From Bacteroidota bacterium (GTDB lineage Bacteria > Bacteroidota > Bacteroidia > Bacteroidales > FEN-979), in contig JAPLDH010000026.1 in NCBI GenBank assembly GCA_026391355.1, positions 1-64,000 on the forward strand: DNA of 64,000 nt, read 5' to 3'. Below, in pieces: positions 1 through 64,000 of the stretch. Under the pieces are notes generated by a model, which did no database searches, was not told the origin of the DNA, and saw only the letters and a program-made list of their open reading frames with translations. Each line of letters starts with the position of its first letter. The first letter of the stretch is position 1. A program made the position numbers and the translations under genes.

Positions 1-1
1 G

Positions 2-1000
2 AATTCATCGGATATTACTATCACAGGGTTGACGCTCACCGGAGGCGTAACCGATTATTCCGGGTATCATCTGATCGGAAATCCGTATCCCTGTTCCTTA
101 TTGTGGGATAATACCTGGGCAAAGACAAATCTTGACGCCACCGCTTGTATCTGGGACCATACCAACGGACATTACTGGTACCACAATGGCATAACCGGAA
201 ACGGACCGTTTGCCAATGGGATCATTCCAGCGGAGCAGGCATTTTATATCAAGGCCAATGCCGATGGAGGTTCGATCACCATACCCCAGGCCAAACGTTT
301 ACATTCCACACAGACCTTTTACAAGAAGGAAGAACCGGTAACCCTTTCTCTGAAGCTAAGCGGAGACGATGGTTACGATGAATCAGTGATCATGTTTACA
401 CAAGGATCGACTGTAGGATTTGATCATCCTTTCGACTGCCAGAAATTATGGGGAAATGATGCTGCAACCGAGATTTTTTCGTGGATTGATGGTACGGTTC
501 CTGCGTCGATCAATGTGCTTCCGGACGAGACCAATTGCCCGGCAATTCCCATTGGGATCAAAGTCGGCAACACGGGTTCCTATTCTATTGATGTTACCGG
601 GATGGGAACCTTTCATGATGATATAGCCATTTTCCTTGAAGACAAACTTACCGGGGCGATGCAAAACCTGCGCACCAACCCTGGTTATACCTTCAATTCA
701 AGCCCCCAGACTCCTTCCGATCCGAACCGTTTCCTTGTGCATTTTAGCCCAACTGGAATAGGTGTAATGTCAGGGCCTTCCATCAGGATCTTTGCCATTG
801 AAAAGAATGTTTATGTTAATATATCGGAGAAAACACAGGGAACAATATCGATTTACAACCTGCTCGGCGAAAAGATTGCTGAAAAGGATATTGCCGGAAA
901 TACCAAAAATATAATTCCTCTGGATGTTACAGAAGGTATTTATATTGTCAATATTTTTGCAAATGAGTTCAGAAAAACTGGCAAAGTAATCATTCGCTAG
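2..1000 (+). CDS. T9SS-sorted secreted protein, C-terminal part (5' end outside window)
   Basis: The reading frame is open from base 2, so the gene begins upstream of the window and only its last ~333 residues are seen. The visible part has alternating Gly/Asn/Trp-rich beta-type sequence with no family I can name. The last ~70 residues look like a type A T9SS C-terminal sorting domain (IYNLLGEKI, then GIYIVNI and a final KVIIR), which directs export across the outer membrane and surface attachment in Bacteroidota. The next gene starts 19 bp downstream on the same strand. The sorting domain is a firm call; the function of the cargo is unknown. Confidence 0.8.
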   Translation, partial: NSSDITITGLTLTGGVTDYSGYHLIGNPYPCSLLWDNTWAKTNLDATACIWDHTNGHYWYHNGITGNGPFANGIIPAEQAFYIKANADGGSITIPQAKRLHSTQTFYKKEEPVTLSLKLSGDDGYDESVIMFTQGSTVGFDHPFDCQKLWGNDAATEIFSWIDGTVPASINVLPDETNCPAIPIGIKVGNTGSYSIDVTGMGTFHDDIAIFLEDKLTGAMQNLRTNPGYTFNSSPQTPSDPNRFLVHFSPTGIGVMSGPSIRIFAIEKNVYVNISEKTQGTISIYNLLGEKIAEKDIAGNTKNIIPLDVTEGIYIVNIFANEFRKTGKVIIR

Positions 1001-1019
1001 AATAAAGGAGGACAACTTT

Positions 1020-1694
1020 ATGGAAATTACATGGATGAAATGGGATAGTTTTAAAATTAATATTGGCGGAAAGATCATTTACCTTGACCCGGTATTCGGG
1101 GATTATACTGAAAAAGCGGACCTTGTGTTAGTTTCCCACAGTCATCAGGATCATTCAGACCTGCAGGTGATATCAAAGATCAGGACACCAAAAACTGTTG
1201 TTCTGACGACACAGGAGAACGAAAAGAAGGTGAACGGAATCGGATTATCCCCTGGAGAAAGCTATACTCTTGGCGCCATAAAAGTTATCGCCTGTCATGC
1301 TTATAATATTGTGCGGATGAGGGAACCCGGCGTACCATTTCATCCCAAAGGATTTGGTGTAGGTTGGATTATTGAAGCAGGGAAACTGCGAATCTATTTT
1401 ATGGGGGACACGGAGCTTATTCCTGAGATGTCAGATCTGGGCTCTATTGATGTTCTCATGATCCCAATAAGTGGAACTTTTGTTATGGATATTCCTGAAG
1501 CTATTGAAGCTGTTAAGGTGATCAGGCCAAAGATTACAATACCGATGCATTTCGGTGTAGTTGATGTGGTTTTTGGAGGAACTACCCCCACACGAATAGC
1601 ACTGGAAGTCGACACAGATACCTTTAAATATCCACTATACGGTATTACCGAGGTGAGGGTACTGGCTCATGGGGAGTCGACAATTGTAACGTGA
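1020..1694 (+). CDS. MBL-fold metal-dependent hydrolase (UlaG/UPF0173-like)
   Basis: A 224-residue single-domain metallo-beta-lactamase-fold protein, predicted cytoplasmic since no signal peptide is seen. The metal-binding motif HSHQDH lies at residues 40-45, followed by the later ligands in CHAYN (about 95), GDTE (about 130) and a C-terminal MHFG. The length and the compact HxHxDH form fit the UlaG-like/UPF0173 group rather than lactamases or glyoxalases. The start is supported by a rare strong Shine-Dalgarno sequence (AAAGGAGG) about 8 bp upstream. The substrate cannot be read from sequence. Confidence 0.85.
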   Translation: MEITWMKWDSFKINIGGKIIYLDPVFGDYTEKADLVLVSHSHQDHSDLQVISKIRTPKTVVLTTQENEKKVNGIGLSPGESYTLGAIKVIACHAYNIVRMREPGVPFHPKGFGVGWIIEAGKLRIYFMGDTELIPEMSDLGSIDVLMIPISGTFVMDIPEAIEAVKVIRPKITIPMHFGVVDVVFGGTTPTRIALEVDTDTFKYPLYGITEVRVLAHGESTIVT

Positions 1695-1729
1695 TTGGGC
1701 TAAATATTCAGGAAGGTAAGAACCTTTAA

Positions 1730-2065
1730 TCAAAAAGTGATCAGTTTCTCATCTCCCGTAAGAATTTCCGTAAGGGTTTCACCCATATATCTGACTGGAA
1801 TACCCAATGCTCTGATTTCATCGGTTACACCATATGCTTCAGTACATCCCTCGCATGCCTGCACATTAATGCCACTCTGAAGAAGATAATCCAGTTCTTT
1901 TTGTATCAATCTGTTTTCGGCCACCAATTTTGCTGAAGGTCCCCATATAATAAGAGTAATATCATCCCACCATCCAATACTTTTAGCATTCAGCAGATAT
2001 ACAAAAATCATCCGTAAGGCTACATCTTTTTCTCCTGTCGTCCAGAGAACATTAAGTTTTTTCAT
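1730..2065 (-). CDS. DsrE-family protein
   Basis: A 111-residue cytoplasmic protein with the DsrE/F-like alpha/beta fold: an N-terminal LNVLWTTGEKD strand-loop, a central LIIWGPSAKL segment and a CEGC pair at about residue 74, typical of small DsrE proteins implicated in sulfur-relay or redox chemistry. It starts 11 bp downstream of the REC-PAS-kinase gene, so the two are very likely co-transcribed. The CxxC-type pair suggests a thiol role, but no specific partner is visible. Confidence 0.7.
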   Translation of the reverse strand: MKKLNVLWTTGEKDVALRMIFVYLLNAKSIGWWDDITLIIWGPSAKLVAENRLIQKELDYLLQSGINVQACEGCTEAYGVTDEIRALGIPVRYMGETLTEILTGDEKLITF

Positions 2066-2076
2066 ATGTTCCTATG

Positions 2077-3546
2077 TTAATTCCCCTCCGGGATGGTCAA
2101 TATTACTTTAGTGCCTTCTCCCGGTTTTCCATGAAAAACCACTTCGCCACCGAAAAGTACCGCTCTTTCCCTCATTCCGAGCAAGCCCAATGAAGTTTTA
2201 CTCGACAAATTACTTTCATTTATACCGCTCCCGTTATCAGTAATTTCAAGGATGTAGGATTTTTCTTTTTTGTTTAGACGTACCTCAACCCTGGTGGCAT
2301 TTGCATGACGAAGAATGTTGGTCAGTGATTCCTGGAAAATTCTGAATACCCCTACAGCATGAGTCGGTTCAATACCGATTTTATTAACTCCACAATCCAA
2401 ATGACATTCTATCCCGCTTTGTTTTTCGAACTCCTTAAGCTGCCATTCCAATGCGGGAATGAGGCCAAGTTCATCAAGAATCCGTGGACGAAGATCACTA
2501 CTGATTTTCCTGACAAAATCAATATCCATTTCGATTAGTTTGATCATTTCTGTTGCCTGTCCGATTGCATTTTGCACTTCAGCTGAATCCACACCTTCCT
2601 TTAATTGTTTTATCAACCGGGAGGTATTCATTTTCAATGCTGTAAGGCTTTGACCCAGGTTGTCATGGAGTTCCCGCGAAATCATTATCCTTTCTTCTTC
2701 CCTGATCGTTTGAAGGCGGGCAGCAAAAGCCTTGAGCTGTTCCCTTGATTCCCTAAGGATCTCTTCTGCTTTTTTCCTGTTCGAGATATCCTCTACCATT
2801 GCAAGAAAATGAATGGGTTGATCCTCATTATCACGGATAGCGGTAACAATCAGGGATCCCCAAACAACTTTTCCATCTTTTTTTATATACCTTTTTTCTG
2901 CTTTGTAAACCTGTATCTCCTGTTTGACAAGCCTGGAAACATTTAACTTGTCTGCTTCGTAATGGGCAGGATGGGTAATTTCGCGGAAGGTCAGGGATCT
3001 CAACTCTTCATCAGAATATCCCATCATTTTCCTGAATGCCTCATTTGCACGGATAAAATAACCGTTACTTCCAAGAGTTGCAATTCCAACATGACTCTCT
3101 TCGAACATCCTGCGGAATCTTTCTTCACTGACCCTCAGGGCATCTTCTGCCAATTTATGTTGCTGCCTGACACTGACATCCTGAATTTCTCGTTCTACGG
3201 CTGATAACAAACGGGTCATGTTATTTTTAAGGATATAATCATGAGCACCTGCTTTCAACATTTCCACAGCCCTGTCTTCTCCAATCACTCCAGACACCAC
3301 GATAAACGGAATGTCGAGGCCGGTTTCCTGTAAGATCCTGAGTGCGGATGGCGCATCAAACTGGGGCAACTCGTAATCTGCCAGAATAAGGTTCCATGTC
3401 CTTTTCGCTAATGCTTCTTTCATTTCATTTGCAGACTCAATCCGTTCTGTAAACAGATTATATCCACCCCTTTTTAAATGGTAAATATTCAATTCTGCAT
3501 CTGAAATGTTATCTTCGATGATTAAAACATTGAGTAATTTTTTCAT
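2077..3546 (-). CDS. Hybrid response regulator-PAS-histidine kinase
   Basis: A 489-residue soluble signalling protein. Residues 1-125 form a receiver domain (acidic pair E11/D12, phospho-acceptor D57, KAGAHDYILK near the end). A PAS domain follows at about 140-260. The transmitter is of the HisKA_3 (NarX/DegS-like) type, with the phospho-histidine at H294 in RELHDNLGQ and a HATPase_c domain (DNGSGI, GLLGMRERA). There are no membrane segments or DNA-binding domain. It probably receives phosphate from another kinase or relays to an unlinked NarL-type regulator. It lies 36 bp after the C25 peptidase gene and 11 bp before the DsrE gene, suggesting one transcript. Confidence 0.9.
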   Translation of the reverse strand: MKKLLNVLIIEDNISDAELNIYHLKRGGYNLFTERIESANEMKEALAKRTWNLILADYELPQFDAPSALRILQETGLDIPFIVVSGVIGEDRAVEMLKAGAHDYILKNNMTRLLSAVEREIQDVSVRQQHKLAEDALRVSEERFRRMFEESHVGIATLGSNGYFIRANEAFRKMMGYSDEELRSLTFREITHPAHYEADKLNVSRLVKQEIQVYKAEKRYIKKDGKVVWGSLIVTAIRDNEDQPIHFLAMVEDISNRKKAEEILRESREQLKAFAARLQTIREEERIMISRELHDNLGQSLTALKMNTSRLIKQLKEGVDSAEVQNAIGQATEMIKLIEMDIDFVRKISSDLRPRILDELGLIPALEWQLKEFEKQSGIECHLDCGVNKIGIEPTHAVGVFRIFQESLTNILRHANATRVEVRLNKKEKSYILEITDNGSGINESNLSSKTSLGLLGMRERAVLFGGEVVFHGKPGEGTKVILTIPEGN

Positions 3547-3582
3547 AAGTATTGAATTTGCCGGTCTCCCGATCCTCGTTCT

Positions 3583-5661
3583 TTATTTAACCTGGTCAAG
3601 GATGATATTTCCTCTCACTATGATCGATTTCCCGGGATTGATAGTGAATGTACCTTCCTGGATGATCAGATCGTGGCAAACATTCAGGTTACTGGTGGTA
3701 ATTACCGGTTTACGTAAGGTATTTGGCAAGACTACATTATTAAGAGAGGTAGGAACTGCAGGGGGAGTCCAGTTTCCTGCTTTTCCCCATTCAGTATCGA
3801 TCGCTCCTGTCCATGTAACGGTTGAGAAAAAGGATGGCTCGTCTGTCCATATTTCCATTGCGGGATCGCCAAGGGCATTTGAACAATAATGACACCAGCG
3901 TTGTGCTCCAGGTTCCCATTCTCCGGGAAGGGTCACCCAAGGGGCTGTCTTTATCTTCGAAATCATATGCACTGTACCAAAATGTCGCTCGGGGATGGTA
4001 TCATTATAGAGTGCACTGACAAATTCACGCTGAAGATGTTCCGAGGGTCCATCTGTTGTCCCTTCGTCAAACCAACCATATCGCGAATTAAAAACACCCC
4101 CGACGAGAAAATTATGTATCGTCAGCATTTTTGAAGCAATGCAGTCGGATTGATCGAATGCTCCGCAATAGCATCCCTGTGTATATAATAACTGATAATT
4201 GTGAATATATCCATTTACCTGTGAAAAATTCAGATCCGTAATATCAGAGGTGTAAAGTCTCATCACATAATTGGTATTTGCATGCCCAAGGTGATGCAGA
4301 AAGGTTTTTCCGGTATTGATCTTTGCGATGAGGGTGGCCACCGACCAATGCCAGATATTGCCAGGGGTGATCACTGAATCGAATAATTTTTCAATTGTAT
4401 TTGTTGCTGAAGGGATTCCATGCGTATAATACCCGTAATCCGTATGGGTATCTACGAGCAAATTCATGTATGGTCCACCCTCTGTTGCCGGTGCATCCCA
4501 TAAATGTTCCCCGATCAGAAAAGGATTTTTAAGCTCCCCGAGAACAGGATTGGTTTGATATGAAACCGATTTTGAGATCATATGATGAAGTTCGGCAGTG
4601 TCATTGACAGGCATACGGGCTACACCGATATCCGGAAGAAGATCGGGATTGTCATTCACTTCACCGTAAACATGGTTCCCGTTCGAATCATAATTGCCAT
4701 TCAACCCCGAATAATAGAGATCCCCCGGTATGTTCCAGTCATCGTAACCTCCACCGGAAATAACATGACAATAAAAGCCCCTGCAGGGAATAAACTGGGG
4801 ATTTCCGGCGAGAAGCACATATTGGATTCCGTCATTCTGATACTGATCTATTATATAATTTCTGATCTTTTCCTGCAGGTCATACCCGGAAACGACAGAT
4901 GAAATGCTTTCCACCGTTTTCACCTGACCGGAAATCCCTTTGTTGTTGTACATAGTAAGCAATGGCTGAAATTCATTCTGAAAAAGGGCAGGTGCAATGA
5001 TCAGAAGTTGGTAGGAAACAACCGGGAATTGGGGGTGCGGGTAATGTGAGATCATTTCTGGGTTTTGAGAAAATTGCCGGATCCTTTTCTGAATATCCGG
5101 TAAAGAAGAAATATTATCCGGGAAATTTCCATGTTGTCCACTTTTCCTGGTATGGATCCTGACTATGATCTTCCTGAAAAACGAAACTTTACCGCTGACC
5201 GGGTTGTATTTAAGGGGTGTAATAGTTGAAATTGCAAACCCATAACCATTAAGGTATTGTGTTAATAACCTGCCATGTTGTGTCGAAGGATAGCTGGCAT
5301 GCCGGGTATATATCTTTTCATTTTTTAAAAATTTTCCTGACTGATTGTCTGAAACAGGACGCATTTCCTGACCGGGAGAAAGAATAAAGAACCCCGGTAT
5401 TATCGTCTCTTTTTCACCAAAAACGTCAATTGATTCTGCTACCTCTCCTGGTGGTACCATAAGAAAAACCTGAGCATAGGGTAATACCGGTTCACCCGGA
5501 ATTCCGGAAAGGATGGTGTTCGGAAAAATTATTGTTTGATAAGTTCCGGAAGAATTAATTTTATAATCACTGAAAAAGTAATCTTTTTCAATTTTTCCCC
5601 CATAGGTAAATGAAATAACAAAACAGGATAGAATGATCAGCAGGATGTGTTCTTTTTTCAT
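3583..5661 (-). CDS. Gingipain-like C25-family cysteine peptidase
   Basis: A 692-residue exported peptidase with a signal peptide at residues 1-21. After a propeptide-like region with a GIPGEPVLPY motif, the C25 domain spans about 210-590: the YVLLAGNP strand, the catalytic His in LGHANTN (H460) and the catalytic Cys in QGCYCGAF (C497 or C499). The last ~75 residues (WTGAIDTEW...GNWTPP) match a common Bacteroidota beta domain. Unusually, no T9SS sorting domain follows that module, so export to the surface is uncertain. At ~690 residues it is too short for the T9SS sortase PorU, which is also C25. A TAACTTTG box (5688-5695, minus strand) is a possible promoter element. Confidence 0.87.
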   Translation of the reverse strand: MKKEHILLIILSCFVISFTYGGKIEKDYFFSDYKINSSGTYQTIIFPNTILSGIPGEPVLPYAQVFLMVPPGEVAESIDVFGEKETIIPGFFILSPGQEMRPVSDNQSGKFLKNEKIYTRHASYPSTQHGRLLTQYLNGYGFAISTITPLKYNPVSGKVSFFRKIIVRIHTRKSGQHGNFPDNISSLPDIQKRIRQFSQNPEMISHYPHPQFPVVSYQLLIIAPALFQNEFQPLLTMYNNKGISGQVKTVESISSVVSGYDLQEKIRNYIIDQYQNDGIQYVLLAGNPQFIPCRGFYCHVISGGGYDDWNIPGDLYYSGLNGNYDSNGNHVYGEVNDNPDLLPDIGVARMPVNDTAELHHMISKSVSYQTNPVLGELKNPFLIGEHLWDAPATEGGPYMNLLVDTHTDYGYYTHGIPSATNTIEKLFDSVITPGNIWHWSVATLIAKINTGKTFLHHLGHANTNYVMRLYTSDITDLNFSQVNGYIHNYQLLYTQGCYCGAFDQSDCIASKMLTIHNFLVGGVFNSRYGWFDEGTTDGPSEHLQREFVSALYNDTIPERHFGTVHMISKIKTAPWVTLPGEWEPGAQRWCHYCSNALGDPAMEIWTDEPSFFSTVTWTGAIDTEWGKAGNWTPPAVPTSLNNVVLPNTLRKPVITTSNLNVCHDLIIQEGTFTINPGKSIIVRGNIILDQVK

Positions 5662-5757
5662 CCGTATATTATTACACTTTGAAAAACCAAAGTTACGGAT
5701 TTTTTACTGAATAAATAGAAATTCCTATTATCTCAATACAGAATGGCACTGTGAAAA

Positions 5758-6411
5758 CTATTCGCTTTTTTCAACAGACGGGGTAATAATTTCAGTCACC
5801 GGTATGATAACATTCTCTTCTGTGACAACTTTTGTTGGTCTTCCAGGCTTTTTGGCGCCGGCTATCACTTCTTTCTGCTTTTTCGCTATGATTACCCTGG
5901 TTTTTTTTGTCTTTTTTGATTTTGGCTTGGCCACAATTTTTTTATCCGTGGTTTTTTCAGGAATTATAATTTCCTGAACTGGCGTTTCTGATTTAATTTT
6001 CTTTGCCCGCCCAGGTTTTCTATTTTCTGTTTTTCCAGGAATTCCAATTTCCTGAACTGGCATTTCTGATTTACTTTTCTTTGGCCGCCCGGGTTTTCTT
6101 TTTTCTGTTTTTTCAGGAATTCCAATTTCCTGAACTGGCGTTTCTGATTTAATTTTCTTTGGCCGCCCGGGTTTTCTTTTCTCTGTTTTTTCAGGAATTC
6201 CAATTCCAGGAACCAGAGTTTCTGATCTTATTTTTCTAGGTCTACCCGGCTTTCTTTGTTCTTCAAAGCCTTTTCTATCCCTGCTGGTTGGTTTTATCTT
6301 AGTAAGGATATTGCGCAGATATTCAATATGGTTTAACCCTTCTTCCAATTCCTTCTCGTATTTTTTCCGAAGGAATTCAATTTCCTGGTGTGTAAATTCG
6401 ATGGTTGGCAT
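5758..6411 (-). CDS. Lysine-rich protein with tandem AT-hook repeats
   Basis: A 217-residue, very basic protein. Residues 1-45 are a charged helix (FLRKKYEKELEEG). The rest is built on about four 26-residue repeats, each carrying an AT-hook-like core (KPGRPKK) followed by SETPVQEIGIPEKT, with a further KPGRPTK near the C terminus. AT-hooks bind the minor groove of A/T-rich DNA, so a nucleoid-associated or regulatory role is the best inference; the N-terminal helix may multimerise. One repeat carries GRA in place of GRP, which should weaken binding. The intergenic DNA upstream (6412-6645) is very A/T-rich and could be a target. I know no characterised homologue by name. Confidence 0.7.
   Translation of the reverse strand: MPTIEFTHQEIEFLRKKYEKELEEGLNHIEYLRNILTKIKPTSRDRKGFEEQRKPGRPRKIRSETLVPGIGIPEKTEKRKPGRPKKIKSETPVQEIGIPEKTEKRKPGRPKKSKSEMPVQEIGIPGKTENRKPGRAKKIKSETPVQEIIIPEKTTDKKIVAKPKSKKTKKTRVIIAKKQKEVIAGAKKPGRPTKVVTEENVIIPVTEIITPSVEKSE
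5960..6271 (-). repeat. Four tandem 78-bp coding repeats (AT-hook units)
   Basis: Units start at 5960, 6038, 6116 and 6194 with exact 78-bp periodicity, which keeps the frame. The middle copies are nearly identical at DNA level; the outer ones have diverged. Each encodes one AT-hook-like core plus a Pro/Glu linker. Confidence 0.9.
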
Positions 6412-6433
6412 CTTATTTATTTATTAATTTCTG

Positions 6434-6466
6434 CAAAGTTAAAACAATTCTAAAAAAATAATACAA
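6434..6466 (-). promoter_or_regulatory. Bacteroidota-type promoter of the AT-hook gene
   Basis: On the minus strand a TAACTTTG box (6441-6434) fits the TAnnTTTG -7 consensus, with a TTG 22 bp upstream (6466-6464). It lies 23 bp before the start codon at 6411. Confidence 0.55.
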
Positions 6467-6645
6467 CAATTTAAAAAAATATTATAACAGCTTGTATATC
6501 TGATTTTTATTCAAATTGCTTTTAATTAATAAAGAAGTGGACATCAATAACCATAATTATTTTTATATTATATAAATAAATACATTTGATTTATTATCAG
6601 GTTGTTGAGGGTGTTTTGCAATTCCTGTGGATTTGATAATTACTA

Positions 6646-9045
6646 TTAGAGATCTATCATGATGCCTATGGCAGGTAAGATCGTACCAGCAATATTTGAA
6701 ATGGTCCGTAACTCATAACGCCGAAGGCCTTTATCATCCGTATAGATCCCAATGGTACCATCAGCCCGCGTATTCACCAGCAAATCCGGTTGCTGCGCTT
6801 TGAAATTCAGGACATTCTGAACATCCAGGTAGATCATCAGGGACCATTTTTTAAAGAAAAAACTTTTATCAACCCTGATGTCAAGCTGGTTAAATGATTT
6901 TAAACGTAATGAATTAAACTTTGTATAATCAAGATATCCTCTGCCTTGGACATTCCATGCAATGACAAGGCTTGATTTATCCGAATCCCATGGAGTATAG
7001 GGCGCTCCACCTGCAAATCTCCATTTCAATCCGGTTTGCCAGTGATGATGAAACTTCCTGCCAACGGTTACATTAAATAAATGCCGGTTATCCCAGGAAG
7101 AGGGAATATATTGATTGGAAAAATTTGTAAACTCGCTACGGACATATGTATAGGACATAATGATGTTGAACTCAAAAAGATCGTTATTTCTGTACAAAAG
7201 TTCGAAACCATAGGCCCTTCCTTTTGAATCCGGGCTCACAGGTTCATCGCCGGTGACACCATAATCCGAACCTTTGCTGGCGAGCGAAACTGAATCGCGC
7301 AGTGAAAGCGGGTAATGTCCATATAGTTTCAGAAACCCTTCCACTGAAATTTTTGAGAGAAGCGTGGGTTGATATTCCATCCCAAGGACGATATGGTCGC
7401 AGGAAATATATTTTATTCCGGTTGAATCATTTATCAGTTTACCATTGTTATTCCGGAAGCCAAGTGTTGTATAAGCCGGCAACTGGTAATATCTTCCCGT
7501 GTTGAAGTTGAGAAAAACCTTATCCGCCACGATTGCATAAGAGGCCGAAAAACGGGGAGAAAATTGGTTAAGCAGGTTGCTCATCCTTTTTGAATAGTTA
7601 TTTGCATCCATGCGGAAGCCCAATGAAAGATCAAGTCGCTCATTGAAAAATGACTTATTCACCTGTGCGAAAATATTCCATTTGAATAATCCCAGCGATG
7701 AATTGTAATCAATGATCTTTAAGGAATCACCCAGGAAAATCTTTTGATAGGTTTTGTTCGTGTATTCTGCATATTCCAATCCGGCGCCATAGGTAACATT
7801 CCATTTTACAAAATCCATATAGTTTTCATAACGTAATTTATTGCCGGTTTCCTGCGATTTATACTTTAAGAGCAGACTGTCGGGAACTACCTGGTTGTTT
7901 TTGTATTTATTTTCTTCATTATCCAGCATATTCCTGCTGAACACCCATGTTCCATAGCCTTTTGCACGAAAATGACGATACACCAGACCGAATGTATAGC
8001 TCCACTGATCATAATTCGGTAAATACCCGAGCAGATATTTTTGTGTTTCGTCAGGGTTTTTTATACCGGTATTTAATTTGGAATGATCGAGTGCGCCAAT
8101 GGAAATGAAAGTTAGCTGATTATTCCGGTTGAGGTCGATCTTGTATTTCAGCTGGTAATCATTGTATGTGGGCAGGAATGGCAGTTTCAACGCCGTAAAG
8201 AGCAATTGAAGGTAAGAACGGCGTACTGAAAATATAAGCGAGGAATTCCGGGTGACAGGACCATCCAGGGTCAGTCCGACATCACTGGAACCAAGGGTGA
8301 ACCTTCCTGCAAACTTTTCTTTATTGCCTTCAACCTGTCGCAATTCCAGGATAGAGCTCAGGGCATCCCCGCGACGGGCAGGAAAAGCGCCGGAATACAA
8401 TTCCACCTCCCGGATGAAATCAACATTGATGATACCAACCGGTCCCCCTGAAGCACCCTGGGTCGCAAAATGATTGATATTCGGTATTTCAACCCCATCA
8501 AGAAAATACCGGTTTTCACCGGGACCTCCTCCACGGACAATCACGTCGTTCCGGAAGGAAACAGAAGTTCCGACCCCGGGCAACGATTGGATTACCTTTG
8601 AAATATCACGGTTGGAACCCGGACTCTTTTCAATCTCCTGGATGGATAACTTCTGCATGGACACAGGACTCTCCTCCTTTCTTGCCACGGAAGAGGGTTT
8701 TACCTCCATTGTCGGCAATGTGAATGCCTGTTCATCCAGCGCGAGGTCAAGGATCACGGGGTGTGAGTTGGTGACCAGGAAGTCTTCGCTGATGTATTTC
8801 CTGTATCCGATGTACGTTGCAATAAGATGAACATAGCCCGGCTCAACTTTTAAAATGATAAAATTTCCCTTATCATCAGTGGTAGCCCCAAAGGTTGGCC
8901 TTCCGTCAATGATGATGTTTACAAAAGGCAGCGGCTCATTGTTCTTATGATCAAATACCCTTCCCTTGATAATACCTGTCTGTGCAAATGTAAAAACAGG
9001 CAAGTACAGGATCCAAAGTCCCGTCAACATATTTCTAAATTTCAT
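6646..9045 (-). CDS. TonB-dependent outer-membrane receptor
   Basis: A 799-residue outer-membrane transporter. It has a signal peptide (1-21), then a carboxypeptidase-regulatory-like domain at about 22-110 (GIIKGRVFDHKNNEPLPF), a plug domain at about 125-240 (IQSLPGVG, VIVRGGGPGENRYFLDGVEIP) and a C-terminal 22-strand-type barrel ending in IGIMIDL. No SusD partner is adjacent, so it is not a SusCD glycan importer; siderophore, cobalamin or peptide uptake are all possible. The opposite-strand ABC transporter starts ~125 bp away, and a TACTTTTG box (9072-9065, minus strand) lies just upstream as a candidate promoter. Confidence 0.92.
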   Translation of the reverse strand: MKFRNMLTGLWILYLPVFTFAQTGIIKGRVFDHKNNEPLPFVNIIIDGRPTFGATTDDKGNFIILKVEPGYVHLIATYIGYRKYISEDFLVTNSHPVILDLALDEQAFTLPTMEVKPSSVARKEESPVSMQKLSIQEIEKSPGSNRDISKVIQSLPGVGTSVSFRNDVIVRGGGPGENRYFLDGVEIPNINHFATQGASGGPVGIINVDFIREVELYSGAFPARRGDALSSILELRQVEGNKEKFAGRFTLGSSDVGLTLDGPVTRNSSLIFSVRRSYLQLLFTALKLPFLPTYNDYQLKYKIDLNRNNQLTFISIGALDHSKLNTGIKNPDETQKYLLGYLPNYDQWSYTFGLVYRHFRAKGYGTWVFSRNMLDNEENKYKNNQVVPDSLLLKYKSQETGNKLRYENYMDFVKWNVTYGAGLEYAEYTNKTYQKIFLGDSLKIIDYNSSLGLFKWNIFAQVNKSFFNERLDLSLGFRMDANNYSKRMSNLLNQFSPRFSASYAIVADKVFLNFNTGRYYQLPAYTTLGFRNNNGKLINDSTGIKYISCDHIVLGMEYQPTLLSKISVEGFLKLYGHYPLSLRDSVSLASKGSDYGVTGDEPVSPDSKGRAYGFELLYRNNDLFEFNIIMSYTYVRSEFTNFSNQYIPSSWDNRHLFNVTVGRKFHHHWQTGLKWRFAGGAPYTPWDSDKSSLVIAWNVQGRGYLDYTKFNSLRLKSFNQLDIRVDKSFFFKKWSLMIYLDVQNVLNFKAQQPDLLVNTRADGTIGIYTDDKGLRRYELRTISNIAGTILPAIGIMIDL

Positions 9046-9113
9046 CTGCCGTAAAATTTCAGTGCAAAAGTACGGTTTTATCTATTGAGATTTTCGAAGC
9101 AAATCAATCCTCA

Positions 9114-9145
9114 TTGGCTGGATGAGGTTAATAATATTACCTTTG
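9114..9145 (+). promoter_or_regulatory. Promoter of the ABC exporter operon
   Basis: TTG at 9114-9116, 21 bp spacer, then TACCTTTG at 9138-9145: a full match to the Bacteroidota -33/-7 pattern. Transcription would begin near 9150, so translation must start at 9172 or 9175 rather than at the upstream in-frame ATG at 9085. Confidence 0.7.
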
Positions 9146-9171
9146 CTCCCTTTTTAACTATTCTTTTCAGA

Positions 9172-10191
9172 ATGATGAATCACATTATAGAGGCACATGG
9201 GCTAACCAAGGTTTTCCCGGGGGGGATCGTAGCCGTGAATGATGTCAGTTTTAGTGTGGAGGAGGGAGAGATCTTCGGGTTTCTGGGTCCGAACGGAGCC
9301 GGAAAATCGACCACCATTGCCATGCTTACCACACTGATCCGGCCGACCAAAGGGCATGCAACAGTTGCAGGGATCGACATCCTCAAACAGCCTTACCAGG
9401 CACGACTCGCCATTGGTTATGTTTCGCAGGATCTTGCCGTAGAGGATGCACTCACGGGTTATGAAAATCTGCGTCTGCAGGCAGGGTTTTACCATATCGT
9501 TAAAATTGAAGCGTTGAAGCGGATTGACGAAGTACTCGAAATGGTTGACCTGAAGGATCGTGCAAAGGACAAAGTGGAGACTTACTCGGGGGGTATGCGC
9601 AAACGCCTTGATATTGCCTGCGGGCTGATACACAGACCCCGTGTCCTGTTTCTCGACGAACCCACCCTTGGCCTGGATATCCAAACCCGCCGGGAGATCT
9701 GGAAGTATGTCAACCATCTCCGGAAAGAGATCCGGATGACCATATTTGTCACGACCCATTATATGGATGAGGCGGACTCATTGTGCGACCGCATTGCCAT
9801 CATCGATAAAGGGATCATTAATATACTCGATACTCCTGCTGCACTGAAGACTTCGCTGGGCAATGAGATCGTTGATTTTACCTTCTCAAAAGGTACACTG
9901 GAGGAGCAGGAGGAGACCTTACAAAAAATCACTTCCCTTGATTTTATCAGGAATATTAAGTTTGCACAGGAAAAAGGGTATATAGCTTCAGTAACCAATG
10001 GTGAATCGTCGGTTCCGGCGATCTTCGAAGCAATCCGGGATTTCCCGGCAAAGATCGGTTCCATTTCCTTCAAACAACCTTCGCTCGATGATGTCTTCCT
10101 GCATTATACAGGTCATGAAATGAGAGAAGAAAAAGTGGATAAAGAGACTGGTTTCAGAACAAGAATGATCATGAGGAGGACGAGACGATGA
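9172..10191 (+). CDS. ABC-2 exporter ATP-binding protein (DrrA-like)
   Basis: A 339-residue ATPase subunit of an ABC-2 type exporter. Walker A is GPNGAGKST, the signature is YSGGMRKRLD, Walker B is VLFLDEPTLGLD and the H-loop is VTTHYMDEAD. The C-terminal ~90 residues (TLEEQEETLQKI...SLDDVFLHYTG) are the accessory domain typical of DrrA/CcmA-like subunits. The start at 9172 (MMNHII) is chosen because the promoter box ends at 9145. The stop overlaps the permease start by 4 bp (ATGA), so the pair is translationally coupled. The substrate is unknown; the family exports drugs, lipids or polysaccharides. Confidence 0.92.
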   Translation: MMNHIIEAHGLTKVFPGGIVAVNDVSFSVEEGEIFGFLGPNGAGKSTTIAMLTTLIRPTKGHATVAGIDILKQPYQARLAIGYVSQDLAVEDALTGYENLRLQAGFYHIVKIEALKRIDEVLEMVDLKDRAKDKVETYSGGMRKRLDIACGLIHRPRVLFLDEPTLGLDIQTRREIWKYVNHLRKEIRMTIFVTTHYMDEADSLCDRIAIIDKGIINILDTPAALKTSLGNEIVDFTFSKGTLEEQEETLQKITSLDFIRNIKFAQEKGYIASVTNGESSVPAIFEAIRDFPAKIGSISFKQPSLDDVFLHYTGHEMREEKVDKETGFRTRMIMRRTRR

Positions 10192-10976
10192 GCTGGACTG
10201 TAATATTCAATGACATTTACTGGGTTTTCTGGCGGGAGATAAAGAAATTCACCCAGCAACGGGCCAGGATCCTGATGCTGGTGGTTCAACCGCTTGTATG
10301 GCTGGTGTTGATGGGAAACTCCATGGCTGGTCTTACCCGGAACCCGATTGCCGCTAAAATGTTGGGAACCGGTAATTATCTGACTTTTATGACCCCTGGG
10401 ATCATGATCATGACAGCCTTATTTGGCGGGGTGTTCGGCGGTACTTCTATCCTTTGGGACCGGCGCCTGGGTTTTCTGAATAAGATGCTATCGGCACCTA
10501 TTCACCGTGCTGCCATACCCCTTGGAAAACTTATGTCGATCGGGTTGCAAACCATGATGCAGGCCCTCATCATTGCAATTATCTCGCTTTTCCTCGGAGT
10601 GCACGTAGTGACAGGGATTCCCGGCATCATTTTCCTGGTATTCATCGCCGGCATGTTCGGGATCATCATGGCAAGTATATCGCTCGCCCTGGCTGCCAAC
10701 CTCAAATCGATCGAATCACTCATGGCCATTTCAAACTTCCTTACAATGCCCCTGATGCTGACCAGTAATGCAATGTTCCCGATCAGCGCCATGCCTGCAT
10801 GGCTGAGTGTAATTGCCCGTTTGAATCCCTTGTCCTATGCCGTAAGCGCCATGAGAACCATTGCCACACAAGGATGGTTATTCCATGCGATCTGGATGCC
10901 TGTGCTTTTGCTTATTATCATAGCACTGATAACGGTTTCGATATCGATTATGATGTTTTACCGGTCAGTGTCATAA
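10188..10976 (+). CDS. ABC-2 type exporter permease (DrrB-like)
   Basis: A 262-residue integral membrane protein with about six hydrophobic segments and the ABC-2 membrane domain: a cytoplasmic N terminus (REIKKFTQQRARIL), TM1 at about 28-46, the GGVFGGTSILWDRRLGFLNK loop, and the LNPLSYAVSAMR motif near the C terminus that is characteristic of DrrB-like permeases. It overlaps the ATPase gene by 4 bp and should dimerise with it to form an inner-membrane exporter. No substrate-linked gene lies beside it. Confidence 0.9.
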   Translation: MSWTVIFNDIYWVFWREIKKFTQQRARILMLVVQPLVWLVLMGNSMAGLTRNPIAAKMLGTGNYLTFMTPGIMIMTALFGGVFGGTSILWDRRLGFLNKMLSAPIHRAAIPLGKLMSIGLQTMMQALIIAIISLFLGVHVVTGIPGIIFLVFIAGMFGIIMASISLALAANLKSIESLMAISNFLTMPLMLTSNAMFPISAMPAWLSVIARLNPLSYAVSAMRTIATQGWLFHAIWMPVLLLIIIALITVSISIMMFYRSVS

Positions 10977-11035
10977 TGTTAAACCCTTGCATGGAATGAT
11001 TCCATTTAAGTGTTAAAATTCATATAGGTGGGGGG

Positions 11036-12121
11036 CTATTCGTCAGAGAAAAGTTTGTTTTTTTCTTTGAATTCAACCAGTAGCTTTCTGAATGTTTCTT
11101 TCACGGAGGTAATGGTGGTTGCTTTAAAAGCATTTGATCCGGCAAATGCATATCCGCCGTTAAAATTGCCTTTCACAGCATTGATAAGGGCTGTGATGAT
11201 GCAATATGGACTGGATGATATGTCGCAGGTTTTGATGCATTTGAAAGGACACTTGATGGGTTGCTTTTGCCCTTGTTTAACCTTTTCCAGGAAATCATTG
11301 AAGATAGCACGTCCCGGCATGCCAACCGGGCTTTTGATGATCCCTATATCTTCTTTTTTAGCATCAATATACGTTTGTTTGAAATCTGTGGAAGCATCAC
11401 ATTCGTCTGTTGTCACGAATATCGTTCCCATCTGCACTCCGGAGGCTCCCAGTTGCATGATTTCATAGATATCCGTACCAGTATAAATCCCGCCGGCAGC
11501 AATAACCGGTATTTTCTTGTTGTATTTTAATTCGAACTCAGCTACCTGCTGAACAACCGCTGGTATCAGGTTCTCCAATGAATAATTTTCATCATCTATC
11601 TGCTCTGGTTTAAAACCAAGGTGGCCGCCTGCTTTGGGTCCTTCCACCACAATCGCATCCGGCAGATAACCATATGTGGATTGCCATTTCTCACATATAA
11701 TCCGGGCTGCACGTGCAGAAGAGACGATTGGGACCAACTTCGTTTTGCTTTCTTTCTTCAGAAAGGAAGGCAACTCAAGAGGTAACCCTGCACCTGAAAA
11801 AATAATATCGACCTTTTCAGAAATGGATGTTTTTGCCATATCGACGAAATTCGACATGGCTACCATGATGTTTACACCGATAACACCAGTGGTTTTTTCC
11901 CTTGCTAATCTTATCTCTTCTTTTAACCCATAAATACTGGCTTCCAGAAAATCAGAAGAAAAGCTCCTGTATAACAATCCAAGACCTGCGCTTGATATGA
12001 CTCCGACTCCACCCTCATTTGCGACGGCAGATGCGAGTCCCGAAAGTGAAACGCCAACTCCCATTCCACCCTGAATAATGGGGACGGAAATTACCAGATC
12101 ACCAATTGATAAGTTTTTCAA
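11036..12121 (-). CDS. Nitronate monooxygenase-family FMN enzyme
   Basis: A 361-residue TIM-barrel flavoprotein of the 2-nitropropane dioxygenase/FabK superfamily. Visible features are the N-terminal PIIQGGMGVGVSL, the VEGPKAGGHLGF segment carrying the active-site-region His, the phosphate-binding IPVIAAGGI and the LGASGVQMGT strand. The C-terminal part adds a Cys-rich segment (CPFKCIKTC, then YC) that resembles an Fe-S or metal-binding extension found in some homologues. Activity could be nitronate oxidation or an enoyl-ACP-reductase-like reaction; sequence alone does not decide. It is a single gene with its own promoter box just upstream. Confidence 0.87.
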   Translation of the reverse strand: MKNLSIGDLVISVPIIQGGMGVGVSLSGLASAVANEGGVGVISSAGLGLLYRSFSSDFLEASIYGLKEEIRLAREKTTGVIGVNIMVAMSNFVDMAKTSISEKVDIIFSGAGLPLELPSFLKKESKTKLVPIVSSARAARIICEKWQSTYGYLPDAIVVEGPKAGGHLGFKPEQIDDENYSLENLIPAVVQQVAEFELKYNKKIPVIAAGGIYTGTDIYEIMQLGASGVQMGTIFVTTDECDASTDFKQTYIDAKKEDIGIIKSPVGMPGRAIFNDFLEKVKQGQKQPIKCPFKCIKTCDISSSPYCIITALINAVKGNFNGGYAFAGSNAFKATTITSVKETFRKLLVEFKEKNKLFSDE

Positions 12122-12140
12122 AGAAAGGATAAATTTTTAC

Positions 12141-12173
12141 AAAGATACGATTATTTATTAATAATCCTACAAT
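12141..12173 (-). promoter_or_regulatory. Promoter of the nitronate monooxygenase gene
   Basis: Minus-strand TATCTTTG (12148-12141) is a perfect TAnnTTTG box, with TTG 22 bp upstream (12173-12171). The start codon at 12121 lies about 20 bp downstream. Confidence 0.6.
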
Positions 12174-12498
12174 CTCCTGAAACCGAATTCAGTAAATAGC
12201 GACGAAACTGCATATTCTAAAAGGATCTTGAGGTAAAAAAAAATCAGCCACCCTTGGAGAATGTTGCCGGATAACTGATTCCGTCACTCTTGCTGAATAA
12301 TTCCCGAACCAATTATCCGGATTTATAAAGACACGCAATGAAATCATGAATGAACCAGAAAACATTAAATATAGCATAAAGAAGAAAAGTTATTATCTTA
12401 GCATTTCGATTGACAAATAAATAAGATCAACATATGGATCCAACCGGGTTCATCCAAATATTAACTCACAAAAAAAGGTAATACTTAAATCCAGTAAG
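12174..12498. other. Divergent intergenic region, no gene seen
   Basis: Between the minus-strand monooxygenase promoter and the plus-strand M16 gene I see no convincing coding frame. It holds an 8-bp inverted repeat CCGGATAA (12267-12274) / TTATCCGG (12313-12320). A weak -7-like box TATCTTAG (12394-12401) could serve the downstream gene. Confidence 0.5.
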
Positions 12499-15339
12499 AT
12501 GAACAAACGTCCTATTCTTCGTAAAATTTTTGCTATCCCGGCAATTATTCTGGTAAGTTACGCTTGTAGCAGAGCTCCGGTAGCAGACAAACTTAACATA
12601 GCATATGAAAAGTATGTTATGCCAAACGGACTTCAGGTCATTCTCCATACGGATCATTCCGATCCTATGATTTCTTATGCAATAATGTATCATGTCGGTT
12701 CCAGCAGAGAGACACCCGGGAAGACCGGATTTGCTCATCTCTTTGAACATCTGCTTTTTGGTGGTTCAGAGAATGTGCGGGGAGGAGTTTTTGATAAGAT
12801 AATAGAAGGTTTGGGAGGGAACAACAATGGGTTTACAACACGGGATATTACAACCTATTACGAGGTGTTCCCTAAAAATGCCCTTGAAAAAATATTATGG
12901 CTTGAGTCTGACCGAATGGGGTTCTTCATTAATTCTGTCAACAAACATACACTTGCAGTCCAGCAGAATGTTGTACAAAATGAAAAAAGACAGCGGGAAG
13001 ATAATACACCATATGGGTTTACCGGTTATGTAATCAGTAAAAATCTTTACCCGGCTAACCACCCCTACAACTGGGAAGTGATCGGTGAAATGAAAGATCT
13101 CAAAAATGCCACGCTCGATGATGTAAAGTCCTATTATGAACATTTCTATGGACCAAATAATGCCACCTTAGTACTGGCCGGTGATTTTAATATTGACACT
13201 GTTAAATTAATGATTAATAAGTATTTCGGTGAGATAAAATCGCATGGTGAAATTGCATCCCGGCCTGCCATGATCCCAACCCTGGAAAAAACTGTGAAAC
13301 TGTATCATGAGGACAATTTTGCAAATGTCCCGGAGGTCAGCTTTGTCTGGCCGGTCGCCCAGGCATATCAGAAAGATGCCTATGCACTTGATTTTCTGGC
13401 AAAAATACTTGCCGATGGGAAGAAGGCGCCACTCTATAAAGTTCTGGTGAAGGAGAAAAAGCTGACATCACGAACAACTGCATTTAATAATTCAGAAGAG
13501 CTGACAGGTGAATTTACAATTAAAATCAGGGCAAATGAGGGAAAAACACTGAAAGAGATCGAAGATGCCGTGAATGAAGCTTTCGCCCGTTTTGAAAAAG
13601 ATGGTATTACGGAAAAGGATATTGAAAGAGTCAAGGCTTCCAGCGAAAAAGAGTTTTATGACAGAATCGAGAGTGTATTCGGAAAGTCTCTCCAGCTTGC
13701 ATTCTATAATACGTTCCTTAACGATCCCGGATACATTGAAAAAGATATTGAAAATATAAAGGCAGTTTCCCTGAATGAGGTTAAAATGGTCTATGACAAA
13801 TACATCAAAGGCAGGCCTCACATTGTTACCAGCTTTGTGCCGAAAGGAAAGAGCGGGATGATGGCTGAAAATTCAATTCCTGCCGGCGTCAGGGAAGAAA
13901 ATATCAAAGATGCAAGCCAGGTTGAGATAGCCGGTGCCCCGGATGATAAAATGGTTAAAACACCCTCTTCGATCAACCGTACCGTGGAACCGGGAGCCGG
14001 TAAAGCCCCCGAAGTCAATGTGCCGGTAATCTGGAAAGCGTCACTGGCAAACGGTATCCAGATTTATGGCATTCAGAACAAGGAATTACCGCTGGTAGAA
14101 ATGGAACTTGTCATTAATGGAGGTGTTTACCAGGACAAAATAGCGCTGCCCGGAGTGGCCGGTATGGTCGCAAGTGTACTTCCGCAAGGAACCAGAAACA
14201 AAACTCCTGAAAAATTGGAAGAAGAGATAGAATTGCTTGGCTCAACGATAAATATGAATTCAGGAAGGGAAGAGATAACTGTTTATACAAGCACACTCTC
14301 CAGAAATTTTAATAAGACGGTTGCACTTATGACAGAGATGTTACTGGAACCCAGATGGGATTCAGCAGAATTTGCCATGGCTAGGACCCGTACTAAAAAC
14401 AGCATAATCCAGGCGGAAGCTCAGCCAAGAAGTGTGGGCGGCCAGCTATTTAACAAATTACTTTATGGTACTGATCATATCTTTGGCTATAACCCAACCG
14501 GTACCAGAGCATCGATTGATAAAATCACCCTGGATGATCTGAAAACTTATTATGCTGATAATTTCTCCCCGTCTGTAACCAAAATTCAAATTGCCGGAAA
14601 CGTTAGTAAAGAACAGGCCCTTGAAGCGCTTAAACCGCTCGGATCAGAATGGAAAACCAGGGATGTGACCATGAACAATTACCCTGTTCCTGCAAACCTT
14701 GAAAAATCCCAGCTCTATTTTGTTGATATTCCGGGCTCACGTCAGTCAGTTATTTATATTGGTTACCTGGCTTTGACAAGGGACAATCCCGATTATATAA
14801 AAGCAGACTTTATTAATTACAGGCTTGGGGGTGCATTCACAAGTATTCTGAACCAGATCCTGCGTGAAGAAAAAGGATATACATACGGAGCATCAACATA
14901 TTTCCGTGAGATGAAAGTCAAAGCACCATTTGCTGCTTCGGCAAATGTAAGATCGGATGCTACCTTTGAGTCCGTCAGGATATTTAAGGAGGAGATGGAA
15001 AAGTATCGTAACGGTGTGTCAGAAAATGACCTTCAGTTTATAAAAAACTGCATGATCTTGTCGAATGCACTTCGGTTCGAAACAAACAGCTCCCTGGTAG
15101 ATATGCTTTCAACCATGTCAAAATACGGGCTTCCCGGTGATTATATCAAGGAGGATGAGAAGATAATAAAGGGAATGACGGTTGAGGAGCACAAGGCAAT
15201 TACGGACAAATATATCGTTCCGGATAAGATGTATTATGTAATCATCGGAGATGCCGCAACACAGATGAAACCACTTGAAAAGTTAGGTTTTGGAAAACCC
15301 ATACTGGTAAAGCAACAGACAATTTTTGGTAATGATTAA
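12499..15339 (+). CDS. M16-family zinc peptidase, two-domain (insulinase/pitrilysin-like)
   Basis: A 946-residue envelope peptidase made of two M16 repeats. A hydrophobic N terminus ends at Cys23 (VSYAC), consistent with an atypical lipoprotein signal. The first half carries the inverted zinc motif HLFEH at residues 80-84 and a downstream acidic ligand near QNEKRQ. The second half (from about 510) has the M16 fold (NGIQIYGIQN, GVAGMVASVLPQGT) but no HxxEH, so it is the usual inactive partner half that closes the chamber. It probably degrades peptides in the periplasm or at the outer membrane. It stands alone. Confidence 0.92.
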   Translation: MNKRPILRKIFAIPAIILVSYACSRAPVADKLNIAYEKYVMPNGLQVILHTDHSDPMISYAIMYHVGSSRETPGKTGFAHLFEHLLFGGSENVRGGVFDKIIEGLGGNNNGFTTRDITTYYEVFPKNALEKILWLESDRMGFFINSVNKHTLAVQQNVVQNEKRQREDNTPYGFTGYVISKNLYPANHPYNWEVIGEMKDLKNATLDDVKSYYEHFYGPNNATLVLAGDFNIDTVKLMINKYFGEIKSHGEIASRPAMIPTLEKTVKLYHEDNFANVPEVSFVWPVAQAYQKDAYALDFLAKILADGKKAPLYKVLVKEKKLTSRTTAFNNSEELTGEFTIKIRANEGKTLKEIEDAVNEAFARFEKDGITEKDIERVKASSEKEFYDRIESVFGKSLQLAFYNTFLNDPGYIEKDIENIKAVSLNEVKMVYDKYIKGRPHIVTSFVPKGKSGMMAENSIPAGVREENIKDASQVEIAGAPDDKMVKTPSSINRTVEPGAGKAPEVNVPVIWKASLANGIQIYGIQNKELPLVEMELVINGGVYQDKIALPGVAGMVASVLPQGTRNKTPEKLEEEIELLGSTINMNSGREEITVYTSTLSRNFNKTVALMTEMLLEPRWDSAEFAMARTRTKNSIIQAEAQPRSVGGQLFNKLLYGTDHIFGYNPTGTRASIDKITLDDLKTYYADNFSPSVTKIQIAGNVSKEQALEALKPLGSEWKTRDVTMNNYPVPANLEKSQLYFVDIPGSRQSVIYIGYLALTRDNPDYIKADFINYRLGGAFTSILNQILREEKGYTYGASTYFREMKVKAPFAASANVRSDATFESVRIFKEEMEKYRNGVSENDLQFIKNCMILSNALRFETNSSLVDMLSTMSKYGLPGDYIKEDEKIIKGMTVEEHKAITDKYIVPDKMYYVIIGDAATQMKPLEKLGFGKPILVKQQTIFGND

Positions 15340-15454
15340 GAACAATTTACCGGTGCCTGACCGCTCCTGTGCTAATATGTTCGAAAAAGATTCATAAAAG
15401 GGCATTGCCTAATTCGCGGTGCAGGGATTGTTGTCTGGCAGCCTGGAAAAAGAA

Positions 15455-17173
15455 ATGAAAAAATACATCCTGCTTTCAATTATTTTATTAATGATTTGCG
15501 GGGCAAAAGCTCAGCAGTGGGGATTGTATACCTTATACAGCGTAACAGGCACCAATAAAGCATTTCTGATCGACACGAACAACACCATCTATAAAACATG
15601 GACTTTTGGTGCCACTAAACAAACCAGTTTTACATCCTATTTAATTCCCGGGGATACCCTTGTGAGAACTATAAACTACACCGGCAATTTAATTATCGAT
15701 CACACTATCTCCGGCGAGGTTCAAAAGGTTGACTGGAATAACAATGTGATTTGGGATTTCATTTATTCCACAGATTCAACAGTTTTGCACCATGATATTC
15801 ATCCTTTACCCAATGGGAATATCCTTATGATCGCAATGGATGTTAAAACTGCTTCCGAAGGTACATTGGCCGGAGCCTCTGTTAGTATGGTCAGGCATTC
15901 GGACAAAATCATCGAGGTTCATCCAACTGGTCCCACGACCGGAACCATCGTATGGGAGTGGAAGCTATGGGACCATCTGTGCCAGGATTATAATCCGACA
16001 AAAAATAATTATGTTCAATCCATCTCTCAAAACCCACAATTAATAAATATAAATTATAGCAATTCCATTGATTTTATCCATACGAATGGAATTGATTACA
16101 ATGCCGCGCTAGACCAGATCGCTTTCAGCTCTTTTGAATTCAGCGAGATTTTTGTTATAGATCACAGCACTACTACAACAGAAGCAGCAGGTCATACCGG
16201 CGGAAATTCCGGTTATGGCGGAGATATTATTTACCGGTGGGGGAACCCAACTGCCTATGAGACTAATGGTCAAATTGATTTTAACGTGGTACACAATGCC
16301 CATTGGGTTTCTTCTGACGACCCCTATTATCCCAATTATCTGTGCGGATTCAATAATCATGGAGGTTCCGGAGGCAATTCCTGTGTTGATATTTTTTGTC
16401 CTCCCTATGATGGATACAATTATTTAAAAACGCAGGGTCAGGCTTATGCCCCTGCAACCTATGCATGGCGTTACACAGCTAACTGTCAGACTTTAGGTGA
16501 GGGCTCTTCGCAGCAATTACCCAATGGTAATTCCTTGGTTTGTCTTACATACTGCTCTTCGATCCTTGAAATTGATCATAATGGAACACCGCTATGGTCC
16601 TTTCACCCGGCCGGATGGTCCTCAAATGCGCTGCGTTATTCCGAATGCTATGTCAGGGGACCGGTAGCATTTGACAGCGCTTCCTCTCTAGATGTTGTAA
16701 GTGGGACACCGATAACTCTTTATTCTCATGCTACTTCAGTTACGGAAAATAACCCGGCATACACTTATTCCTGGACATCCGTTCCACCAGGATTTACATC
16801 TTCACTTCAAAATCCCACTTTACTGCCAATGTCCACGGCGACTTATATTGTCACAATTACAGATACTACCCTGGGATGTTCGGATACCGCTTCGGTTACT
16901 GTTCAAGTGGTCGTGACTGGAATAAAGGAGCAGTCCGGTCAAAAGAATGAAGCTGTAATTTATCCGAATCCAACAGACGGAATCATTAATATCAAAGGTG
17001 CAGGAGAACAAAATCTGGAAATAACACTACGAAATGTATATGGAGAAACTATTTTGAATATATCGGATTCACCGATACTTGATTTATCCGGCTTCGCAAA
17101 AGGGATTTATTATCTGACGGTCAGGTCCGGTAAAACAAAAATGTTGAATTATAAAATCGTAAAGAGCGAATAA
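15455..17173 (+). CDS. Arylsulfotransferase (ASST)-family protein with T9SS sorting domain
   Basis: A 572-residue secreted protein. The start at 15455 (MKKYILLSI) is chosen because it gives a clean signal peptide ending at AKAQ; an in-frame ATG 36 bp upstream would put charged residues before it. The main domain is a beta-propeller of the ASST type (HDIHPLPNGNILMIA, NGIDYNAALDQIAFSS, SSQQLPNGNSLV). Family members move sulfate between phenolic esters without PAPS, though Bacteroidota homologues may have drifted in function. A PKD-like domain (about 425-490) and a type A T9SS domain (VIYPNPTDGIINIKG...GIYYLTV) follow. A paralogue lies at 20692. Confidence 0.83.
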   Translation: MKKYILLSIILLMICGAKAQQWGLYTLYSVTGTNKAFLIDTNNTIYKTWTFGATKQTSFTSYLIPGDTLVRTINYTGNLIIDHTISGEVQKVDWNNNVIWDFIYSTDSTVLHHDIHPLPNGNILMIAMDVKTASEGTLAGASVSMVRHSDKIIEVHPTGPTTGTIVWEWKLWDHLCQDYNPTKNNYVQSISQNPQLININYSNSIDFIHTNGIDYNAALDQIAFSSFEFSEIFVIDHSTTTTEAAGHTGGNSGYGGDIIYRWGNPTAYETNGQIDFNVVHNAHWVSSDDPYYPNYLCGFNNHGGSGGNSCVDIFCPPYDGYNYLKTQGQAYAPATYAWRYTANCQTLGEGSSQQLPNGNSLVCLTYCSSILEIDHNGTPLWSFHPAGWSSNALRYSECYVRGPVAFDSASSLDVVSGTPITLYSHATSVTENNPAYTYSWTSVPPGFTSSLQNPTLLPMSTATYIVTITDTTLGCSDTASVTVQVVVTGIKEQSGQKNEAVIYPNPTDGIINIKGAGEQNLEITLRNVYGETILNISDSPILDLSGFAKGIYYLTVRSGKTKMLNYKIVKSE

Positions 17174-17190
17174 ATCTGACCCATCGCCGG

Positions 17191-17264
17191 CCCCCCCTGC
17201 TGGACTTGAACCAGCGACCCTCTGATTAACAGTCAGATGCTCTAACCAACTGAGCTAAGGAGGA
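17191..17264 (-). tRNA. tRNA-Asn (GTT)
   Basis: On the minus strand a 74-nt cloverleaf: acceptor TCCTCCT/AGGGGGG, D-arm GCTC..GAGC, anticodon stem TCTGA/TCAGA with GTT at 17230-17228, and T-arm GCTGG-TTCAAGT-CCAGC. CCA is not encoded. It differs from the tRNA-Asn at 20349 at three positions, two of which are a compensatory pair in the T stem. Confidence 0.95.
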
Positions 17265-17286
17265 ATACCTTTCTTTATTTCTCCCT

Positions 17287-17335
17287 GACCCTCTGATTAA
17301 TCCGGCATGTGCGGGATGCAAACCAAATGAGCTAA
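17287..17335 (-). pseudogene. Fragment of a tRNA-Asn-like gene
   Basis: GACCCTCTGATTAA at 17287-17300 repeats 17216-17229 of the intact tRNA-Asn exactly. AACCAAATGAGCTAA at 17321-17335 matches its D-arm with one change. The segment between them is 20 nt instead of 14 and does not form the anticodon arm; acceptor and T-arm halves are missing. Confidence 0.6.
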
Positions 17336-17406
17336 TATTCAAAAGAACGTTCTCCTTTAATCCGTTTGAAAGTAATTTGAATATTTGGTTTTAAGGAAGA
17401 AACCGC

Positions 17407-18990
17407 TTAATTTGAGATCAATATCCGCTGATGATAGATCCTTCCGGCAACCTTTAATTCTATGATGTACATTCCATCAGGCAGGAATTCCGGGCACAGG
17501 AAGATATGATTGGAATCAGAAAATACCATTATGCCTGTCAGATCAAATATTTCAATTTTAAATCCGGATTTGCCTGAGATAAATATTTGGTTCAATTGTA
17601 AACAATTAATGCTGGTTTGCCAGGCTATCAATTGCCTGGTTGAAGACTGACCAAACATATCCTTTGACCCGGAAGATGCAGGGAGAGCATAGCGGTTAAA
17701 ATATTCCTGGTTCAGGCCTGTGCGTTTGTCTGCCCAAACGCTAAAAACCAGAGAATCGCTCAGGACAGTTCCCAGGAAATCATTCCCTGACACAGGTCTG
17801 GACAATCCACCAGGAGTTGTACTTAACGCGAAATTCGAATTGAAGGTGACACCCCCATTCAGGGAAAAGGAGCCGTAAATCCTGTAATCCGAAGCAGGAT
17901 CGATGGTACCGTTTCGACGATCGCGCCAGATCACGGAATAGATGCCATTGTTTGAAAAGCCCCCCCAGCACATGTCCTGGCCAACCCCGTTATTGACAGG
18001 ATCATCATTGATCCGGAAAGGATCACTCCAGGTGTTGCCCCCGTCGAGTGAATAATTGCAGAGAATATCCCAGTCCCCGAAACGTCGGTCAGTAAAGACA
18101 TGCACCAGGTTATCCGGCAGAACAGGGTTGGCTGCAATGTGCATGCTGTATTGGTAGAGGCTGTCGGATGGAGGTATAGCAGAAGCAGCAGGAAGATCTG
18201 CAATCACACTGGCAGAGAATGTCTGGCCACCGTCTGAAGAGTTAACAAATACATCGCGAACATAATAACTCTGGGTGGGATCATATGACAGATAATTCAC
18301 AAAGAGGATACCTGCTGAAGTGACACAGGGAACGCCCATGGCATTTGATGTTGCGCCCACTGAGAGATCCGAATCAAGCAGAACCGGGGTACTCCAGGTG
18401 TTCCCATTATTGGTTGATTTCACCATCCAGATATGATGTGCAGCAGTTGCCTCTTTTATGGATTTTGTGACCAGGTATACCGAACCATGGTATGAACCAC
18501 CACTATTATCAACAGCGAGCCAGGGGCGGTCTATTGGTTTATCGGCCGATACCGAAATGTCGATTGCCATGACCGGAGCCGACCAGGTTGCCCCGCCATC
18601 CGTTGAAGCGGAGACGTAAACACTACCTGCATTATAGGTTATGTTATTAAAATCAATATATCCAAGATAAAACCTTCCGTCCGAAGAGAAGGTCAATGTA
18701 GGATCGGCTGATGTGTAACTTCCGGAGAAATGGGGCATGACCACCGGATCTGACCAGGAAGCTCCATCATCATCCGAATAACTCACGACAATGCTCACCG
18801 TAACAAACCCGGTCAGTTTCATCCATGCTGCAACAAGGTGATTGGTATGCAAAGGATCAACCGCAAGGCTGATCTCGCCATTCCAGGTATAGTTCGGATC
18901 GATGGGGATGTCGTTTTGGGCAGGCGCTTTTACCAGGCTGAACAGGAATACAGAAACAATTAGTATCCTGAAGCAATGACTTTCTTTCAT
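17407..18990 (-). CDS. Secreted sialidase-like BNR-repeat protein with T9SS domain
   Basis: A 527-residue exported protein with a signal peptide (1-25, ending APAQ). It contains at least five Asp-box/BNR motifs (SDDDGASW, STDGGATW, STNNGNTW, SSDGGQTF, SLDGGNTW) at roughly regular spacing, which define a six-bladed sialidase-type beta-propeller. The last ~80 residues (FKIEIFDLTGIMVFS...GMYIIEL) are a degenerate T9SS sorting domain. I do not see a clear sialidase arginine triad or FRIP motif, so it may be a sialidase or only a propeller of the family. It lies 38 bp after the SGNH-like gene and is probably co-transcribed with it. Confidence 0.8.
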   Translation of the reverse strand: MKESHCFRILIVSVFLFSLVKAPAQNDIPIDPNYTWNGEISLAVDPLHTNHLVAAWMKLTGFVTVSIVVSYSDDDGASWSDPVVMPHFSGSYTSADPTLTFSSDGRFYLGYIDFNNITYNAGSVYVSASTDGGATWSAPVMAIDISVSADKPIDRPWLAVDNSGGSYHGSVYLVTKSIKEATAAHHIWMVKSTNNGNTWSTPVLLDSDLSVGATSNAMGVPCVTSAGILFVNYLSYDPTQSYYVRDVFVNSSDGGQTFSASVIADLPAASAIPPSDSLYQYSMHIAANPVLPDNLVHVFTDRRFGDWDILCNYSLDGGNTWSDPFRINDDPVNNGVGQDMCWGGFSNNGIYSVIWRDRRNGTIDPASDYRIYGSFSLNGGVTFNSNFALSTTPGGLSRPVSGNDFLGTVLSDSLVFSVWADKRTGLNQEYFNRYALPASSGSKDMFGQSSTRQLIAWQTSINCLQLNQIFISGKSGFKIEIFDLTGIMVFSDSNHIFLCPEFLPDGMYIIELKVAGRIYHQRILISN

Positions 18991-19028
18991 AAAGGAAGAT
19001 CCGGTTTTTTCGTTTTTGTCTATTCTAT

Positions 19029-20087
19029 TTATTTATTAAAAATCAACCTTGATGTTATTGTTCTGCTTCCTTCTGTCAGCTTCAGAAAATAGATACCAGA
19101 TTGCAACCCTTCGCCCGGAAGCCAAAGTTGATATTCACCTTTTTTGCCCCCGGTCTGCACCGTATTCAATTTATTTCCTCCCATATTGAAAAGTTCAAGT
19201 TTCCAGGATTGTGAGTGTATAATGTTAAACCGGATCAATGTTTTATTGAGAAATGGATTTGGCGAAACCGTTAACATACTGTTATCCTTTCCCTTTTCAT
19301 CCATGATACCATATATTGACTCATACCCTATGGCAGCAGTAAAAATCTCTGATACGAACTGAGGGGCAACCAGTTCGGTAGCCGCAGCGTTGGGATGGCT
19401 GTCACCTGCTCCTGATCTGTACTGGATAAGTTCCATACCGTCAGGTCCGGCGAGTTTATGAAAATAATCGAAAATGTAAACATTGGCGGGAAGGATTCCG
19501 GTTATCGGATCAAGACCTTCAGCCAGCGTATCTTTAGCCCAGGTGCAGAACCAGTCTGACAGGGCAGCTTCGTCTGCATTCGTAGACGCAGGTTCCAGGG
19601 GGGCATTTGTCCAAATAGTGAAAAAGTTTCCGGGATGAGACCTCATTGCATTGATTATATGGCGCCAGTGCCATTTGTAATTGTACACGGTTTTCATCTC
19701 CGGGTAAATGGTATCACCCGGTGTTCCGGGATCCGACATTGCCGAAGATGGGAAGCAGGATTTGATCACGATGATCTTATTATCCGGAAGGTAATAACCG
19801 ATTCCCGTGACGTTACCGGGATCTTCGAAGAAAGCATGCCATCTGACCCATTCATTATCATCCGGTGACCACCACTCCTCATTCATCGTTACAGCCAGGG
19901 AACCGATATATCCATGGTCCGTGTTGTATTTATCCATTTCCTGCGGAACGCTTGTACTGCTTCCATTAGGCCCCCAGATACATGCTCCGGTTGAATGATG
20001 CAGGAAAATGCCTGAGCGGAATTGGGCATAAAGACATCCTCCCGACCATAAAGTAAATATCAGGATAAGAGAGAGTAATTTTTTCAT
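19029..20087 (-). CDS. SGNH-hydrolase-like secreted protein with T9SS domain
   Basis: A 352-residue exported protein with a signal peptide (1-21). The mature start (FLHHSTGACIWG) has the position of an SGNH block I nucleophile. A late DSHPNAAATELVAPQFV segment strongly resembles block V (Asp-x-x-His) of SGNH/GDSL esterases. The central KWHWRHIINAMRSHPGNFFTIWTNAP region is typical of Bacteroidota members. The last ~75 residues form a type A T9SS domain (ESIYGIMDEKG, SPNPFLNKT, GIYFLKL). Deacetylation of a surface or dietary glycan is plausible. The canonical GDS is replaced by HST, so catalysis needs testing. Confidence 0.72.
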   Translation of the reverse strand: MKKLLSLILIFTLWSGGCLYAQFRSGIFLHHSTGACIWGPNGSSTSVPQEMDKYNTDHGYIGSLAVTMNEEWWSPDDNEWVRWHAFFEDPGNVTGIGYYLPDNKIIVIKSCFPSSAMSDPGTPGDTIYPEMKTVYNYKWHWRHIINAMRSHPGNFFTIWTNAPLEPASTNADEAALSDWFCTWAKDTLAEGLDPITGILPANVYIFDYFHKLAGPDGMELIQYRSGAGDSHPNAAATELVAPQFVSEIFTAAIGYESIYGIMDEKGKDNSMLTVSPNPFLNKTLIRFNIIHSQSWKLELFNMGGNKLNTVQTGGKKGEYQLWLPGEGLQSGIYFLKLTEGSRTITSRLIFNK

Positions 20088-20154
20088 ATGCTGTAATCAT
20101 TTCTAAGCGCCGTTCAAAAATAGGGAAAAAAATCAGAAAGTCAAACCGGTGTTT

Positions 20155-20286
20155 TATCTTTGTTTGTAAAATCCTCTCTTTACGAAAAGATCATTATTGT
20201 TGTTCGTCATGGTTTTTACACTGGCCCTGGCAGCGATCTGCCGGAATCCAGGAAGTTCTTCTGTGCAGTTTACCATTTTGGTATAG
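20155..20286 (+). pseudogene. Decayed 5' end of a secreted-protein gene
   Basis: A perfect TATCTTTG promoter box (20155-20162) is followed at 20182 by ACG AAA AGA TCA TTA TTG, which would read as a signal peptide (KRSLLLFVMVFTLALAA) if ACG were ATG. The frame closes at TAG 20284-20286 after 34 codons. The combination looks like a promoter plus export signal left from a lost gene. No intact start is present. Confidence 0.4.
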
Positions 20287-20306
20287 ATAACATTTTAGCA
20301 TACCTA

Positions 20307-20335
20307 TTGTTATTTCCAAAATTTTCGTAATTTTG
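20307..20335 (+). promoter_or_regulatory. Promoter of tRNA-Asn
   Basis: TTG at 20307-20309, 18 bp spacer, TAATTTTG at 20328-20335. The tRNA begins 13 bp downstream at 20349, matching the expected start distance. Confidence 0.65.
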
Positions 20336-20348
20336 CGCTCCTTAAAAT

Positions 20349-20422
20349 TCCTCCTTAGCTCAGTTGGTTAGAGCATCTGACTGTTAATCAGAGGGTCGCT
20401 AGTTCAAGTCTAGCAGGGGGAG
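20349..20422 (+). tRNA. tRNA-Asn (GTT)
   Basis: A 74-nt cloverleaf with acceptor TCCTCCT/AGGGGGA, anticodon stem TCTGA/TCAGA, anticodon GTT at 20383-20385, and T-arm GCTAG-TTCAAGT-CTAGC. CCA is not encoded. It is an inverted near-copy of the gene at 17191-17264. Confidence 0.95.
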
Positions 20423-20442
20423 CAGAAACAAGTGTAAAGTGT

Positions 20443-20478
20443 AAGGTGCAAAGTGTAAATTATTACCCTTTGCACTTT
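20443..20478 (+). terminator. Stem-loop after tRNA-Asn
   Basis: AAGGTGCAAAG (20443-20453) pairs with CTTTGCACTTT (20468-20478), 11 bp with one G-T, and is followed by a T-rich stretch. It lies inside a minisatellite-like run of GTGTAAA/GTGCAAA units (20430-20459), so it may be a repeat that also serves as a terminator. Confidence 0.5.
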
Positions 20479-20691
20479 TCGTTTTAGACGTTGCACTTCA
20501 CATTTCGGATTTCATACTTGCGGCAGTTTTCCAGGCAGGTGAAAACAGAACTTACGCTTCGCTCATAGAAGCGAAGATTTTCTTTTTCGTTTCACCATTC
20601 CCCTTTCTGTTGTATGAAACGATTTCAGTAAACATTATTTTTATTTTAACTTTACGATTTGATTTATTCCTATTGTTTAAATCATCCGGCC

Positions 20692-22359
20692 ATGAAATCT
20701 ACATGTATACGTTTCAGTGCATTCCTTTTTCTACTTTATCTTTTTTTCCTTGTTCCCGGAAATAAAGTTGTTTCCCAGAACTTCCCCCCCATGGAGGTGA
20801 CTATTCTTGACTCAAGTGCGACCCAGGGATATTATTTCCTTGCTCCTTATGCATCTTCACCTCCTTACAATTACGTCCACCCCCAGTTGATTCTCGACAG
20901 GTTTGGAAAAATTGTCTGGTATAGAATTTTTCCCGGCTCTCCACAATCCACTACCACCTATGATTTTACACTCCAGCCTGACGGAAGGATGACTTATTAT
21001 TCAATTGCCAGAGATAAATTTTTCGTGATGGACAGTACCTTCATTAAAAAAGATTCGCTTGGTTCAACGAACGGATTTCCTCTCGACGTGCATGACCTTC
21101 AGTTTCTTCAGAATGGTCATTATCTTTTACTTGCCCAGGAAACAAGGATCATGAACCTCACGGGGTACCATTTTTTTGGCTTTAATCATACTTCACCGGG
21201 TGGTGCAAATGCCCAGGTCATAGGAGTGGTAATCCAGGAGTTTGATGAAAATAAAAACCTCGTGTGGGAGTGGAAAGGACATGATCATTTTGCTTTCAAC
21301 GATGTGGATTCCCTATTTCTTTACAACCCGAACAAAGTGGACTGGACTCATGCCAATGCCGTGGAGCTTGACGATGATGGGAACGTTCTTCTCTCCTGCA
21401 GGCATTTTGATGAGATCACGAAAATAGACCGGCAAACAGGGGACATCATTTGGAGATTCGGGGGGAAAAGAAACCAGTTCACCTGCATCAATGATCCATT
21501 GAAGTTCAGCGGCCAACATGATATACGAAGGATCAGTAATGGAGATATTACCTTTCTCGATAATGGGATCTATCATGTTCCTCCGTTAGCCCGGGCCCTG
21601 GAATACGTGCTGAATGAAAGTGCAAAAACATCCACCCTGGTCTGGAATTACTCATACGATAGTTCCCTCTACAGCGTCGCAGTGGGAAACCATCAGGTGA
21701 TACCCAATGGCAATCATCTTATCGATTTTGGGGCCATTCCGGACGGATTTCCATGGTTTGTTCTGGTCAAACCCGACAAATCAATGGTGATGGAAATCTC
21801 CTATGCAGGATCCTATACGAGTTACAGGGCCTTCAATTATGATTCTCTACCCTGGGCATTGACCCAGCCTTTAGTTGATTGTTATAAATCGGGGAATAAC
21901 TATTTCCTGGAAGCCGAACCCGGTCATTCTCAATATCTATGGTCAACAGGAGCTACTTCGCAAACCATTCAGGTCACCAATCCCGGGGAATTCTGGGTGT
22001 ATGTTCCATATGGCGAAGGGTATGTCAGTTCCAGGCACATTGTGGTATCAGATACATCCAACCCCTGTCTTTATCTGCCCATACCAAAACCGGCTGAGGG
22101 AATTCCCTTGTCTGTGAACTGCGTTCCTAATCCAGTCCGCGACCACGCAAGGATCATCTTTGACCTTCCGGTAAAATCAGAAATCTCCTTTGAAATTCTG
22201 GACCTCTCTGCCAGGATTAGAATCAGCTTTCCATATACTGTTTTTGCCCCCGGTAAATATATAATTCCTGTCGACTTTTCTACCCTTGAAAAAGGCATCT
22301 ATTTCCTGCGATTCATTACCGGTCAATCCGTCACTACTAAAAAAATCATTGTAGAATAG
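20692..22359 (+). CDS. Arylsulfotransferase (ASST)-family protein with T9SS domain, second copy
   Basis: A 555-residue secreted protein. The start at 20692 (MKSTCIRF) is preferred over an in-frame ATG at 20659 because it gives a proper signal peptide ending near VVSQ. The ASST-type beta-propeller covers about 40-400 (HDLQFLQNGHYLLLA, WTHANAVELDDDGNVLLSCR, GDIIWRFGGKRNQF, SGQHDIRRISNGDITFLDNG); the conserved His residues in HDLQF, THANA and QHDIR fit family active-site positions. A short Ig-like stretch and a T9SS domain (NCVPNPVRDHARIIF...GIYFLRFI) end the protein. It is clearly related to, but diverged from, the gene at 15455. Confidence 0.83.
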   Translation: MKSTCIRFSAFLFLLYLFFLVPGNKVVSQNFPPMEVTILDSSATQGYYFLAPYASSPPYNYVHPQLILDRFGKIVWYRIFPGSPQSTTTYDFTLQPDGRMTYYSIARDKFFVMDSTFIKKDSLGSTNGFPLDVHDLQFLQNGHYLLLAQETRIMNLTGYHFFGFNHTSPGGANAQVIGVVIQEFDENKNLVWEWKGHDHFAFNDVDSLFLYNPNKVDWTHANAVELDDDGNVLLSCRHFDEITKIDRQTGDIIWRFGGKRNQFTCINDPLKFSGQHDIRRISNGDITFLDNGIYHVPPLARALEYVLNESAKTSTLVWNYSYDSSLYSVAVGNHQVIPNGNHLIDFGAIPDGFPWFVLVKPDKSMVMEISYAGSYTSYRAFNYDSLPWALTQPLVDCYKSGNNYFLEAEPGHSQYLWSTGATSQTIQVTNPGEFWVYVPYGEGYVSSRHIVVSDTSNPCLYLPIPKPAEGIPLSVNCVPNPVRDHARIIFDLPVKSEISFEILDLSARIRISFPYTVFAPGKYIIPVDFSTLEKGIYFLRFITGQSVTTKKIIVE

Positions 22360-22422
22360 CCACTGAATCCTAATATAAAAACCCAGACAAAATCTCGCAT
22401 TATTATCTTTGGCGATAAGACA

Positions 22423-23430
22423 TTATTGGGTTAAGTAACAAGGTTTTTTCATGATCACCTTCATCGAAACACCAATTCTTTCTCCTTCTTTGACCGCAGT
22501 TTCATAACCCTTTATGGTGTTGATCAATAAATCTTCATCGATGCGAATTTTGTTTTTTTCAAACAGCAACACCACCGTAGAACCCCCAAATTTGAAATAC
22601 CCTTTCTCTTCCCCTTTTTTTACAAAATTCCCCGTATAAGTCTGTACGATACTTCCTGCCAGGGTTGCACCTACTTCAGTCATCACAACATCTCCAAACA
22701 AGGGGTTTGAAATGATGGTAAATTCCCTTTTGTTCAGGCAGAATATTTCAGTCATTTTGCGCAAAGCAAGGGGGTTAACTGAATAATATTCACCATCAAT
22801 CCGGGTGATGGGTGATACACTTCCGCTAATGGGAAAATGGAAACGGTGGTAATCGAAAGGGGCAAGCCGGATGATCACCAGGGTGCCATCAATGTATTTT
22901 TGAGCAAGGCGGGCATTATTCAAAAACGAAAAAATATCGAAGCGGTATCCTTTGATGATAAAATCGCTGTTGCTGATATTGGCATATGCCAGTATTTTTC
23001 CATCAGCAGGCGAAACTGTAACGGTTGAGTTGGTATCCACCGGCCTGGCATTATTCATTAGTTTCCGGGTAAAGAAATCGTTGAAAGAGTCGAACTCCTG
23101 TTTTTGGGCGGTACTCATGTCGATATCAAATTCATCAACAAAGGGTTGTATTTTTTGGGTCGATGAAGGACGATCCATTCTGTTGCCATAAACAGACGAA
23201 ACCACCTTTCTTTTGGCCAGCGCCCACAATGTTGCTTCGCCAACCGGATTATTATACAGCCACACCAACCACTTTTCGCCAGACACTTTTTCCGTTTTTA
23301 ACAAGCCACTTTGCCTATCGTAATATTGGATGGGAGCTTGTGGCGGCAACGGATATAAAGCCAGTATGGCAATGACAGCAAGCAATAACAAAATGAGGCC
23401 CCACCTCTTTTTAGTTTTTGAAATGTTCAT
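22423..23430 (-). CDS. psd: Phosphatidylserine decarboxylase proenzyme
   Basis: A 335-residue membrane-associated enzyme that makes phosphatidylethanolamine from phosphatidylserine. One N-terminal TM (residues 10-28) anchors it. It has the substrate-facing SPADGKILA motif (catalytic Asp), YHRFHFPISG (catalytic His) and the C-terminal FGGSTVVLLFE self-cleavage site, where Ser becomes the pyruvoyl group. The FNDFFTRKL segment is family-typical. It stands alone between two secreted-protein genes; pssA is not in the window. A TATATTTG box lies ~140 bp upstream (23579-23572, minus strand). Confidence 0.93.
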   Translation of the reverse strand: MNISKTKKRWGLILLLLAVIAILALYPLPPQAPIQYYDRQSGLLKTEKVSGEKWLVWLYNNPVGEATLWALAKRKVVSSVYGNRMDRPSSTQKIQPFVDEFDIDMSTAQKQEFDSFNDFFTRKLMNNARPVDTNSTVTVSPADGKILAYANISNSDFIIKGYRFDIFSFLNNARLAQKYIDGTLVIIRLAPFDYHRFHFPISGSVSPITRIDGEYYSVNPLALRKMTEIFCLNKREFTIISNPLFGDVVMTEVGATLAGSIVQTYTGNFVKKGEEKGYFKFGGSTVVLLFEKNKIRIDEDLLINTIKGYETAVKEGERIGVSMKVIMKKPCYLTQ

Positions 23431-23461
23431 CTGTTATTATTTGTTTTTTATGAGTCAGATG

Positions 23462-23481
23462 CCTGCCTGTCGTCAGGCAGG
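23462..23481. repeat. Short palindromic element CCTGCCTG-N4-CAGGCAGG
   Basis: A perfect 8-bp stem with a 4-nt loop (TCGT), 32 bp upstream of psd. The rest of 23431-23727 shows no gene. Confidence 0.75.
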
Positions 23482-23727
23482 GAATAAGCCAGATTGAATC
23501 TGATATCATCATAGGTTGGTGAATTATTCCAAACATGACTATTTCATGTTTGCTTTGTTTGCCTTGAATAGCAAATATAGTGCAAAGTCCAATAAATCAT
23601 AGCACTGACCAGATGGGGTTATCCTGTGAAACGATAGAAGAAGTTCATTAAACACCAGTAATTATCCGGATAAATACTTATTCGGGGTAATTGACATGTT
23701 GCAACTTTGTTCAGTAAGGGGAGCCTA

Positions 23728-26361
23728 TTATTTCATTATGATGAACTTTTTGGAATAGACTTCGTTTTTGGTTTGCAATTGCAGGAAATAAATTCCTTCC
23801 GGAAGATTATCAATCTTTACCCTGAGAGTCTGGTCCCCGTTTGGATTTACTGTTACAACCTGCTGTCCCTGCGTGTTCATGATCCGGACCTGGTTGAAAT
23901 TGCCATTAAATGCAGTAAGGTCAACCATAAGAACGTCCTTCGCCGGATTGGGATAGATATTTATTTCATCCGTTGTCAGGTCATTTATTCCAAGAGGACT
24001 CCTGGTGACAGTCAGTGACAGGTCATACGTTCCCGCTTCCCCTGTGAATTTTGGCGATACAAGAAAATAAATTGTTCCACCCGATTGAGAAACAACACTA
24101 TTTGCCAAAGCGTCATCAAATGTATTGGTAAAGGTAGTTCCCATATCCGTGGAAACGGAGCAAATCGCATCCACAGTATAGGTCTGGGCAGGGCCACCGG
24201 GGTTTAATAAATCGTACAACATGGCTCCAACCGTGTAACTGTAACCAGGCGGTAAAACCAATTTATAAATATCATAATCAGTTGTTGGAGAATTTGCGAT
24301 ATTGGCATTAAGGGTATTGATGATGGCAGTGTTCCCTGTAAACGTGACCGACAGGTTAGATGCTGTTTGTAAGGTATTATTGGGTTCCCAGGGATCAGCG
24401 CCGTATGGAACCTGCTGAACTGTAACTTCCACAGGATTGAGATAATTGGTTGAACCGGTCAATTCCCATGACTGACCTGTGCCACTCGGCAAATATTGCA
24501 TGGCCATAAGGTAGGTTCCGGGATCGCAATTCAGATTTGTTGTGCTAAAGGTCAGACCGTTGGTATGACTCCCTGCAGCCAGGTTCTGACCCGTTAACTC
24601 GCCGATGGTAGCGACTGCATATCCATCAAGATCATACAGGGAGACATCGTAAGTTCCGGTAAAGTCAGTTGTGCCGGTATTCGCAACATCAAGGTGGACC
24701 GATGCAGCCTCCCCCTGGACAATAGTAGAACCCGGAGTTAATACCATGTCCGAATACAACTCCAGGGTATTGGCATGATGCACCTTGATTGATGCCAGGT
24801 TCGTATAGCCATTTGTATCGGATACTTTTATCCAGAGGCTGTCGTTGGTAACGGAATAAAAAATCCCGATGGAATAATTTCCCGGAAGCATAGTCAGCAA
24901 TCCGGAGTTGGAAAATGTAACCCCACCATTAAAATGACCGCCTGCAGGAAGTGAGACACCTGAAAGAACCTCAACATAATCGATAAAAGTATTGTTTGCA
25001 TCAACTATTGCAGCATACAAATAACCGTTGAAATCCGTAGCGGTATAGTTGGCAATATTGGTATGTACCGTGAAAGCCTGACCATATTCTATATCCGAGG
25101 GTGATGCAGTAACGAAATCGTACAGATCAAGGGTGGAAGACTGACCCTCTCCACCATTTGGACCCTGAATTCCAATGACGCACTGCTGACCGCTATTAAA
25201 ACCTCCTGTTCCGCCACCGGTACCAGTGCCGGTGGGATTTAATGCGTCGACATCAAAATACCCGTCAAATTGCCCTGACCAGCCCCAGTTAAAATGGAAA
25301 AAATCATTTGCATCATACCCGTCACAATTAAAACAGTGACCGCCACCACTTCCAAAACCTGCATAAAGAACAGGCCGTCCTCCGTCAAGTTCCGTTTTTA
25401 ATAGCGTTTGCCAATCCGTTTTATTGGGATAGTCTGACCTGACTTTCCCAACAGCATTCGGGTAACCAAAATAAGTTTTCAGTGCATATTCGGCGCAGGC
25501 CTGTACAGGACTTTGGGAGGAGACGACATAGGCTGAACTTCCGCCTGTCACTGCAATGCCATAGTTCATCTCGACACTCACCCCGCAATGATACATCAAG
25601 GTTGCAACTGCAGTATTTGCCCCGGTAACGGACAGAGGCATATTCGCCCAATCATAGGTGGTATTGCCGAAATTTGCCGACTGGATCCCATATTTGGGAT
25701 CAGTGTAAGAATGAAAGCCGGCTCCATTAGCAGGCGCACTCCAGAATCTCAGGATCTGGGCCATACCTGTTGCAACACATCCGGTTACGGAGAATTCATT
25801 TGCTGTATTATCATAAGGACACATGGCATTATAATAGAGCGCCTGATCCCAGGTAGTTTGTTCGAGGGGGTTCACGGTTTTTACTGATCTGCACAACATA
25901 TAGGAACCTGTACCTTTTATCAGTGACTCCCAATGGGATTTGATTTCTTCGGTTGCCTGCATGTTTTCAGCTCTCGCTTCCTCAATCTGCTCCTTATATC
26001 CATTCAACCACCAGGACACATCAGGAGCTATATTGTTTACATTAAATCCTGATTCATCAGAGTAGGCCAGCACCGGAGTCACATTATCTTCAGCCGATAC
26101 GATAATAAAACCATGGGAAGAATTAACATTAAAAACATAGAAGCATGCTCCTCCTGCCCCTGAACCGGAGTTATACTTGTTATTTGATTGGGCGGTATAA
26201 ACCAGTTCAAGACTGGAAACACTCTTTAACGTCATTGAATTAATCCGCTTTGTTAAAAAGTTTTGCCCGACAGTCCTTGCTGTCATCTCATCAATTTGTT
26301 TCCCATAAGTCAGGTTAAAAAAAACAAGAGATAAGATAATTAATGTCGAAAACCATTTCAT
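23728..26361 (-). CDS. C10-family (streptopain-like) cysteine peptidase with T9SS domain
   Basis: An 877-residue secreted protease. It has a signal peptide (1-20), then a Spi-like inhibitory propeptide (about 22-130, SSHGFIIVSAEDNVTPVLAYS). The C10 domain (about 165-390) has catalytic Cys195 in VTGCVATGMAQ and His342 in GGHCFNCDGYD, plus the FHFNWGWSGQFDGYF oxyanion region. Two CARDB-like beta domains and a Pro/Gly-rich domain follow. The last ~80 residues are a type A T9SS domain (INIYPNPAKDVLMVD...GIYFLQL). It is expected to be secreted as a zymogen and attached to the cell surface. A TAATTTTG box (26483-26476, minus strand) lies upstream. Confidence 0.93.
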   Translation of the reverse strand: MKWFSTLIILSLVFFNLTYGKQIDEMTARTVGQNFLTKRINSMTLKSVSSLELVYTAQSNNKYNSGSGAGGACFYVFNVNSSHGFIIVSAEDNVTPVLAYSDESGFNVNNIAPDVSWWLNGYKEQIEEARAENMQATEEIKSHWESLIKGTGSYMLCRSVKTVNPLEQTTWDQALYYNAMCPYDNTANEFSVTGCVATGMAQILRFWSAPANGAGFHSYTDPKYGIQSANFGNTTYDWANMPLSVTGANTAVATLMYHCGVSVEMNYGIAVTGGSSAYVVSSQSPVQACAEYALKTYFGYPNAVGKVRSDYPNKTDWQTLLKTELDGGRPVLYAGFGSGGGHCFNCDGYDANDFFHFNWGWSGQFDGYFDVDALNPTGTGTGGGTGGFNSGQQCVIGIQGPNGGEGQSSTLDLYDFVTASPSDIEYGQAFTVHTNIANYTATDFNGYLYAAIVDANNTFIDYVEVLSGVSLPAGGHFNGGVTFSNSGLLTMLPGNYSIGIFYSVTNDSLWIKVSDTNGYTNLASIKVHHANTLELYSDMVLTPGSTIVQGEAASVHLDVANTGTTDFTGTYDVSLYDLDGYAVATIGELTGQNLAAGSHTNGLTFSTTNLNCDPGTYLMAMQYLPSGTGQSWELTGSTNYLNPVEVTVQQVPYGADPWEPNNTLQTASNLSVTFTGNTAIINTLNANIANSPTTDYDIYKLVLPPGYSYTVGAMLYDLLNPGGPAQTYTVDAICSVSTDMGTTFTNTFDDALANSVVSQSGGTIYFLVSPKFTGEAGTYDLSLTVTRSPLGINDLTTDEINIYPNPAKDVLMVDLTAFNGNFNQVRIMNTQGQQVVTVNPNGDQTLRVKIDNLPEGIYFLQLQTKNEVYSKKFIIMK

Positions 26362-26878
26362 TTTTGTTGATTTTTTAATATGGGTTAGCGTGTTTTTTCA
26401 GCAATTACAGGTATTCCTGTGAATATCTGCAATGCAACCAATCTACCATTATTCATGGTATTTCGGATTTAATAACAAAATTACAAGAGATATTACGGAT
26501 TGGTGGCGGAAAATGCAAAAATTAGTTTCTTTTAATGAATTTTAACATTATGCCCGGTGGGAAAGGTGGAAAAAACACTCGCTTTGACCACTCTTCGCCG
26601 GAGCAATATGACCGCCGTACTTTGTTGATTGTTAATAAGATATTGTGGTAAACAAAAATCGGCAGAGGGTGGTCACGAACTCCGTTTCCCCAAATTTGGG
26701 AACATGATGAAGATGCAAGCAACTGTTTTACTTGCTTATCATTGTGTGCTGGAAGACTACAGGAAATATTCTATTCGGTTAATTGCTTTCTTAAAAAAGG
26801 AATATCATCTTGAAAAGACATTGTAAATCAGGCTGTGTTAAAAGCAATTGGTAATCGTTAGTGCAATTTTCACCTAAC
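26362..26878. other. Intergenic region, no convincing gene
   Basis: It holds the likely upstream region of the C10 peptidase gene, including the TAATTTTG box at 26483-26476 on the minus strand. Short frames exist on both strands (for example 26629-26826 plus) but lack recognisable domains, a promoter or a start context. Confidence 0.5.
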
Positions 26879-26992
26879 TCATTTTTTCTTTTTAGATTTC
26901 TGAAGTTTCTTCTTCAATTCAATGCCTTTTTTTGTCAGACGATAACGTTGTTCCTGATGTGTCGGAGTTTTGGCTCCTTGTTTTAACGTCAA
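26879..26992 (-). CDS. Possible 37-residue basic peptide or -1-frame RNase R tail
   Basis: In the -1 frame relative to the end of rnr, an open stretch reads TLKQGAKTPTHQEQRYRL, continues TKKGIELKKKLQ and ends KSKKKK before a stop. There is no ATG; a TTG overlaps the rnr stop (TTGA), which would allow coupled reinitiation. Alternatively it is the lysine-rich tail that RNase R proteins often carry, separated by a frameshift. The composition looks coding rather than random. Whether it is translated is open. Confidence 0.35.
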   Translation of the reverse strand: MTLKQGAKTPTHQEQRYRLTKKGIELKKKLQKSKKKK

Positions 26993-29139
26993 ATTACCAA
27001 TGCAAAATCCATCTGTTTTTTTGGAAGGTCAATCCGTTTCACTTTGATCTTTACAGGATCCCCCAATTTATATTTATATCCGTGCCGTGAACCGATTACC
27101 TGGTAATTCTCTTCATCGAGGTAATAAAAGTCATCAACGAGGTCGCGCAACCGGATCATTCCCTCGCACTTCGTTCCGATGATCTCCACATAAATTCCCC
27201 ATTTGCTGACGCCGGAAACCAATCCATCAAATTGCTGCCCGACTTTATCCAGCATATATTCAGCCTGTTTATATTTCACCGATAACCTTTCTGCTGATTC
27301 CGCTTTCCGTTCCATCACAGAAGAATGGTCGCATTTCTGTTCATATTCCTCCTTGCCCGCAGATTTTCCATTATTCAGGTATTCAAATAATAACCGGTGA
27401 ACCATTAAATCCGGGTAACGGCGTATTGGCGATGTAAAATGTGTGTAATAGGGGAATGCCAATCCATAATGTCCGATGTTTTCAGTCGAATAATAGGCTT
27501 TTGCCATTGTTCGGACAGCTATCGTCTCGATCATGTTTTCTTCACCTTTGCCCTTGATCTGTTCGAACAATTTGTTGAATGAATCGGCCATCGTTTTCCT
27601 GGATGTGAGCTTCATTTTATATCCCAGTTTCGTTACAAACTGGATAAAGGTTTCCAGCTTTTCAGGACTGGGATCATCGTGAACCCTGTAAACAAATGTT
27701 TTGGGGTCGGCTGTTCCTTTCTTCTTTCCAACCCATTCGGCCACACGCCGGTTTGCAAGAAGCATAAAATCCTCGATCAGCTTATTGGAATCCTTCAGTT
27801 CACGGAGAAAGATCCGTAATGGTTTCCCTTTTTCATCCAACTCAAATTTAACCTCCTGCGTTTCAAAGTTTATCGAACCCTTTTTAAATCGATCATCCCG
27901 GAGTTTTTTTGCAAGCCTGTCGAGAACTGCAATTTCCTCTGAAAATTCTCCCTGTCCCGTTTCAATGATCTGTTGTACTTCGTCGTAATTAAACCTCCGG
28001 TCGGAATGGATGACGGTTTTCCCGAACCATTCCTTGAGGACATTTGCATTTTCATCCATTTCAAAAACAGCAGAAAAGCAAAGCCGATCCTGGTTTGGTT
28101 TCAGGGAGCATAGCTGGTTTGATAACCGCTCAGGAAGCATCGGAATAACCCGGTCGACAAGATAAACAGAGGTCCCTCTGTCAAAAGCTTCCTGATCCAC
28201 CAATCCGCCGGGTTTTACATACCAGGAAACATCTGCAATGTGAACACCGGCTTCCCATTTCCCATCCGGCAACTTTCTCAAAGATAAGGCATCATCAAAA
28301 TCCTTTGCATCTGCCGGGTCGATGGTAATGGTAAAAATTTCCCTGAAATCCTTACGCTTCCTGATCTCCTCATCCCGAATCTGTTCCGGAAAGTGTTCCG
28401 CTTCATTTTCTGCACCTTTTCCAAAGGACAACGGAAATTCAAATTCGGCAAGGATTGATTGCATCTCCACATTGTTTTCACCCGGTTCACCCAGAACACG
28501 GATCACCTCGCCAAAGGGGTTTTCAGACTGAGGTGGCCATTCTGTAATCCTTGCTATCACTTTCTGCCCGTTTTTGGCGCTATTCAGGCCGGTTAGAGGA
28601 ATAAAAATATCAACGGGCATGGAAGAACTATCAGGAGTCACAAATCCAAAATTCTTTGAGATCTCAATGGTACCGACAAATTGCTTTTTATGTCTTTTAA
28701 GTACCTCAATGATCTGTCCCTCTCTCTTTCTTTCTCTTCTCTTTGGAAAAATTAACACCTTCACCTGATCGCCATGTAATGCATGACCCGTATTTAACGG
28801 TGCAATATAAATATCTTCGCTTTTATCACCGGGAATTACATAGGCTTTCCCGGTTTGTTTCATATCTACAGTGCCGGTGATATAGGTGGTCGCTCCCTTC
28901 TGATAGTGTTCACTTTCGGTATTTATCTGGAATTTGCCCCTCCGCGCCTGAACGAGTTCTCCTCCTTCATACAGCTTGTCGATGATGGTTCTCACCAGCT
29001 CCTTGCTTGCCACATCCCTCACCCCCAGCCGGGCGCTTACCTGTTTATGGTTAAACCCGTCCAAAGGGTTTTTCTGGAATACCTCAAGCACACTTTTAAT
29101 AAAAGTATTGGAGGAAGGAACTTTTTTCTTTGCTTTCAT
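26989..29139 (-). CDS. rnr: Ribonuclease R
   Basis: A 716-residue 3'-5' exoribonuclease acting on structured RNA. The start at 29139 (MKAKKKVPSS) is preferred over an upstream ATG at 29229, whose extra 30 residues are not family-like. An N-terminal winged-helix region (FIKSVLEVFQKNP) is followed by cold-shock/OB domains. The RNB catalytic domain has TIDPADAKDFDDALSL with the metal-binding Asp residues, and the S1 domain is near the C terminus (FDGLVSGVSKWGIYVEI). It ends at MDFALVI without the usual lysine-rich tail, which is however encoded in another frame immediately downstream. Confidence 0.93.
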   Translation of the reverse strand: MKAKKKVPSSNTFIKSVLEVFQKNPLDGFNHKQVSARLGVRDVASKELVRTIIDKLYEGGELVQARRGKFQINTESEHYQKGATTYITGTVDMKQTGKAYVIPGDKSEDIYIAPLNTGHALHGDQVKVLIFPKRRERKREGQIIEVLKRHKKQFVGTIEISKNFGFVTPDSSSMPVDIFIPLTGLNSAKNGQKVIARITEWPPQSENPFGEVIRVLGEPGENNVEMQSILAEFEFPLSFGKGAENEAEHFPEQIRDEEIRKRKDFREIFTITIDPADAKDFDDALSLRKLPDGKWEAGVHIADVSWYVKPGGLVDQEAFDRGTSVYLVDRVIPMLPERLSNQLCSLKPNQDRLCFSAVFEMDENANVLKEWFGKTVIHSDRRFNYDEVQQIIETGQGEFSEEIAVLDRLAKKLRDDRFKKGSINFETQEVKFELDEKGKPLRIFLRELKDSNKLIEDFMLLANRRVAEWVGKKKGTADPKTFVYRVHDDPSPEKLETFIQFVTKLGYKMKLTSRKTMADSFNKLFEQIKGKGEENMIETIAVRTMAKAYYSTENIGHYGLAFPYYTHFTSPIRRYPDLMVHRLLFEYLNNGKSAGKEEYEQKCDHSSVMERKAESAERLSVKYKQAEYMLDKVGQQFDGLVSGVSKWGIYVEIIGTKCEGMIRLRDLVDDFYYLDEENYQVIGSRHGYKYKLGDPVKIKVKRIDLPKKQMDFALVI

Positions 29140-29263
29140 ATGGCGTAAATCAATACGGTAAAGGTAATAAACTTTCCTGCAAGGAAGACCATTACGATGG
29201 TGGTGCTGAGAAAATTGGGGATCATACATTAATGCAGGAAAGCAGAATGGAAGGAATTCATAA

Positions 29264-29647
29264 TTAATTCAAAATTAAAAGTGTAAAATCTAAAATTGTA
29301 AAATCTTTCGTATTTCCTGTAATCAGATAGTCAGCATGACTTTCTTCACACAGTTCAAGAAACTTATTATCGCCTGCATCTTTCAGTAAAGTAAGTCGGT
29401 TTTTCGGTTGAAACTTTGTTGCACTAAATTCGAGTGAAATTAAAAAGGCTTCAGCGTTTACTACAAATCCCGGATATCTTAAGAATTTCTTCCGATTTAA
29501 TACAGCAAAATACTCCTCTATCACCTCTTCTGAAATACAGACCTCAACCAAATCATTTAAAAACAAGTCATCAATAATGAGAAAAGGATAACTTTTCTGA
29601 ATAAGCGCCGAAACAATGATGTTTGTATCAATTACGACTCTTGGCAT
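29264..29647 (-). CDS. PIN-domain toxin (putative ribonuclease, COG1569-like)
   Basis: A 127-residue PIN-domain protein. VVIDTNIIVSAL carries the first catalytic Asp (D7), a Glu-rich IEEYFAVL follows, and DAGDNKFLELCEESHADYLITGNTKDF holds the other acidic residues. Such proteins cleave RNA when released from their antitoxin. It overlaps the upstream antitoxin-like gene by 20 bp, the typical arrangement of a type II toxin-antitoxin operon. Its last residues (ILDFTLLILN) are encoded by a short A/T-rich direct repeat, so the native C terminus may have been altered. Confidence 0.8.
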   Translation of the reverse strand: MPRVVIDTNIIVSALIQKSYPFLIIDDLFLNDLVEVCISEEVIEEYFAVLNRKKFLRYPGFVVNAEAFLISLEFSATKFQPKNRLTLLKDAGDNKFLELCEESHADYLITGNTKDFTILDFTLLILN

Positions 29648-29858
29648 TTTTCCTTACGGCTTTTACCTCTTTTGTCACATCTTCAGTCGTCATTGATGAA
29701 AGTCCATATTTTTCAGACAATTCGGTACATCTGTAAAGAGACTGCCGCGTCAATTCACGACTGACAAGTTCAACGAAATCCGAAAACGAAAGGTTCTCAT
29801 TCTTTATACCAAACTTGTTGTATTCAAGTTCTGAAATGGTGATATTTATTGTCTTCAT
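29628..29858 (-). CDS. Antitoxin partner of the PIN toxin
   Basis: A 76-residue protein if started at 29858 (MKTINITISELEYNK); an in-frame ATG at 29912 would add an unlikely hydrophobic leader and precede the promoter box. The N-terminal beta strand plus helices (FSDFVELVSRELTRQ) resembles small DNA-binding antitoxins, and the basic C terminus (KAVRKNAKSRN) probably wraps the toxin. It overlaps the PIN gene by 20 bp. A TAATTTTG box on the minus strand (29886-29879) lies ~20 bp upstream of the start. The antitoxin role is inferred from position and size. Confidence 0.65.
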   Translation of the reverse strand: MKTINITISELEYNKFGIKNENLSFSDFVELVSRELTRQSLYRCTELSEKYGLSSMTTEDVTKEVKAVRKNAKSRN

Positions 29859-29967
29859 TGCTATTATATTGTTTTTTACAAAATTACACAAAAGAAAGGC
29901 TAAAACAGACATAATATTTCAGATTTTTTCCTTACCTTTCGCCCTTACAAATCCCTCAGGTTATGCA

Positions 29968-32900
29968 ATGAAGGTTTTCCCTAAAATATTGCTCATCCCC
30001 CGGCCAAATAGTAAAATGGCAAGATCTAAAATAGAAAAATCATTTTGCATTTTGCACTTTGCATTTTACAATTTGACTTTTTTGCTTTTGACGCTGGTCA
30101 CCTTTTCAGCCTATTCAAAAGACAACTCACTCAAAGGTATTTCAAATCCTGCCCCTGCTTTCATCGAAAACAAAGGCCAGATCATTGATCAGCATTACAA
30201 GCCCAATCCCGGAGTTCTCTATTTGATGCATACACCGGGGTTGAATGTTCAGTTGAGGAAGGGTGGGTTTAGTTATGATGTTTACAGCCCCACCCCTGGC
30301 CCCTCCCCAAAAAGGGAGGGGAATCGGAACCGTCACTCCCCCGCCCCGAATGGGGAGGGGGTTGGGGGGAGGGGATGCAGCTATCATCGTATTGATATAG
30401 ATCTGATAAATTCCAACCCTAATCCAACTATCATCCCATCCGACCCGGCATCTGATTACTTCAACTATTTCACTTCATCTGCACCCCCTGAAGGAATAAA
30501 ACATGTCAGGCAATTCTCTAAGATCACTTATAAAGAAATATATCCGGATATTGATCTTGAGTTCTTTACCAATAAAGAACATGGATACAAGTACAATTTT
30601 AAGATTCATCCGGGAGCCAACATCAATGATATACGATTGAGGATAAACGGCCCGGATCATATTTCTTTAATTCAGGATACTTTGAAATTTGGGACACGGT
30701 TTGGGGATATTGAAGAATTGATCCCGGAAAGCTATTACATGTTAAATGATTCGAGAGTTGATATTCAGACCCGGTTTGCCAAAATAAATGATGGAGTTTA
30801 TGGATTTTCAGTAAACAAATCCGTTCCGAAAAATTCAGTATTGGTTATAGATCCTACACCAAAAAGGCTTTGGGGAACGTATTACGGAGGGGATAACGAT
30901 GATAAAGGAAGCTATTGCGCTACAGACAAATTTGGAAATGTTTTTCTTGCCGGTCAAACATTATCGGATAACAATATCGCAAGCAGTGGCGCCTATCAAG
31001 GCGCTAGGGCTGGTAACTGGGATGGATTTGTCGCCAAATTTAATGCAAATGGGAGTCGTCAATGGGGAACGTATTTTGGTGGCATCGCTTTAGATGAGGT
31101 CTCCGGCCAGGGTATTGCAACTGATAAGAATGGTAATGTTTATGTTTCAGGCGATACGAAATCAACAACCGGTATTGCCACTATCGGGGCGCATCAGGTG
31201 ACATATGGAGGCGGTCTATATGATTGTTATGTTGAGAAGTTTAACAGTGATGGCGCAAGGGTTTGGGGAACATACTACGGCGGAGCAAACAGTGATATTG
31301 GTGGATCTGTTGCTGTGGATAAAAATAATTATTTGTTACTAACAGGCCGGAGCTCGTCTGATACAGGAATTGCGACCCTTGGAACCTACCAGGCTACCCT
31401 TTATAATACAAGCTTGGATGCATTCATTGCTAAATTCGACAGTAACGGTATCCGGCAATGGGGTAGCTATTTTGGTGGAGAAATGAACGATGAGAGCTAT
31501 TCATGTTCCACTGATAGCGCCGGTAACATATATTTTTGCGGAAATACTAATTCAACCAGTAACATTGCAAGCCCGGGGGCACATCAATCAACTTATGGCG
31601 GCGGATTACATGACGCTTTTTTAGCAAAATTTACTTCCAGTGGCCAACGATTATGGTCAACCTATTATGGAGGCTCGCTTGAAGACAACGCATTTGGATG
31701 TAAAGCTGACAGCAATGGAGATGTATGTCTGGTTGGCCAGACCAATTCCACAAACGCTATTGCGAGTAATGGGAGTCACCAACCGGTTTTTGGCGGAGGG
31801 ATTTACAATGCATTCATTGTTAAATTCGATAGTCTTGGACAAAGATCCTGGGGTACATATTATGGTGGCAATGGCGGGGATGACGCACAGGATTGTGCGT
31901 TTGGATGGAATCATTATCTTTTTATTGCAGGTCATACAGTCTCAACAAATAATATTTCAACACCTGGTGGTTATCAATTTACTTACGGGGGTATAGGAGA
32001 TGCATTTCTCGTGAAGTTTGACTCAGCCGGGCAGCGACAATGGGGAACATATTACGGTGGAAGTTCAGTGGAGAGTTTTAATGGATGCACTTATATGCAT
32101 GACGATACAATATTCTGTAGTGGAATGACGCAATCATCAAATAATATCGCAAGTCCTGGAGCATGGCAACAATATTTTGACAATGTCGAGGATTGCATGT
32201 TGATTAAATTTCTCGATTGCTGGCCAATTGATACCGCCGGACCTATCACGGGGCCGATGAATGTGTGTCTGAATGCTACCGGAATTAATTATTCGATTCC
32301 CACTCTTCAACATGTTGTAAATTATTTCTGGACATTACCTTCGGGAGCTACCATCGTAAGCGGAGCCGGAACGAACAATATCCTTGTGAACTTCAGCGGA
32401 TCAGCAACATCAGGAAATATATGGGTTAAAGGATTGAATAAATGCGGTGATCCCGGGGATTCTGCGTATTTATTTGTTACCATAAATACCAATTTGCCCA
32501 TACCTGTCATTACCGGTCCCAATAATGTCTGTGAAGGTCCCGGAAAGGTTTATTCAACTGATGCAGGGAAAACCAATTATCAATGGAGTATCTCACCGGG
32601 CGGAATACAAACATCAGGAGGCACTTCAACAGATAATACAGTGACTGTAACCTGGAATGTTGTGGGAATTCAACATGTCTATGTAAACTATAATGACAAT
32701 GGATGTGAAGCGCTAACCCCAACAGATTACTCTGTTACTGTGACCGCAAGCCCGGCAGTTAATGTTACAATCAGCGCCCCTTTAAATACTGTTTGCGAAG
32801 GCACCCAGGTTACTTATTCAGCAACGCCAACGAATGGTGGCACTTTACCATCTTATGAATGGAAAGTGAATGGGGTCAATGCAGGCACAGATTCACCTAC

Positions 32901-35157
32901 ATACAGCTATATTCCTGCGAACGGAGACCAGATCTTCTGCATCTTAACTTCAAATGCAACCTGTTCTTCCAACAATCCTGATACCTCGAACACCATCATC
33001 ATGACCGTGAATCCTCCATCTCCGGTTTCTGTTATAATTGCAACTTTTGACAACCCTGTTTGTGCGGGTTCTTCAGTAACCTTTACCGCAACCACCACCA
33101 ATGGCGGCTCCGCACCATCGTATCAATGGTTCGTAAATGGCACGGGCGGATGGCCATCCGCCCCTACGATGTCCTATTCACCGGCAAATGGGGATATTGT
33201 TAACTGCATTTTTACTTCTTCAAACACGGTTTGCATATCAAACAACCCGGCGACATCGAACGCTATTTCTATGACGGTAAATCCTCTGAATCCGGTCAGC
33301 GTTTCCATCTCAACCTCACAGAATCCCTTCTGCCAGGGATCAACGGTCACATTCGCGGCAACCCCGATCAATGGTGGTACAACACCAACATATTTATGGA
33401 AGGTAAACGGAATTGGTGTTGGCTCAAATAATCCTGATTATTCCTATACACCGGCAAATGGTGATCTTGTGACATGTGTATTGAACTCAAATATTGCCTG
33501 CCCGACTGGTAACCCGGCTACCTCAAATACTATCACGATGGTTGAGAATACGGTGAATCCTGTGAGCATAGTTATTACAACACCTGTCACGACTGTTTGC
33601 AGCGGAACTTCTGTCATCTTCACTACCACCCCAACCAATGGCGGAACAACGCCCGTTTATCAATGGAAAGTGAACGGTATAAATGTCGGAGCAAATAATA
33701 GTACGTTCGGATATGTACCGGTAAACGGCGATGTTGTTTCATGCGCATTGACATCCAACCTTATGTGTGCATCCGGGAATCCCGCATCATCAAACACGAT
33801 CACAATGACCGTAAATCCAAATCTTGCGGTCAGCGTTGTCATCACTGCATCCGATCATACTGTATGTTCAGGTTCCTCGGTGACATTTTCAGCCACCCCG
33901 ACAAACGGCGGAACGACACCAGTTTATCAATGGCGGGTGAATGGTGGTGGTGTTTGGCCGAATGCATCAACAATGTCATACACCCCTGTTAATGGTGATT
34001 TTGTTTCCTGCATTTTGAATTCAAATGCAACATGCCCTACCGGTAACCCGGCAACGTCCAACACGATTACCATGACGGTCACCGCAAATATGCCGGTAAG
34101 TATCCTGATCTCTGCTTCCAATAACCCGGTCTGTTCAGGTATTCCGGTCACCTATACAGCCACCCCGACAAATGGTGGAACAACCCCGGTTTACCTGTGG
34201 AAAGTCAACGGCATTAATACCGGGACCAATAGTACCACGTACCAATATGTTCCCGTAAATGGTGATCTGATCACCTGCACCTTAACCTCTAACCTCACCT
34301 GTACAAGCGGAAATCCAGCCATCAGCAATATAATCACGATGGGTGTTGCCGCGTCGCCAATTGTTACCCTGACACGGTGCAATGACTCAATTACGACAAC
34401 TACTGCACAACCCTTCCGGTTGAAAGGTGGAATCCCGTTAGGAGGAACGTTTTCCGGACCTGGGGTGACAAATGGGATTTTCTACCCTGCAATTGCAGGA
34501 GTCGGAACGCACATCATTATCTACACCTATACAAATGCGGCGTTGTGTTCGGCATCTGCCAGCAGGTCATTAGTCATTAGCAATTCGTCATTAGTGGTGT
34601 GTGGGAATCCGCTTACTGATATACGGGACAATAAGGTCTACCCAACTGTGCAGATAGGAAGCCAATGCTGGTTTGGCGCCAACCTAAGCTTTGGAACTAT
34701 GATCTCTGGCTCAATTTCCCAACGAGACAATTGCATCAATGAAAAATACTGTCTGAACGATATAACTGGGAACTGCGAACTGGGAACTGTATACTACCAG
34801 TGGGACGAACTCATGGCTTACGACGAAACCCTGAGCACACAAGGCCTTTGCCCACCCGGCTGGCATGTACCATCAGAAGCCGACTGGAACACCTTGTTTG
34901 GCAATTATATCAGCAATGCATTTGCTGCCTGGCCGTTGCTTTTCACCGGTTATTCAGGGTTCAATGCAACCCTCTCAGGTACCCGACATCTTAATAAAAC
35001 ATGGGATTGGAGTGGGTTTGCGACATTCTTCTGGAGTTCTACAACTCATGGAATAAACAAAGCATGGAGCTATGGGATGAACGGAACGGACCCGTCGATT
35101 TCGCTATATCCGGCATTCAGGTCAAATGCCTATTCTGTCAGGTGCTTGAAAGATTGA
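29968..35157 (+). CDS. Giant surface protein: DUF7948, SBBP repeats, Ig-like repeats, FISUMP domain
   Basis: About 1,729 residues if started at 29968 (MKVFPKILL); the open frame reaches back to 29815 but that would overlap the antitoxin start and precede the TACCTTTC promoter-like box near 29931. ATG 30016 is a second option. After a hydrophobic export signal comes a DUF7948-type domain (PAPAFIENKGQI), then about seven SBBP repeats (WGTYYGG...DAFLAKF), a PKD-like pair, six 89-residue Ig-like repeats and a C-terminal FISUMP domain (CPPGWHVPSEADW). No T9SS domain is seen. It is likely an adhesin or matrix-type surface protein. Several short repeat elements are embedded in frame. Confidence 0.85.
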   Translation: MKVFPKILLIPRPNSKMARSKIEKSFCILHFAFYNLTFLLLTLVTFSAYSKDNSLKGISNPAPAFIENKGQIIDQHYKPNPGVLYLMHTPGLNVQLRKGGFSYDVYSPTPGPSPKREGNRNRHSPAPNGEGVGGRGCSYHRIDIDLINSNPNPTIIPSDPASDYFNYFTSSAPPEGIKHVRQFSKITYKEIYPDIDLEFFTNKEHGYKYNFKIHPGANINDIRLRINGPDHISLIQDTLKFGTRFGDIEELIPESYYMLNDSRVDIQTRFAKINDGVYGFSVNKSVPKNSVLVIDPTPKRLWGTYYGGDNDDKGSYCATDKFGNVFLAGQTLSDNNIASSGAYQGARAGNWDGFVAKFNANGSRQWGTYFGGIALDEVSGQGIATDKNGNVYVSGDTKSTTGIATIGAHQVTYGGGLYDCYVEKFNSDGARVWGTYYGGANSDIGGSVAVDKNNYLLLTGRSSSDTGIATLGTYQATLYNTSLDAFIAKFDSNGIRQWGSYFGGEMNDESYSCSTDSAGNIYFCGNTNSTSNIASPGAHQSTYGGGLHDAFLAKFTSSGQRLWSTYYGGSLEDNAFGCKADSNGDVCLVGQTNSTNAIASNGSHQPVFGGGIYNAFIVKFDSLGQRSWGTYYGGNGGDDAQDCAFGWNHYLFIAGHTVSTNNISTPGGYQFTYGGIGDAFLVKFDSAGQRQWGTYYGGSSVESFNGCTYMHDDTIFCSGMTQSSNNIASPGAWQQYFDNVEDCMLIKFLDCWPIDTAGPITGPMNVCLNATGINYSIPTLQHVVNYFWTLPSGATIVSGAGTNNILVNFSGSATSGNIWVKGLNKCGDPGDSAYLFVTINTNLPIPVITGPNNVCEGPGKVYSTDAGKTNYQWSISPGGIQTSGGTSTDNTVTVTWNVVGIQHVYVNYNDNGCEALTPTDYSVTVTASPAVNVTISAPLNTVCEGTQVTYSATPTNGGTLPSYEWKVNGVNAGTDSPTYSYIPANGDQIFCILTSNATCSSNNPDTSNTIIMTVNPPSPVSVIIATFDNPVCAGSSVTFTATTTNGGSAPSYQWFVNGTGGWPSAPTMSYSPANGDIVNCIFTSSNTVCISNNPATSNAISMTVNPLNPVSVSISTSQNPFCQGSTVTFAATPINGGTTPTYLWKVNGIGVGSNNPDYSYTPANGDLVTCVLNSNIACPTGNPATSNTITMVENTVNPVSIVITTPVTTVCSGTSVIFTTTPTNGGTTPVYQWKVNGINVGANNSTFGYVPVNGDVVSCALTSNLMCASGNPASSNTITMTVNPNLAVSVVITASDHTVCSGSSVTFSATPTNGGTTPVYQWRVNGGGVWPNASTMSYTPVNGDFVSCILNSNATCPTGNPATSNTITMTVTANMPVSILISASNNPVCSGIPVTYTATPTNGGTTPVYLWKVNGINTGTNSTTYQYVPVNGDLITCTLTSNLTCTSGNPAISNIITMGVAASPIVTLTRCNDSITTTTAQPFRLKGGIPLGGTFSGPGVTNGIFYPAIAGVGTHIIIYTYTNAALCSASASRSLVISNSSLVVCGNPLTDIRDNKVYPTVQIGSQCWFGANLSFGTMISGSISQRDNCINEKYCLNDITGNCELGTVYYQWDELMAYDETLSTQGLCPPGWHVPSEADWNTLFGNYISNAFAAWPLLFTGYSGFNATLSGTRHLNKTWDWSGFATFFWSSTTHGINKAWSYGMNGTDPSISLYPAFRSNAYSVRCLKD
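30043..30069 (+). repeat. Minisatellite-like run in the signal-peptide region
   Basis: Units TTTTGCA/TTTTGCACTT/TGCATTTTAC are repeated here. The same kind of unit, in reverse complement (GTGCAAA, GTGTAAA), occurs after tRNA-Asn at 20430-20459. Here it encodes hydrophobic residues FCILHFAF of the export signal. Confidence 0.6.
30288..30375 (+). repeat. GC-rich palindromic element inserted in frame in a coding sequence
   Basis: CCCTCCCC (30301-30308) pairs with GGGAGGGG (30314-30321), and a second related hairpin GCCCC...GGGGAGGGGG follows. Related palindromes occur between genes at 35280-35301 and 37873-37920. In the protein the element encodes about 29 residues (SPTPGPSPKREG...GEGVGGRG) unlike their surroundings. 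Confidence 0.8.
32755..34359 (+). repeat. Six tandem 267-270 bp repeats encoding Ig-like domains
   Basis: Units start at 32755, 33022, 33292, 33559, 33826 and 34093. Each encodes ~89 residues of the form VCSGSSVTFTATPTNGG followed by YQWKVNG and NPATSNTITMTV. Confidence 0.9.
34566..34594 (+). repeat. GTCATTAG direct repeats inside the coding sequence
   Basis: GTCATTAG occurs at 34566-34573, 34573-34580 and 34587-34594, encoding RSLVISNSSLVV just before the FISUMP domain. Confidence 0.65.
34764..34789 (+). repeat. AACTGGG/AACTGCG direct repeats inside the coding sequence
   Basis: Four heptamer-like units (AACTGGG, AACTGCG, AACTGGG, AACTG) are arranged head to tail and encode TGNCELGTV within the FISUMP domain. 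Confidence 0.6.
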
Positions 35158-35226
35158 TATGAATAGAGAACATTGATCAACGATTTTTGAAGCGGGAAGA
35201 CGAGTGGGTGTGGAAAATATGAATTT

Positions 35227-35246
35227 CCCCGTGCTTTAGCACGGGG
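35227..35246. terminator. Strong hairpin between convergent genes
   Basis: CCCCGTGC-TTTA-GCACGGGG is a perfect 8-bp stem in the gap between the convergent surface-protein and ABC ATPase genes. No T-run follows, so it may be a repeat element rather than a true terminator. Confidence 0.45.
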
Positions 35247-35279
35247 TTAACGGGCAACAGTTCGACCGGGCTATGGTCT

Positions 35280-35301
35280 CCCCTCCCCGAACGGGGAGGG
35301 G
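35280..35301. repeat. CCCCTCCCC-GAAC-GGGGAGGGG palindrome
   Basis: A perfect 9-bp stem followed by a GGGGGTGGGG tail. It is the same family as the elements at 30288-30375 and 37873-37920. Confidence 0.8.
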
Positions 35302-35313
35302 CCGGGGGTGGGG

Positions 35314-37086
35314 CTAAAGAAAGGGTTTGGGTATGGCTGAAAGTAACTCCCGTGTGTAAACCGAACCCGGAATTGCATAGATTGCATCCGCTTCTCCGAT
35401 CTCTTCGATTTTACCGGATTTCATGACGATCAGCCGATCCGACATGAAACGTACCACCGAAAGGTCGTGAGATATGAACAGGTAAGTAAAACCGAAGTTG
35501 CGTTTAAGATCATTCAAAAGGTTCAGCACCTGGGCCTGGATTGACACATCTAGTGCGGATACCGACTCATCGCAGATGATCAGTTTCGGTCCGACCGCAA
35601 GGGCACGCGCAATGCATATCCGCTGGCGCTGACCTCCTGAAAATTCATGAGGATAGCGGTCAAAATGACCGGGTTGAAGGCCTACTTTCTCCAATAATTC
35701 GATGGTTCGTTCTTTCTGCTGACGGCTGTTTCCATTTAATCCATGAACAATCATCGGTTCCATGATTGCATTCCCGGCATTGATTCGTGGATTCAATGAA
35801 GAATAGGGATCCTGGAAAATGATCTGCAGCTCTTTTCGCAGATTGCGTAACTGTTCTGCCTTCATTTTCCCAAGATTCACTCCCTCGTAGGTGATCTTCC
35901 CGGAAGTTGCATGGACCAGCTGCAATATTGTACGGCCAAGGGTTGTTTTCCCGCACCCGGATTCCCCGACTATTCCCAGGGTTTCTCCGGAATAAACATC
36001 AAACGAAACATCATCAACGGCCTTCATGAAATCCAGGGGTTTTCCAAACAATGAAAAGGAGACAGGAAACCAGGTTTTTATATTACTGACCGTCATGATG
36101 GGTGGCTTGGAATAGATCTCCCGGTGGATCTTTTCTCTTTCTTCAGCCGATTGAATATTCTGCAATGAGAAGAGCCGGGAACTTTCTTCCTGAATGAGCC
36201 CGATCTTTCCATTATCCCCTGAAGTGAAATCCTCCACTGTAGGAAGTTTTTTAAGCCTGACATCAAGCGGTGGACGGCAACTTATCAATCCTTTGGTATA
36301 TGGATGCTGGGGATGCCGGAATATTTCAATACTGCTTCCTTGTTCCACCGCTTTTCCTTTGTACATAACCATCACCCTACCGGCAAACCCGCCAAGTAAT
36401 CCAAGATCATGTGTGATAAAGAGGATGCTCATGCGATGTTTTTCCTGAATTTCCCTCAATAGGTCCAGGATGGTTCTCTGAACGGTTACATCAAGGGCAG
36501 TAGTTGGTTCATCTGCAATAAGGATCTTCGGGCTGCATGAAATGGCCATGGCGATCATTACCCGCTGTTTCTGCCCGCCCGAAAGCTGATGCGGATATGA
36601 CCTGAAAATTTCTGCCGGCCGGGGTAGTTTTACTTCATCAAAAAGCTGTAAAACCATTTCTTTTGCCTCTTTCCGGCTTACGTGCAGATGTTGTAAAATG
36701 GTTTCTGCTACCTGCACTCCTGATGTGAAAACCGGGTTCAGGGAGGTCATCGGCTCCTGGAAGATCATCGATATCTCCATACCCCGGATCTTCCTCAACT
36801 CTTTTTCCGGTAAGGTAAGAAGGTTTATCTCTCCCCTGTTTGTGCTATCATATAGGATTGTTCCCTTTGTGATCTTCCCCGGAGGATTGGGGATCAGCCG
36901 AAGGATAGAAAGTGCTGTAACTGATTTTCCCGACCCTGATTCCCCAACAATTCCAAGTGTCTCCCCCGGTTGAAGGGAAAAGGAAATATCATCCACCGCC
37001 CTGGTGACCTGGTTTTCATGTCTGAAAATCGTGGTGAGGTTATTTACTTCAAGGATCGTATTCCCGGCCATGGATAAAAAATTCAT
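35314..37086 (-). CDS. Fused oligopeptide ABC transporter ATPase (DppD-DppF type)
   Basis: A 590-residue protein with two complete ABC ATPase domains. The first (about 10-265) has GESGSGKSV, LSGGQKQRVMIA and ADEPTTALD. The second (about 325-588) has GESGCGKTT, FSGGQRQRICIA and CDESVSALD. The HPYTKGL-type linker and the order are those of DppD and DppF, which power oligopeptide/dipeptide or nickel import; some fused forms work as YejF-like peptide transporters. No permease or binding protein is adjacent, so partners must lie elsewhere. The start could also be the in-frame ATG at 37071. Confidence 0.92.
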   Translation of the reverse strand: MNFLSMAGNTILEVNNLTTIFRHENQVTRAVDDISFSLQPGETLGIVGESGSGKSVTALSILRLIPNPPGKITKGTILYDSTNRGEINLLTLPEKELRKIRGMEISMIFQEPMTSLNPVFTSGVQVAETILQHLHVSRKEAKEMVLQLFDEVKLPRPAEIFRSYPHQLSGGQKQRVMIAMAISCSPKILIADEPTTALDVTVQRTILDLLREIQEKHRMSILFITHDLGLLGGFAGRVMVMYKGKAVEQGSSIEIFRHPQHPYTKGLISCRPPLDVRLKKLPTVEDFTSGDNGKIGLIQEESSRLFSLQNIQSAEEREKIHREIYSKPPIMTVSNIKTWFPVSFSLFGKPLDFMKAVDDVSFDVYSGETLGIVGESGCGKTTLGRTILQLVHATSGKITYEGVNLGKMKAEQLRNLRKELQIIFQDPYSSLNPRINAGNAIMEPMIVHGLNGNSRQQKERTIELLEKVGLQPGHFDRYPHEFSGGQRQRICIARALAVGPKLIICDESVSALDVSIQAQVLNLLNDLKRNFGFTYLFISHDLSVVRFMSDRLIVMKSGKIEEIGEADAIYAIPGSVYTRELLSAIPKPFL

Positions 37087-37163
37087 GTCAAACGTACAGT
37101 TTTTTTGCCAAAAAGAGATGACCTTTTAAAAAATCGGTGATTAATGTGGGATAACCATTCATT

Positions 37164-37853
37164 ATGTCGTTAGTTGAGGATTTCATTTCACTGATCTTTC
37201 CGAATAATTGTGCTGCCTGTGGAAACAACCTTTTCGAACATGAGGAGGTGATCTGCAGTTTATGTGAATTTCATCTTCCCCAAACGAACTACCACATGGA
37301 TTATGATAACCCGGTTGCCGTCCTGTTCTGGGGAAGGGCCCGGATAAAAAGTGCTGCAGCCTACTATCATTTCAATAAAGGGAACAAGGTTCAACACCTG
37401 GTACATCTCCTGAAATATAAAGGAAGATGTGATGTCGGGATCTTTCTCGGGAAGCAATATGGCCAGTACCTTAAAAACGCACCACTTTTCCGTTCTGCCC
37501 AAGTAATCGTCCCGGTTCCCCTGCACCGGAAAAAACTGCTGAAACGGGGTTACAACCAAAGTGAACAATTTGCATTGGGATTAGGCATTTCCATGAACTT
37601 ACCGCTAGATTCTATATCACTTAAACGTACCCATGCTTCACAAACACAAACCCGTAAATCCCGTTTTAACCGATGGGAAAATGTTTCAGGGATATTTGAA
37701 ATTTCTGATAGACAAAGACTGAAAGACAAGCATATTCTCCTTGTGGATGATGTAATTACAACGGGGTCTACACTGGAAGCCTGCATTGTGGCGCTTCAGT
37801 CAATCCCCGGAATCCAGGTCAGCGTTGCAGCAATTGCTACAGCTATGATATAA
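37164..37853 (+). CDS. ComF-family phosphoribosyltransferase-like protein
   Basis: A 229-residue cytoplasmic protein. An N-terminal zinc-finger-like segment (CAACGN...CSLC, residues 13-35) is followed by a phosphoribosyltransferase fold with the PRPP-binding loop VDDVITTGST near residue 195 and the family motif LKRGYNQSEQFA. ComF proteins function in DNA uptake during competence, though many species retain them without known competence. It is a single gene, divergent from the ABC ATPase. Confidence 0.88.
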   Translation: MSLVEDFISLIFPNNCAACGNNLFEHEEVICSLCEFHLPQTNYHMDYDNPVAVLFWGRARIKSAAAYYHFNKGNKVQHLVHLLKYKGRCDVGIFLGKQYGQYLKNAPLFRSAQVIVPVPLHRKKLLKRGYNQSEQFALGLGISMNLPLDSISLKRTHASQTQTRKSRFNRWENVSGIFEISDRQRLKDKHILLVDDVITTGSTLEACIVALQSIPGIQVSVAAIATAMI

Positions 37854-37872
37854 ATTGGTATTAACCCAAATA

Positions 37873-37920
37873 CCCACCCCTTAATCCCCTCCCTAAATTA
37901 GGGAGGGGGAAGGGGGTGGG
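37873..37920. repeat. GC-rich palindromic element between convergent genes
   Basis: CCCACCCC (37873-37880), then TCCCCTCCCTAA and its complement TTAGGGAGGGGGA, then GGGGGTGGG (37912-37920) form a long imperfect hairpin. It may also act as a bidirectional terminator between comF and the lamin-tail gene. Confidence 0.8.
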
Positions 37921-37924
37921 TACA

Positions 37925-40234
37925 TTAAAGATGCCCGCCAAGGACTACCGCGTTTTTGAATCGTTTTACTTTCCCATCAGGTTTCAGTAATTCGAGATAT
38001 AAAACATAGATCCCGATGGCAGCCTTTCTCCCGTTATCATCTACGCCATCCCATGTAAAATGATCATTACCTGATAACAACCGGTTTTTTACCAGTTGCC
38101 GTACAATTCGTCCCCTGTCATCATACATGGTAAGATTACAAATAAATCCAGGCTCATCAGGCTGTATGTTGATAACCAGTACATCGTTTTTCCCATCGTT
38201 ATCAGGAGAAAAGATTTGTGGTGTTACTCGTATGATACCGGAAATCAAACCGGTACTGATATTTTGGGAATTCTGATACCCCGGTGTTGCATATCCGCAT
38301 GATGAACCCGCCGAATGCCAGTTGTTTTTTTCAATGGATGGAATTGAAGGGTTCATCCGCTCCAGCGATACTCCAGCCGTGGATATCAGAAGCTCAAATT
38401 GCATATCTTTTGAATAATTGACCCTGTCAATTATTTCCCCGGTGGTTTTACGTGTGATCACTACAATTCCTTCATCCTTTCCTAAGGAAGGAAGGTCAGA
38501 TAATGTGATAAAAGCAAATTCCCCGGGCGTCATATAGCGATCCATGATATCTTCCGGGTTTACAGTCAGCACGAAATAATTACCTGGGAAAGACAGGTAA
38601 TGCCCAACGGAAATGTCCACGGGATCAGAAATTGTGTTTGTCAACGTATTAAAAGAAGAAAGCACGACATCATTTAGGTCCAGGATTTTATTACTCCGGT
38701 TAAAGATCTCTATGAATTTTTCTCCACCGGTTGCAGGATTGGAAAGGATTTCATTGATAACAATATCATTGGGTTTCACGGAATCAGGATATGCAACCCG
38801 GATACTTTTTTGTTGCTTTAATGAATTTCCTGAACAATCGTTCAGTCCTTCACCGGGATTGATAGTATAAACGATATTCCTTTGAATTAACCCCGTAAGT
38901 GTAAGCCCGGCTTCTTTGAAATCAGGTGATACCGGAGTTATTTTTTCCGGATTGCCCATTTCCTGATCAACCGTCCATTTTGAAACGTCCAGCAATGAAA
39001 GACTATCCATCGGTTCTGAAAAGAAAACGTGCAATGTGATAGAATCCTTTATCACTGCCCTGATGAGTTCCGGGGAAAGAGTATCCGGGTTTTGATGATG
39101 AACGGAATTAATTTTACCCGGCGTACCACCTGACGGATCGATGGAAGCAGTCCAGTTATCTTTACAACCACATGGATTGTCGGGGTCGATCATTTCAAGT
39201 GACCATCCGCCTGCGGCTTTCAGAGGATTTTGGTACCAGCCGGTTGAATAAGTTACCGAATGGATCACTTTTCCCCGATTATCGCGTAAAACAAGCGTTG
39301 ATCCATCATTTGCGAGCGAAGAGGTAGAGGTAAACAAATCCAGCACCCTGCCATAGTTAGTAAGCATATTCCCTTTCGTCAATAGAAGAAATTCATGGGA
39401 TAGAAGTGTCACATCAGGCAGGATTTTCCAACTGCTGCCAAAAGAAAAGGTCCAATCCTTTAACCTGACCGGGAAATCTGCACGGTTAAAGAGTTCCACA
39501 AATTCAGCATCCGGCAAATCAACCTGGGGATCAGGATCTGCCATGATCTCGTCAATAAGAATGTCAAACTGATGGATTGGGGTTATTGTATCCTCAATGA
39601 CTGGTCCTATATAAATATCATCAAAATAGAACTTTATTGAATTACTGCTTGTATAATGGCAATACAATCCGAACCAGGATGTCGAGGTAATTGTGGAATC
39701 CAAGATTGCACCTTCCTCAAGGTAATTCAGATCACCCGTTCTGTCAGTAAGCAAGTGCCATTTGCCTGATTTATCATGAATCACTTTTATTCTCAACGTA
39801 TTTGTAGAATGATTTGTACTGGTATAGTTCCCTGTAAAAAGTTTTTCAATATCATATCCATTTTGCCTGTAAAAGTCAAGGCTGTCGTGAATTCCCCCTA
39901 TTTGCAGAAAATATGCGTTCATGGAAGAACGGGGATCAGGATGATCAGCGGCCAGGTAAATTCTTGCGTAATTATTGGCAGAAGTATTGAATGCCAGTTT
40001 CAACCAGAAATTCCATTCGCTGTTTTCTATAAATGAATTTGTTGTGAAAAGGAATGAGGTATCAACCCCTGATGAATGCAATTGAAGTTGTTCAGCGGTA
40101 TTTACCTCAAATTTCGAAGTATCGCCGATCCATTGCGGATCTAAAGAAAAATCGCCGTCAGAAAAATTTTCTGTGACCTGGGCATAAGTTCCTATCTGTA
40201 AAATTATCAACAGGATCGTTACTATTTGTTTCAT
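37925..40234 (-). CDS. Lamin-tail-domain surface protein with FlgD-like C-terminal domain
   Basis: A 769-residue secreted protein with a signal peptide (1-18). The N-terminal ~200 residues are a concanavalin-like beta domain. Two lamin-tail domains follow (DILIDEIMADPDPQVDLPDAEFVEL-type start at about 230, and IVINEILSNPATGGEKFIEIFNR at about 495), separated by an Ig-like domain. The C-terminal ~85 residues (FSPDNDGKNDVLVI, YDDRGRIVRQL, FTWDGVDDNGRKAAIGIYVLYL) are a FlgD-Ig-like/gliding-associated type module, probably a T9SS type B-like signal. The cargo function is unknown. Confidence 0.83.
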   Translation of the reverse strand: MKQIVTILLIILQIGTYAQVTENFSDGDFSLDPQWIGDTSKFEVNTAEQLQLHSSGVDTSFLFTTNSFIENSEWNFWLKLAFNTSANNYARIYLAADHPDPRSSMNAYFLQIGGIHDSLDFYRQNGYDIEKLFTGNYTSTNHSTNTLRIKVIHDKSGKWHLLTDRTGDLNYLEEGAILDSTITSTSWFGLYCHYTSSNSIKFYFDDIYIGPVIEDTITPIHQFDILIDEIMADPDPQVDLPDAEFVELFNRADFPVRLKDWTFSFGSSWKILPDVTLLSHEFLLLTKGNMLTNYGRVLDLFTSTSSLANDGSTLVLRDNRGKVIHSVTYSTGWYQNPLKAAGGWSLEMIDPDNPCGCKDNWTASIDPSGGTPGKINSVHHQNPDTLSPELIRAVIKDSITLHVFFSEPMDSLSLLDVSKWTVDQEMGNPEKITPVSPDFKEAGLTLTGLIQRNIVYTINPGEGLNDCSGNSLKQQKSIRVAYPDSVKPNDIVINEILSNPATGGEKFIEIFNRSNKILDLNDVVLSSFNTLTNTISDPVDISVGHYLSFPGNYFVLTVNPEDIMDRYMTPGEFAFITLSDLPSLGKDEGIVVITRKTTGEIIDRVNYSKDMQFELLISTAGVSLERMNPSIPSIEKNNWHSAGSSCGYATPGYQNSQNISTGLISGIIRVTPQIFSPDNDGKNDVLVINIQPDEPGFICNLTMYDDRGRIVRQLVKNRLLSGNDHFTWDGVDDNGRKAAIGIYVLYLELLKPDGKVKRFKNAVVLGGHL

Positions 40235-40321
40235 ATCTCCTCCGTTTTTTTTTAGAAAAATTAACTGACATTAATCGGTCAAAATTGAAAAGGTCATACA
40301 TCAGAATATATTTAGTTCCCT

Positions 40322-40329
40322 TATCTTTG
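40322..40329 (+). promoter_or_regulatory. -7 box of the asd promoter
   Basis: TATCTTTG is a perfect TAnnTTTG match 35 bp upstream of the asd start. No clear TTG -33 element is at the usual distance. Confidence 0.5.
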
Positions 40330-40364
40330 TGTCAGGAAATCTGGGAACAACCAAATAATCTTCT

Positions 40365-41354
40365 ATGAAAATCGCTATTGTCGGGGCTACCGGGTTGGTC
40401 GGACGTGAAATGATCAATGTACTGGAAGAGCGGGATCTTGGTCCCTCCTTATTTATTCCGGTTGCATCTGCAAATTCATTTGGAAAACAGGTTGAATTTA
40501 ATGGAGAACCCTATGTTGTGACAGACCATGAAACGGCGCTGGGATTGCGTCCGGATATTGCGATATTCTCAGCAGGGAAAGAAGTTTCACGGGAGTGGGC
40601 ACCTCTGTATGTATCAGCAGGAGCAACCGTAATTGACAATTCTTCTGCCTGGCGCATGGATCCTGAGGTTCCACTGATTGTACCTGAGATCAACGCAGGT
40701 ATCCTGACAAAAAAGGATAAGATCATTGCCAATCCGAATTGTTCAACCATCCAGATGGTCCTTGCGCTGGCTCCTCTTCATAGGAAATACCGGATAAAAC
40801 GCGTTGTTGTGTCAACCTATCAATCGGTTACCGGCACCGGAGCAAAGGCAGTAAAGCAACTGGAAAATGAACGAATGGGCATAACAGGGGAAATGGCCTA
40901 CCCCTATCCCATTGATCGCAATCTTTTTCCGCATGGGGGTGATTTTTTACCCAATGGATATACTACTGAAGAGGTCAAACTGGTGAAAGAGACCCAAAAA
41001 ATACTTGATGATCCAACAATCAGGATCACGGCAACCATCGTCAGGGTTCCTGTTGTTGGCGGACATTCTGAGGCGGTAAATATTGAATTTGAACATGATT
41101 TTGAATTGGAAGAGATTTACAATCTGCTTTCCGGATCCACTGGAATAATAGTAAAAGATGATCCCTCCAGGAATATTTATCCAATGCCGGCAGATGCACA
41201 GGGAAAAGATGAAGTGTTTGTCGGACGTATCCGAAGGGATGAATCCAATCCAAGATCACTTAATCTGTTCATCGTTGCCGACAACCTTCGCAAAGGAGCC
41301 GCTACCAATGCAATACAGATTGCGCAATACCTGTTGTCGCACCATCTTATTTAA
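40365..41354 (+). CDS. asd: Aspartate-semialdehyde dehydrogenase
   Basis: A 329-residue cytoplasmic enzyme that reduces beta-aspartyl phosphate to aspartate semialdehyde with NADPH, on the path to lysine, diaminopimelate, threonine and methionine. The N-terminal GATGLVG (7-13) binds NADP, the catalytic Cys126 lies in NPNCSTIQ, and VPVVGGHSEAVNIE holds the substrate-binding His. The length is normal for the Gram-positive/Bacteroidota form. It is a single gene with its own -7 box; no lysC or dap gene is adjacent. Confidence 0.95.
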   Translation: MKIAIVGATGLVGREMINVLEERDLGPSLFIPVASANSFGKQVEFNGEPYVVTDHETALGLRPDIAIFSAGKEVSREWAPLYVSAGATVIDNSSAWRMDPEVPLIVPEINAGILTKKDKIIANPNCSTIQMVLALAPLHRKYRIKRVVVSTYQSVTGTGAKAVKQLENERMGITGEMAYPYPIDRNLFPHGGDFLPNGYTTEEVKLVKETQKILDDPTIRITATIVRVPVVGGHSEAVNIEFEHDFELEEIYNLLSGSTGIIVKDDPSRNIYPMPADAQGKDEVFVGRIRRDESNPRSLNLFIVADNLRKGAATNAIQIAQYLLSHHLI

Positions 41355-41401
41355 TCCCGGAATTGATATTTATCAACATTATCACGACAAAGGTCATCGA
41401 T

Positions 41402-41434
41402 TTGAATGATCTATTTCAATAATTATTATCTTTG
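41402..41434 (+). promoter_or_regulatory. Promoter of the Crp/Fnr regulator
   Basis: TTG at 41402-41404, 22 bp spacer, TATCTTTG at 41427-41434, 42 bp before the start codon. Confidence 0.6.
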
Positions 41435-41476
41435 CCTTGAAATTATCCGTAATACGATCTGGAAATCTATGAAAGA

Positions 41477-42169
41477 ATGACCAAATTCCATCATACTCTA
41501 AATTGCAAGGATTGCAAAAGCAAAGGGATCATTTTTAAATCACTTTGCAACGAAGAGTTAGACATGATCAATCAGAACAGGTTTGAAGTTAGTTTTAAAG
41601 CGGGAGAGATCATGTTCAAGCAAGGAACACCATCACCGCATTTCCTTTGTCTGACCAAAGGTCTTGCAAAAATTTATATTGAAGGCCGTGGAAAAAACCT
41701 GATCCTTGCCCTTGTCAAACCCGTAGAATATATATTCGGTCCGGGTGTATATGTGGATAACCGCCATCACTATTCGGCAGCAGCCGTTGAAGATTCAACT
41801 GCCTGCCTCGTCGATGCGGCAACATACAAACTCTTAATCCGTCAGAATCCCGATTTTGCTGATGAGTTTATCAAACGTGTCAGCAATCAGGCAATATATA
41901 ACTTCGAACAGGTTATCAGTCTTACCCAAAAACAAATGCCGGGCAGGATCGCTGATGCCCTGATATACCTTTCCGAATTTGTATATGATTCAAATCCCTT
42001 CGAAATGAGCTTATCCCGTCAGGATCTTGCTGATATTTCAGGAATGTCGAAGGAAAGTGCAATCCGCATCCTGAAAGACTTCAAAGACGAAGAAATACTG
42101 TCAATTGATGGTAACTCCATAAATATTCTCAACCCGCGTCTTCTTAAGCAGATCAGCGAAACCGGCTGA
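41477..42169 (+). CDS. Crp/Fnr-family transcription regulator
   Basis: A 230-residue regulator with a cyclic-nucleotide-binding-type beta-roll (about 20-130), a dimerisation helix and a C-terminal winged helix (LSRQDLADISGMSKESAIRILKDF). Cysteines at positions 10, 13, 24 and 110 recall the cluster ligands of E. coli FNR (three N-terminal Cys plus one in the beta-roll), although spacing differs (CxxC then ten residues to the third). An oxygen- or redox-sensing Fe-S cluster is therefore plausible. It lies directly upstream of the cytochrome operon, which it probably controls. Confidence 0.88.
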   Translation: MTKFHHTLNCKDCKSKGIIFKSLCNEELDMINQNRFEVSFKAGEIMFKQGTPSPHFLCLTKGLAKIYIEGRGKNLILALVKPVEYIFGPGVYVDNRHHYSAAAVEDSTACLVDAATYKLLIRQNPDFADEFIKRVSNQAIYNFEQVISLTQKQMPGRIADALIYLSEFVYDSNPFEMSLSRQDLADISGMSKESAIRILKDFKDEEILSIDGNSINILNPRLLKQISETG

Positions 42170-42479
42170 TTTTATTTTTTATTTAGACTCTTTAAAATAT
42201 ATTTTCCATTTTTCGTTGAGCACCCTGGTTTTTAGATTATTTTTGTTATTTAATTAACAAAACTGACATCTACAAATTGATATATGTCAGTTTCATGATG
42301 ACAAATATCACTATTCAGTACGCATTATCTCAATTAGAATAGTAATACATCTCAACATTGTCAGAATTAGCGAATTGATTTCTTAGATATCTTTGTCCCT
42401 TGTTAACAAAATAACTATTAATGTTAATAAATCAGGCAAAAAACTCAACAAGTATTATTATTAACCAAACCAGAATCGT
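42170..42479. other. Regulatory intergenic region upstream of the cytochrome operon
   Basis: A 310-bp A/T-rich gap with no gene. It contains the inverted-repeat operator at 42260-42303, a further TGTCAG at 42359-42364, and a TATCTTTG box at 42388-42395 about 85 bp before the cytochrome start. No TTG sits at the ideal distance from that box, so activator dependence is plausible. Confidence 0.6.
42260..42303. promoter_or_regulatory. Candidate Crp/Fnr operator: inverted repeats of TGACA/TGTCA
   Basis: AAACTGACAT (42260-42269) and ATGTCAGTTT (42284-42293) form a perfect 10-bp inverted repeat with a 14-nt spacer. A third half-site TGACA (42299-42303) is inverted relative to the second. The region lies between the Crp/Fnr gene and the multihaem cytochrome gene. 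Confidence 0.55.
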
Positions 42480-43523
42480 ATGAAAAAAATTACTTCCTTC
42501 CTGTTTGTTATCGGGGCCGCATCATTATTTGCAGGCCTTGTATTAACCGGTTGTACAAAATCAGGTCCGGCTGGTAAAGATGCCAATGCGACTTGTACAC
42601 AGTGTCATACTTTCGCAGATACAATCGTTGCCAAGATCTTCCAGTATGATGCCTCAAAGCATGCATCGGGAAGCACTGCATTTGAAGGCACTAATAAATC
42701 ATGTGCTCCGTGTCACGCCAGTCAGGGTTTTGACGAAGTAGTGGTAACCGGTGCAGATACAACTAAAACGGGTATCGCAGATGCAGCTCCCATCAATTGC
42801 CGTACATGCCATAAGATCCATAATTCATATACAAGTTCCGACTGGGATTTAAAAACAACTGCTGCATTTTCACCAAGGTATGATCACACTGCTTCAATCG
42901 ATTTAGCTTTTAACGGAGGTTCTTCCAATCTTTGCGCAAGATGCCACCAGGCAAGAGCAGCCAGCCCTGGACTGACCAACCCAACAAGTAATGTGGATTC
43001 TATCAAGATCACAAGTGGCCGCTGGGGACCACACCATGGCCCACAGGGGCTTATCATGGCCGGTAAAGGCGCTTTCGAAGTAGGAGCTGCAGCATTCGGA
43101 AACTCTCCTCACCGTGATCAGGCTGCTTGTATGACGTGTCATGGCGGATATGCCCAGGGTAATTTTGTAGGAGGACATACCCTGACCATGACAACCACTT
43201 CCGACAATTTAGGCGACAACTATACTGTTTGCAAACCTTGTCATGCAAGCGCCAGTGCAACTACCGGTTTTAATATCGGCGGTGTTCAGGATGAAATTGA
43301 AGGCATGATGCAGGATCTCAAGGTAAAACTTGCAGCTGCAAATGTGCTGGATACAACCACAATGTTCATCAAGGTGCCGAAATATTACAAACAAAAACAA
43401 CTTGCCGTATATTGGAACTTCCAATTGATTGAAGCTGACCGTAGTATGGGCGTTCATAACTACCAATATACATACGACATCCTGCAATCCGGAATTGATT
43501 ACATGAACAGTCTGGGGTTATAA
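42480..43523 (+). CDS. Hexahaem c-type cytochrome lipoprotein
   Basis: A 347-residue lipoprotein; LTGC puts the lipidated Cys at 25. Six CxxCH haem sites are visible (CTQCH, CAPCH, CRTCH, CARCH, CMTCH, CKPCH), with extra His residues that could be distal ligands. The C-terminal 60 residues are haem-free and helical (HNYQYTYDILQSGIDYM). It is predicted to sit on the outer or inner membrane facing the periplasm or surface, and to pass electrons to or from the complex encoded downstream. A terminator follows, so it may be expressed apart from, and above, the later genes. I cannot assign it to a named reductase family. Confidence 0.88.
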   Translation: MKKITSFLFVIGAASLFAGLVLTGCTKSGPAGKDANATCTQCHTFADTIVAKIFQYDASKHASGSTAFEGTNKSCAPCHASQGFDEVVVTGADTTKTGIADAAPINCRTCHKIHNSYTSSDWDLKTTAAFSPRYDHTASIDLAFNGGSSNLCARCHQARAASPGLTNPTSNVDSIKITSGRWGPHHGPQGLIMAGKGAFEVGAAAFGNSPHRDQAACMTCHGGYAQGNFVGGHTLTMTTTSDNLGDNYTVCKPCHASASATTGFNIGGVQDEIEGMMQDLKVKLAAANVLDTTTMFIKVPKYYKQKQLAVYWNFQLIEADRSMGVHNYQYTYDILQSGIDYMNSLGL

Positions 43524-43544
43524 ATCTTCCTGACCTGAAGAAAA

Positions 43545-43572
43545 GGCTTCAGAAAATCTGAAGTCTTTTTTT
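43545..43572 (+). terminator. Rho-independent terminator after the hexahaem cytochrome
   Basis: GGCTTCAG / CTGAAGTC is an 8-bp stem (one G-T) with an AAAAT loop, followed directly by seven T (43566-43572). Confidence 0.8.
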
Positions 43573-43649
43573 CAATAGAATGAAGTATAAAATAAAAAAT
43601 GGAATTATCCCCAGAACAATTGTTGGGATCAATTTCCTCGAAAACTCGA

Positions 43650-43692
43650 CTCCGTCCCCTTCTTTTTGAAAAGTGAAGGGGTTTAGGGGTTG
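43650..43692. repeat. CCCCTTC...GAAGGGG palindromic element
   Basis: CCCCTTC (43656-43662) pairs with GAAGGGG (43675-43681), followed by TTTAGGGGTTG. It resembles the dispersed palindromes elsewhere in the window in layout but with a different core. Confidence 0.6.
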
Positions 43693-43732
43693 ATTATATT
43701 AAACATAGTTTATTAATTTAAAATTTCTGATC

Positions 43733-44116
43733 ATGCAAAAGTGTAAACTAAGAAATGCCGTATTGGTTATCTTTGGAATTTTAGTTCTTGCAGCATGCAC
43801 AAGCAAGACCATTGAGGCACCCAGCATTGCCCCTCCAACAAAGGATTATAAATTCAGTACGGATGTACTGCCACTTTTCACTCAACATTGCGCTACCGCC
43901 GGATGTCATTCAGCAGGAAATACTCCCCCTGATCTTTCCGCAGCAAATGCTTACCATTCTTTGGTTTCCAATAATCTTTTTGATATCCAAAACCCAACTC
44001 AAAGTGATATCTATAAGGTTGTTACTTCAAGTGGTAGTATGAACTCACATCTGCCAAATTCAACAGATCAGTTGACTATTCTGTACTGGATTCAGCAAGG
44101 TGCATTAAACAATTAA
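43733..44116 (+). CDS. Small cytochrome-c-like lipoprotein with CX4CH motif
   Basis: A 127-residue lipoprotein; LAAC places the lipidated Cys at 22. The mature part starts with the FSTDVLPLFTQHC pattern of Planctomycete-type cytochrome c domains. The only haem-like site reads CATAGCH, i.e. CX4CH instead of CXXCH; CX4CH haem attachment is known in a few cytochromes. MNSHLP could supply a Met axial ligand. It sits 18 bp before the DUF5777 barrel gene and is probably part of the same transcript. An envelope electron carrier is likely. Confidence 0.75.
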   Translation: MQKCKLRNAVLVIFGILVLAACTSKTIEAPSIAPPTKDYKFSTDVLPLFTQHCATAGCHSAGNTPPDLSAANAYHSLVSNNLFDIQNPTQSDIYKVVTSSGSMNSHLPNSTDQLTILYWIQQGALNN

Positions 44117-44134
44117 TTATACAATAATCTTAAA

Positions 44135-45046
44135 TTGAATGATATGCGTATATTTACAATTGTAACCGGGAAGCAAACACTACTTTGCTTGTTGTTTTTC
44201 TTAACTGGAGCAGGATTACTGTTTGGCCAGGATTCGACCGCTGTAGGAGGAGAAAAAAAGCCCCTTGCCAAAACTCCCTTTGAAAGCGGATATTTTATTG
44301 CTGACCAAACCGTGGCAATGCCACCTGCAAAAACACTTGAGTTAATCATTCAGCATGATTTCGGGACTATTCAAAACGGCTGGACAGATCTCGCGGGTCT
44401 CTGGGGAGCCTCAAATATCAGATTCGGTCTGAATTTCACCATTACCAAAAACCTGATGATCGGTTTGGGAACAACCAAAAATAAAACCATTCAGGACGGT
44501 CAGATCAAGTACACTTTTGCCCATCAGCGGGTAGATGGATTTCCTTTGACTATTGGCTATTACGGAAATATGGCACTAAACTGCACCAACAAATCCGTGT
44601 TCGGAAACAACTATAAATTTACCGACCGGTTTTCCTTTTTCCATGAGTTGATGATCGCCCGCCGGTTTGGAAAGAGGGTTTCATTACAACTTGGGGTTGC
44701 ATATGTTCATTATAACACTGTCGACTCTACCATGAAGGAGACACATAAATATTCACAGTATAAAAATGACAACATCAATATTTCCGGGATCGGAAGACTT
44801 AAAGTAACACCCCAGACCTCCATAATTTTAAGTTATTCCCAACCGGTAATGACTTATCTGAATACTACACCCTGGCCTAATTTCGGTGTTGGGGTTGAAA
44901 TCTCCACAAGTACGCACTGCTTCCAGATATTCCTGACTTCTGCACAGGGGTTGGTACCCCAGGAAACAGTCATGTACAACAATAATAATCCATACAACGG
45001 AGCTATTCTTCTAGGGTTCAACATAAGCCGTTTGTGGAGCTTTTAA
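44135..45046 (+). CDS. DUF5777-family outer-membrane beta-barrel protein
   Basis: A 303-residue exported protein with a signal peptide (FLTGAGLLFGQ end). The mature part is amphipathic beta strands with the family start FESGYFIADQTVAMPPAKTL-type sequence and a C-terminal aromatic residue (ISRLWSF), consistent with a 10-14 strand outer-membrane barrel. The start may be ATG 44144 (MRIFTIV). DUF5777 barrels often neighbour cytochromes; here it lies between two c-type cytochrome genes and could host or dock a cytochrome at the outer membrane. That role is inference. Confidence 0.8.
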   Translation: MNDMRIFTIVTGKQTLLCLLFFLTGAGLLFGQDSTAVGGEKKPLAKTPFESGYFIADQTVAMPPAKTLELIIQHDFGTIQNGWTDLAGLWGASNIRFGLNFTITKNLMIGLGTTKNKTIQDGQIKYTFAHQRVDGFPLTIGYYGNMALNCTNKSVFGNNYKFTDRFSFFHELMIARRFGKRVSLQLGVAYVHYNTVDSTMKETHKYSQYKNDNINISGIGRLKVTPQTSIILSYSQPVMTYLNTTPWPNFGVGVEISTSTHCFQIFLTSAQGLVPQETVMYNNNNPYNGAILLGFNISRLWSF

Positions 45047-45091
45047 AAACAGAATTTATTATCCATGTTTAACCAAAAATCAATTAATCAG

Positions 45092-45517
45092 ATGAAAACA
45101 ACACAGAAAGTAATTACCCTCCTGATTACTGCAGCATTTGCCGTAGTTTTCATGCTCGGCAACAATGCTTTGGCACAAGCCAAAGGAAAAGCCTGGCCGG
45201 TACCCGACAAGGACAAAAATCTGAAAAGCCCTGTAAAAGCAAGTGACCAGAATGCCATCGCCAATGGCAAAGATCTCTGGGCAAAACATTGCAAATCATG
45301 CCATGGAAGCAAAGGTCTCGGTGACGGTCCCAAGGCTGCTACCCTGAAAACCAATCCGGGTGACTTTACCACCAAAGATTTCCATGCATTTACCGATGGT
45401 GAACTTTTTTTCAGGACTTCTATTGGAAGAGGCGACATGCCGGCATATGACAAGAAGATTCCCGAAGCAAAAGATCGTTGGGATCTGGTTGCTTATATTC
45501 GCACTTTCAAAAAATAA
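45092..45517 (+). CDS. Monohaem cytochrome c
   Basis: A 141-residue periplasmic cytochrome. The start at 45092 (MKTTQKVITLL) gives a standard signal peptide ending ALAQA; an ATG at 45065 would add nine polar residues. One CKSCH haem site lies in the GKDLWAKHCKSCHGSKGLGDG context and the Met ligand is in GDMPAY, a class I cytochrome c. It probably shuttles electrons between the membrane complex and the outer-membrane components. It is followed by a strong stem-loop. Confidence 0.93.
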   Translation: MKTTQKVITLLITAAFAVVFMLGNNALAQAKGKAWPVPDKDKNLKSPVKASDQNAIANGKDLWAKHCKSCHGSKGLGDGPKAATLKTNPGDFTTKDFHAFTDGELFFRTSIGRGDMPAYDKKIPEAKDRWDLVAYIRTFKK

Positions 45518-45534
45518 TTCTCATTAAATTCATT

Positions 45535-45573
45535 GAAAAGGGTGTTTATATTATGTTTGTAAACACCCTTTTC
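45535..45573 (+). terminator. Strong stem-loop inside the redox operon
   Basis: GAAAAGGGTGTTTA (45535-45548) pairs perfectly with TAAACACCCTTTTC (45560-45573) over 14 bp with an 11-nt loop, and the right arm includes TTTT. It separates the monohaem cytochrome gene from the membrane complex genes. Confidence 0.75.
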
Positions 45574-45604
45574 TCTTATTCTCTTACTATTTATTCAGGT
45601 TATT

Positions 45605-46633
45605 TTGAACAGCTCGAAAGTCAGGCCATCATGGGTGGTCATTGTTTTAATCGTCTTTACAATCATCCTGATTTCTGTTTCATACTCCTTCGATTCAAAA
45701 GCGATTGTACCTGGCGGTGATACCCTAAAAAGTACACAAAAAACAAATTCAAAATCATTTGCAGAATTCAAGAATGCTCAAGAAAACGAGAGTTGCCTTA
45801 AATGCCACGGTCAGTCAAAATACTCATATGAAAATAACGAATCCGGTAAACAGGTTTTCAAACGAATGTATTCCGAACTGATCCTGACCCGGACAATATT
45901 TTATGAGTCAAATCACCGGAATTTTAAATGTATCGACTGTCATTCAGAAGATTATAAAACATTTCCACATGCCGGCAACCTTCGTATGGCATCAAAACCT
46001 AATTGCCTCGACTGCCATGGCGGCGATGAAATGTATGCAAAATATCATTTCGAAAATATTGAGAAAGAATTCCAGGAAAGTGTTCATTCTGAGAAGCACA
46101 GCCAGGATTTTACCTGCTGGATGTGTCACAATGGACACACCTATAAGATAAACGCCCGTACTAATGAAAATATTAAGCAAACCATTATTTATGACAATGC
46201 CATCTGCCTTACATGTCATGGCGATATTACAAAATATCAGTTATTGACAGATAAGGAAAATCCAAATTTAATTAAGAAACATGAATGGTTACCAAACCAA
46301 CAATTACATTTTAAATCAGTTCGTTGTATTGAATGTCATACAAAGAAAATCAATGACAGCACACTCGTTGGTCATAATATCCGACCCAAAGCGGAAGCAG
46401 TAAAAAAATGCGAGGAATGTCACTCATCCAATTCTGTTCTTCTGGCTGCTTTATATAAATATAAGATCAGGGAAACAAGAAATGCCAAAGGGTTTTTTAC
46501 AGGGATCATTACCAGTAATTCCTATGTTATCGGTGCAAACCGGAACTATTATCTGAACCTGCTTAGTCTTATTATTGTCGGGTTTGTGGTTGCCGGTATT
46601 GTAATACATACTGTTTTCAGAATGTTAAAATGA
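45605..46633 (+). CDS. Membrane-anchored heptahaem c-type cytochrome
   Basis: A 342-residue protein with an N-terminal TM (about 10-28) and a C-terminal TM (about 313-337), so the haem domain faces the periplasm. Seven CxxCH sites are seen (CLKCH, CIDCH, CLDCH, CWMCH, CLTCH, CIECH, CEECH). The start is TTG; no in-frame ATG or GTG exists between the upstream stop (45560) and the first TM. Its stop overlaps the cytochrome b gene by 4 bp (ATGA). The layout resembles multihaem subunits of Hmc/Ohc-type complexes and NapC/NrfH-linked systems. It should accept electrons from the cytochrome b and NrfD subunits. Confidence 0.9.
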   Translation: MNSSKVRPSWVVIVLIVFTIILISVSYSFDSKAIVPGGDTLKSTQKTNSKSFAEFKNAQENESCLKCHGQSKYSYENNESGKQVFKRMYSELILTRTIFYESNHRNFKCIDCHSEDYKTFPHAGNLRMASKPNCLDCHGGDEMYAKYHFENIEKEFQESVHSEKHSQDFTCWMCHNGHTYKINARTNENIKQTIIYDNAICLTCHGDITKYQLLTDKENPNLIKKHEWLPNQQLHFKSVRCIECHTKKINDSTLVGHNIRPKAEAVKKCEECHSSNSVLLAALYKYKIRETRNAKGFFTGIITSNSYVIGANRNYYLNLLSLIIVGFVVAGIVIHTVFRMLK

Positions 46634-47262
46634 CCTTTACTATGTCTGCAGAAAAACTATATCTATATCCTGTCTGGATTCGTCTCTGGCACCTGGTCAA
46701 TGCATTGTTCTGCCTTTCACTGATCATGACGGGGATCAGCATGCAATTTTCCAATCCTTTGGTTCCGATGATACGGTTCGACATCGCTGTTTCCATCCAC
46801 AATATAACGGGAATCCTGTTATCCATCAATTACATAGGGTTTTTACTGGGAAATCTTTTCACCGGGAACGGTAGAAATTATAAAATGGCATTCCCCGGAT
46901 TATCAACCCGGTTGAAATCTCAATTCCATTACTATATCAAAGGGATCTTTACCGGCGACCTGCCTCCTTTTCCCATCTCAATTGAAAAAAAATTCAACCC
47001 GCTGCAACAATTTTCCTATGTCGTTATCATGTATGTAAGTGTTCCCGTTCTTTTAGTAACCGGCTGGAGTTTGATGTATCCGGAAGTAATCCCTACCCGG
47101 TTCCTGAGCACGAGCGGTCTTCATTTAACTGATTTGTTGCATATATTGATCGGGTTTATAATTTCACTCTTCATGTTTGTGCATATTTATTTCTGCACCA
47201 TTGGAAAAACAACGGTCAGTAATTTCATGAGCATAATTAACGGTTATCATGAAACACACTGA
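46630..47262 (+). CDS. Cytochrome b561-type membrane subunit
   Basis: A 210-residue protein with four to five TM segments and the b-haem pattern of the Ni,Fe-hydrogenase/thiosulfate reductase cytochrome b family: LYPVWIRLWHLVNALF (His ligand), SIHNITGI, and the C-terminal HLTDLLHILIGF with two His plus MFVHIYF. It overlaps the heptahaem gene by 4 bp; an alternative ATG is at 46642. It is expected to move electrons between quinol and the periplasmic haems, like the NarI-like subunits of Hmc and Ohc complexes. Confidence 0.87.
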   Translation: MTFTMSAEKLYLYPVWIRLWHLVNALFCLSLIMTGISMQFSNPLVPMIRFDIAVSIHNITGILLSINYIGFLLGNLFTGNGRNYKMAFPGLSTRLKSQFHYYIKGIFTGDLPPFPISIEKKFNPLQQFSYVVIMYVSVPVLLVTGWSLMYPEVIPTRFLSTSGLHLTDLLHILIGFIISLFMFVHIYFCTIGKTTVSNFMSIINGYHETH

Positions 47263-47310
47263 TATATCCTTGAATTTCAATTCATATATCCTGTTTTAAT
47301 AGTTCATACA

Positions 47311-48270
47311 GTGGAAGAATCCAATGATAAAAAGAAAAAGTCCCGCAGAGAGTTTCTGAAAAAGGGGTTTTTAGCCGGCGCAGGTGTCGTTGCCGGAGGC
47401 AGTCTGATCGCTGCTTATGTTGATAAATCTGCACCGGAATCAGGGGAAAAAGTCAAAGCCCTCACCACCAATGGTGAAATCATAGAAGTCGATAAGGCAC
47501 ATATCAAGACTCCGCGGGTCTCGATTGAAGAATCACATAAAGGAATCCCTGGCCGGAAATTTGTGATGGTGATCGACTTAGCGAAGTGTAAAAATGCAAG
47601 AAAATGTGTCGAGGCATGCCAGAAAGGTCATTTCCTGCCGAAGAGTCAGGAATTCATGAAAGTCTATTTTCTCCAGGATTCTGACAAGTCAGCTCCTTAC
47701 TGGTTTCCTAAACCCTGTTACCACTGCGATAATCCTTTGTGTGTAAGTGTTTGCCCAGTTGGTGCAACCTACAAAAGAAGCGATGGCATAGTGCTGATCG
47801 ATAATGAAAGATGTATTGGCTGTAAATTTTGTATGACCGGGTGTCCCTATTCAACGAGGGTTTTTGCCTGGAAACATTACCCGGAATATGAAAAGGATGG
47901 ACAGCCCTATTCTCCGGAAGCCAGCAGCCCGGGTAAGGAGGGAACTGTTTCCAAATGTGATTTCTGTCCTGATCTTATTCGGATGGGTAAACTTCCCTAT
48001 TGCGCCCAGAACTGTCCCATGGGAGTTATTTATTTCGGGGATATCGATGAAGATACAGTAACAAACGGTTCAGAAACCTTAAAGTTCAGTGAACTCATCC
48101 GTGACCGGGCTGGTTACCGTTACCTTGAAATGCTGGGGACACGACCGAGCGTTTATTACTTGCCCCCGGTTGACAGACAATTCCCGGTAAACCGGGGATT
48201 TGAAGATCTTGAGGAGTCTGTGAAAAATAGATATAAGAATACACCTTACGGTAAAAATCATAAATTATAA
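47311..48270 (+). CDS. Tat-exported ferredoxin-like subunit with four [4Fe-4S] clusters
   Basis: A 319-residue protein starting with GTG; no in-frame ATG precedes the Tat signal (SRREFLKKGFLAGAGVVAGG), so it is periplasmic. Four Cys groups bind [4Fe-4S] clusters: CKNARKCVEAC, CYHCDNPLCVSVCP, CIGCKFCMTGCP and CDFCPDLIRMGKLPYCAQNCP. This is the electron-transfer subunit of complex iron-sulfur oxidoreductases (HmcB, PsrB, NrfC, TtrB type). The NrfD-like subunit gene follows after 3 bp. No molybdopterin subunit is linked. Confidence 0.93.
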   Translation: MEESNDKKKKSRREFLKKGFLAGAGVVAGGSLIAAYVDKSAPESGEKVKALTTNGEIIEVDKAHIKTPRVSIEESHKGIPGRKFVMVIDLAKCKNARKCVEACQKGHFLPKSQEFMKVYFLQDSDKSAPYWFPKPCYHCDNPLCVSVCPVGATYKRSDGIVLIDNERCIGCKFCMTGCPYSTRVFAWKHYPEYEKDGQPYSPEASSPGKEGTVSKCDFCPDLIRMGKLPYCAQNCPMGVIYFGDIDEDTVTNGSETLKFSELIRDRAGYRYLEMLGTRPSVYYLPPVDRQFPVNRGFEDLEESVKNRYKNTPYGKNHKL

Positions 48271-48273
48271 ACC

Positions 48274-49617
48274 ATGGAATATCAAAGTACCAAGGAAAAA
48301 CTTCTTCAAGAGGTTGCACCACACCTGGAAAGAACGACATGGGTAGCAAGGTTATGGATCTTCTTCCTGTTAGCCGTTATCGGTATCGGGGTTTATGCAT
48401 TTATCCAGCAGGTGACGAAAGGACATATCGTTACCGGAATGAGGGATAATGTGGTTTGGGGAATCTACATTGTCAATTTCATTTTCTTCATGGGGATGAG
48501 TTATGCAGGCGCTATCATTTCCGGTGCACTTCAACTTTTCAGGACGGAATGGAGAAAACCGATCATCCGGATGGCAGAGTACCTCGCTATTATCTCATTG
48601 CTCATCGGACCAGGATACATTCTTCTGTGCATCGGGCGTCTTGATCGTTTGCATTACCTGGTGTTGTTCGGAAGGATCCAATCCCCTATCACATGGGACG
48701 TGATTGCTATTTCCACTGATATTTTCGGTTGTTTGATCTTTCTTTATCTTTCCCTGCTCCGTGACATTGCTACATTAAGGGATTATACAGCGCTTAAGGT
48801 TCCAGCGTGGAAGAAAAAGCTATATTCCATACTTGCTTTGGGTTATACAGGAGCACCGGAACAGGAAATACGCCTGAAACGTGCAACTGATATTATGGCT
48901 GCAATGGTTATTGCCATCGCTATCATCGTTTACTCAGTATTGGCATGGATTTTCAGTGTCACCCTTCAACCCGGCTGGCACAGTACGATTTTCGGACCTT
49001 ATTTTGTGATCGCTGCCGTGTATTCGGGAACAGGCGTTCTTGTTATTACCATGTGGGTTTTCAGAAAAGCATATCACCTTGATCAATATATCACACGTAA
49101 GCATTTTGTTGCCATGGGGGTTCTAATGGTCATTCTGGCTGCATTGTTCGGATATTTCACTTTCAGTGATTATCTGACAAAATGGTATGGCTCTGAAAAA
49201 AATGATGAAAGCCTGATCCGGATTTTATTTTCAGAATATTATTGGCCATTTATCTTTTCAAATTATATCGGAGTTCTGATACCCTTGCTGGTTATAGGAA
49301 TCCCCAGGCTAAGAACGATAAACAACATCACTTTTTCTGCTCTTGTAGTGATCGTAGCTCTTTGGTTCAATCGTTACCTGATCGTAGTGCCAACATTGGA
49401 ATCACCTTACCTTCCTATCCAGGATTCGCGTCCTGAATGGCTCAATTATTCAGCTACCTGGGTTGAATATGCATTGCTTGCAGCAGGTATTGCCCTCTTC
49501 TGCCTGATGTTCACGATTGCCTCAAAATTTGTTCCGGTCATGAATATCTCTGAAATGTCGGAAACACCAAAGCCCGAGGAAGCTGTGTTGTTTCAATCGG
49601 AAGAATCATTACTCTAA
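48274..49617 (+). CDS. NrfD/PsrC-family quinone-interacting membrane subunit
   Basis: A 447-residue protein with about ten TM segments, longer than NrfD (about 320) and close to HmcC/ActC/DsrP forms. The VVWGIYIVNFIFFMGMSYAG segment and the LLIGPGYILLCIGRLDR loop are family-typical quinone-site surroundings. It starts 3 bp after the ferredoxin gene, so the two form a pair. It would oxidise or reduce menaquinone on the periplasmic side and exchange electrons with the four-cluster subunit. Assignment to the family is firm; the direction of flow is not. Confidence 0.92.
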   Translation: MEYQSTKEKLLQEVAPHLERTTWVARLWIFFLLAVIGIGVYAFIQQVTKGHIVTGMRDNVVWGIYIVNFIFFMGMSYAGAIISGALQLFRTEWRKPIIRMAEYLAIISLLIGPGYILLCIGRLDRLHYLVLFGRIQSPITWDVIAISTDIFGCLIFLYLSLLRDIATLRDYTALKVPAWKKKLYSILALGYTGAPEQEIRLKRATDIMAAMVIAIAIIVYSVLAWIFSVTLQPGWHSTIFGPYFVIAAVYSGTGVLVITMWVFRKAYHLDQYITRKHFVAMGVLMVILAALFGYFTFSDYLTKWYGSEKNDESLIRILFSEYYWPFIFSNYIGVLIPLLVIGIPRLRTINNITFSALVVIVALWFNRYLIVVPTLESPYLPIQDSRPEWLNYSATWVEYALLAAGIALFCLMFTIASKFVPVMNISEMSETPKPEEAVLFQSEESLL

Positions 49618-49654
49618 TAGTACTGAAAATAAAGTAAATATTCAAAATATTCAT

Positions 49655-50563
49655 ATGAAAAGCGTCAATTTAACCTCCTGCATTTTCATCCTGGTCTTTC
49701 TGCTGGTAATAAGCTCTGCAGTTTTTCCACAGGAAAAACAGGATTCATCCTCCTCAAAAACACCCAATATCACACTGAATTACCTGAATACATCGAACGA
49801 TACGATCATTCTTTCTGCCTCCGTTTCGATCAAACGGGAACTAGGTGTTTTTGCACTTCAGAACGCGGAGATAACATTTGAAGCTTCCGCTGGTGGCAAT
49901 GAATCAAAATTCCTGGGCAAGGTGAAGACTGATGTCGAAGGCAATGCAGTTATTAAGGTCGTGTCGAAGATTGGAATTCCTACTGATAAAGAAAGAAAAA
50001 CAATCTTTACTGCAAAATTCCCGGGTGGTGCCAGGTATCTTGCATGTTTTGAAAAAACATCGGTCAGACTGGCTAAAATCCTTGTTTCATTTGCCCAGGA
50101 GGATACAGTACGGGTCATTAAGATAAGCGCTTTCCAGGTTGAAAACGGAGTTCCCGGCAAACCATTGACCAAAGAAAAAGTAACGGTGTACGTTCCAAGG
50201 TTGTTCACACTTCTAAAAATCGGTGAGACCACTCTTGATGAAAATGGAAAAGGTCAGGTGGAGTATCCTGAAAAGCTCGTTGGTGATTCCTTGGGAAATA
50301 TTACCATCTATGCAAAGATCGAAGAGAATGATATATACGGCAATGTGCAGGGAAAATCATCCATAACCTGGGGCATTCCAAAGCAATATTTCCTGGCAGA
50401 GAGACCGGCAAGACAATTATGGACACCCGTTGCACCCATATGGATGATTGTCACCCTGATCATTATGCTTACCGGGGTATGGGCACATTATCTTTATGCT
50501 GTGTTTCAATTGATCATGATCAAACGTCACGCTCAAAAACTGCGTAACAATCCTCCATTATAA
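49655..50563 (+). CDS. Membrane-anchored protein with Ig-like periplasmic domains, function unknown
   Basis: A 302-residue protein with a signal peptide (about 1-25), two beta-sandwich-like segments (about 40-140 and 145-240; the TLDENGKGQVEYPEKLVGD pattern recalls transthyretin-like or Big_1 folds) and one C-terminal TM (about 262-288) with a basic cytoplasmic tail. It carries no haem or cluster motif. It is the last envelope gene of the redox cluster, 37 bp after NrfD, so an assembly, scaffold or docking role for the complex is the best guess. I do not recognise the family. Confidence 0.65.
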   Translation: MKSVNLTSCIFILVFLLVISSAVFPQEKQDSSSSKTPNITLNYLNTSNDTIILSASVSIKRELGVFALQNAEITFEASAGGNESKFLGKVKTDVEGNAVIKVVSKIGIPTDKERKTIFTAKFPGGARYLACFEKTSVRLAKILVSFAQEDTVRVIKISAFQVENGVPGKPLTKEKVTVYVPRLFTLLKIGETTLDENGKGQVEYPEKLVGDSLGNITIYAKIEENDIYGNVQGKSSITWGIPKQYFLAERPARQLWTPVAPIWMIVTLIIMLTGVWAHYLYAVFQLIMIKRHAQKLRNNPPL

Positions 50564-50588
50564 TTGATTTTCATGGTAGCTTTGCTGC

Positions 50589-51071
50589 ATGAGCAATAAG
50601 AAAATCTCCAGTAAAGTCAGAAAAGCATTGGCCGAAGGAAAGATAAAGGAAGCAAACGGATTCCTTGGCAATGCTTATTCCCTCCGCGGGATCGTGGTAA
50701 AGGGTCAGCAATTAGGAAGGGTTTTGGGTTATCCAACCGCTAACCTTAATCTCCATGAAGAATCAAGGCTGTTTCTCGCCAATGGAGTATATGCAGTAAA
50801 TATAACCATTGATGGAAAGGAATATGGAGGAATGGCCAACATTGGTATCCGGCCTACACTGGATCAGCATGAATTGACAGTCGAAGTTAATATCTTCAGT
50901 TTCGATGGTGATATATACGGAAAGGAGATCCTCCTTCATTTTATTGAACGTATCCGGGATGAAAAAAAATTCGGTAATCTTGAGGAGTTAAAAGATCAAC
51001 TTTCAAGGGACAAGGAACATATTACAGAACTCTTATCCTCTGGGGTGCATTCTGATACCTACACCAAATAA
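50589..51071 (+). CDS. Riboflavin kinase (RibF C-terminal domain only)
   Basis: A 160-residue flavokinase that makes FMN from riboflavin and ATP. The protein starts with SNKKISSKVRKALAEG, the ISSxxIR end of the FAD-synthetase half of bifunctional RibF, and then has the complete RFK domain (GRVLGYPTANL, NGVYAVNI, ANIGIRPT, EVNIFSFDGDIYG). The ~170-residue adenylyltransferase half is absent and no remnant precedes it. It begins 26 bp after the last redox gene and may be co-transcribed. Either a separate bifunctional RibF exists elsewhere or FAD synthesis is split. Confidence 0.85.
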   Translation: MSNKKISSKVRKALAEGKIKEANGFLGNAYSLRGIVVKGQQLGRVLGYPTANLNLHEESRLFLANGVYAVNITIDGKEYGGMANIGIRPTLDQHELTVEVNIFSFDGDIYGKEILLHFIERIRDEKKFGNLEELKDQLSRDKEHITELLSSGVHSDTYTK

Positions 51072-51497
51072 TCCGCCGATTTCAAGGCGCGGAACAATTG
51101 GTTCAATTGATATCTTTATAACACCTGATGGAGGAAGGTAGATTTCTTTTTTAAGCGCTATCGACACAGTGCATGAATCGGAAGTACAATTCCCGGTAAA
51201 TGAGCCCTGTTTTTTAATTTCGAAATGATATTCTTTTATCCTTTCTTCACCCGAAGGTGTAGTCATTATCATATTGAAATCCAGGTTATCGAAGGAATAA
51301 CTATTTGCATGTGTAACAAAAAAATAGATGTCCCATCCTTTTGGAGATGGTAGTACCGGGATTTCAAATTGCAGGGTATTATACCGGTACCAGGAATGAT
51401 TTTCAAATTTATGATAGATTATGTAATCATTATCCTTTTTACATCCTGAGATTATTATCAAAAAAAATAATCCGGCAATCAGAAAAAATTGTTTCAT
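51033..51497 (-). CDS. gldH: Gliding motility lipoprotein GldH
   Basis: A 154-residue lipoprotein (IISGC; lipidated Cys at 19). The conserved GldH core is visible: HSWYRYNTLQFEIPV, WDIYFFVTHANSYSFDNLDFNM, and a C-terminal LEIGGLFGVGIRM. GldH associates with the gliding/T9SS machinery, although its exact role is not settled; the many T9SS cargo genes here are consistent with a working system. It is convergent with the flavokinase gene and overlaps its end by 39 bp. It lies 9 bp downstream of the NtrY-like kinase gene, so the two may be co-transcribed. Confidence 0.75.
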   Translation of the reverse strand: MKQFFLIAGLFFLIIISGCKKDNDYIIYHKFENHSWYRYNTLQFEIPVLPSPKGWDIYFFVTHANSYSFDNLDFNMIMTTPSGEERIKEYHFEIKKQGSFTGNCTSDSCTVSIALKKEIYLPPSGVIKISIEPIVPRLEIGGLFGVGIRMHPRG

Positions 51498-51506
51498 AGA
51501 TGATTA

Positions 51507-54500
51507 TTACAATAACTGGTTGCCGTGAAAAACCGGCAGATAGATCGTAAATATCGTTTTTACGCCTGGTTCTGATTCAAACAGAATATCCCCCCCGGCA
51601 TTTAGTATTATACTTTTAACGATTGCCAGACCCAGCCCCATCCCCCCTGATTTTGTCGTGAAATTGGGCTGGAATATCCGTAATGCCTGTTCAGGGCTGA
51701 TTCCTGAACCATTATCCATAATTTTAATCACCATGCGCGAGACTTCCCTTTTCAGAGAAATATGAATGATGCCCTGTTTATCTTCCCCAATGGCCTGTAT
51801 GGAGTTATTCAACAGGTTTGTAAATACCCGCATCAGTTGCTTTTTATCTGTAAACCCCCGGCAGTAGTTATCTTCACTTGAAAAGCTGATCCGGATCCGC
51901 GGTATGTTCTGGTAAAATTCCATTGCATCCCGAATCGCTTGTCCGATATCAACAATTTCGTTCTTTGTTTCCGGAGTTTTTGCAAAATCGGAGAATTCCC
52001 CTGCAATGACCGATAATGCTTCGATCTGTTCAGTCATCATCTCCGTGAACCTCTTAAGGCGTTTTTCCCAGTCCGGCGTTTTATCATCCCAGGCTTTCTG
52101 TATGTGCTGAACACTCAGTTTCATCGGGGTCAACGGATTTTTAATTTCATGAGCAACCTGACGTGCCATCTCCCTCCAGGCACTTTCGCGCTCTGACCTG
52201 GCAAGTAATTCCGCGCTTTTTTCCAGTTCACCGATCATCCTGTTGTATTCATCAACGAGTTTCCCGATCTCGTCTTTCTTGTTCCACTCCAGTTTTTCGT
52301 TCGATGTTGCAAGGTTGGTCTGGCTAAGCCGGCTGGCAAGCATCCGTAATGGACGACTAATATAATTGGTTACAACTACAACCAGGAATATCCCTGCTAT
52401 AATGAGCAGGACATAAATATTGATGAAAGCTACAAGAAATGTTGAAATCTCCCGTTTGAGGTCATCCTGGCGGGCAAAATAGGGCAGGTTCAGATAGGCA
52501 AGTAACTTGTTCCGGTCGTTGAAGAATGGAATATACGCCGAATAATAGCGATGTTTCCCTATGGTTTCCGAATGAATATAAAGCGAGCTGTGAAAATCCC
52601 TTACATTTGTAAGGGCAGTCCTGTTCATCAGGTTGGAGATAAGGCCTTCTTCAAAGATTTCAGGGCGGGAAGTAGTGATCAGGTGTCCTTCGGGATCAAA
52701 TAAATTCACATCGGAAAAAAAGATATTGGCATATTTCATCATTAATTCATTCAGACTCTGAATGCTATCCATTGTCAGTCCATCTTCCATTCCCATCTTA
52801 TGTTGCAGTTCAACCAAAATGGAATGGGTCCGTTCACTAAGGTTTTCCCTGTTTTTCTCTGAATTCAGCCGCCTGATATACCCGACCATGAGAATACCTA
52901 TGATCACAAGGGATGCAACCATAACACTGATCATCGAGAGCTGCAGGCGGTCGCCAAGCCTGTATAATGAGATGCGCGTGATAACCCGGAACCTTACAAC
53001 AAGAATAAAAAATAATGCGATAAATGAAAAAAGGATAAACAACCATGAAAATGGTGCGATCATATCAAGCAATGAATCTTCCTTTTTGCTGATATCAAAG
53101 ATGGTGTTGGAGTCGATTGGAAGACAATAATGGTTCATACCATCTTTATCGTAAAAATGGGCACTATTATTTTGGTGTAAAAGGGTATGGTCCAGATCGA
53201 TACTGTAATGAAAGCTTCCCACCCGGTGTACCAGCTTGCCTGCCCTGTAAAAGGCATAGGAATATTCGGAGATATCAGGTAAATGATATTGTTTCTGGTC
53301 GATCAGTAATTCTGGAAAACCAAGATCATTGAATATAAGAATTGAACTGATCTCCACATAGGCAAAATAGGGGTTATCCAGGGAATCTTTCGTAGGTAAC
53401 GGAATGATTGCAAGGTAATTGCGATATCCATAACCATAATCAAGGTAAAAAAGATGATTACTCAGGGTTGGTTTTCCATACTCCTTCAGGACATTCTGAA
53501 AATAGAGGTCGCAGTTGATCAGGTAATTCCGGGGCTGTATTCGGAGGCTTTTCTTCCCGGAGCAGATTGTGATCTGTATATTGTAGTCTTTCCATTCCTT
53601 CCTGAAATATCTGTTCTCAAGATAATCTGTGATGCTGTCTTCAAACACAGAACCGGAAGTGTCGGGAATTGCCCTGTAGTAGCGAAAAAGCACAGAGTCC
53701 CTCACCATTGCAGATTCCTGCCGGTTAAACAGCATTTCACATACCGGGTCTTTTTCAGTGGCGAGCTTCATTGCAAGGAGTTTTCTCTTTTCCTTTTCAA
53801 TGACTGAATTTGCATGATCCAATATAACAGTGCTGCAAACCGAAAATAAAACCAGGTAAAAAATGATTGCTGAAAGAGAGAATTTTTTCAGTTCCACACC
53901 TTTTAAAGCCATCAGATCCTTACTCCCTGACAACTGATAAAAATACCCGATCAGTGGAAGTGAAAAGAGTAAAAAAGAAAGAAAAATAATGCTGATAATA
54001 AAGAATCCAACTATGCTGTAAGTAGTTAATCCTGAGATCTTTTGAAGGGTTAATGGAATGGTGGAGTTGACAGTTAGCTGTTGTATCAGGTAAATCACTA
54101 TACAAAAACCTGCACTCAGAATAAAGAGGATACCAAAGCAAACCATGATACGTTTTCCGGTCGTTTGCTTTTTTATTACTTGACTTTCAGGTAAATGAAG
54201 GAAAAAGATGTAAGCAATCGCCAGTATCACGATCGCATTTATTAGGAAATCTCCAAGGGAAGGTAAAAACGATGAGGCAGAAAATAGCTGTTGTCCAAAA
54301 AATTCAGAATTGTAAAGGACTCGTGGTAATCTGAAATAGTACTGAATGAACCTGATGATTATGACATAAATGGAAAAACTTAAAATAAAAAGCAGTTTTC
54401 GTTGAAAAACATAGTAAACTCGTTTATAAAATTGGTATAAAGAAAGGATAACAAAAAGAAAACCAATAACATACAATGACAACAGCACAAATATACGGGG

Positions 54501-55130
54501 AGTCGAAAGGGTAATTTTTGAAGGAAGTTGAAGCATGAAAAGAAAAGCCCCTTTGTCAGACCTGATGCTGATGTTTCCGCTTTGAAGGCTAATGGTTGTT
54601 CCCGGAGGAACATGAAAATCCTCCCTGAAATTATTTTCCAGAAATTCATTTTCGATCGGATATTCATGTTTAAGCAGAATAAGAGCAGTGTAAACACTTA
54701 CTGAGTCAGAGGTTTCCCGTATAGCGTACCAACCGTTTTTAAGCTGAATAACCCGTATTTCTGATGAATGAATGGTATTTATGAATAACTCTTTAACAGG
54801 AATTTCATTTGTTGACCAATATTCAATTGAATCCCTTTGGGAGATATAAAATCCTAAACCCTGGTCATTAAATAATTTCTGAAATTTTCCTGATGTGTTG
54901 ATCCATTCTTCGGAGTTAAATTGCCCCTTATATTGTTTAAGTTCTGCAAGTAATTTTTGAGCCTGGTTTACTTTTTCCCTGAAAACAGTTTCAAATGTTC
55001 TTTTAATTTCTTCGGGACTGTTCTGGTAAGAAAAATAAAACTGAATAAGTATGGCAATAAAAAAGAAAAAAAATCCTGCACCAAGTGAGGATAAAACCGG
55101 GAAATTTTTCAGTTTTTCTTGAATTTTCAT
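51507..55130 (-). CDS. Large membrane histidine kinase (NtrY-like)
   Basis: A 1,207-residue sensor kinase. The N-terminal half has one TM followed by a ~150-residue extracytoplasmic segment, a block of about seven further TM segments (about 210-420), and then a second extracytoplasmic region, another TM pair and a double sensory region (about 440-900). HAMP follows (NYISRPLRMLASRLSQ). The HisKA phospho-His is H994 in ARQVAHEIKNPLTPM. The HATPase has NLLNNSIQAI, DNGSGIS and GMGLGLAI. The TPMKLSVQHIQKAW dimerisation helix is NtrY-type. No response regulator is adjacent. It may sense envelope or nitrogen-related signals. Confidence 0.88.
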   Translation of the reverse strand: MKIQEKLKNFPVLSSLGAGFFFFFIAILIQFYFSYQNSPEEIKRTFETVFREKVNQAQKLLAELKQYKGQFNSEEWINTSGKFQKLFNDQGLGFYISQRDSIEYWSTNEIPVKELFINTIHSSEIRVIQLKNGWYAIRETSDSVSVYTALILLKHEYPIENEFLENNFREDFHVPPGTTISLQSGNISIRSDKGAFLFMLQLPSKITLSTPRIFVLLSLYVIGFLFVILSLYQFYKRVYYVFQRKLLFILSFSIYVIIIRFIQYYFRLPRVLYNSEFFGQQLFSASSFLPSLGDFLINAIVILAIAYIFFLHLPESQVIKKQTTGKRIMVCFGILFILSAGFCIVIYLIQQLTVNSTIPLTLQKISGLTTYSIVGFFIISIIFLSFLLFSLPLIGYFYQLSGSKDLMALKGVELKKFSLSAIIFYLVLFSVCSTVILDHANSVIEKEKRKLLAMKLATEKDPVCEMLFNRQESAMVRDSVLFRYYRAIPDTSGSVFEDSITDYLENRYFRKEWKDYNIQITICSGKKSLRIQPRNYLINCDLYFQNVLKEYGKPTLSNHLFYLDYGYGYRNYLAIIPLPTKDSLDNPYFAYVEISSILIFNDLGFPELLIDQKQYHLPDISEYSYAFYRAGKLVHRVGSFHYSIDLDHTLLHQNNSAHFYDKDGMNHYCLPIDSNTIFDISKKEDSLLDMIAPFSWLFILFSFIALFFILVVRFRVITRISLYRLGDRLQLSMISVMVASLVIIGILMVGYIRRLNSEKNRENLSERTHSILVELQHKMGMEDGLTMDSIQSLNELMMKYANIFFSDVNLFDPEGHLITTSRPEIFEEGLISNLMNRTALTNVRDFHSSLYIHSETIGKHRYYSAYIPFFNDRNKLLAYLNLPYFARQDDLKREISTFLVAFINIYVLLIIAGIFLVVVVTNYISRPLRMLASRLSQTNLATSNEKLEWNKKDEIGKLVDEYNRMIGELEKSAELLARSERESAWREMARQVAHEIKNPLTPMKLSVQHIQKAWDDKTPDWEKRLKRFTEMMTEQIEALSVIAGEFSDFAKTPETKNEIVDIGQAIRDAMEFYQNIPRIRISFSSEDNYCRGFTDKKQLMRVFTNLLNNSIQAIGEDKQGIIHISLKREVSRMVIKIMDNGSGISPEQALRIFQPNFTTKSGGMGLGLAIVKSIILNAGGDILFESEPGVKTIFTIYLPVFHGNQLL

Positions 55131-55245
55131 CTAATTTTCTGAACAATAATCAAATGCATGAGACCTCATTAAATCGCTTTTAACGAACTTTCCGGAAGAA
55201 ATCAGTGCAACACCTGATTTCAGGGGTATCGTTTATCTGCGGGCT

Positions 55246-56142
55246 TTATTTTGCCTCATTTGCAATTTTAAAGAGGTAAATCAAACTTGAATAATTACCC
55301 TTATTTCGTCTAGCAGATTTGTTGGATTTTATTCCGTTTAAAAACGCCCGAAAATAATTTTGTTTTTTCGTTTTATATTTTTCGCTGATGAGTGAAATAT
55401 AGAAAGCATCAAATTTTAATGGTACAATTTTGACCAGATGGAACCCATGCTTTTCACCAAGTAATTTAACGGTAGCCTGGGTAAAATGATAAAGGTGCCT
55501 TGGAACATCCAAAGCTGCCCAGAATTCCCTGTATTTAACTGAATCCCATGAATCATTGTTTGGTAGTGCGACAATCAGGGTTCCTTCCGGTTTCATCAGT
55601 TCCCTGATCCTCTCCATTCTTGTTCCCAGGTCATGAACATGCTCCAGAACGTGCCACATGGTAATAACATCAAACTGTTTCTTTCCGGGAGCATCCAGGT
55701 AAGATTCCGGGTAAACCTCGATCCCATGAAATTCAGTTGCATAATGGCGGGCAGCTTCATTGGGTTCAATCCCTGTGACCTTGTACCCATTCTTCGCACA
55801 ATACGCAGGTAATTCACCTGTTCCACATCCGATATCGATCAGTTCTCGTCCGTGTGAATATTTTTTTATCAATCTGTATTTAGTTCGAACAGAGATAGAT
55901 CTTATGCCACGGTAGATATAACTCAGCAGATCCCTCTTCCTGGCATTATGTGCAATATACTCCGTCGATTCATAATATTTTCCGATATCGGGTTTTTCAG
56001 GACGAGGATTTGTAAAACGGAATCCGCAATCTACACATTGCACAACAACGAATTGCTCCATACTTAAAAAATGATCCGTAACGTTCAGGAATTGCCTGAA
56101 ATCCGATTGACCACAAACAGGACAAGTAGATAATGATTCCAT
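55246..56142 (-). CDS. Class I SAM-dependent methyltransferase with zinc-ribbon N terminus
   Basis: A 298-residue protein. The N-terminal 45 residues have two CxxC pairs (CPVCGQ and CVDCGF) like a zinc ribbon. The Rossmann methyltransferase core follows (LIDIGCGTGELPAYC for SAM binding, VTGIEPN acidic loop, DVITMWHVLEHVHD). The type is common in polysaccharide or lipid loci, where it may modify sugars, but no such genes are nearby. The start is 12 bp from a parS-like site that separates it from mnmG. Confidence 0.85.
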   Translation of the reverse strand: MESLSTCPVCGQSDFRQFLNVTDHFLSMEQFVVVQCVDCGFRFTNPRPEKPDIGKYYESTEYIAHNARKRDLLSYIYRGIRSISVRTKYRLIKKYSHGRELIDIGCGTGELPAYCAKNGYKVTGIEPNEAARHYATEFHGIEVYPESYLDAPGKKQFDVITMWHVLEHVHDLGTRMERIRELMKPEGTLIVALPNNDSWDSVKYREFWAALDVPRHLYHFTQATVKLLGEKHGFHLVKIVPLKFDAFYISLISEKYKTKKQNYFRAFLNGIKSNKSARRNKGNYSSLIYLFKIANEAK

Positions 56143-56153
56143 GAATATATTTT

Positions 56154-56169
56154 TGTTTCACGTGGAACT
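56154..56169. other. parS-like ParB-binding site, downstream of mnmG
   Basis: TGTTTCACGTGGAACT matches the parS pattern TGTTnCACGTGnAACA at all but the last position. The core GTTTCACGTGGAAC is palindromic apart from one base pair. It abuts the mnmG stop codon (56170-56172). Confidence 0.65.
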
Positions 56170-58047
56170 TCATCGGCCAATATAGACAACTAAGGCTGAA
56201 ATATCAGCAGGGGAAACTCCACTGATACGTGATGCTTGTCCAATGGTTCCCGGTTTAATTTTTGTCAGTTTCTCCCTTGCTTCAAACGAAAGCGATTTTA
56301 GTTCAGTATAATTGAAATCCGGATGTAGCTGAATATCTTCAAACCTTGCTAATTTACCTACAATTTCGTGTTCTTTCTCAATATAGTTCTCATATTTGAC
56401 AGCTATTTCAGCCCCTTCGAGCTCTTCTTCAGATATTTCTCCCAGGTTATCAAGAAATATCGAAAATGCCGGGATTCCATGTATCAGGTCGAAAATACTA
56501 ATTTGCGGGCGTAAAAGGATTGCCGAGATCTTTGTTTTCTGAAGAATACCAGGAGTATTTTGGCTATAAAGTACAGGGTTTATCTCCTCAGGGGTAACTC
56601 CTTCCAGTTTTAGCTGTTCGATAATCCTATTAATTTTTTCATACTTTTCCCTCACCTTATCCATTCTTCCCTTTGAAGCAAGTCCCAATTCATAGGAAAG
56701 GGGTGTAAGCCGGAGGTCTGCATTGTCCTGTCGCAGAAGAATGCGATATTCAGCTCTTGAGGTGAACATCCGGTAAGGTTCTTCTGTTCCTTTGGTGATC
56801 AGATCATCAATCAATACTCCGATGTAGGCTTGCGACCGTGACAAAATCAAAGGTTGTTTCCCTATAATCTTCAGGTGTGCGTTGATTCCAGCCATGATCC
56901 CCTGTCCAGCCGCTTCCTCATATCCGGTAGTACCATTAATCTGGCCGGCAAAATAAAGGTTTTCTATTACCTTGGTTTCAAGGGTAAAATTAAGCTGAAA
57001 TGGAGGAAAATAATCATATTCGATTGCATATCCGGGTCTGAAAAATCGTGCATTTTCAAAACCGGGAACTTTTTCCAACGCCTCAAACTGGATCTCTTCT
57101 GGAAGTGAAGAGGAAAAACCATTAACATAATATTCTACAGTATTCCATCCTTCCGGTTCAATAAAAAGCTGATGCTTGTCTTTACCTGCGAACCGGTCAA
57201 TCTTATCTTCTATCGAGGGACAATACCTTGGCCCTCTTCCTGAAATTCTTCCTGTAAATAGTGGCGATTTGTCAAATCCTTTCCTTAAAATATCATGAAC
57301 CTCGGAATTCGTATGGGTAAGATAACAGGATTTTTGTTTTTTTGGTTCCGCTTTATCAAGGAAAGAAAAACATTGTGGTTGCTCATCTCCTTTTTGTTCG
57401 ACCATCTTTGAAAAATTCAGCGACCTTCCATCAACTCTCACCGGGGTCCCTGTCTTCATTCTTCCTGAATCAAATCCCAGAGATATCAGATTTTCTGTCA
57501 AACCAACGGAAGCCTTCTCCCCTATTCTCCCTCCTCCAAAATGATTCTCTCCAATATGTATTATCCCATTCAGAAAAGTTCCGTTGGTCAGAATAACTGC
57601 TTTCGCTGAAAATTCCATTCCCAGACTTGTATTAACACCGGCAACTTTTTGATTCAAGGTTGTAATACTTGTCACATTATCCTGCCAGAAATCGATATTT
57701 TTTGTATTCTCCAACTGCAATCTCCAATCCTCTGAAAACCGGATTCTGTCGTTCTGTGCCCGTGGACTCCACATTGCTGGTCCCTTCGATTTATTCAGCA
57801 TCCTGAACTGAATCGTTGTTTTATCTGTAATTATCCCGGTAAATCCTCCCAAGGCATCAATTTCCCTGACTATCTGTCCCTTAGCTATACCACCAATTGA
57901 TGGATTGCAAGACATCTGAGCCATGGTCATCATATTCATGGTTATCAGTAAAACGCTTGATCCAAGATTTGCTGCAGCGGATGCAGCTTCACATCCAGCA
58001 TGCCCTGCTCCTACCACTATAATATCATACTTCTTTTTCCAACTCAT
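56170..58047 (-). CDS. mnmG: tRNA uridine-5-carboxymethylaminomethyl(34) synthesis enzyme MnmG
   Basis: A 625-residue FAD enzyme that, with MnmE, modifies U34 of several tRNAs. It has the Rossmann GAGHAGCEAA near residue 13, the family block MSCNPSIGGIAKGQIVREIDALGG, two Cys used in flavin chemistry (in MSCNP and near RYCPSIEDK), the GQINGTTGYEEAAGQG motif and the C-terminal MnmE-binding helices. Length is normal. Its start and stop are bordered by parS-like sites, which recalls the gid/par region near oriC of many bacteria. mnmE, rsmG and parAB are not in the window. Confidence 0.96.
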   Translation of the reverse strand: MSWKKKYDIIVVGAGHAGCEAASAAANLGSSVLLITMNMMTMAQMSCNPSIGGIAKGQIVREIDALGGFTGIITDKTTIQFRMLNKSKGPAMWSPRAQNDRIRFSEDWRLQLENTKNIDFWQDNVTSITTLNQKVAGVNTSLGMEFSAKAVILTNGTFLNGIIHIGENHFGGGRIGEKASVGLTENLISLGFDSGRMKTGTPVRVDGRSLNFSKMVEQKGDEQPQCFSFLDKAEPKKQKSCYLTHTNSEVHDILRKGFDKSPLFTGRISGRGPRYCPSIEDKIDRFAGKDKHQLFIEPEGWNTVEYYVNGFSSSLPEEIQFEALEKVPGFENARFFRPGYAIEYDYFPPFQLNFTLETKVIENLYFAGQINGTTGYEEAAGQGIMAGINAHLKIIGKQPLILSRSQAYIGVLIDDLITKGTEEPYRMFTSRAEYRILLRQDNADLRLTPLSYELGLASKGRMDKVREKYEKINRIIEQLKLEGVTPEEINPVLYSQNTPGILQKTKISAILLRPQISIFDLIHGIPAFSIFLDNLGEISEEELEGAEIAVKYENYIEKEHEIVGKLARFEDIQLHPDFNYTELKSLSFEAREKLTKIKPGTIGQASRISGVSPADISALVVYIGR

Positions 58048-58062
58048 GTTCCACGTGAAACA
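58047..58062. other. parS site at the mnmG start
   Basis: TGTTCCACGTGAAACA matches the parS consensus TGTTnCACGTGAAACA fully. Its first base overlaps the mnmG start codon (complement 58045-58047). Confidence 0.75.
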
Positions 58063-58139
58063 TATTCGGTGATTCTTCCATTTCTAGTACATTACAACAT
58101 GTTGACCTCATTTATATAAATATTCCCACTAACATTCAA

Positions 58140-58161
58140 GTGACAGGGTGACAAAGTGACA
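58140..58161. repeat. GTGACA direct repeats
   Basis: GTGACA at 58140-58145, 58148-58153 and 58156-58161, in the gap between mnmG and ybeY. Related GTGACA/GTCACC units continue into the 3' end of ybeY (58218-58240). Confidence 0.65.
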
Positions 58162-58217
58162 AAGAAACATTTCTCCGTACCCCTATAATTCTTGAACCAT
58201 ATAATCCAGAAATCATA

Positions 58218-58664
58218 TCACCATGTCACCTGGTCCCTCCTATCCCTTCTCCCCAGATAAAAGTCCTCCTTTGTCCTCATTAATTTCTTCTCTTTTCCCG
58301 TTTTATCGGTGTAGCCAATTAAATGCAGTATGCCATGAATCATTACCCTGTGCAATTCATTGATAAACTCCGTTTCAAATTTTAATGCGTTCTCCACTAC
58401 CCTCTCAATGCTGATGTATATTTCTCCTGCAATTTTTTTAGGTTCTTCAGAAAAATTGAAGGTTACAACATCTGTTAACTTCTTATGTTTTAGATATTTA
58501 CAATTTATTTCATTCAAATATTCGTCGTTGCAAAAAATAAAATTTATTGCCTTAATCCGTTTACCCTCCTTTAAAACAGTCTCTTCCACCCATAACCGGA
58601 CCTGGGTTTTATTTTTTAAGGTAAATTCAATATTTTCTGCAAAAAAAAGGATCCGGGGACTCAC
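58218..58664 (-). CDS. ybeY: rRNA maturation endoribonuclease YbeY
   Basis: A 148-residue zinc enzyme for 16S rRNA 3'-end processing and ribosome quality control. The zinc motif is HGILHLIGYTDKT; as in other Bacteroidota the third canonical His is replaced (YTD instead of YDH). INFIFCNDEYLNEINCKYLKHK-type N-terminal sequence and TDVVTFNF are family-typical. The last residues (RRDRRDQVTW) are encoded by a repeat-like stretch and do not look conserved. It lies 10 bp after the RsbW-like gene in a minus-strand series. Confidence 0.9.
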   Translation of the reverse strand: MSPRILFFAENIEFTLKNKTQVRLWVEETVLKEGKRIKAINFIFCNDEYLNEINCKYLKHKKLTDVVTFNFSEEPKKIAGEIYISIERVVENALKFETEFINELHRVMIHGILHLIGYTDKTGKEKKLMRTKEDFYLGRRDRRDQVTW

Positions 58665-58674
58665 AATACATGTC

Positions 58675-59160
58675 TTAGACCAGTGATTTTTGTTTGTTGA
58701 AATAGCCTTTCAACTGCTTGATCCTTTTTATGTTTGTTTCCTGGCCTATGCTGGAAATGTTAAACACGATCTCTACAGCATTTCCTTTCGCATTATATCT
58801 AACCTGATCAGATAAAGTTTTAATCAAAAAAATCCCGGTTCCTCTCCTTTTGTCAGCGTTCCCTGAAATATCCAACGGGTCAGGCACTGAATCAAAATCA
58901 AATCCTTCGCCTTCATCTTCGACCGTGAATTTCAATCCATTCCTTATCCATTCGGAAGCGATGGTTACATTTTTCCTGGTGTCATTTTTATTTCCATGAA
59001 GAATTGCATTCCTGACAGCTTCTTCTATTGAAACAAGAATGTTACCATAATAAGTTTCGTTCAAATGATACGTATCACAAATCTCCTCTACAAACAAGAT
59101 CACCTTTGTCATCTCATTCATTGTGGATGATATAATCAGGTCATTGGATTGTCTCGACAT
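58675..59160 (-). CDS. RsbW-like GHKL ATPase (anti-sigma regulatory family)
   Basis: A 161-residue single-domain ATPase of the serine kinase/anti-sigma type. The N box is ISVEEAVRN-like (VSIEEAVRNAILHGN), the G1 box is VEDEGEGFDFDSVPDPL and the G2 box is RGTGIFLIKTLSDQV. Such proteins phosphorylate an STAS anti-sigma antagonist or act in other partner switches; no STAS gene is adjacent. It starts 1 bp after the DUF4175 gene ends, so the genes are tightly coupled. Confidence 0.85.
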   Translation of the reverse strand: MSRQSNDLIISSTMNEMTKVILFVEEICDTYHLNETYYGNILVSIEEAVRNAILHGNKNDTRKNVTIASEWIRNGLKFTVEDEGEGFDFDSVPDPLDISGNADKRRGTGIFLIKTLSDQVRYNAKGNAVEIVFNISSIGQETNIKRIKQLKGYFNKQKSLV

Positions 59161-59161
59161 T

Positions 59162-62100
59162 TTACCGCTGAAATTTCAAAAAATAACTGTTTATCTTTGT
59201 CTTATAAAAATTATTAAACTCCGGTTGTACTGTTTTTAATAATTCGGTTGAACCGTACTTCAGCATGTTATACTGAAAATTTGTTTTAGGGTTACTATAA
59301 TTTCCTTCTTTTGCTTCAGTTGATTGTCTTTTTTCCTCCTGACCTCTTTTCTGTTCAGCCTTCTCCGATTCGAGTAATCTGGTCAGTATTTCGGCCTGCC
59401 TGTTTATTGTTTCCTGTAAAATCCGTTTGTTTACCAAATCCTTTTCCGTTTTTTCCATTTTATCCATCGCATCATTAAGGCCATTTTGGTCCTTCATTCC
59501 CTGTTCATTCATCCCGTCGATGTATTTTTTCATTTCCTGACGAATGGCTTCCTGTTGTGCTGCCATTTTTGCCAGCTGTTCGCTCATCTGCTGACCTCCT
59601 GGTTTTCCATATGGTTGCTTTCCTTGTTTTTGTTCTGCATCCATTTTCTCTTTCATCTTCTGCATTTGCTTGTTCAGTAGTTCCTGCATTGCCCTCATAT
59701 TCTTCAAGGACATTTTTCCACTCATCTTTCCATTTTTACAAGAGGTTTTTCCACCTTTCATCTGCATCTGGCTTTGCATATTATTCTCCATATCCTTCAA
59801 TGATTCAGATAGCATTAATGCAAGGTTATTTACAGCAGTCATTACGAACTGCTGTTTAATTGACGCCACCGGCAAGTTTCTTGCATCCAAAGATTTTACA
59901 GCTTCTCCTATATTCTGATCTATCGCCGATATTTCCCGCATGATATAAGGTTTTATCGAGGCTTCCCTTTTTGCAAGCTGGTATAATGAATCCTCTACCA
60001 ATTTCAGATCCTCCTTAAGGTTGTTCTGATCTTCGATGATCTTCAAAAATTTCGGATCCGTCCGTTGTGTGGTATTTGTCCTGCTTATCAACTCTTCCTG
60101 ATCAAAGGAAATCCTTACCAGATATTGCAGGATCTGTCTCAACCTTTCAACATTCTCTTCCATCTGTTCCATCTCCATCCCGTCCTCCATGTCCTGAAGT
60201 TTTTTAGACATGGATTTCATATTTTTTGCACTGTTTTTCTGAGACTTTGAAGCTTCTTTCCTGTTTTTCTTTTCCAGAGCTTTGGAACTTTTGCTCAATT
60301 CCTCCTGTACAGCTTCTTCGTCCTGTTTGGTATCAGGAAATTGATTAGGTTCTTCCAATTCCTTATTCTTCTTCTCAAGATCTTTAAGCTTATCTTTCAG
60401 ATCCTCGAAGTCCTTATTAATTTCTTTCTGGTTTTGTTCCAGTTTTTCAGTACTGTTTTCGTCCCTTTTTGTGTCTTCTGAAAGTTTCTCTTGCTTCTCA
60501 GCCAGTTTGTCAAGCTTTTCAATAGTTTCAGAAAGATTTTTCTCAAATTCTATCTGCTTAAATAACTCCAGTGACCGGTCCAGTTGCTTTTCAAGATCCT
60601 TATTATCAAATTTCATTTTTTCGAGCATTTCGTTGATCTTTGTTTTATCGATCTTATCCAGCAATTCGTTGATCTTTTCCAGCATCTTTTTCATATCTTC
60701 GTCCATCACCTGGCTGATCAGTTCCGATAATTTCTTTTGCTTCTCCATGATCGACTGATCAATTTGCTTATACTGCTCTTCATAGGCATTTTTCTCATCG
60801 TTCTGTTTCTGAATATCTTCCAAATTTTCTTTTATCGATTTCTGTCTTTCCAGCAATTCTTCTATCTGTTTCCTTTCCTGCCAGCTAAGCGTACTTTTAT
60901 CATTCAGTTTCTTATTCAGGTCGTCAATCTGTTGTTCAAGTTTCTTTGTTTCCCGTAACGAATTTTCCAGATCCTTTGTGATGGATTGTTCCTGTTTGGC
61001 CGTAATCTGTTCAACCTCTTCCAATGTTGGAGCTTTAAATTGGTACATCCTGGTTCTTGCACATTTCGGTCCATGAATCCCATCATTGTCACACACTTCA
61101 AAATAATAATCCACCTGATCGCCGGGATTCTTAATTACCTTGGCAAGATCGAATGAATAATAGAACTGCTGTTGGTTTATATTCTTATTTATGGACAAAT
61201 TAACATGCTGAACGTCTTTATTATTAGTATCTCCATTATATATAATGGTATAGTTGAAAGTCAACCTGCTGAACCCGTAATCATCTTTAATGACACCTTG
61301 GAAAAAAAGCTTTGATTTTACCGTTGAATCTTTTGTTTCCTGAACAGTAATTGACGGGGCTACATCAGGAATAACTGTAATGGAATAGGAAAGTGAATCA
61401 TGCTTTTTACTGTAGGCATTTTTTGATTGTATTTTATACCAGATATTTTTTGAAAATGAGGATGAGTACTCAAACCTGTTGCTCTCTTTCTTATCCAGTA
61501 GTTTAACCAAGGTGTCGAATTTCATGATCACGGCATCCACATCTTTTGTATAAATCTGCCATTTGACATTACTTCCTTGCGGAATTACAATATCCCCTGT
61601 ATTTTCAATTATTTCTTTTTGCCTGTTAATATAAGCCGGATAGGTCAGTTCAACATTATAATTCAGGATAACCGGTTTCGGATAGACTTTCAGTTCATAT
61701 TGCTCAGATCGGAATTTACCAGCTACCATCCGGAAAATGATGGTTTTTTGCAAGGTTTTAAAAGTGTAGGAAAAATGCAGATTATTATCCCTGTTCATTT
61801 TAAATAAGGAACCTTCTGTTTCAAGTTCTATCTCCCCCGGGATTTTTTCTCCCGATACTTTTATACTTAATGTAAAATCTTCCTGTTGAAATGCTTCAAG
61901 ACTTTTGTTCAGCACAACCATGTGAAAGGGAAACTCAACTTCAAATTCCTTGTTGTGATGGATGATCCTTCCAGCCGGCCTGGTAATCATGGAAGGCGAT
62001 ATCAGACCCATAATCAGTATAATTAAAGCAGGTGGAATTGCATATCTTAAAAATTTTTTGTTCCTTGAAAGATCAATTGCCGAAATAAAAGGAACCGGCC

Positions 62101-62521
62101 TGAGTTGAATTATTCTCTGATCAATGCTGGCCTGAAGCAACTCTAAATCTTCATTTCCGTTTTCAGCAAGCTTTTTAAGCTGCAATGTATTTAACAGTTT
62201 GTCCTGTATAGTAACGAAATGTTTTCCGATGATCTGCGAGGCTTGTTCATAAGAAATAACCTTCCCGATTTTTTGCAATTTGAGTAAAGGGTCGAGGATA
62301 TACGAAATAAATACAAGTGCATTGGCAACTATAAAAAGATAGAAGAAAACGGTTCTGGTTACATGATCAAAATGTCCGAAAAACTCAAGAATGGTAATCA
62401 GTAGAAATGCGAACAGGAAGATGGCTAAAAACAGTATCAAGCCTTTAAGCAACCTGTTCCTATAATATTTCCTGATAAATTCATCAAGTTTTCTGATCAG
62501 TATCTGATAGTTTTCCGACAT
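59162..62521 (-). CDS. DUF4175-family membrane protein with long coiled coil
   Basis: A 1,119-residue protein. Three TM segments lie in the first ~190 residues (FLAIFLFAFLLITILEF, FFYLFIVANALVFISYI, AIPPALIILIMGLI). An extracytoplasmic Ig-like region follows (about 200-500), then a very long Lys/Glu/Gln-rich coiled coil (about 510-800) and a Met/Gln-rich region (about 900-1030). The family is widespread in Bacteroidota but uncharacterised; an envelope or cell-shape scaffold is possible. A TAAATTTG box (62582-62575, minus strand) is the likely promoter for this gene and the RsbW-like, ybeY and perhaps mnmG genes. Confidence 0.82.
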   Translation of the reverse strand: MSENYQILIRKLDEFIRKYYRNRLLKGLILFLAIFLFAFLLITILEFFGHFDHVTRTVFFYLFIVANALVFISYILDPLLKLQKIGKVISYEQASQIIGKHFVTIQDKLLNTLQLKKLAENGNEDLELLQASIDQRIIQLRPVPFISAIDLSRNKKFLRYAIPPALIILIMGLISPSMITRPAGRIIHHNKEFEVEFPFHMVVLNKSLEAFQQEDFTLSIKVSGEKIPGEIELETEGSLFKMNRDNNLHFSYTFKTLQKTIIFRMVAGKFRSEQYELKVYPKPVILNYNVELTYPAYINRQKEIIENTGDIVIPQGSNVKWQIYTKDVDAVIMKFDTLVKLLDKKESNRFEYSSSFSKNIWYKIQSKNAYSKKHDSLSYSITVIPDVAPSITVQETKDSTVKSKLFFQGVIKDDYGFSRLTFNYTIIYNGDTNNKDVQHVNLSINKNINQQQFYYSFDLAKVIKNPGDQVDYYFEVCDNDGIHGPKCARTRMYQFKAPTLEEVEQITAKQEQSITKDLENSLRETKKLEQQIDDLNKKLNDKSTLSWQERKQIEELLERQKSIKENLEDIQKQNDEKNAYEEQYKQIDQSIMEKQKKLSELISQVMDEDMKKMLEKINELLDKIDKTKINEMLEKMKFDNKDLEKQLDRSLELFKQIEFEKNLSETIEKLDKLAEKQEKLSEDTKRDENSTEKLEQNQKEINKDFEDLKDKLKDLEKKNKELEEPNQFPDTKQDEEAVQEELSKSSKALEKKNRKEASKSQKNSAKNMKSMSKKLQDMEDGMEMEQMEENVERLRQILQYLVRISFDQEELISRTNTTQRTDPKFLKIIEDQNNLKEDLKLVEDSLYQLAKREASIKPYIMREISAIDQNIGEAVKSLDARNLPVASIKQQFVMTAVNNLALMLSESLKDMENNMQSQMQMKGGKTSCKNGKMSGKMSLKNMRAMQELLNKQMQKMKEKMDAEQKQGKQPYGKPGGQQMSEQLAKMAAQQEAIRQEMKKYIDGMNEQGMKDQNGLNDAMDKMEKTEKDLVNKRILQETINRQAEILTRLLESEKAEQKRGQEEKRQSTEAKEGNYSNPKTNFQYNMLKYGSTELLKTVQPEFNNFYKTKINSYFLKFQR

Positions 62522-62665
62522 AGTTTCAATACCCTTCTATCTCTAACGTTTATAAAACATGTTTATTTTCAGTGCAAATTTACGAATCAACCGGATTTTC
62601 TCGTGAGTCCTTTCCAAAATAGCTTTATTTTTGCCCAATAACTTCTTTTACACCCTTCAAGCCAA

Positions 62666-63262
62666 ATGAATTTAATTATTTCAGATATGTTTCCGGTAGG
62701 ACGGCCGGATAAAGAAAAACATCTTAACCAGAAAGCCAGAGCAATCTGGATGACCGGTTTGTCAGGCTCAGGCAAGTCAACAATCGGACTTGAGCTTGAA
62801 AGGGCCTTATATAACAGGGGTTACCTTGTACAGCTTCTCGATGGGGATATCGTGAGAACCGGGATCAACAGTAATCTTAAGTTTTCTGTCGAAGACCGGA
62901 TGGAGAACATACGTCGTATTGCCGAGGTAACAAGGTTATTCCTTCAGTGCGGGATTATCACGATCGATTGTTTTATCAGTCCAACGCATGAAATCAGGGC
63001 GATGGCAAAAGAAATAATCGGGCCTGCTGATTTCATTGAGGTTTTTGTGGATGCTTCACTCGAAACTTGCGAAAACCGTGATGTTAAAGGTTTATATGCG
63101 AAAGCACGCAAGGGTTTGATAATGGATTTTACGGGGATTTCTTCTCCTTTTGAAGCTCCAATAAATCCGGATCTGGTTTTAAATACAATGGAAATGGATG
63201 TAGAGACGACTGTACATAAGGCGTTAGATTTCATTCTACCACAAATCATTTTGAATGTTTAA
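62666..63262 (+). CDS. cysC: Adenylyl-sulfate kinase
   Basis: A 198-residue enzyme that phosphorylates APS to PAPS. The P-loop is GLSGSGKST (31-39), the substrate motif is [12 protein letters not shown], the phosphoserine-region motif is [14 protein letters not shown], and [10 protein letters not shown] and [11 protein letters not shown] are family-typical. The length is normal. It is alone: ATP sulfurylase and PAPS reductase genes are not in the window. gltX starts 14 bp downstream on the same strand, so both may share the promoter box TATTTTTG at 62626-62633. The in-frame ATG at 62687 is an alternative start. Confidence 0.93.
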
Positions 63263-63276
63263 CAATTATCCTTGTC

Positions 63277-64000
63277 ATGAACAATTCCACCATACGGGTC
63301 AGATTTGCACCCAGTCCGACAGGACCCCTGCATATCGGCGGGGTTAGAACAGCTTTGTATAATTTTCTTTTTGCGAGGAAAACAGGAGGAAAGGTGATCC
63401 TTCGAATTGAGGATACCGATCAGAACCGTTATGTTTCCAATGCGGAGTCCTATATTATTGAATCCCTTAACTGGTGTGGCATTCAGTTCGATGAAGACCC
63501 CATAAAAGGCGGTCCTTACGGACCCTATCGCCAGTCGGAAAGAAAGGGCCTTTACAGGCAATATGCAGAAACACTCGTTTCCCGGGGGTTTGCTTACTAT
63601 GCTTTCGACAGTGAGCTGGAACTTGAAGAGATGCGTGACCGGTTAAAGCATGAAGACCCTTCCATGGCCCAATATGGACCTTTTACCCGTTTGTCTATGA
63701 AGAATTCACTGACACTCCTGGCTGAGGTTGTGCAAGAAAAGCTCAGTAATTGTGAACCCTTTGTAATCAGGATAAAAATCCCGGAAAAGGAGGATATTAT
63801 TGTCCATGACCTGATCCGTGGAGAAGTTGTGGTTCATTCCCACAACCTTGATGACAAGGTACTTTTTAAATCGGATGGATGGCCCACATACCATCTTGCA
63901 AACATCGTGGATGACCACCTGATGAAAATCAGCCATGTGATCCGTGGGGAGGAATGGCTTCCTTCTGCCCCGCTGCATGTTCTTTTATACCGGTATTTAG
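63277..64000 (+). CDS. gltX: Glutamyl-tRNA synthetase, N-terminal part (3' end outside window)
   Basis: The frame is open from ATG 63277 to the window end (241 codons). The class I signature is [17 protein letters not shown] (HIGH motif), followed by [25 protein letters not shown] and the [17 protein letters not shown] block with the GEEWLPS motif. This is the catalytic half of GluRS. The KMSKS motif and anticodon-binding domain lie beyond the window. It follows cysC by 14 bp. Confidence 0.95.

Follow-up and report, generated by a model that had tools for sequence, protein, structure and literature searches.

The locus described here raises the question of what nine adjacent genes for haem proteins, a ferredoxin, an NrfD-family subunit and an outer-membrane barrel accomplish together in a Bacteroidota genome, and where the electrons they handle would end up. 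Within the window, by which we mean the entire stretch of 64,000 nucleotides that was analyzed, all nine open reading frames were confirmed at positions 42480-50563 of the forward strand (Table 1). Their coordinates, motif counts and Pfam matches bear out the genes and haem numbers given in an earlier note on this DNA. A gap of 209 bp lies 3' of the hexahaem gene, past which the intergenic gaps range from -4 to 87 bp. The set looks like a respiratory relay that runs from the quinone pool via haem proteins to the outer membrane, and it is conserved and apparently oxygen-controlled in uncultured lake Bacteroidota. Upstream, a gene for a Crp/FNR-family regulator and the associated boxes had been missed in the earlier note, as had the gene for a riboflavin kinase downstream. 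The latter is a conserved neighbour of the cluster in relatives of the same family and a longer RibF-type frame is present elsewhere in the genome; whether the kinase is a member of the system is uncertain.

Table 1. Features of the nine-gene cluster and its flanks (positions in the window)
Feature	Position	Strand	Characteristics
FNR-type box TTGATATTTATCAA	41363..41376	+	upstream of regulator gene; exact TTGAT-N4-ATCAA palindrome
Crp/FNR-family regulator	41477..42169	+	PF13545 and PF00027
FNR-type box TTGATATATGTCAG	42277..42290	+	upstream of hexahaem gene; one mismatch to family motif
Weaker copy of FNR-type box	42298..42311		upstream of hexahaem gene
c6, hexahaem lipoprotein	42480..43523	+	six CXXCH and lipobox
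Monohaem CX4CH lipoprotein	43733..44116	+	one CX4CH and lipobox; kept beside DUF5777
DUF5777 outer-membrane beta-barrel	44135..45046	+	DUF5777 1e-68; 12 strands predicted
c1, monohaem class I cytochrome c	45065..45517	+	PF13442 4e-11; one CXXCH
c7, membrane-anchored heptahaem cytochrome c	45605..46633	+	seven CXXCH; hydrophobic helix at N- and C-terminus
cytb, b-type cytochrome	46630..47262	+	Ni_hydr_CYTB 1.6e-22
FeS, Tat-exported four-cluster ferredoxin subunit	47311..48270	+	Fer4_11 5.5e-22
NrfD-family quinone-binding subunit, ActC-like	48274..49617	+	NrfD 7.8e-31
p10, signal peptide, two Ig-like domains, C-terminal membrane helix	49655..50563	+	model pLDDT 90.9
Stand-alone riboflavin kinase	50589..51071	+	PF01687 5.8e-42; 25 bp downstream of p10

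The gene order recurs in a dozen relatives, with an NrfD identity of 74-87%, which makes clear that the cluster is not a product of chance. Within the same GTDB family the full order is conserved together with the upstream Crp/FNR-family gene. The ferredoxin was found in 9 of 390 sampled Bacteroidota genomes, and in all eight others of these the genes for the CX4CH protein and DUF5777 are adjacent. The earlier statement that the cluster encodes no molybdopterin subunit holds, and no such subunit was found in the related operons either. A hidden molybdopterin partner was rejected, as the larger unlabelled ORFs of the related operons turned out to be other things; the only loci in which Mo proteins are neighbours are L037 and L038, which belong to a distant NrfD branch.

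The likeness to the plan of Hmc/Ohc/Qrc-type complexes that had been proposed for the inner-membrane set was not recovered at the level of the subunits. The HmcC and NrfD models gave no match to the NrfD subunit of the window at E ≤ 0.1, HmcB (75.8 of 420 bits) and QrcC (117.8 of 400) remained far below their cut-offs, and the closest solved relative of the NrfD subunit is ActC (6f0k_C, 4.3e-56; 6btm_C, 6.1e-49). Membership of Hmc (HmcA 27.5 of 400 bits) and of Qrc (the cluster has no Mo gene) was thus rejected, as was that of DsrMKJOP (DsrO 168.7 of 200 bits, DsrP 77.4 of 350; K and J genes absent). It is unlikely that c7, cytb, ferredoxin, NrfD and p10 form one Hmc- or Dsr-like assembly that moves electrons across the inner membrane: the order c7-cytb-FeS-NrfD resembles DsrM/J/O/P and DsrO is the best NCBIfam model for the ferredoxin, but a cytoplasmic DsrK/HmcF-like gene is absent from the cluster and both parts occur alone in relatives. 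More explicitly, L183 and L205 have c7-cytb but no FeS-NrfD, and most Bacteroidota loci have FeS-NrfD-p10 but no c7-cytb. Considering this separate occurrence, the inner-membrane set is not a single complex in evolutionary terms.

We think it fairly probable that the cluster constitutes an anaerobically induced relay from menaquinol to the outer membrane, an oxygen-responsive (FNR-type) branch with two quinol-oxidizing modules, which we read as exchangeable. In the first module, the ferredoxin, NrfD and the Ig-like protein, which are putatively Mo-free and related to ActB2/ActC in alternative complex III (ACIII), would oxidize menaquinol and pass the electrons to the monohaem c1. In the second, menaquinol would be oxidized by a split CbcL-like pair of the heptahaem c7 and a di-haem cytochrome b. 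The periplasmic or outer-membrane-anchored c1, CX4CH lipoprotein and c6 would then collect the electrons, partnered at the outer membrane by the DUF5777 barrel, and release them toward an acceptor located there or further out. The sequence itself shows which genes are present, that they are conserved and modular, that the CbcL architecture occurs in split and fused form, and that regulatory boxes are present; the quinol donor, the direction of electron flow, the control by FNR, the part played by the barrel and the final acceptor are inferred from it.

The ferredoxin-NrfD-Ig protein-monohaem combination forms a module in its own right, which is rare in Bacteroidota but widely distributed among them. 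The N-terminus of the ferredoxin carries a twin-arginine motif (SRREFLK), and in the NrfD tree the clade of the window stands apart from the Bacteroidota ActC sequences. The p10 protein found no family in Pfam and its fold search returned generic Ig-fold matches only; in paralogues it is fused to NrfD or to c1. A paralogous module, ferredoxin-NrfD-[c1::p10], is located within the caa3 oxidase operon of the genome, together with COX1, COX3, COX2, SCO1 and UbiA. No bc1 cytochrome b was seen in this genome (98% complete), and its three NrfD genes, on three contigs, include none in an ACIII-like locus, so that no quinol:cytochrome c oxidoreductase other than this module is evident in the genome. 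Lutibacter, other Flavobacteriaceae and Chitinophagaceae, known mainly as aerobes, also carry the wider module, without c7-cytb. This counts against our preferred explanation, in that the core module is not confined to respiration of the anaerobic or extracellular kind.

With respect to the second module, the genes for c7 and cytb overlap by 4 bp, and in L221 their homologs are fused in one protein of 554 amino acids, which gives the architecture of CbcL (PMC6295460). Judged by sequence, c7 and cytb are a split CbcL-like protein of which c7 is the haem half, although Geobacter CbcL was compared by architecture alone; profile searches with both found weak or no solved relatives. The cytb protein has four invariant His residues (21, 57, 171 and 185). 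The number of invariant distal His residues equals that of the haems in c7 (seven) and in c6 (six besides the CXXCH motifs), which fits electron transfer rather than catalysis. The exchange of modules is illustrated by L183 and L205, otherwise similar operons that lack ferredoxin-NrfD-p10 and have an ImcH-like cytochrome with three N-terminal helices, six CXXCH and one CX3CH, while L206, of the same family as L205, retains the NrfD module. In L068, L070, L073 and L105 ImcH-like genes come after p10, and the ImcH-like copy of the present genome is on another contig (C30), outside the window.

The outer-membrane parts bear on where the route ends. The DUF5777 barrel was predicted to have 12 strands (pLDDT 90), and the fold search with this model returned the 12-strand barrels FapF, COG4313, KdgM and NanC; MtrB was absent from these matches, which by itself proves nothing. 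MtrB has 26 strands. The predicted barrel is far narrower and cannot sheath a multihaem cytochrome, and an Mtr-like conduit was rejected on the basis of this model. Among the lipobox-bearing proteins, 4 of 30 c6 and 9 of 52 CX4CH sequences have at least two acidic residues at positions +2 to +6 after the Cys; the surface-export motif is thus mostly absent. Of the menaquinol-to-envelope route in the earlier note, the part from quinol toward the outer membrane is supported, but the narrow barrel and the scarcity of this motif speak against the extracellular step. Full extracellular electron transfer, with insoluble Fe(III), humics or cytochromes secreted by the type IX system as acceptors outside the cell, is nonetheless possible, if doubtful. 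The split CbcL-like pair and the ImcH-like exchange point in this direction, as does c6, a distant relative of OcwA/NrfA whose profile best matches OcwA (6I5B, PMC6703420; 2e-12) with NrfA close behind. In addition, L223 encodes proteins of 13 and 19 haems together with cytb and an ImcH-like protein, and several relatives come, according to their record titles, from Lake Pavin, a ferruginous lake (PMC6386445). One multihaem protein of the genome (C44) has a tail that scores as a type IX sorting signal, slightly over the NCBIfam cut-off but slightly under that of Pfam. The multihaem genes of the genome were listed by a search for paired haem motifs with one spacing range, and this list is incomplete (c6 was missed).

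A route that ends in the periplasm is a minority possibility of similar weight; the cytochrome pool would be loaded for the cbb3 oxidase, NrfA or some other reductase of the periplasm, and the barrel would serve only as a channel or anchor. The genome encodes cbb3 and NrfAH, the paralogous module shares an operon with the caa3 oxidase, and the module is present in aerobic lineages. DUF5777, which occurs in 151 of the 390 sampled genomes (39%), mostly in one to four copies, elsewhere has monohaem cytochromes and YceI proteins as neighbours and no NrfD. Against this, NrfA has its own NrfH alongside, the cluster lies away from the genes for cbb3 and NrfA, and a soluble partner would not need an outer-membrane-anchored hexahaem protein and a barrel. 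The literature searched does not mention DUF5777, and the CX4CH protein has no family match in Pfam.

The regulatory sequences agree with the proposed anaerobic relay from menaquinol. Boxes of the TTGAT-N4-ATCAA type, as expected for an FNR regulon, are present at the promoters, which suggests anaerobic induction of the operon; the cluster is probably under FNR control. Palindromes precede the hexahaem gene in 15 of 16 family loci, and 16 boxes were counted in 17 family loci versus 0.2 expected, with a motif that was fitted to the same loci. An FNR-type regulator would hold its iron-sulfur cluster by four Cys residues. The regulator orthologs beside the cluster in the family share 68-77% identity and mostly have Cys residues around positions 10, 13, 15 and 110 (or equivalents), but the regulator of the window (Cys 10, 13, 24, 58 and 110) departs from this pattern, with C24 instead of C15/16, which weakens our preferred explanation. 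Reverse flow, in which the electrons of an outer donor enter the quinone pool, appears quite improbable. Homologs of CbcL/MtoC occur in metal reducers and Fe(II) oxidizers alike, but ImcH has been reported solely as a quinol oxidase (both PMC6295460), the boxes suggest anaerobic induction, and the paralog linked to the caa3 oxidase implies quinol oxidation.

The most far-reaching interpretation, which we put forward very tentatively, would be that Bacteroidota have an entire pathway for extracellular respiration without Mtr or Pcc conduits. Quinol would be oxidized by exchangeable modules of the Mo-free ActC, split CbcL and ImcH types. The pathway would also include a six-haem lipoprotein from the OcwA/NrfA superfamily and a barrel of 12 strands, narrow and paired with a CX4CH cytochrome, and cytochromes secreted by the type IX system would lie outside. 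If our preferred explanation is right, the cluster would define a Mo-free, ActC-based quinol:cytochrome c oxidoreductase, rare but widespread in Bacteroidota, and a natural exchange between the NrfD module and ImcH in otherwise similar operons. It would also give the DUF5777 barrel a place in electron transfer and offer a testable route for the respiration of uncultured Bacteroidota in anoxic lakes, where no standard porin-cytochrome conduit is evident.

No published description of such a gene combination was found, and its parts have relatives in a number of known systems. An outer-membrane barrel and haem lipoproteins are also what MtrCAB and other porin-cytochrome conduits consist of, but here the barrel has 12 predicted strands, and there is no decahaem core and no clear surface-export signal. 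Ferredoxin, NrfD and multihaem c, in some cases with cytochrome b, are shared with DsrMKJOP, Hmc and Qrc, whereas the cluster lacks a DsrK/HmcF-like or Mo subunit and the subunit models were below cut-off or unmatched. With ACIII (ActABCDEF) it shares the ActC-like NrfD, an ActB2-like ferredoxin, a monohaem cytochrome and, through the paralogous module, the link to a caa3 oxidase. It differs in that the ferredoxin (319 amino acids) stands alone, without the molybdopterin-like ActB1 half that is fused to it in ActB, in having one NrfD and no ActF, in the heptahaem c7 instead of the pentahaem ActA, and in the extra Ig-like membrane protein p10. ImcH of Geobacter has its counterpart in the similar operons L183 and L205, but the window contains no ImcH-like gene. 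CbcL/MtrH/MtoC (Geobacter and others) join a multihaem c domain to a HydC/FdnI-like b domain, as c7 and cytb do, although the version of the cluster is split over two genes and has seven haems. Finally, by architecture only, the ferredoxin and NrfD pair without a catalytic Mo subunit corresponds to SirCD of Shewanella; SirCD and Cbc4 (CbcSTU) of Geobacter consist of a ferredoxin and a membrane subunit (NrfD/PsrC-type in SirCD, of another type in Cbc4) without molybdopterin and feed a cytochrome pool (PMC11434368). The Ig-like subunit, the barrel and the CX4CH lipoprotein are not described there, but CbcT is an ortholog of DsrO (PMC11434368) and the ferredoxin of the cluster is likewise DsrO-like.

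The nine genes of the cluster lie where the earlier note had placed them, and ORF, Pfam and motif checks returned the haem counts that it gave. The conserved neighbourhood begins further upstream, at a regulator gene (Table). The gene order is kept within the same GTDB family and runs regulator, c6 (hexahaem lipoprotein), CX4CH lipoprotein, DUF5777, c1 (monohaem cytochrome), c7 (membrane-anchored heptahaem cytochrome), cytb (b-type cytochrome), ferredoxin, NrfD and p10 (Ig-like, membrane-anchored). The riboflavin kinase beside the cluster possibly provides a flavin link to electron transfer; a second flavokinase gene, with a longer frame of 335 aa, is found on contig C34. Relatives with names are nearly all uncultured Bacteroidales, several of them from Lake Pavin. 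Among 390 Bacteroidota genomes chosen for spread, 9 possess the ferredoxin (E<1e-60), and in all eight others than the window's own, the CX4CH and DUF5777 genes adjoin ferredoxin-NrfD-p10. For the 46 named loci with sufficient flank, p10 and c1 were each recovered in 44, DUF5777 in 37, the CX4CH protein in 33, a Crp/FNR-family regulator in 19, c6 in 17, and c7 with cytb in only 9. Altogether, the cluster is real and conserved and reads as an apparently FNR-controlled quinol-to-outer-membrane relay with two separable quinol-oxidising modules and a possibly extracellular last step.

Coordinates of the features discussed
Locus	Position	Feature	Remark
Window	41477-42169	Crp/FNR-family gene	start of conserved neighbourhood
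Window	50589-51071	stand-alone riboflavin kinase	starts 25 bp past p10; kept there across the same GTDB family
L034	1936-11407	caa3 oxidase operon	with molybdenum-free ferredoxin-NrfD and c1::p10 fusion
L233 (own genome, C44)	7444-8907	multihaem protein	borderline type IX secretion C-terminal domain
L206	9704-12844	Rieske protein, then cytochrome b fused to 11-haem domain (910 aa)	next to cluster
L205	6990-8117	split-Soret-like cytochrome that bears a type IX sorting tail	beside ImcH version of cluster

Of 16 family loci, 15 carry TTGA-N6-TCAA boxes upstream of c6, and a tighter motif, fitted to these same loci, occurs 16 times in 326 kb versus 0.2 expected; the FNR consensus TTGAT-N4-ATCAA was known before the fitting. 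The window carries an exact FNR-type box upstream of the regulator and a single-mismatch box upstream of c6, and like boxes precede several wider loci.

The separability of the modules was observed in both directions. Ferredoxin-NrfD-p10-c1 occurs without c7-cytb in the majority of Bacteroidota loci, including cultured Lutibacter species, and the compared loci L183 and L205 possess c7-cytb and an ImcH-like gene and lack ferredoxin-NrfD-p10; L206 belongs to the family of L205, and its operon, similar in other respects, includes the NrfD module. Since p10 is fused to NrfD in the paralogous loci L079-L083 and to c1 in L034, it is tied functionally to both. The NrfD-Ig fusions (L079-L083, L087; 740-770 aa) are usually accompanied by ferredoxin, c1 and a DUF2339-like membrane protein of 12-15 helices, which also adjoins the NrfD on C70 of the own genome.

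The likeness to Hmc proposed in the earlier note was not borne out, as neither the HmcC nor the NrfD model, both present in the searched set, matched the window NrfD, whose nearest solved structure is ActC. In a quick tree, with SH-aLRT as its only support measure, the window NrfD falls within a Bacteroidota clan (13-row family clade 100; 28-row clade 99) that is separate from ActC, from ActF and from the Mo-linked NrfD of L037/L038. The own genome (4.83 Mb, 81 contigs, 98% complete) contains three NrfD genes, one in the oxidase operon on C27, one accompanied by a tetrahaem protein on C70 and one on C74, the contig of the window, none in a locus resembling alternative complex III, and a search for bc1 cytochrome b found none there. 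It also encodes cbb3 and caa3 oxidases and NrfAH, and its caa3 operon includes a paralogue of the ferredoxin-NrfD-p10-c1 module; the corresponding proteins in L034 apparently stand in for complex III. The simplest reading of ferredoxin-NrfD-p10-c1 is a molybdenum-free quinol:cytochrome c oxidoreductase.

Toward the outer membrane, c6 combines six haems with six further invariant His and lacks the CXXCK motif sought; its best solved profile match is OcwA, closely followed by NrfA, over only ~130 residues (cf. PMC6703420). These features fit an electron carrier rather than an enzyme. DUF5777 is confidently predicted as a 12-strand barrel resembling FapF, COG4313, KdgM and NanC, which in the model is too narrow for sheathing a multihaem cytochrome. 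Elsewhere in Bacteroidota it accompanies monohaem cytochromes and YceI proteins, and L188, L192 and L186 are such generic operons without NrfD. The acidic surface-export motif is mostly absent from the lipoproteins. The C44 multihaem protein bears a type IX sorting tail of borderline score (slightly over the NCBIfam and under the Pfam cut-off), so it is a possible extracellular cytochrome, whose tie to the cluster would be hypothetical.

The relay is a fresh variation on kinds already known. In Shewanella, the ferredoxin-NrfD pair SirCD replaces CymA (PMC11434368), a precedent for the pair found here. In c7, seven additional invariant His accompany the seven CXXCH motifs, and cytb has four invariant His, sufficient for two haems b; because a fused c7::cytb protein (554 aa) exists in L221, the two represent the CbcL/MtrH/MtoC architecture (PMC6295460) divided over two genes. 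An ImcH-like gene is present on C30 of the own genome and also in L223, where a 13-haem protein with cytb and a 19-haem protein are grouped with it. Three N-terminal helices, together with six CXXCH and one CX3CH, are shared by every ImcH-like protein inspected, matching the published description of ImcH (PMC6295460).
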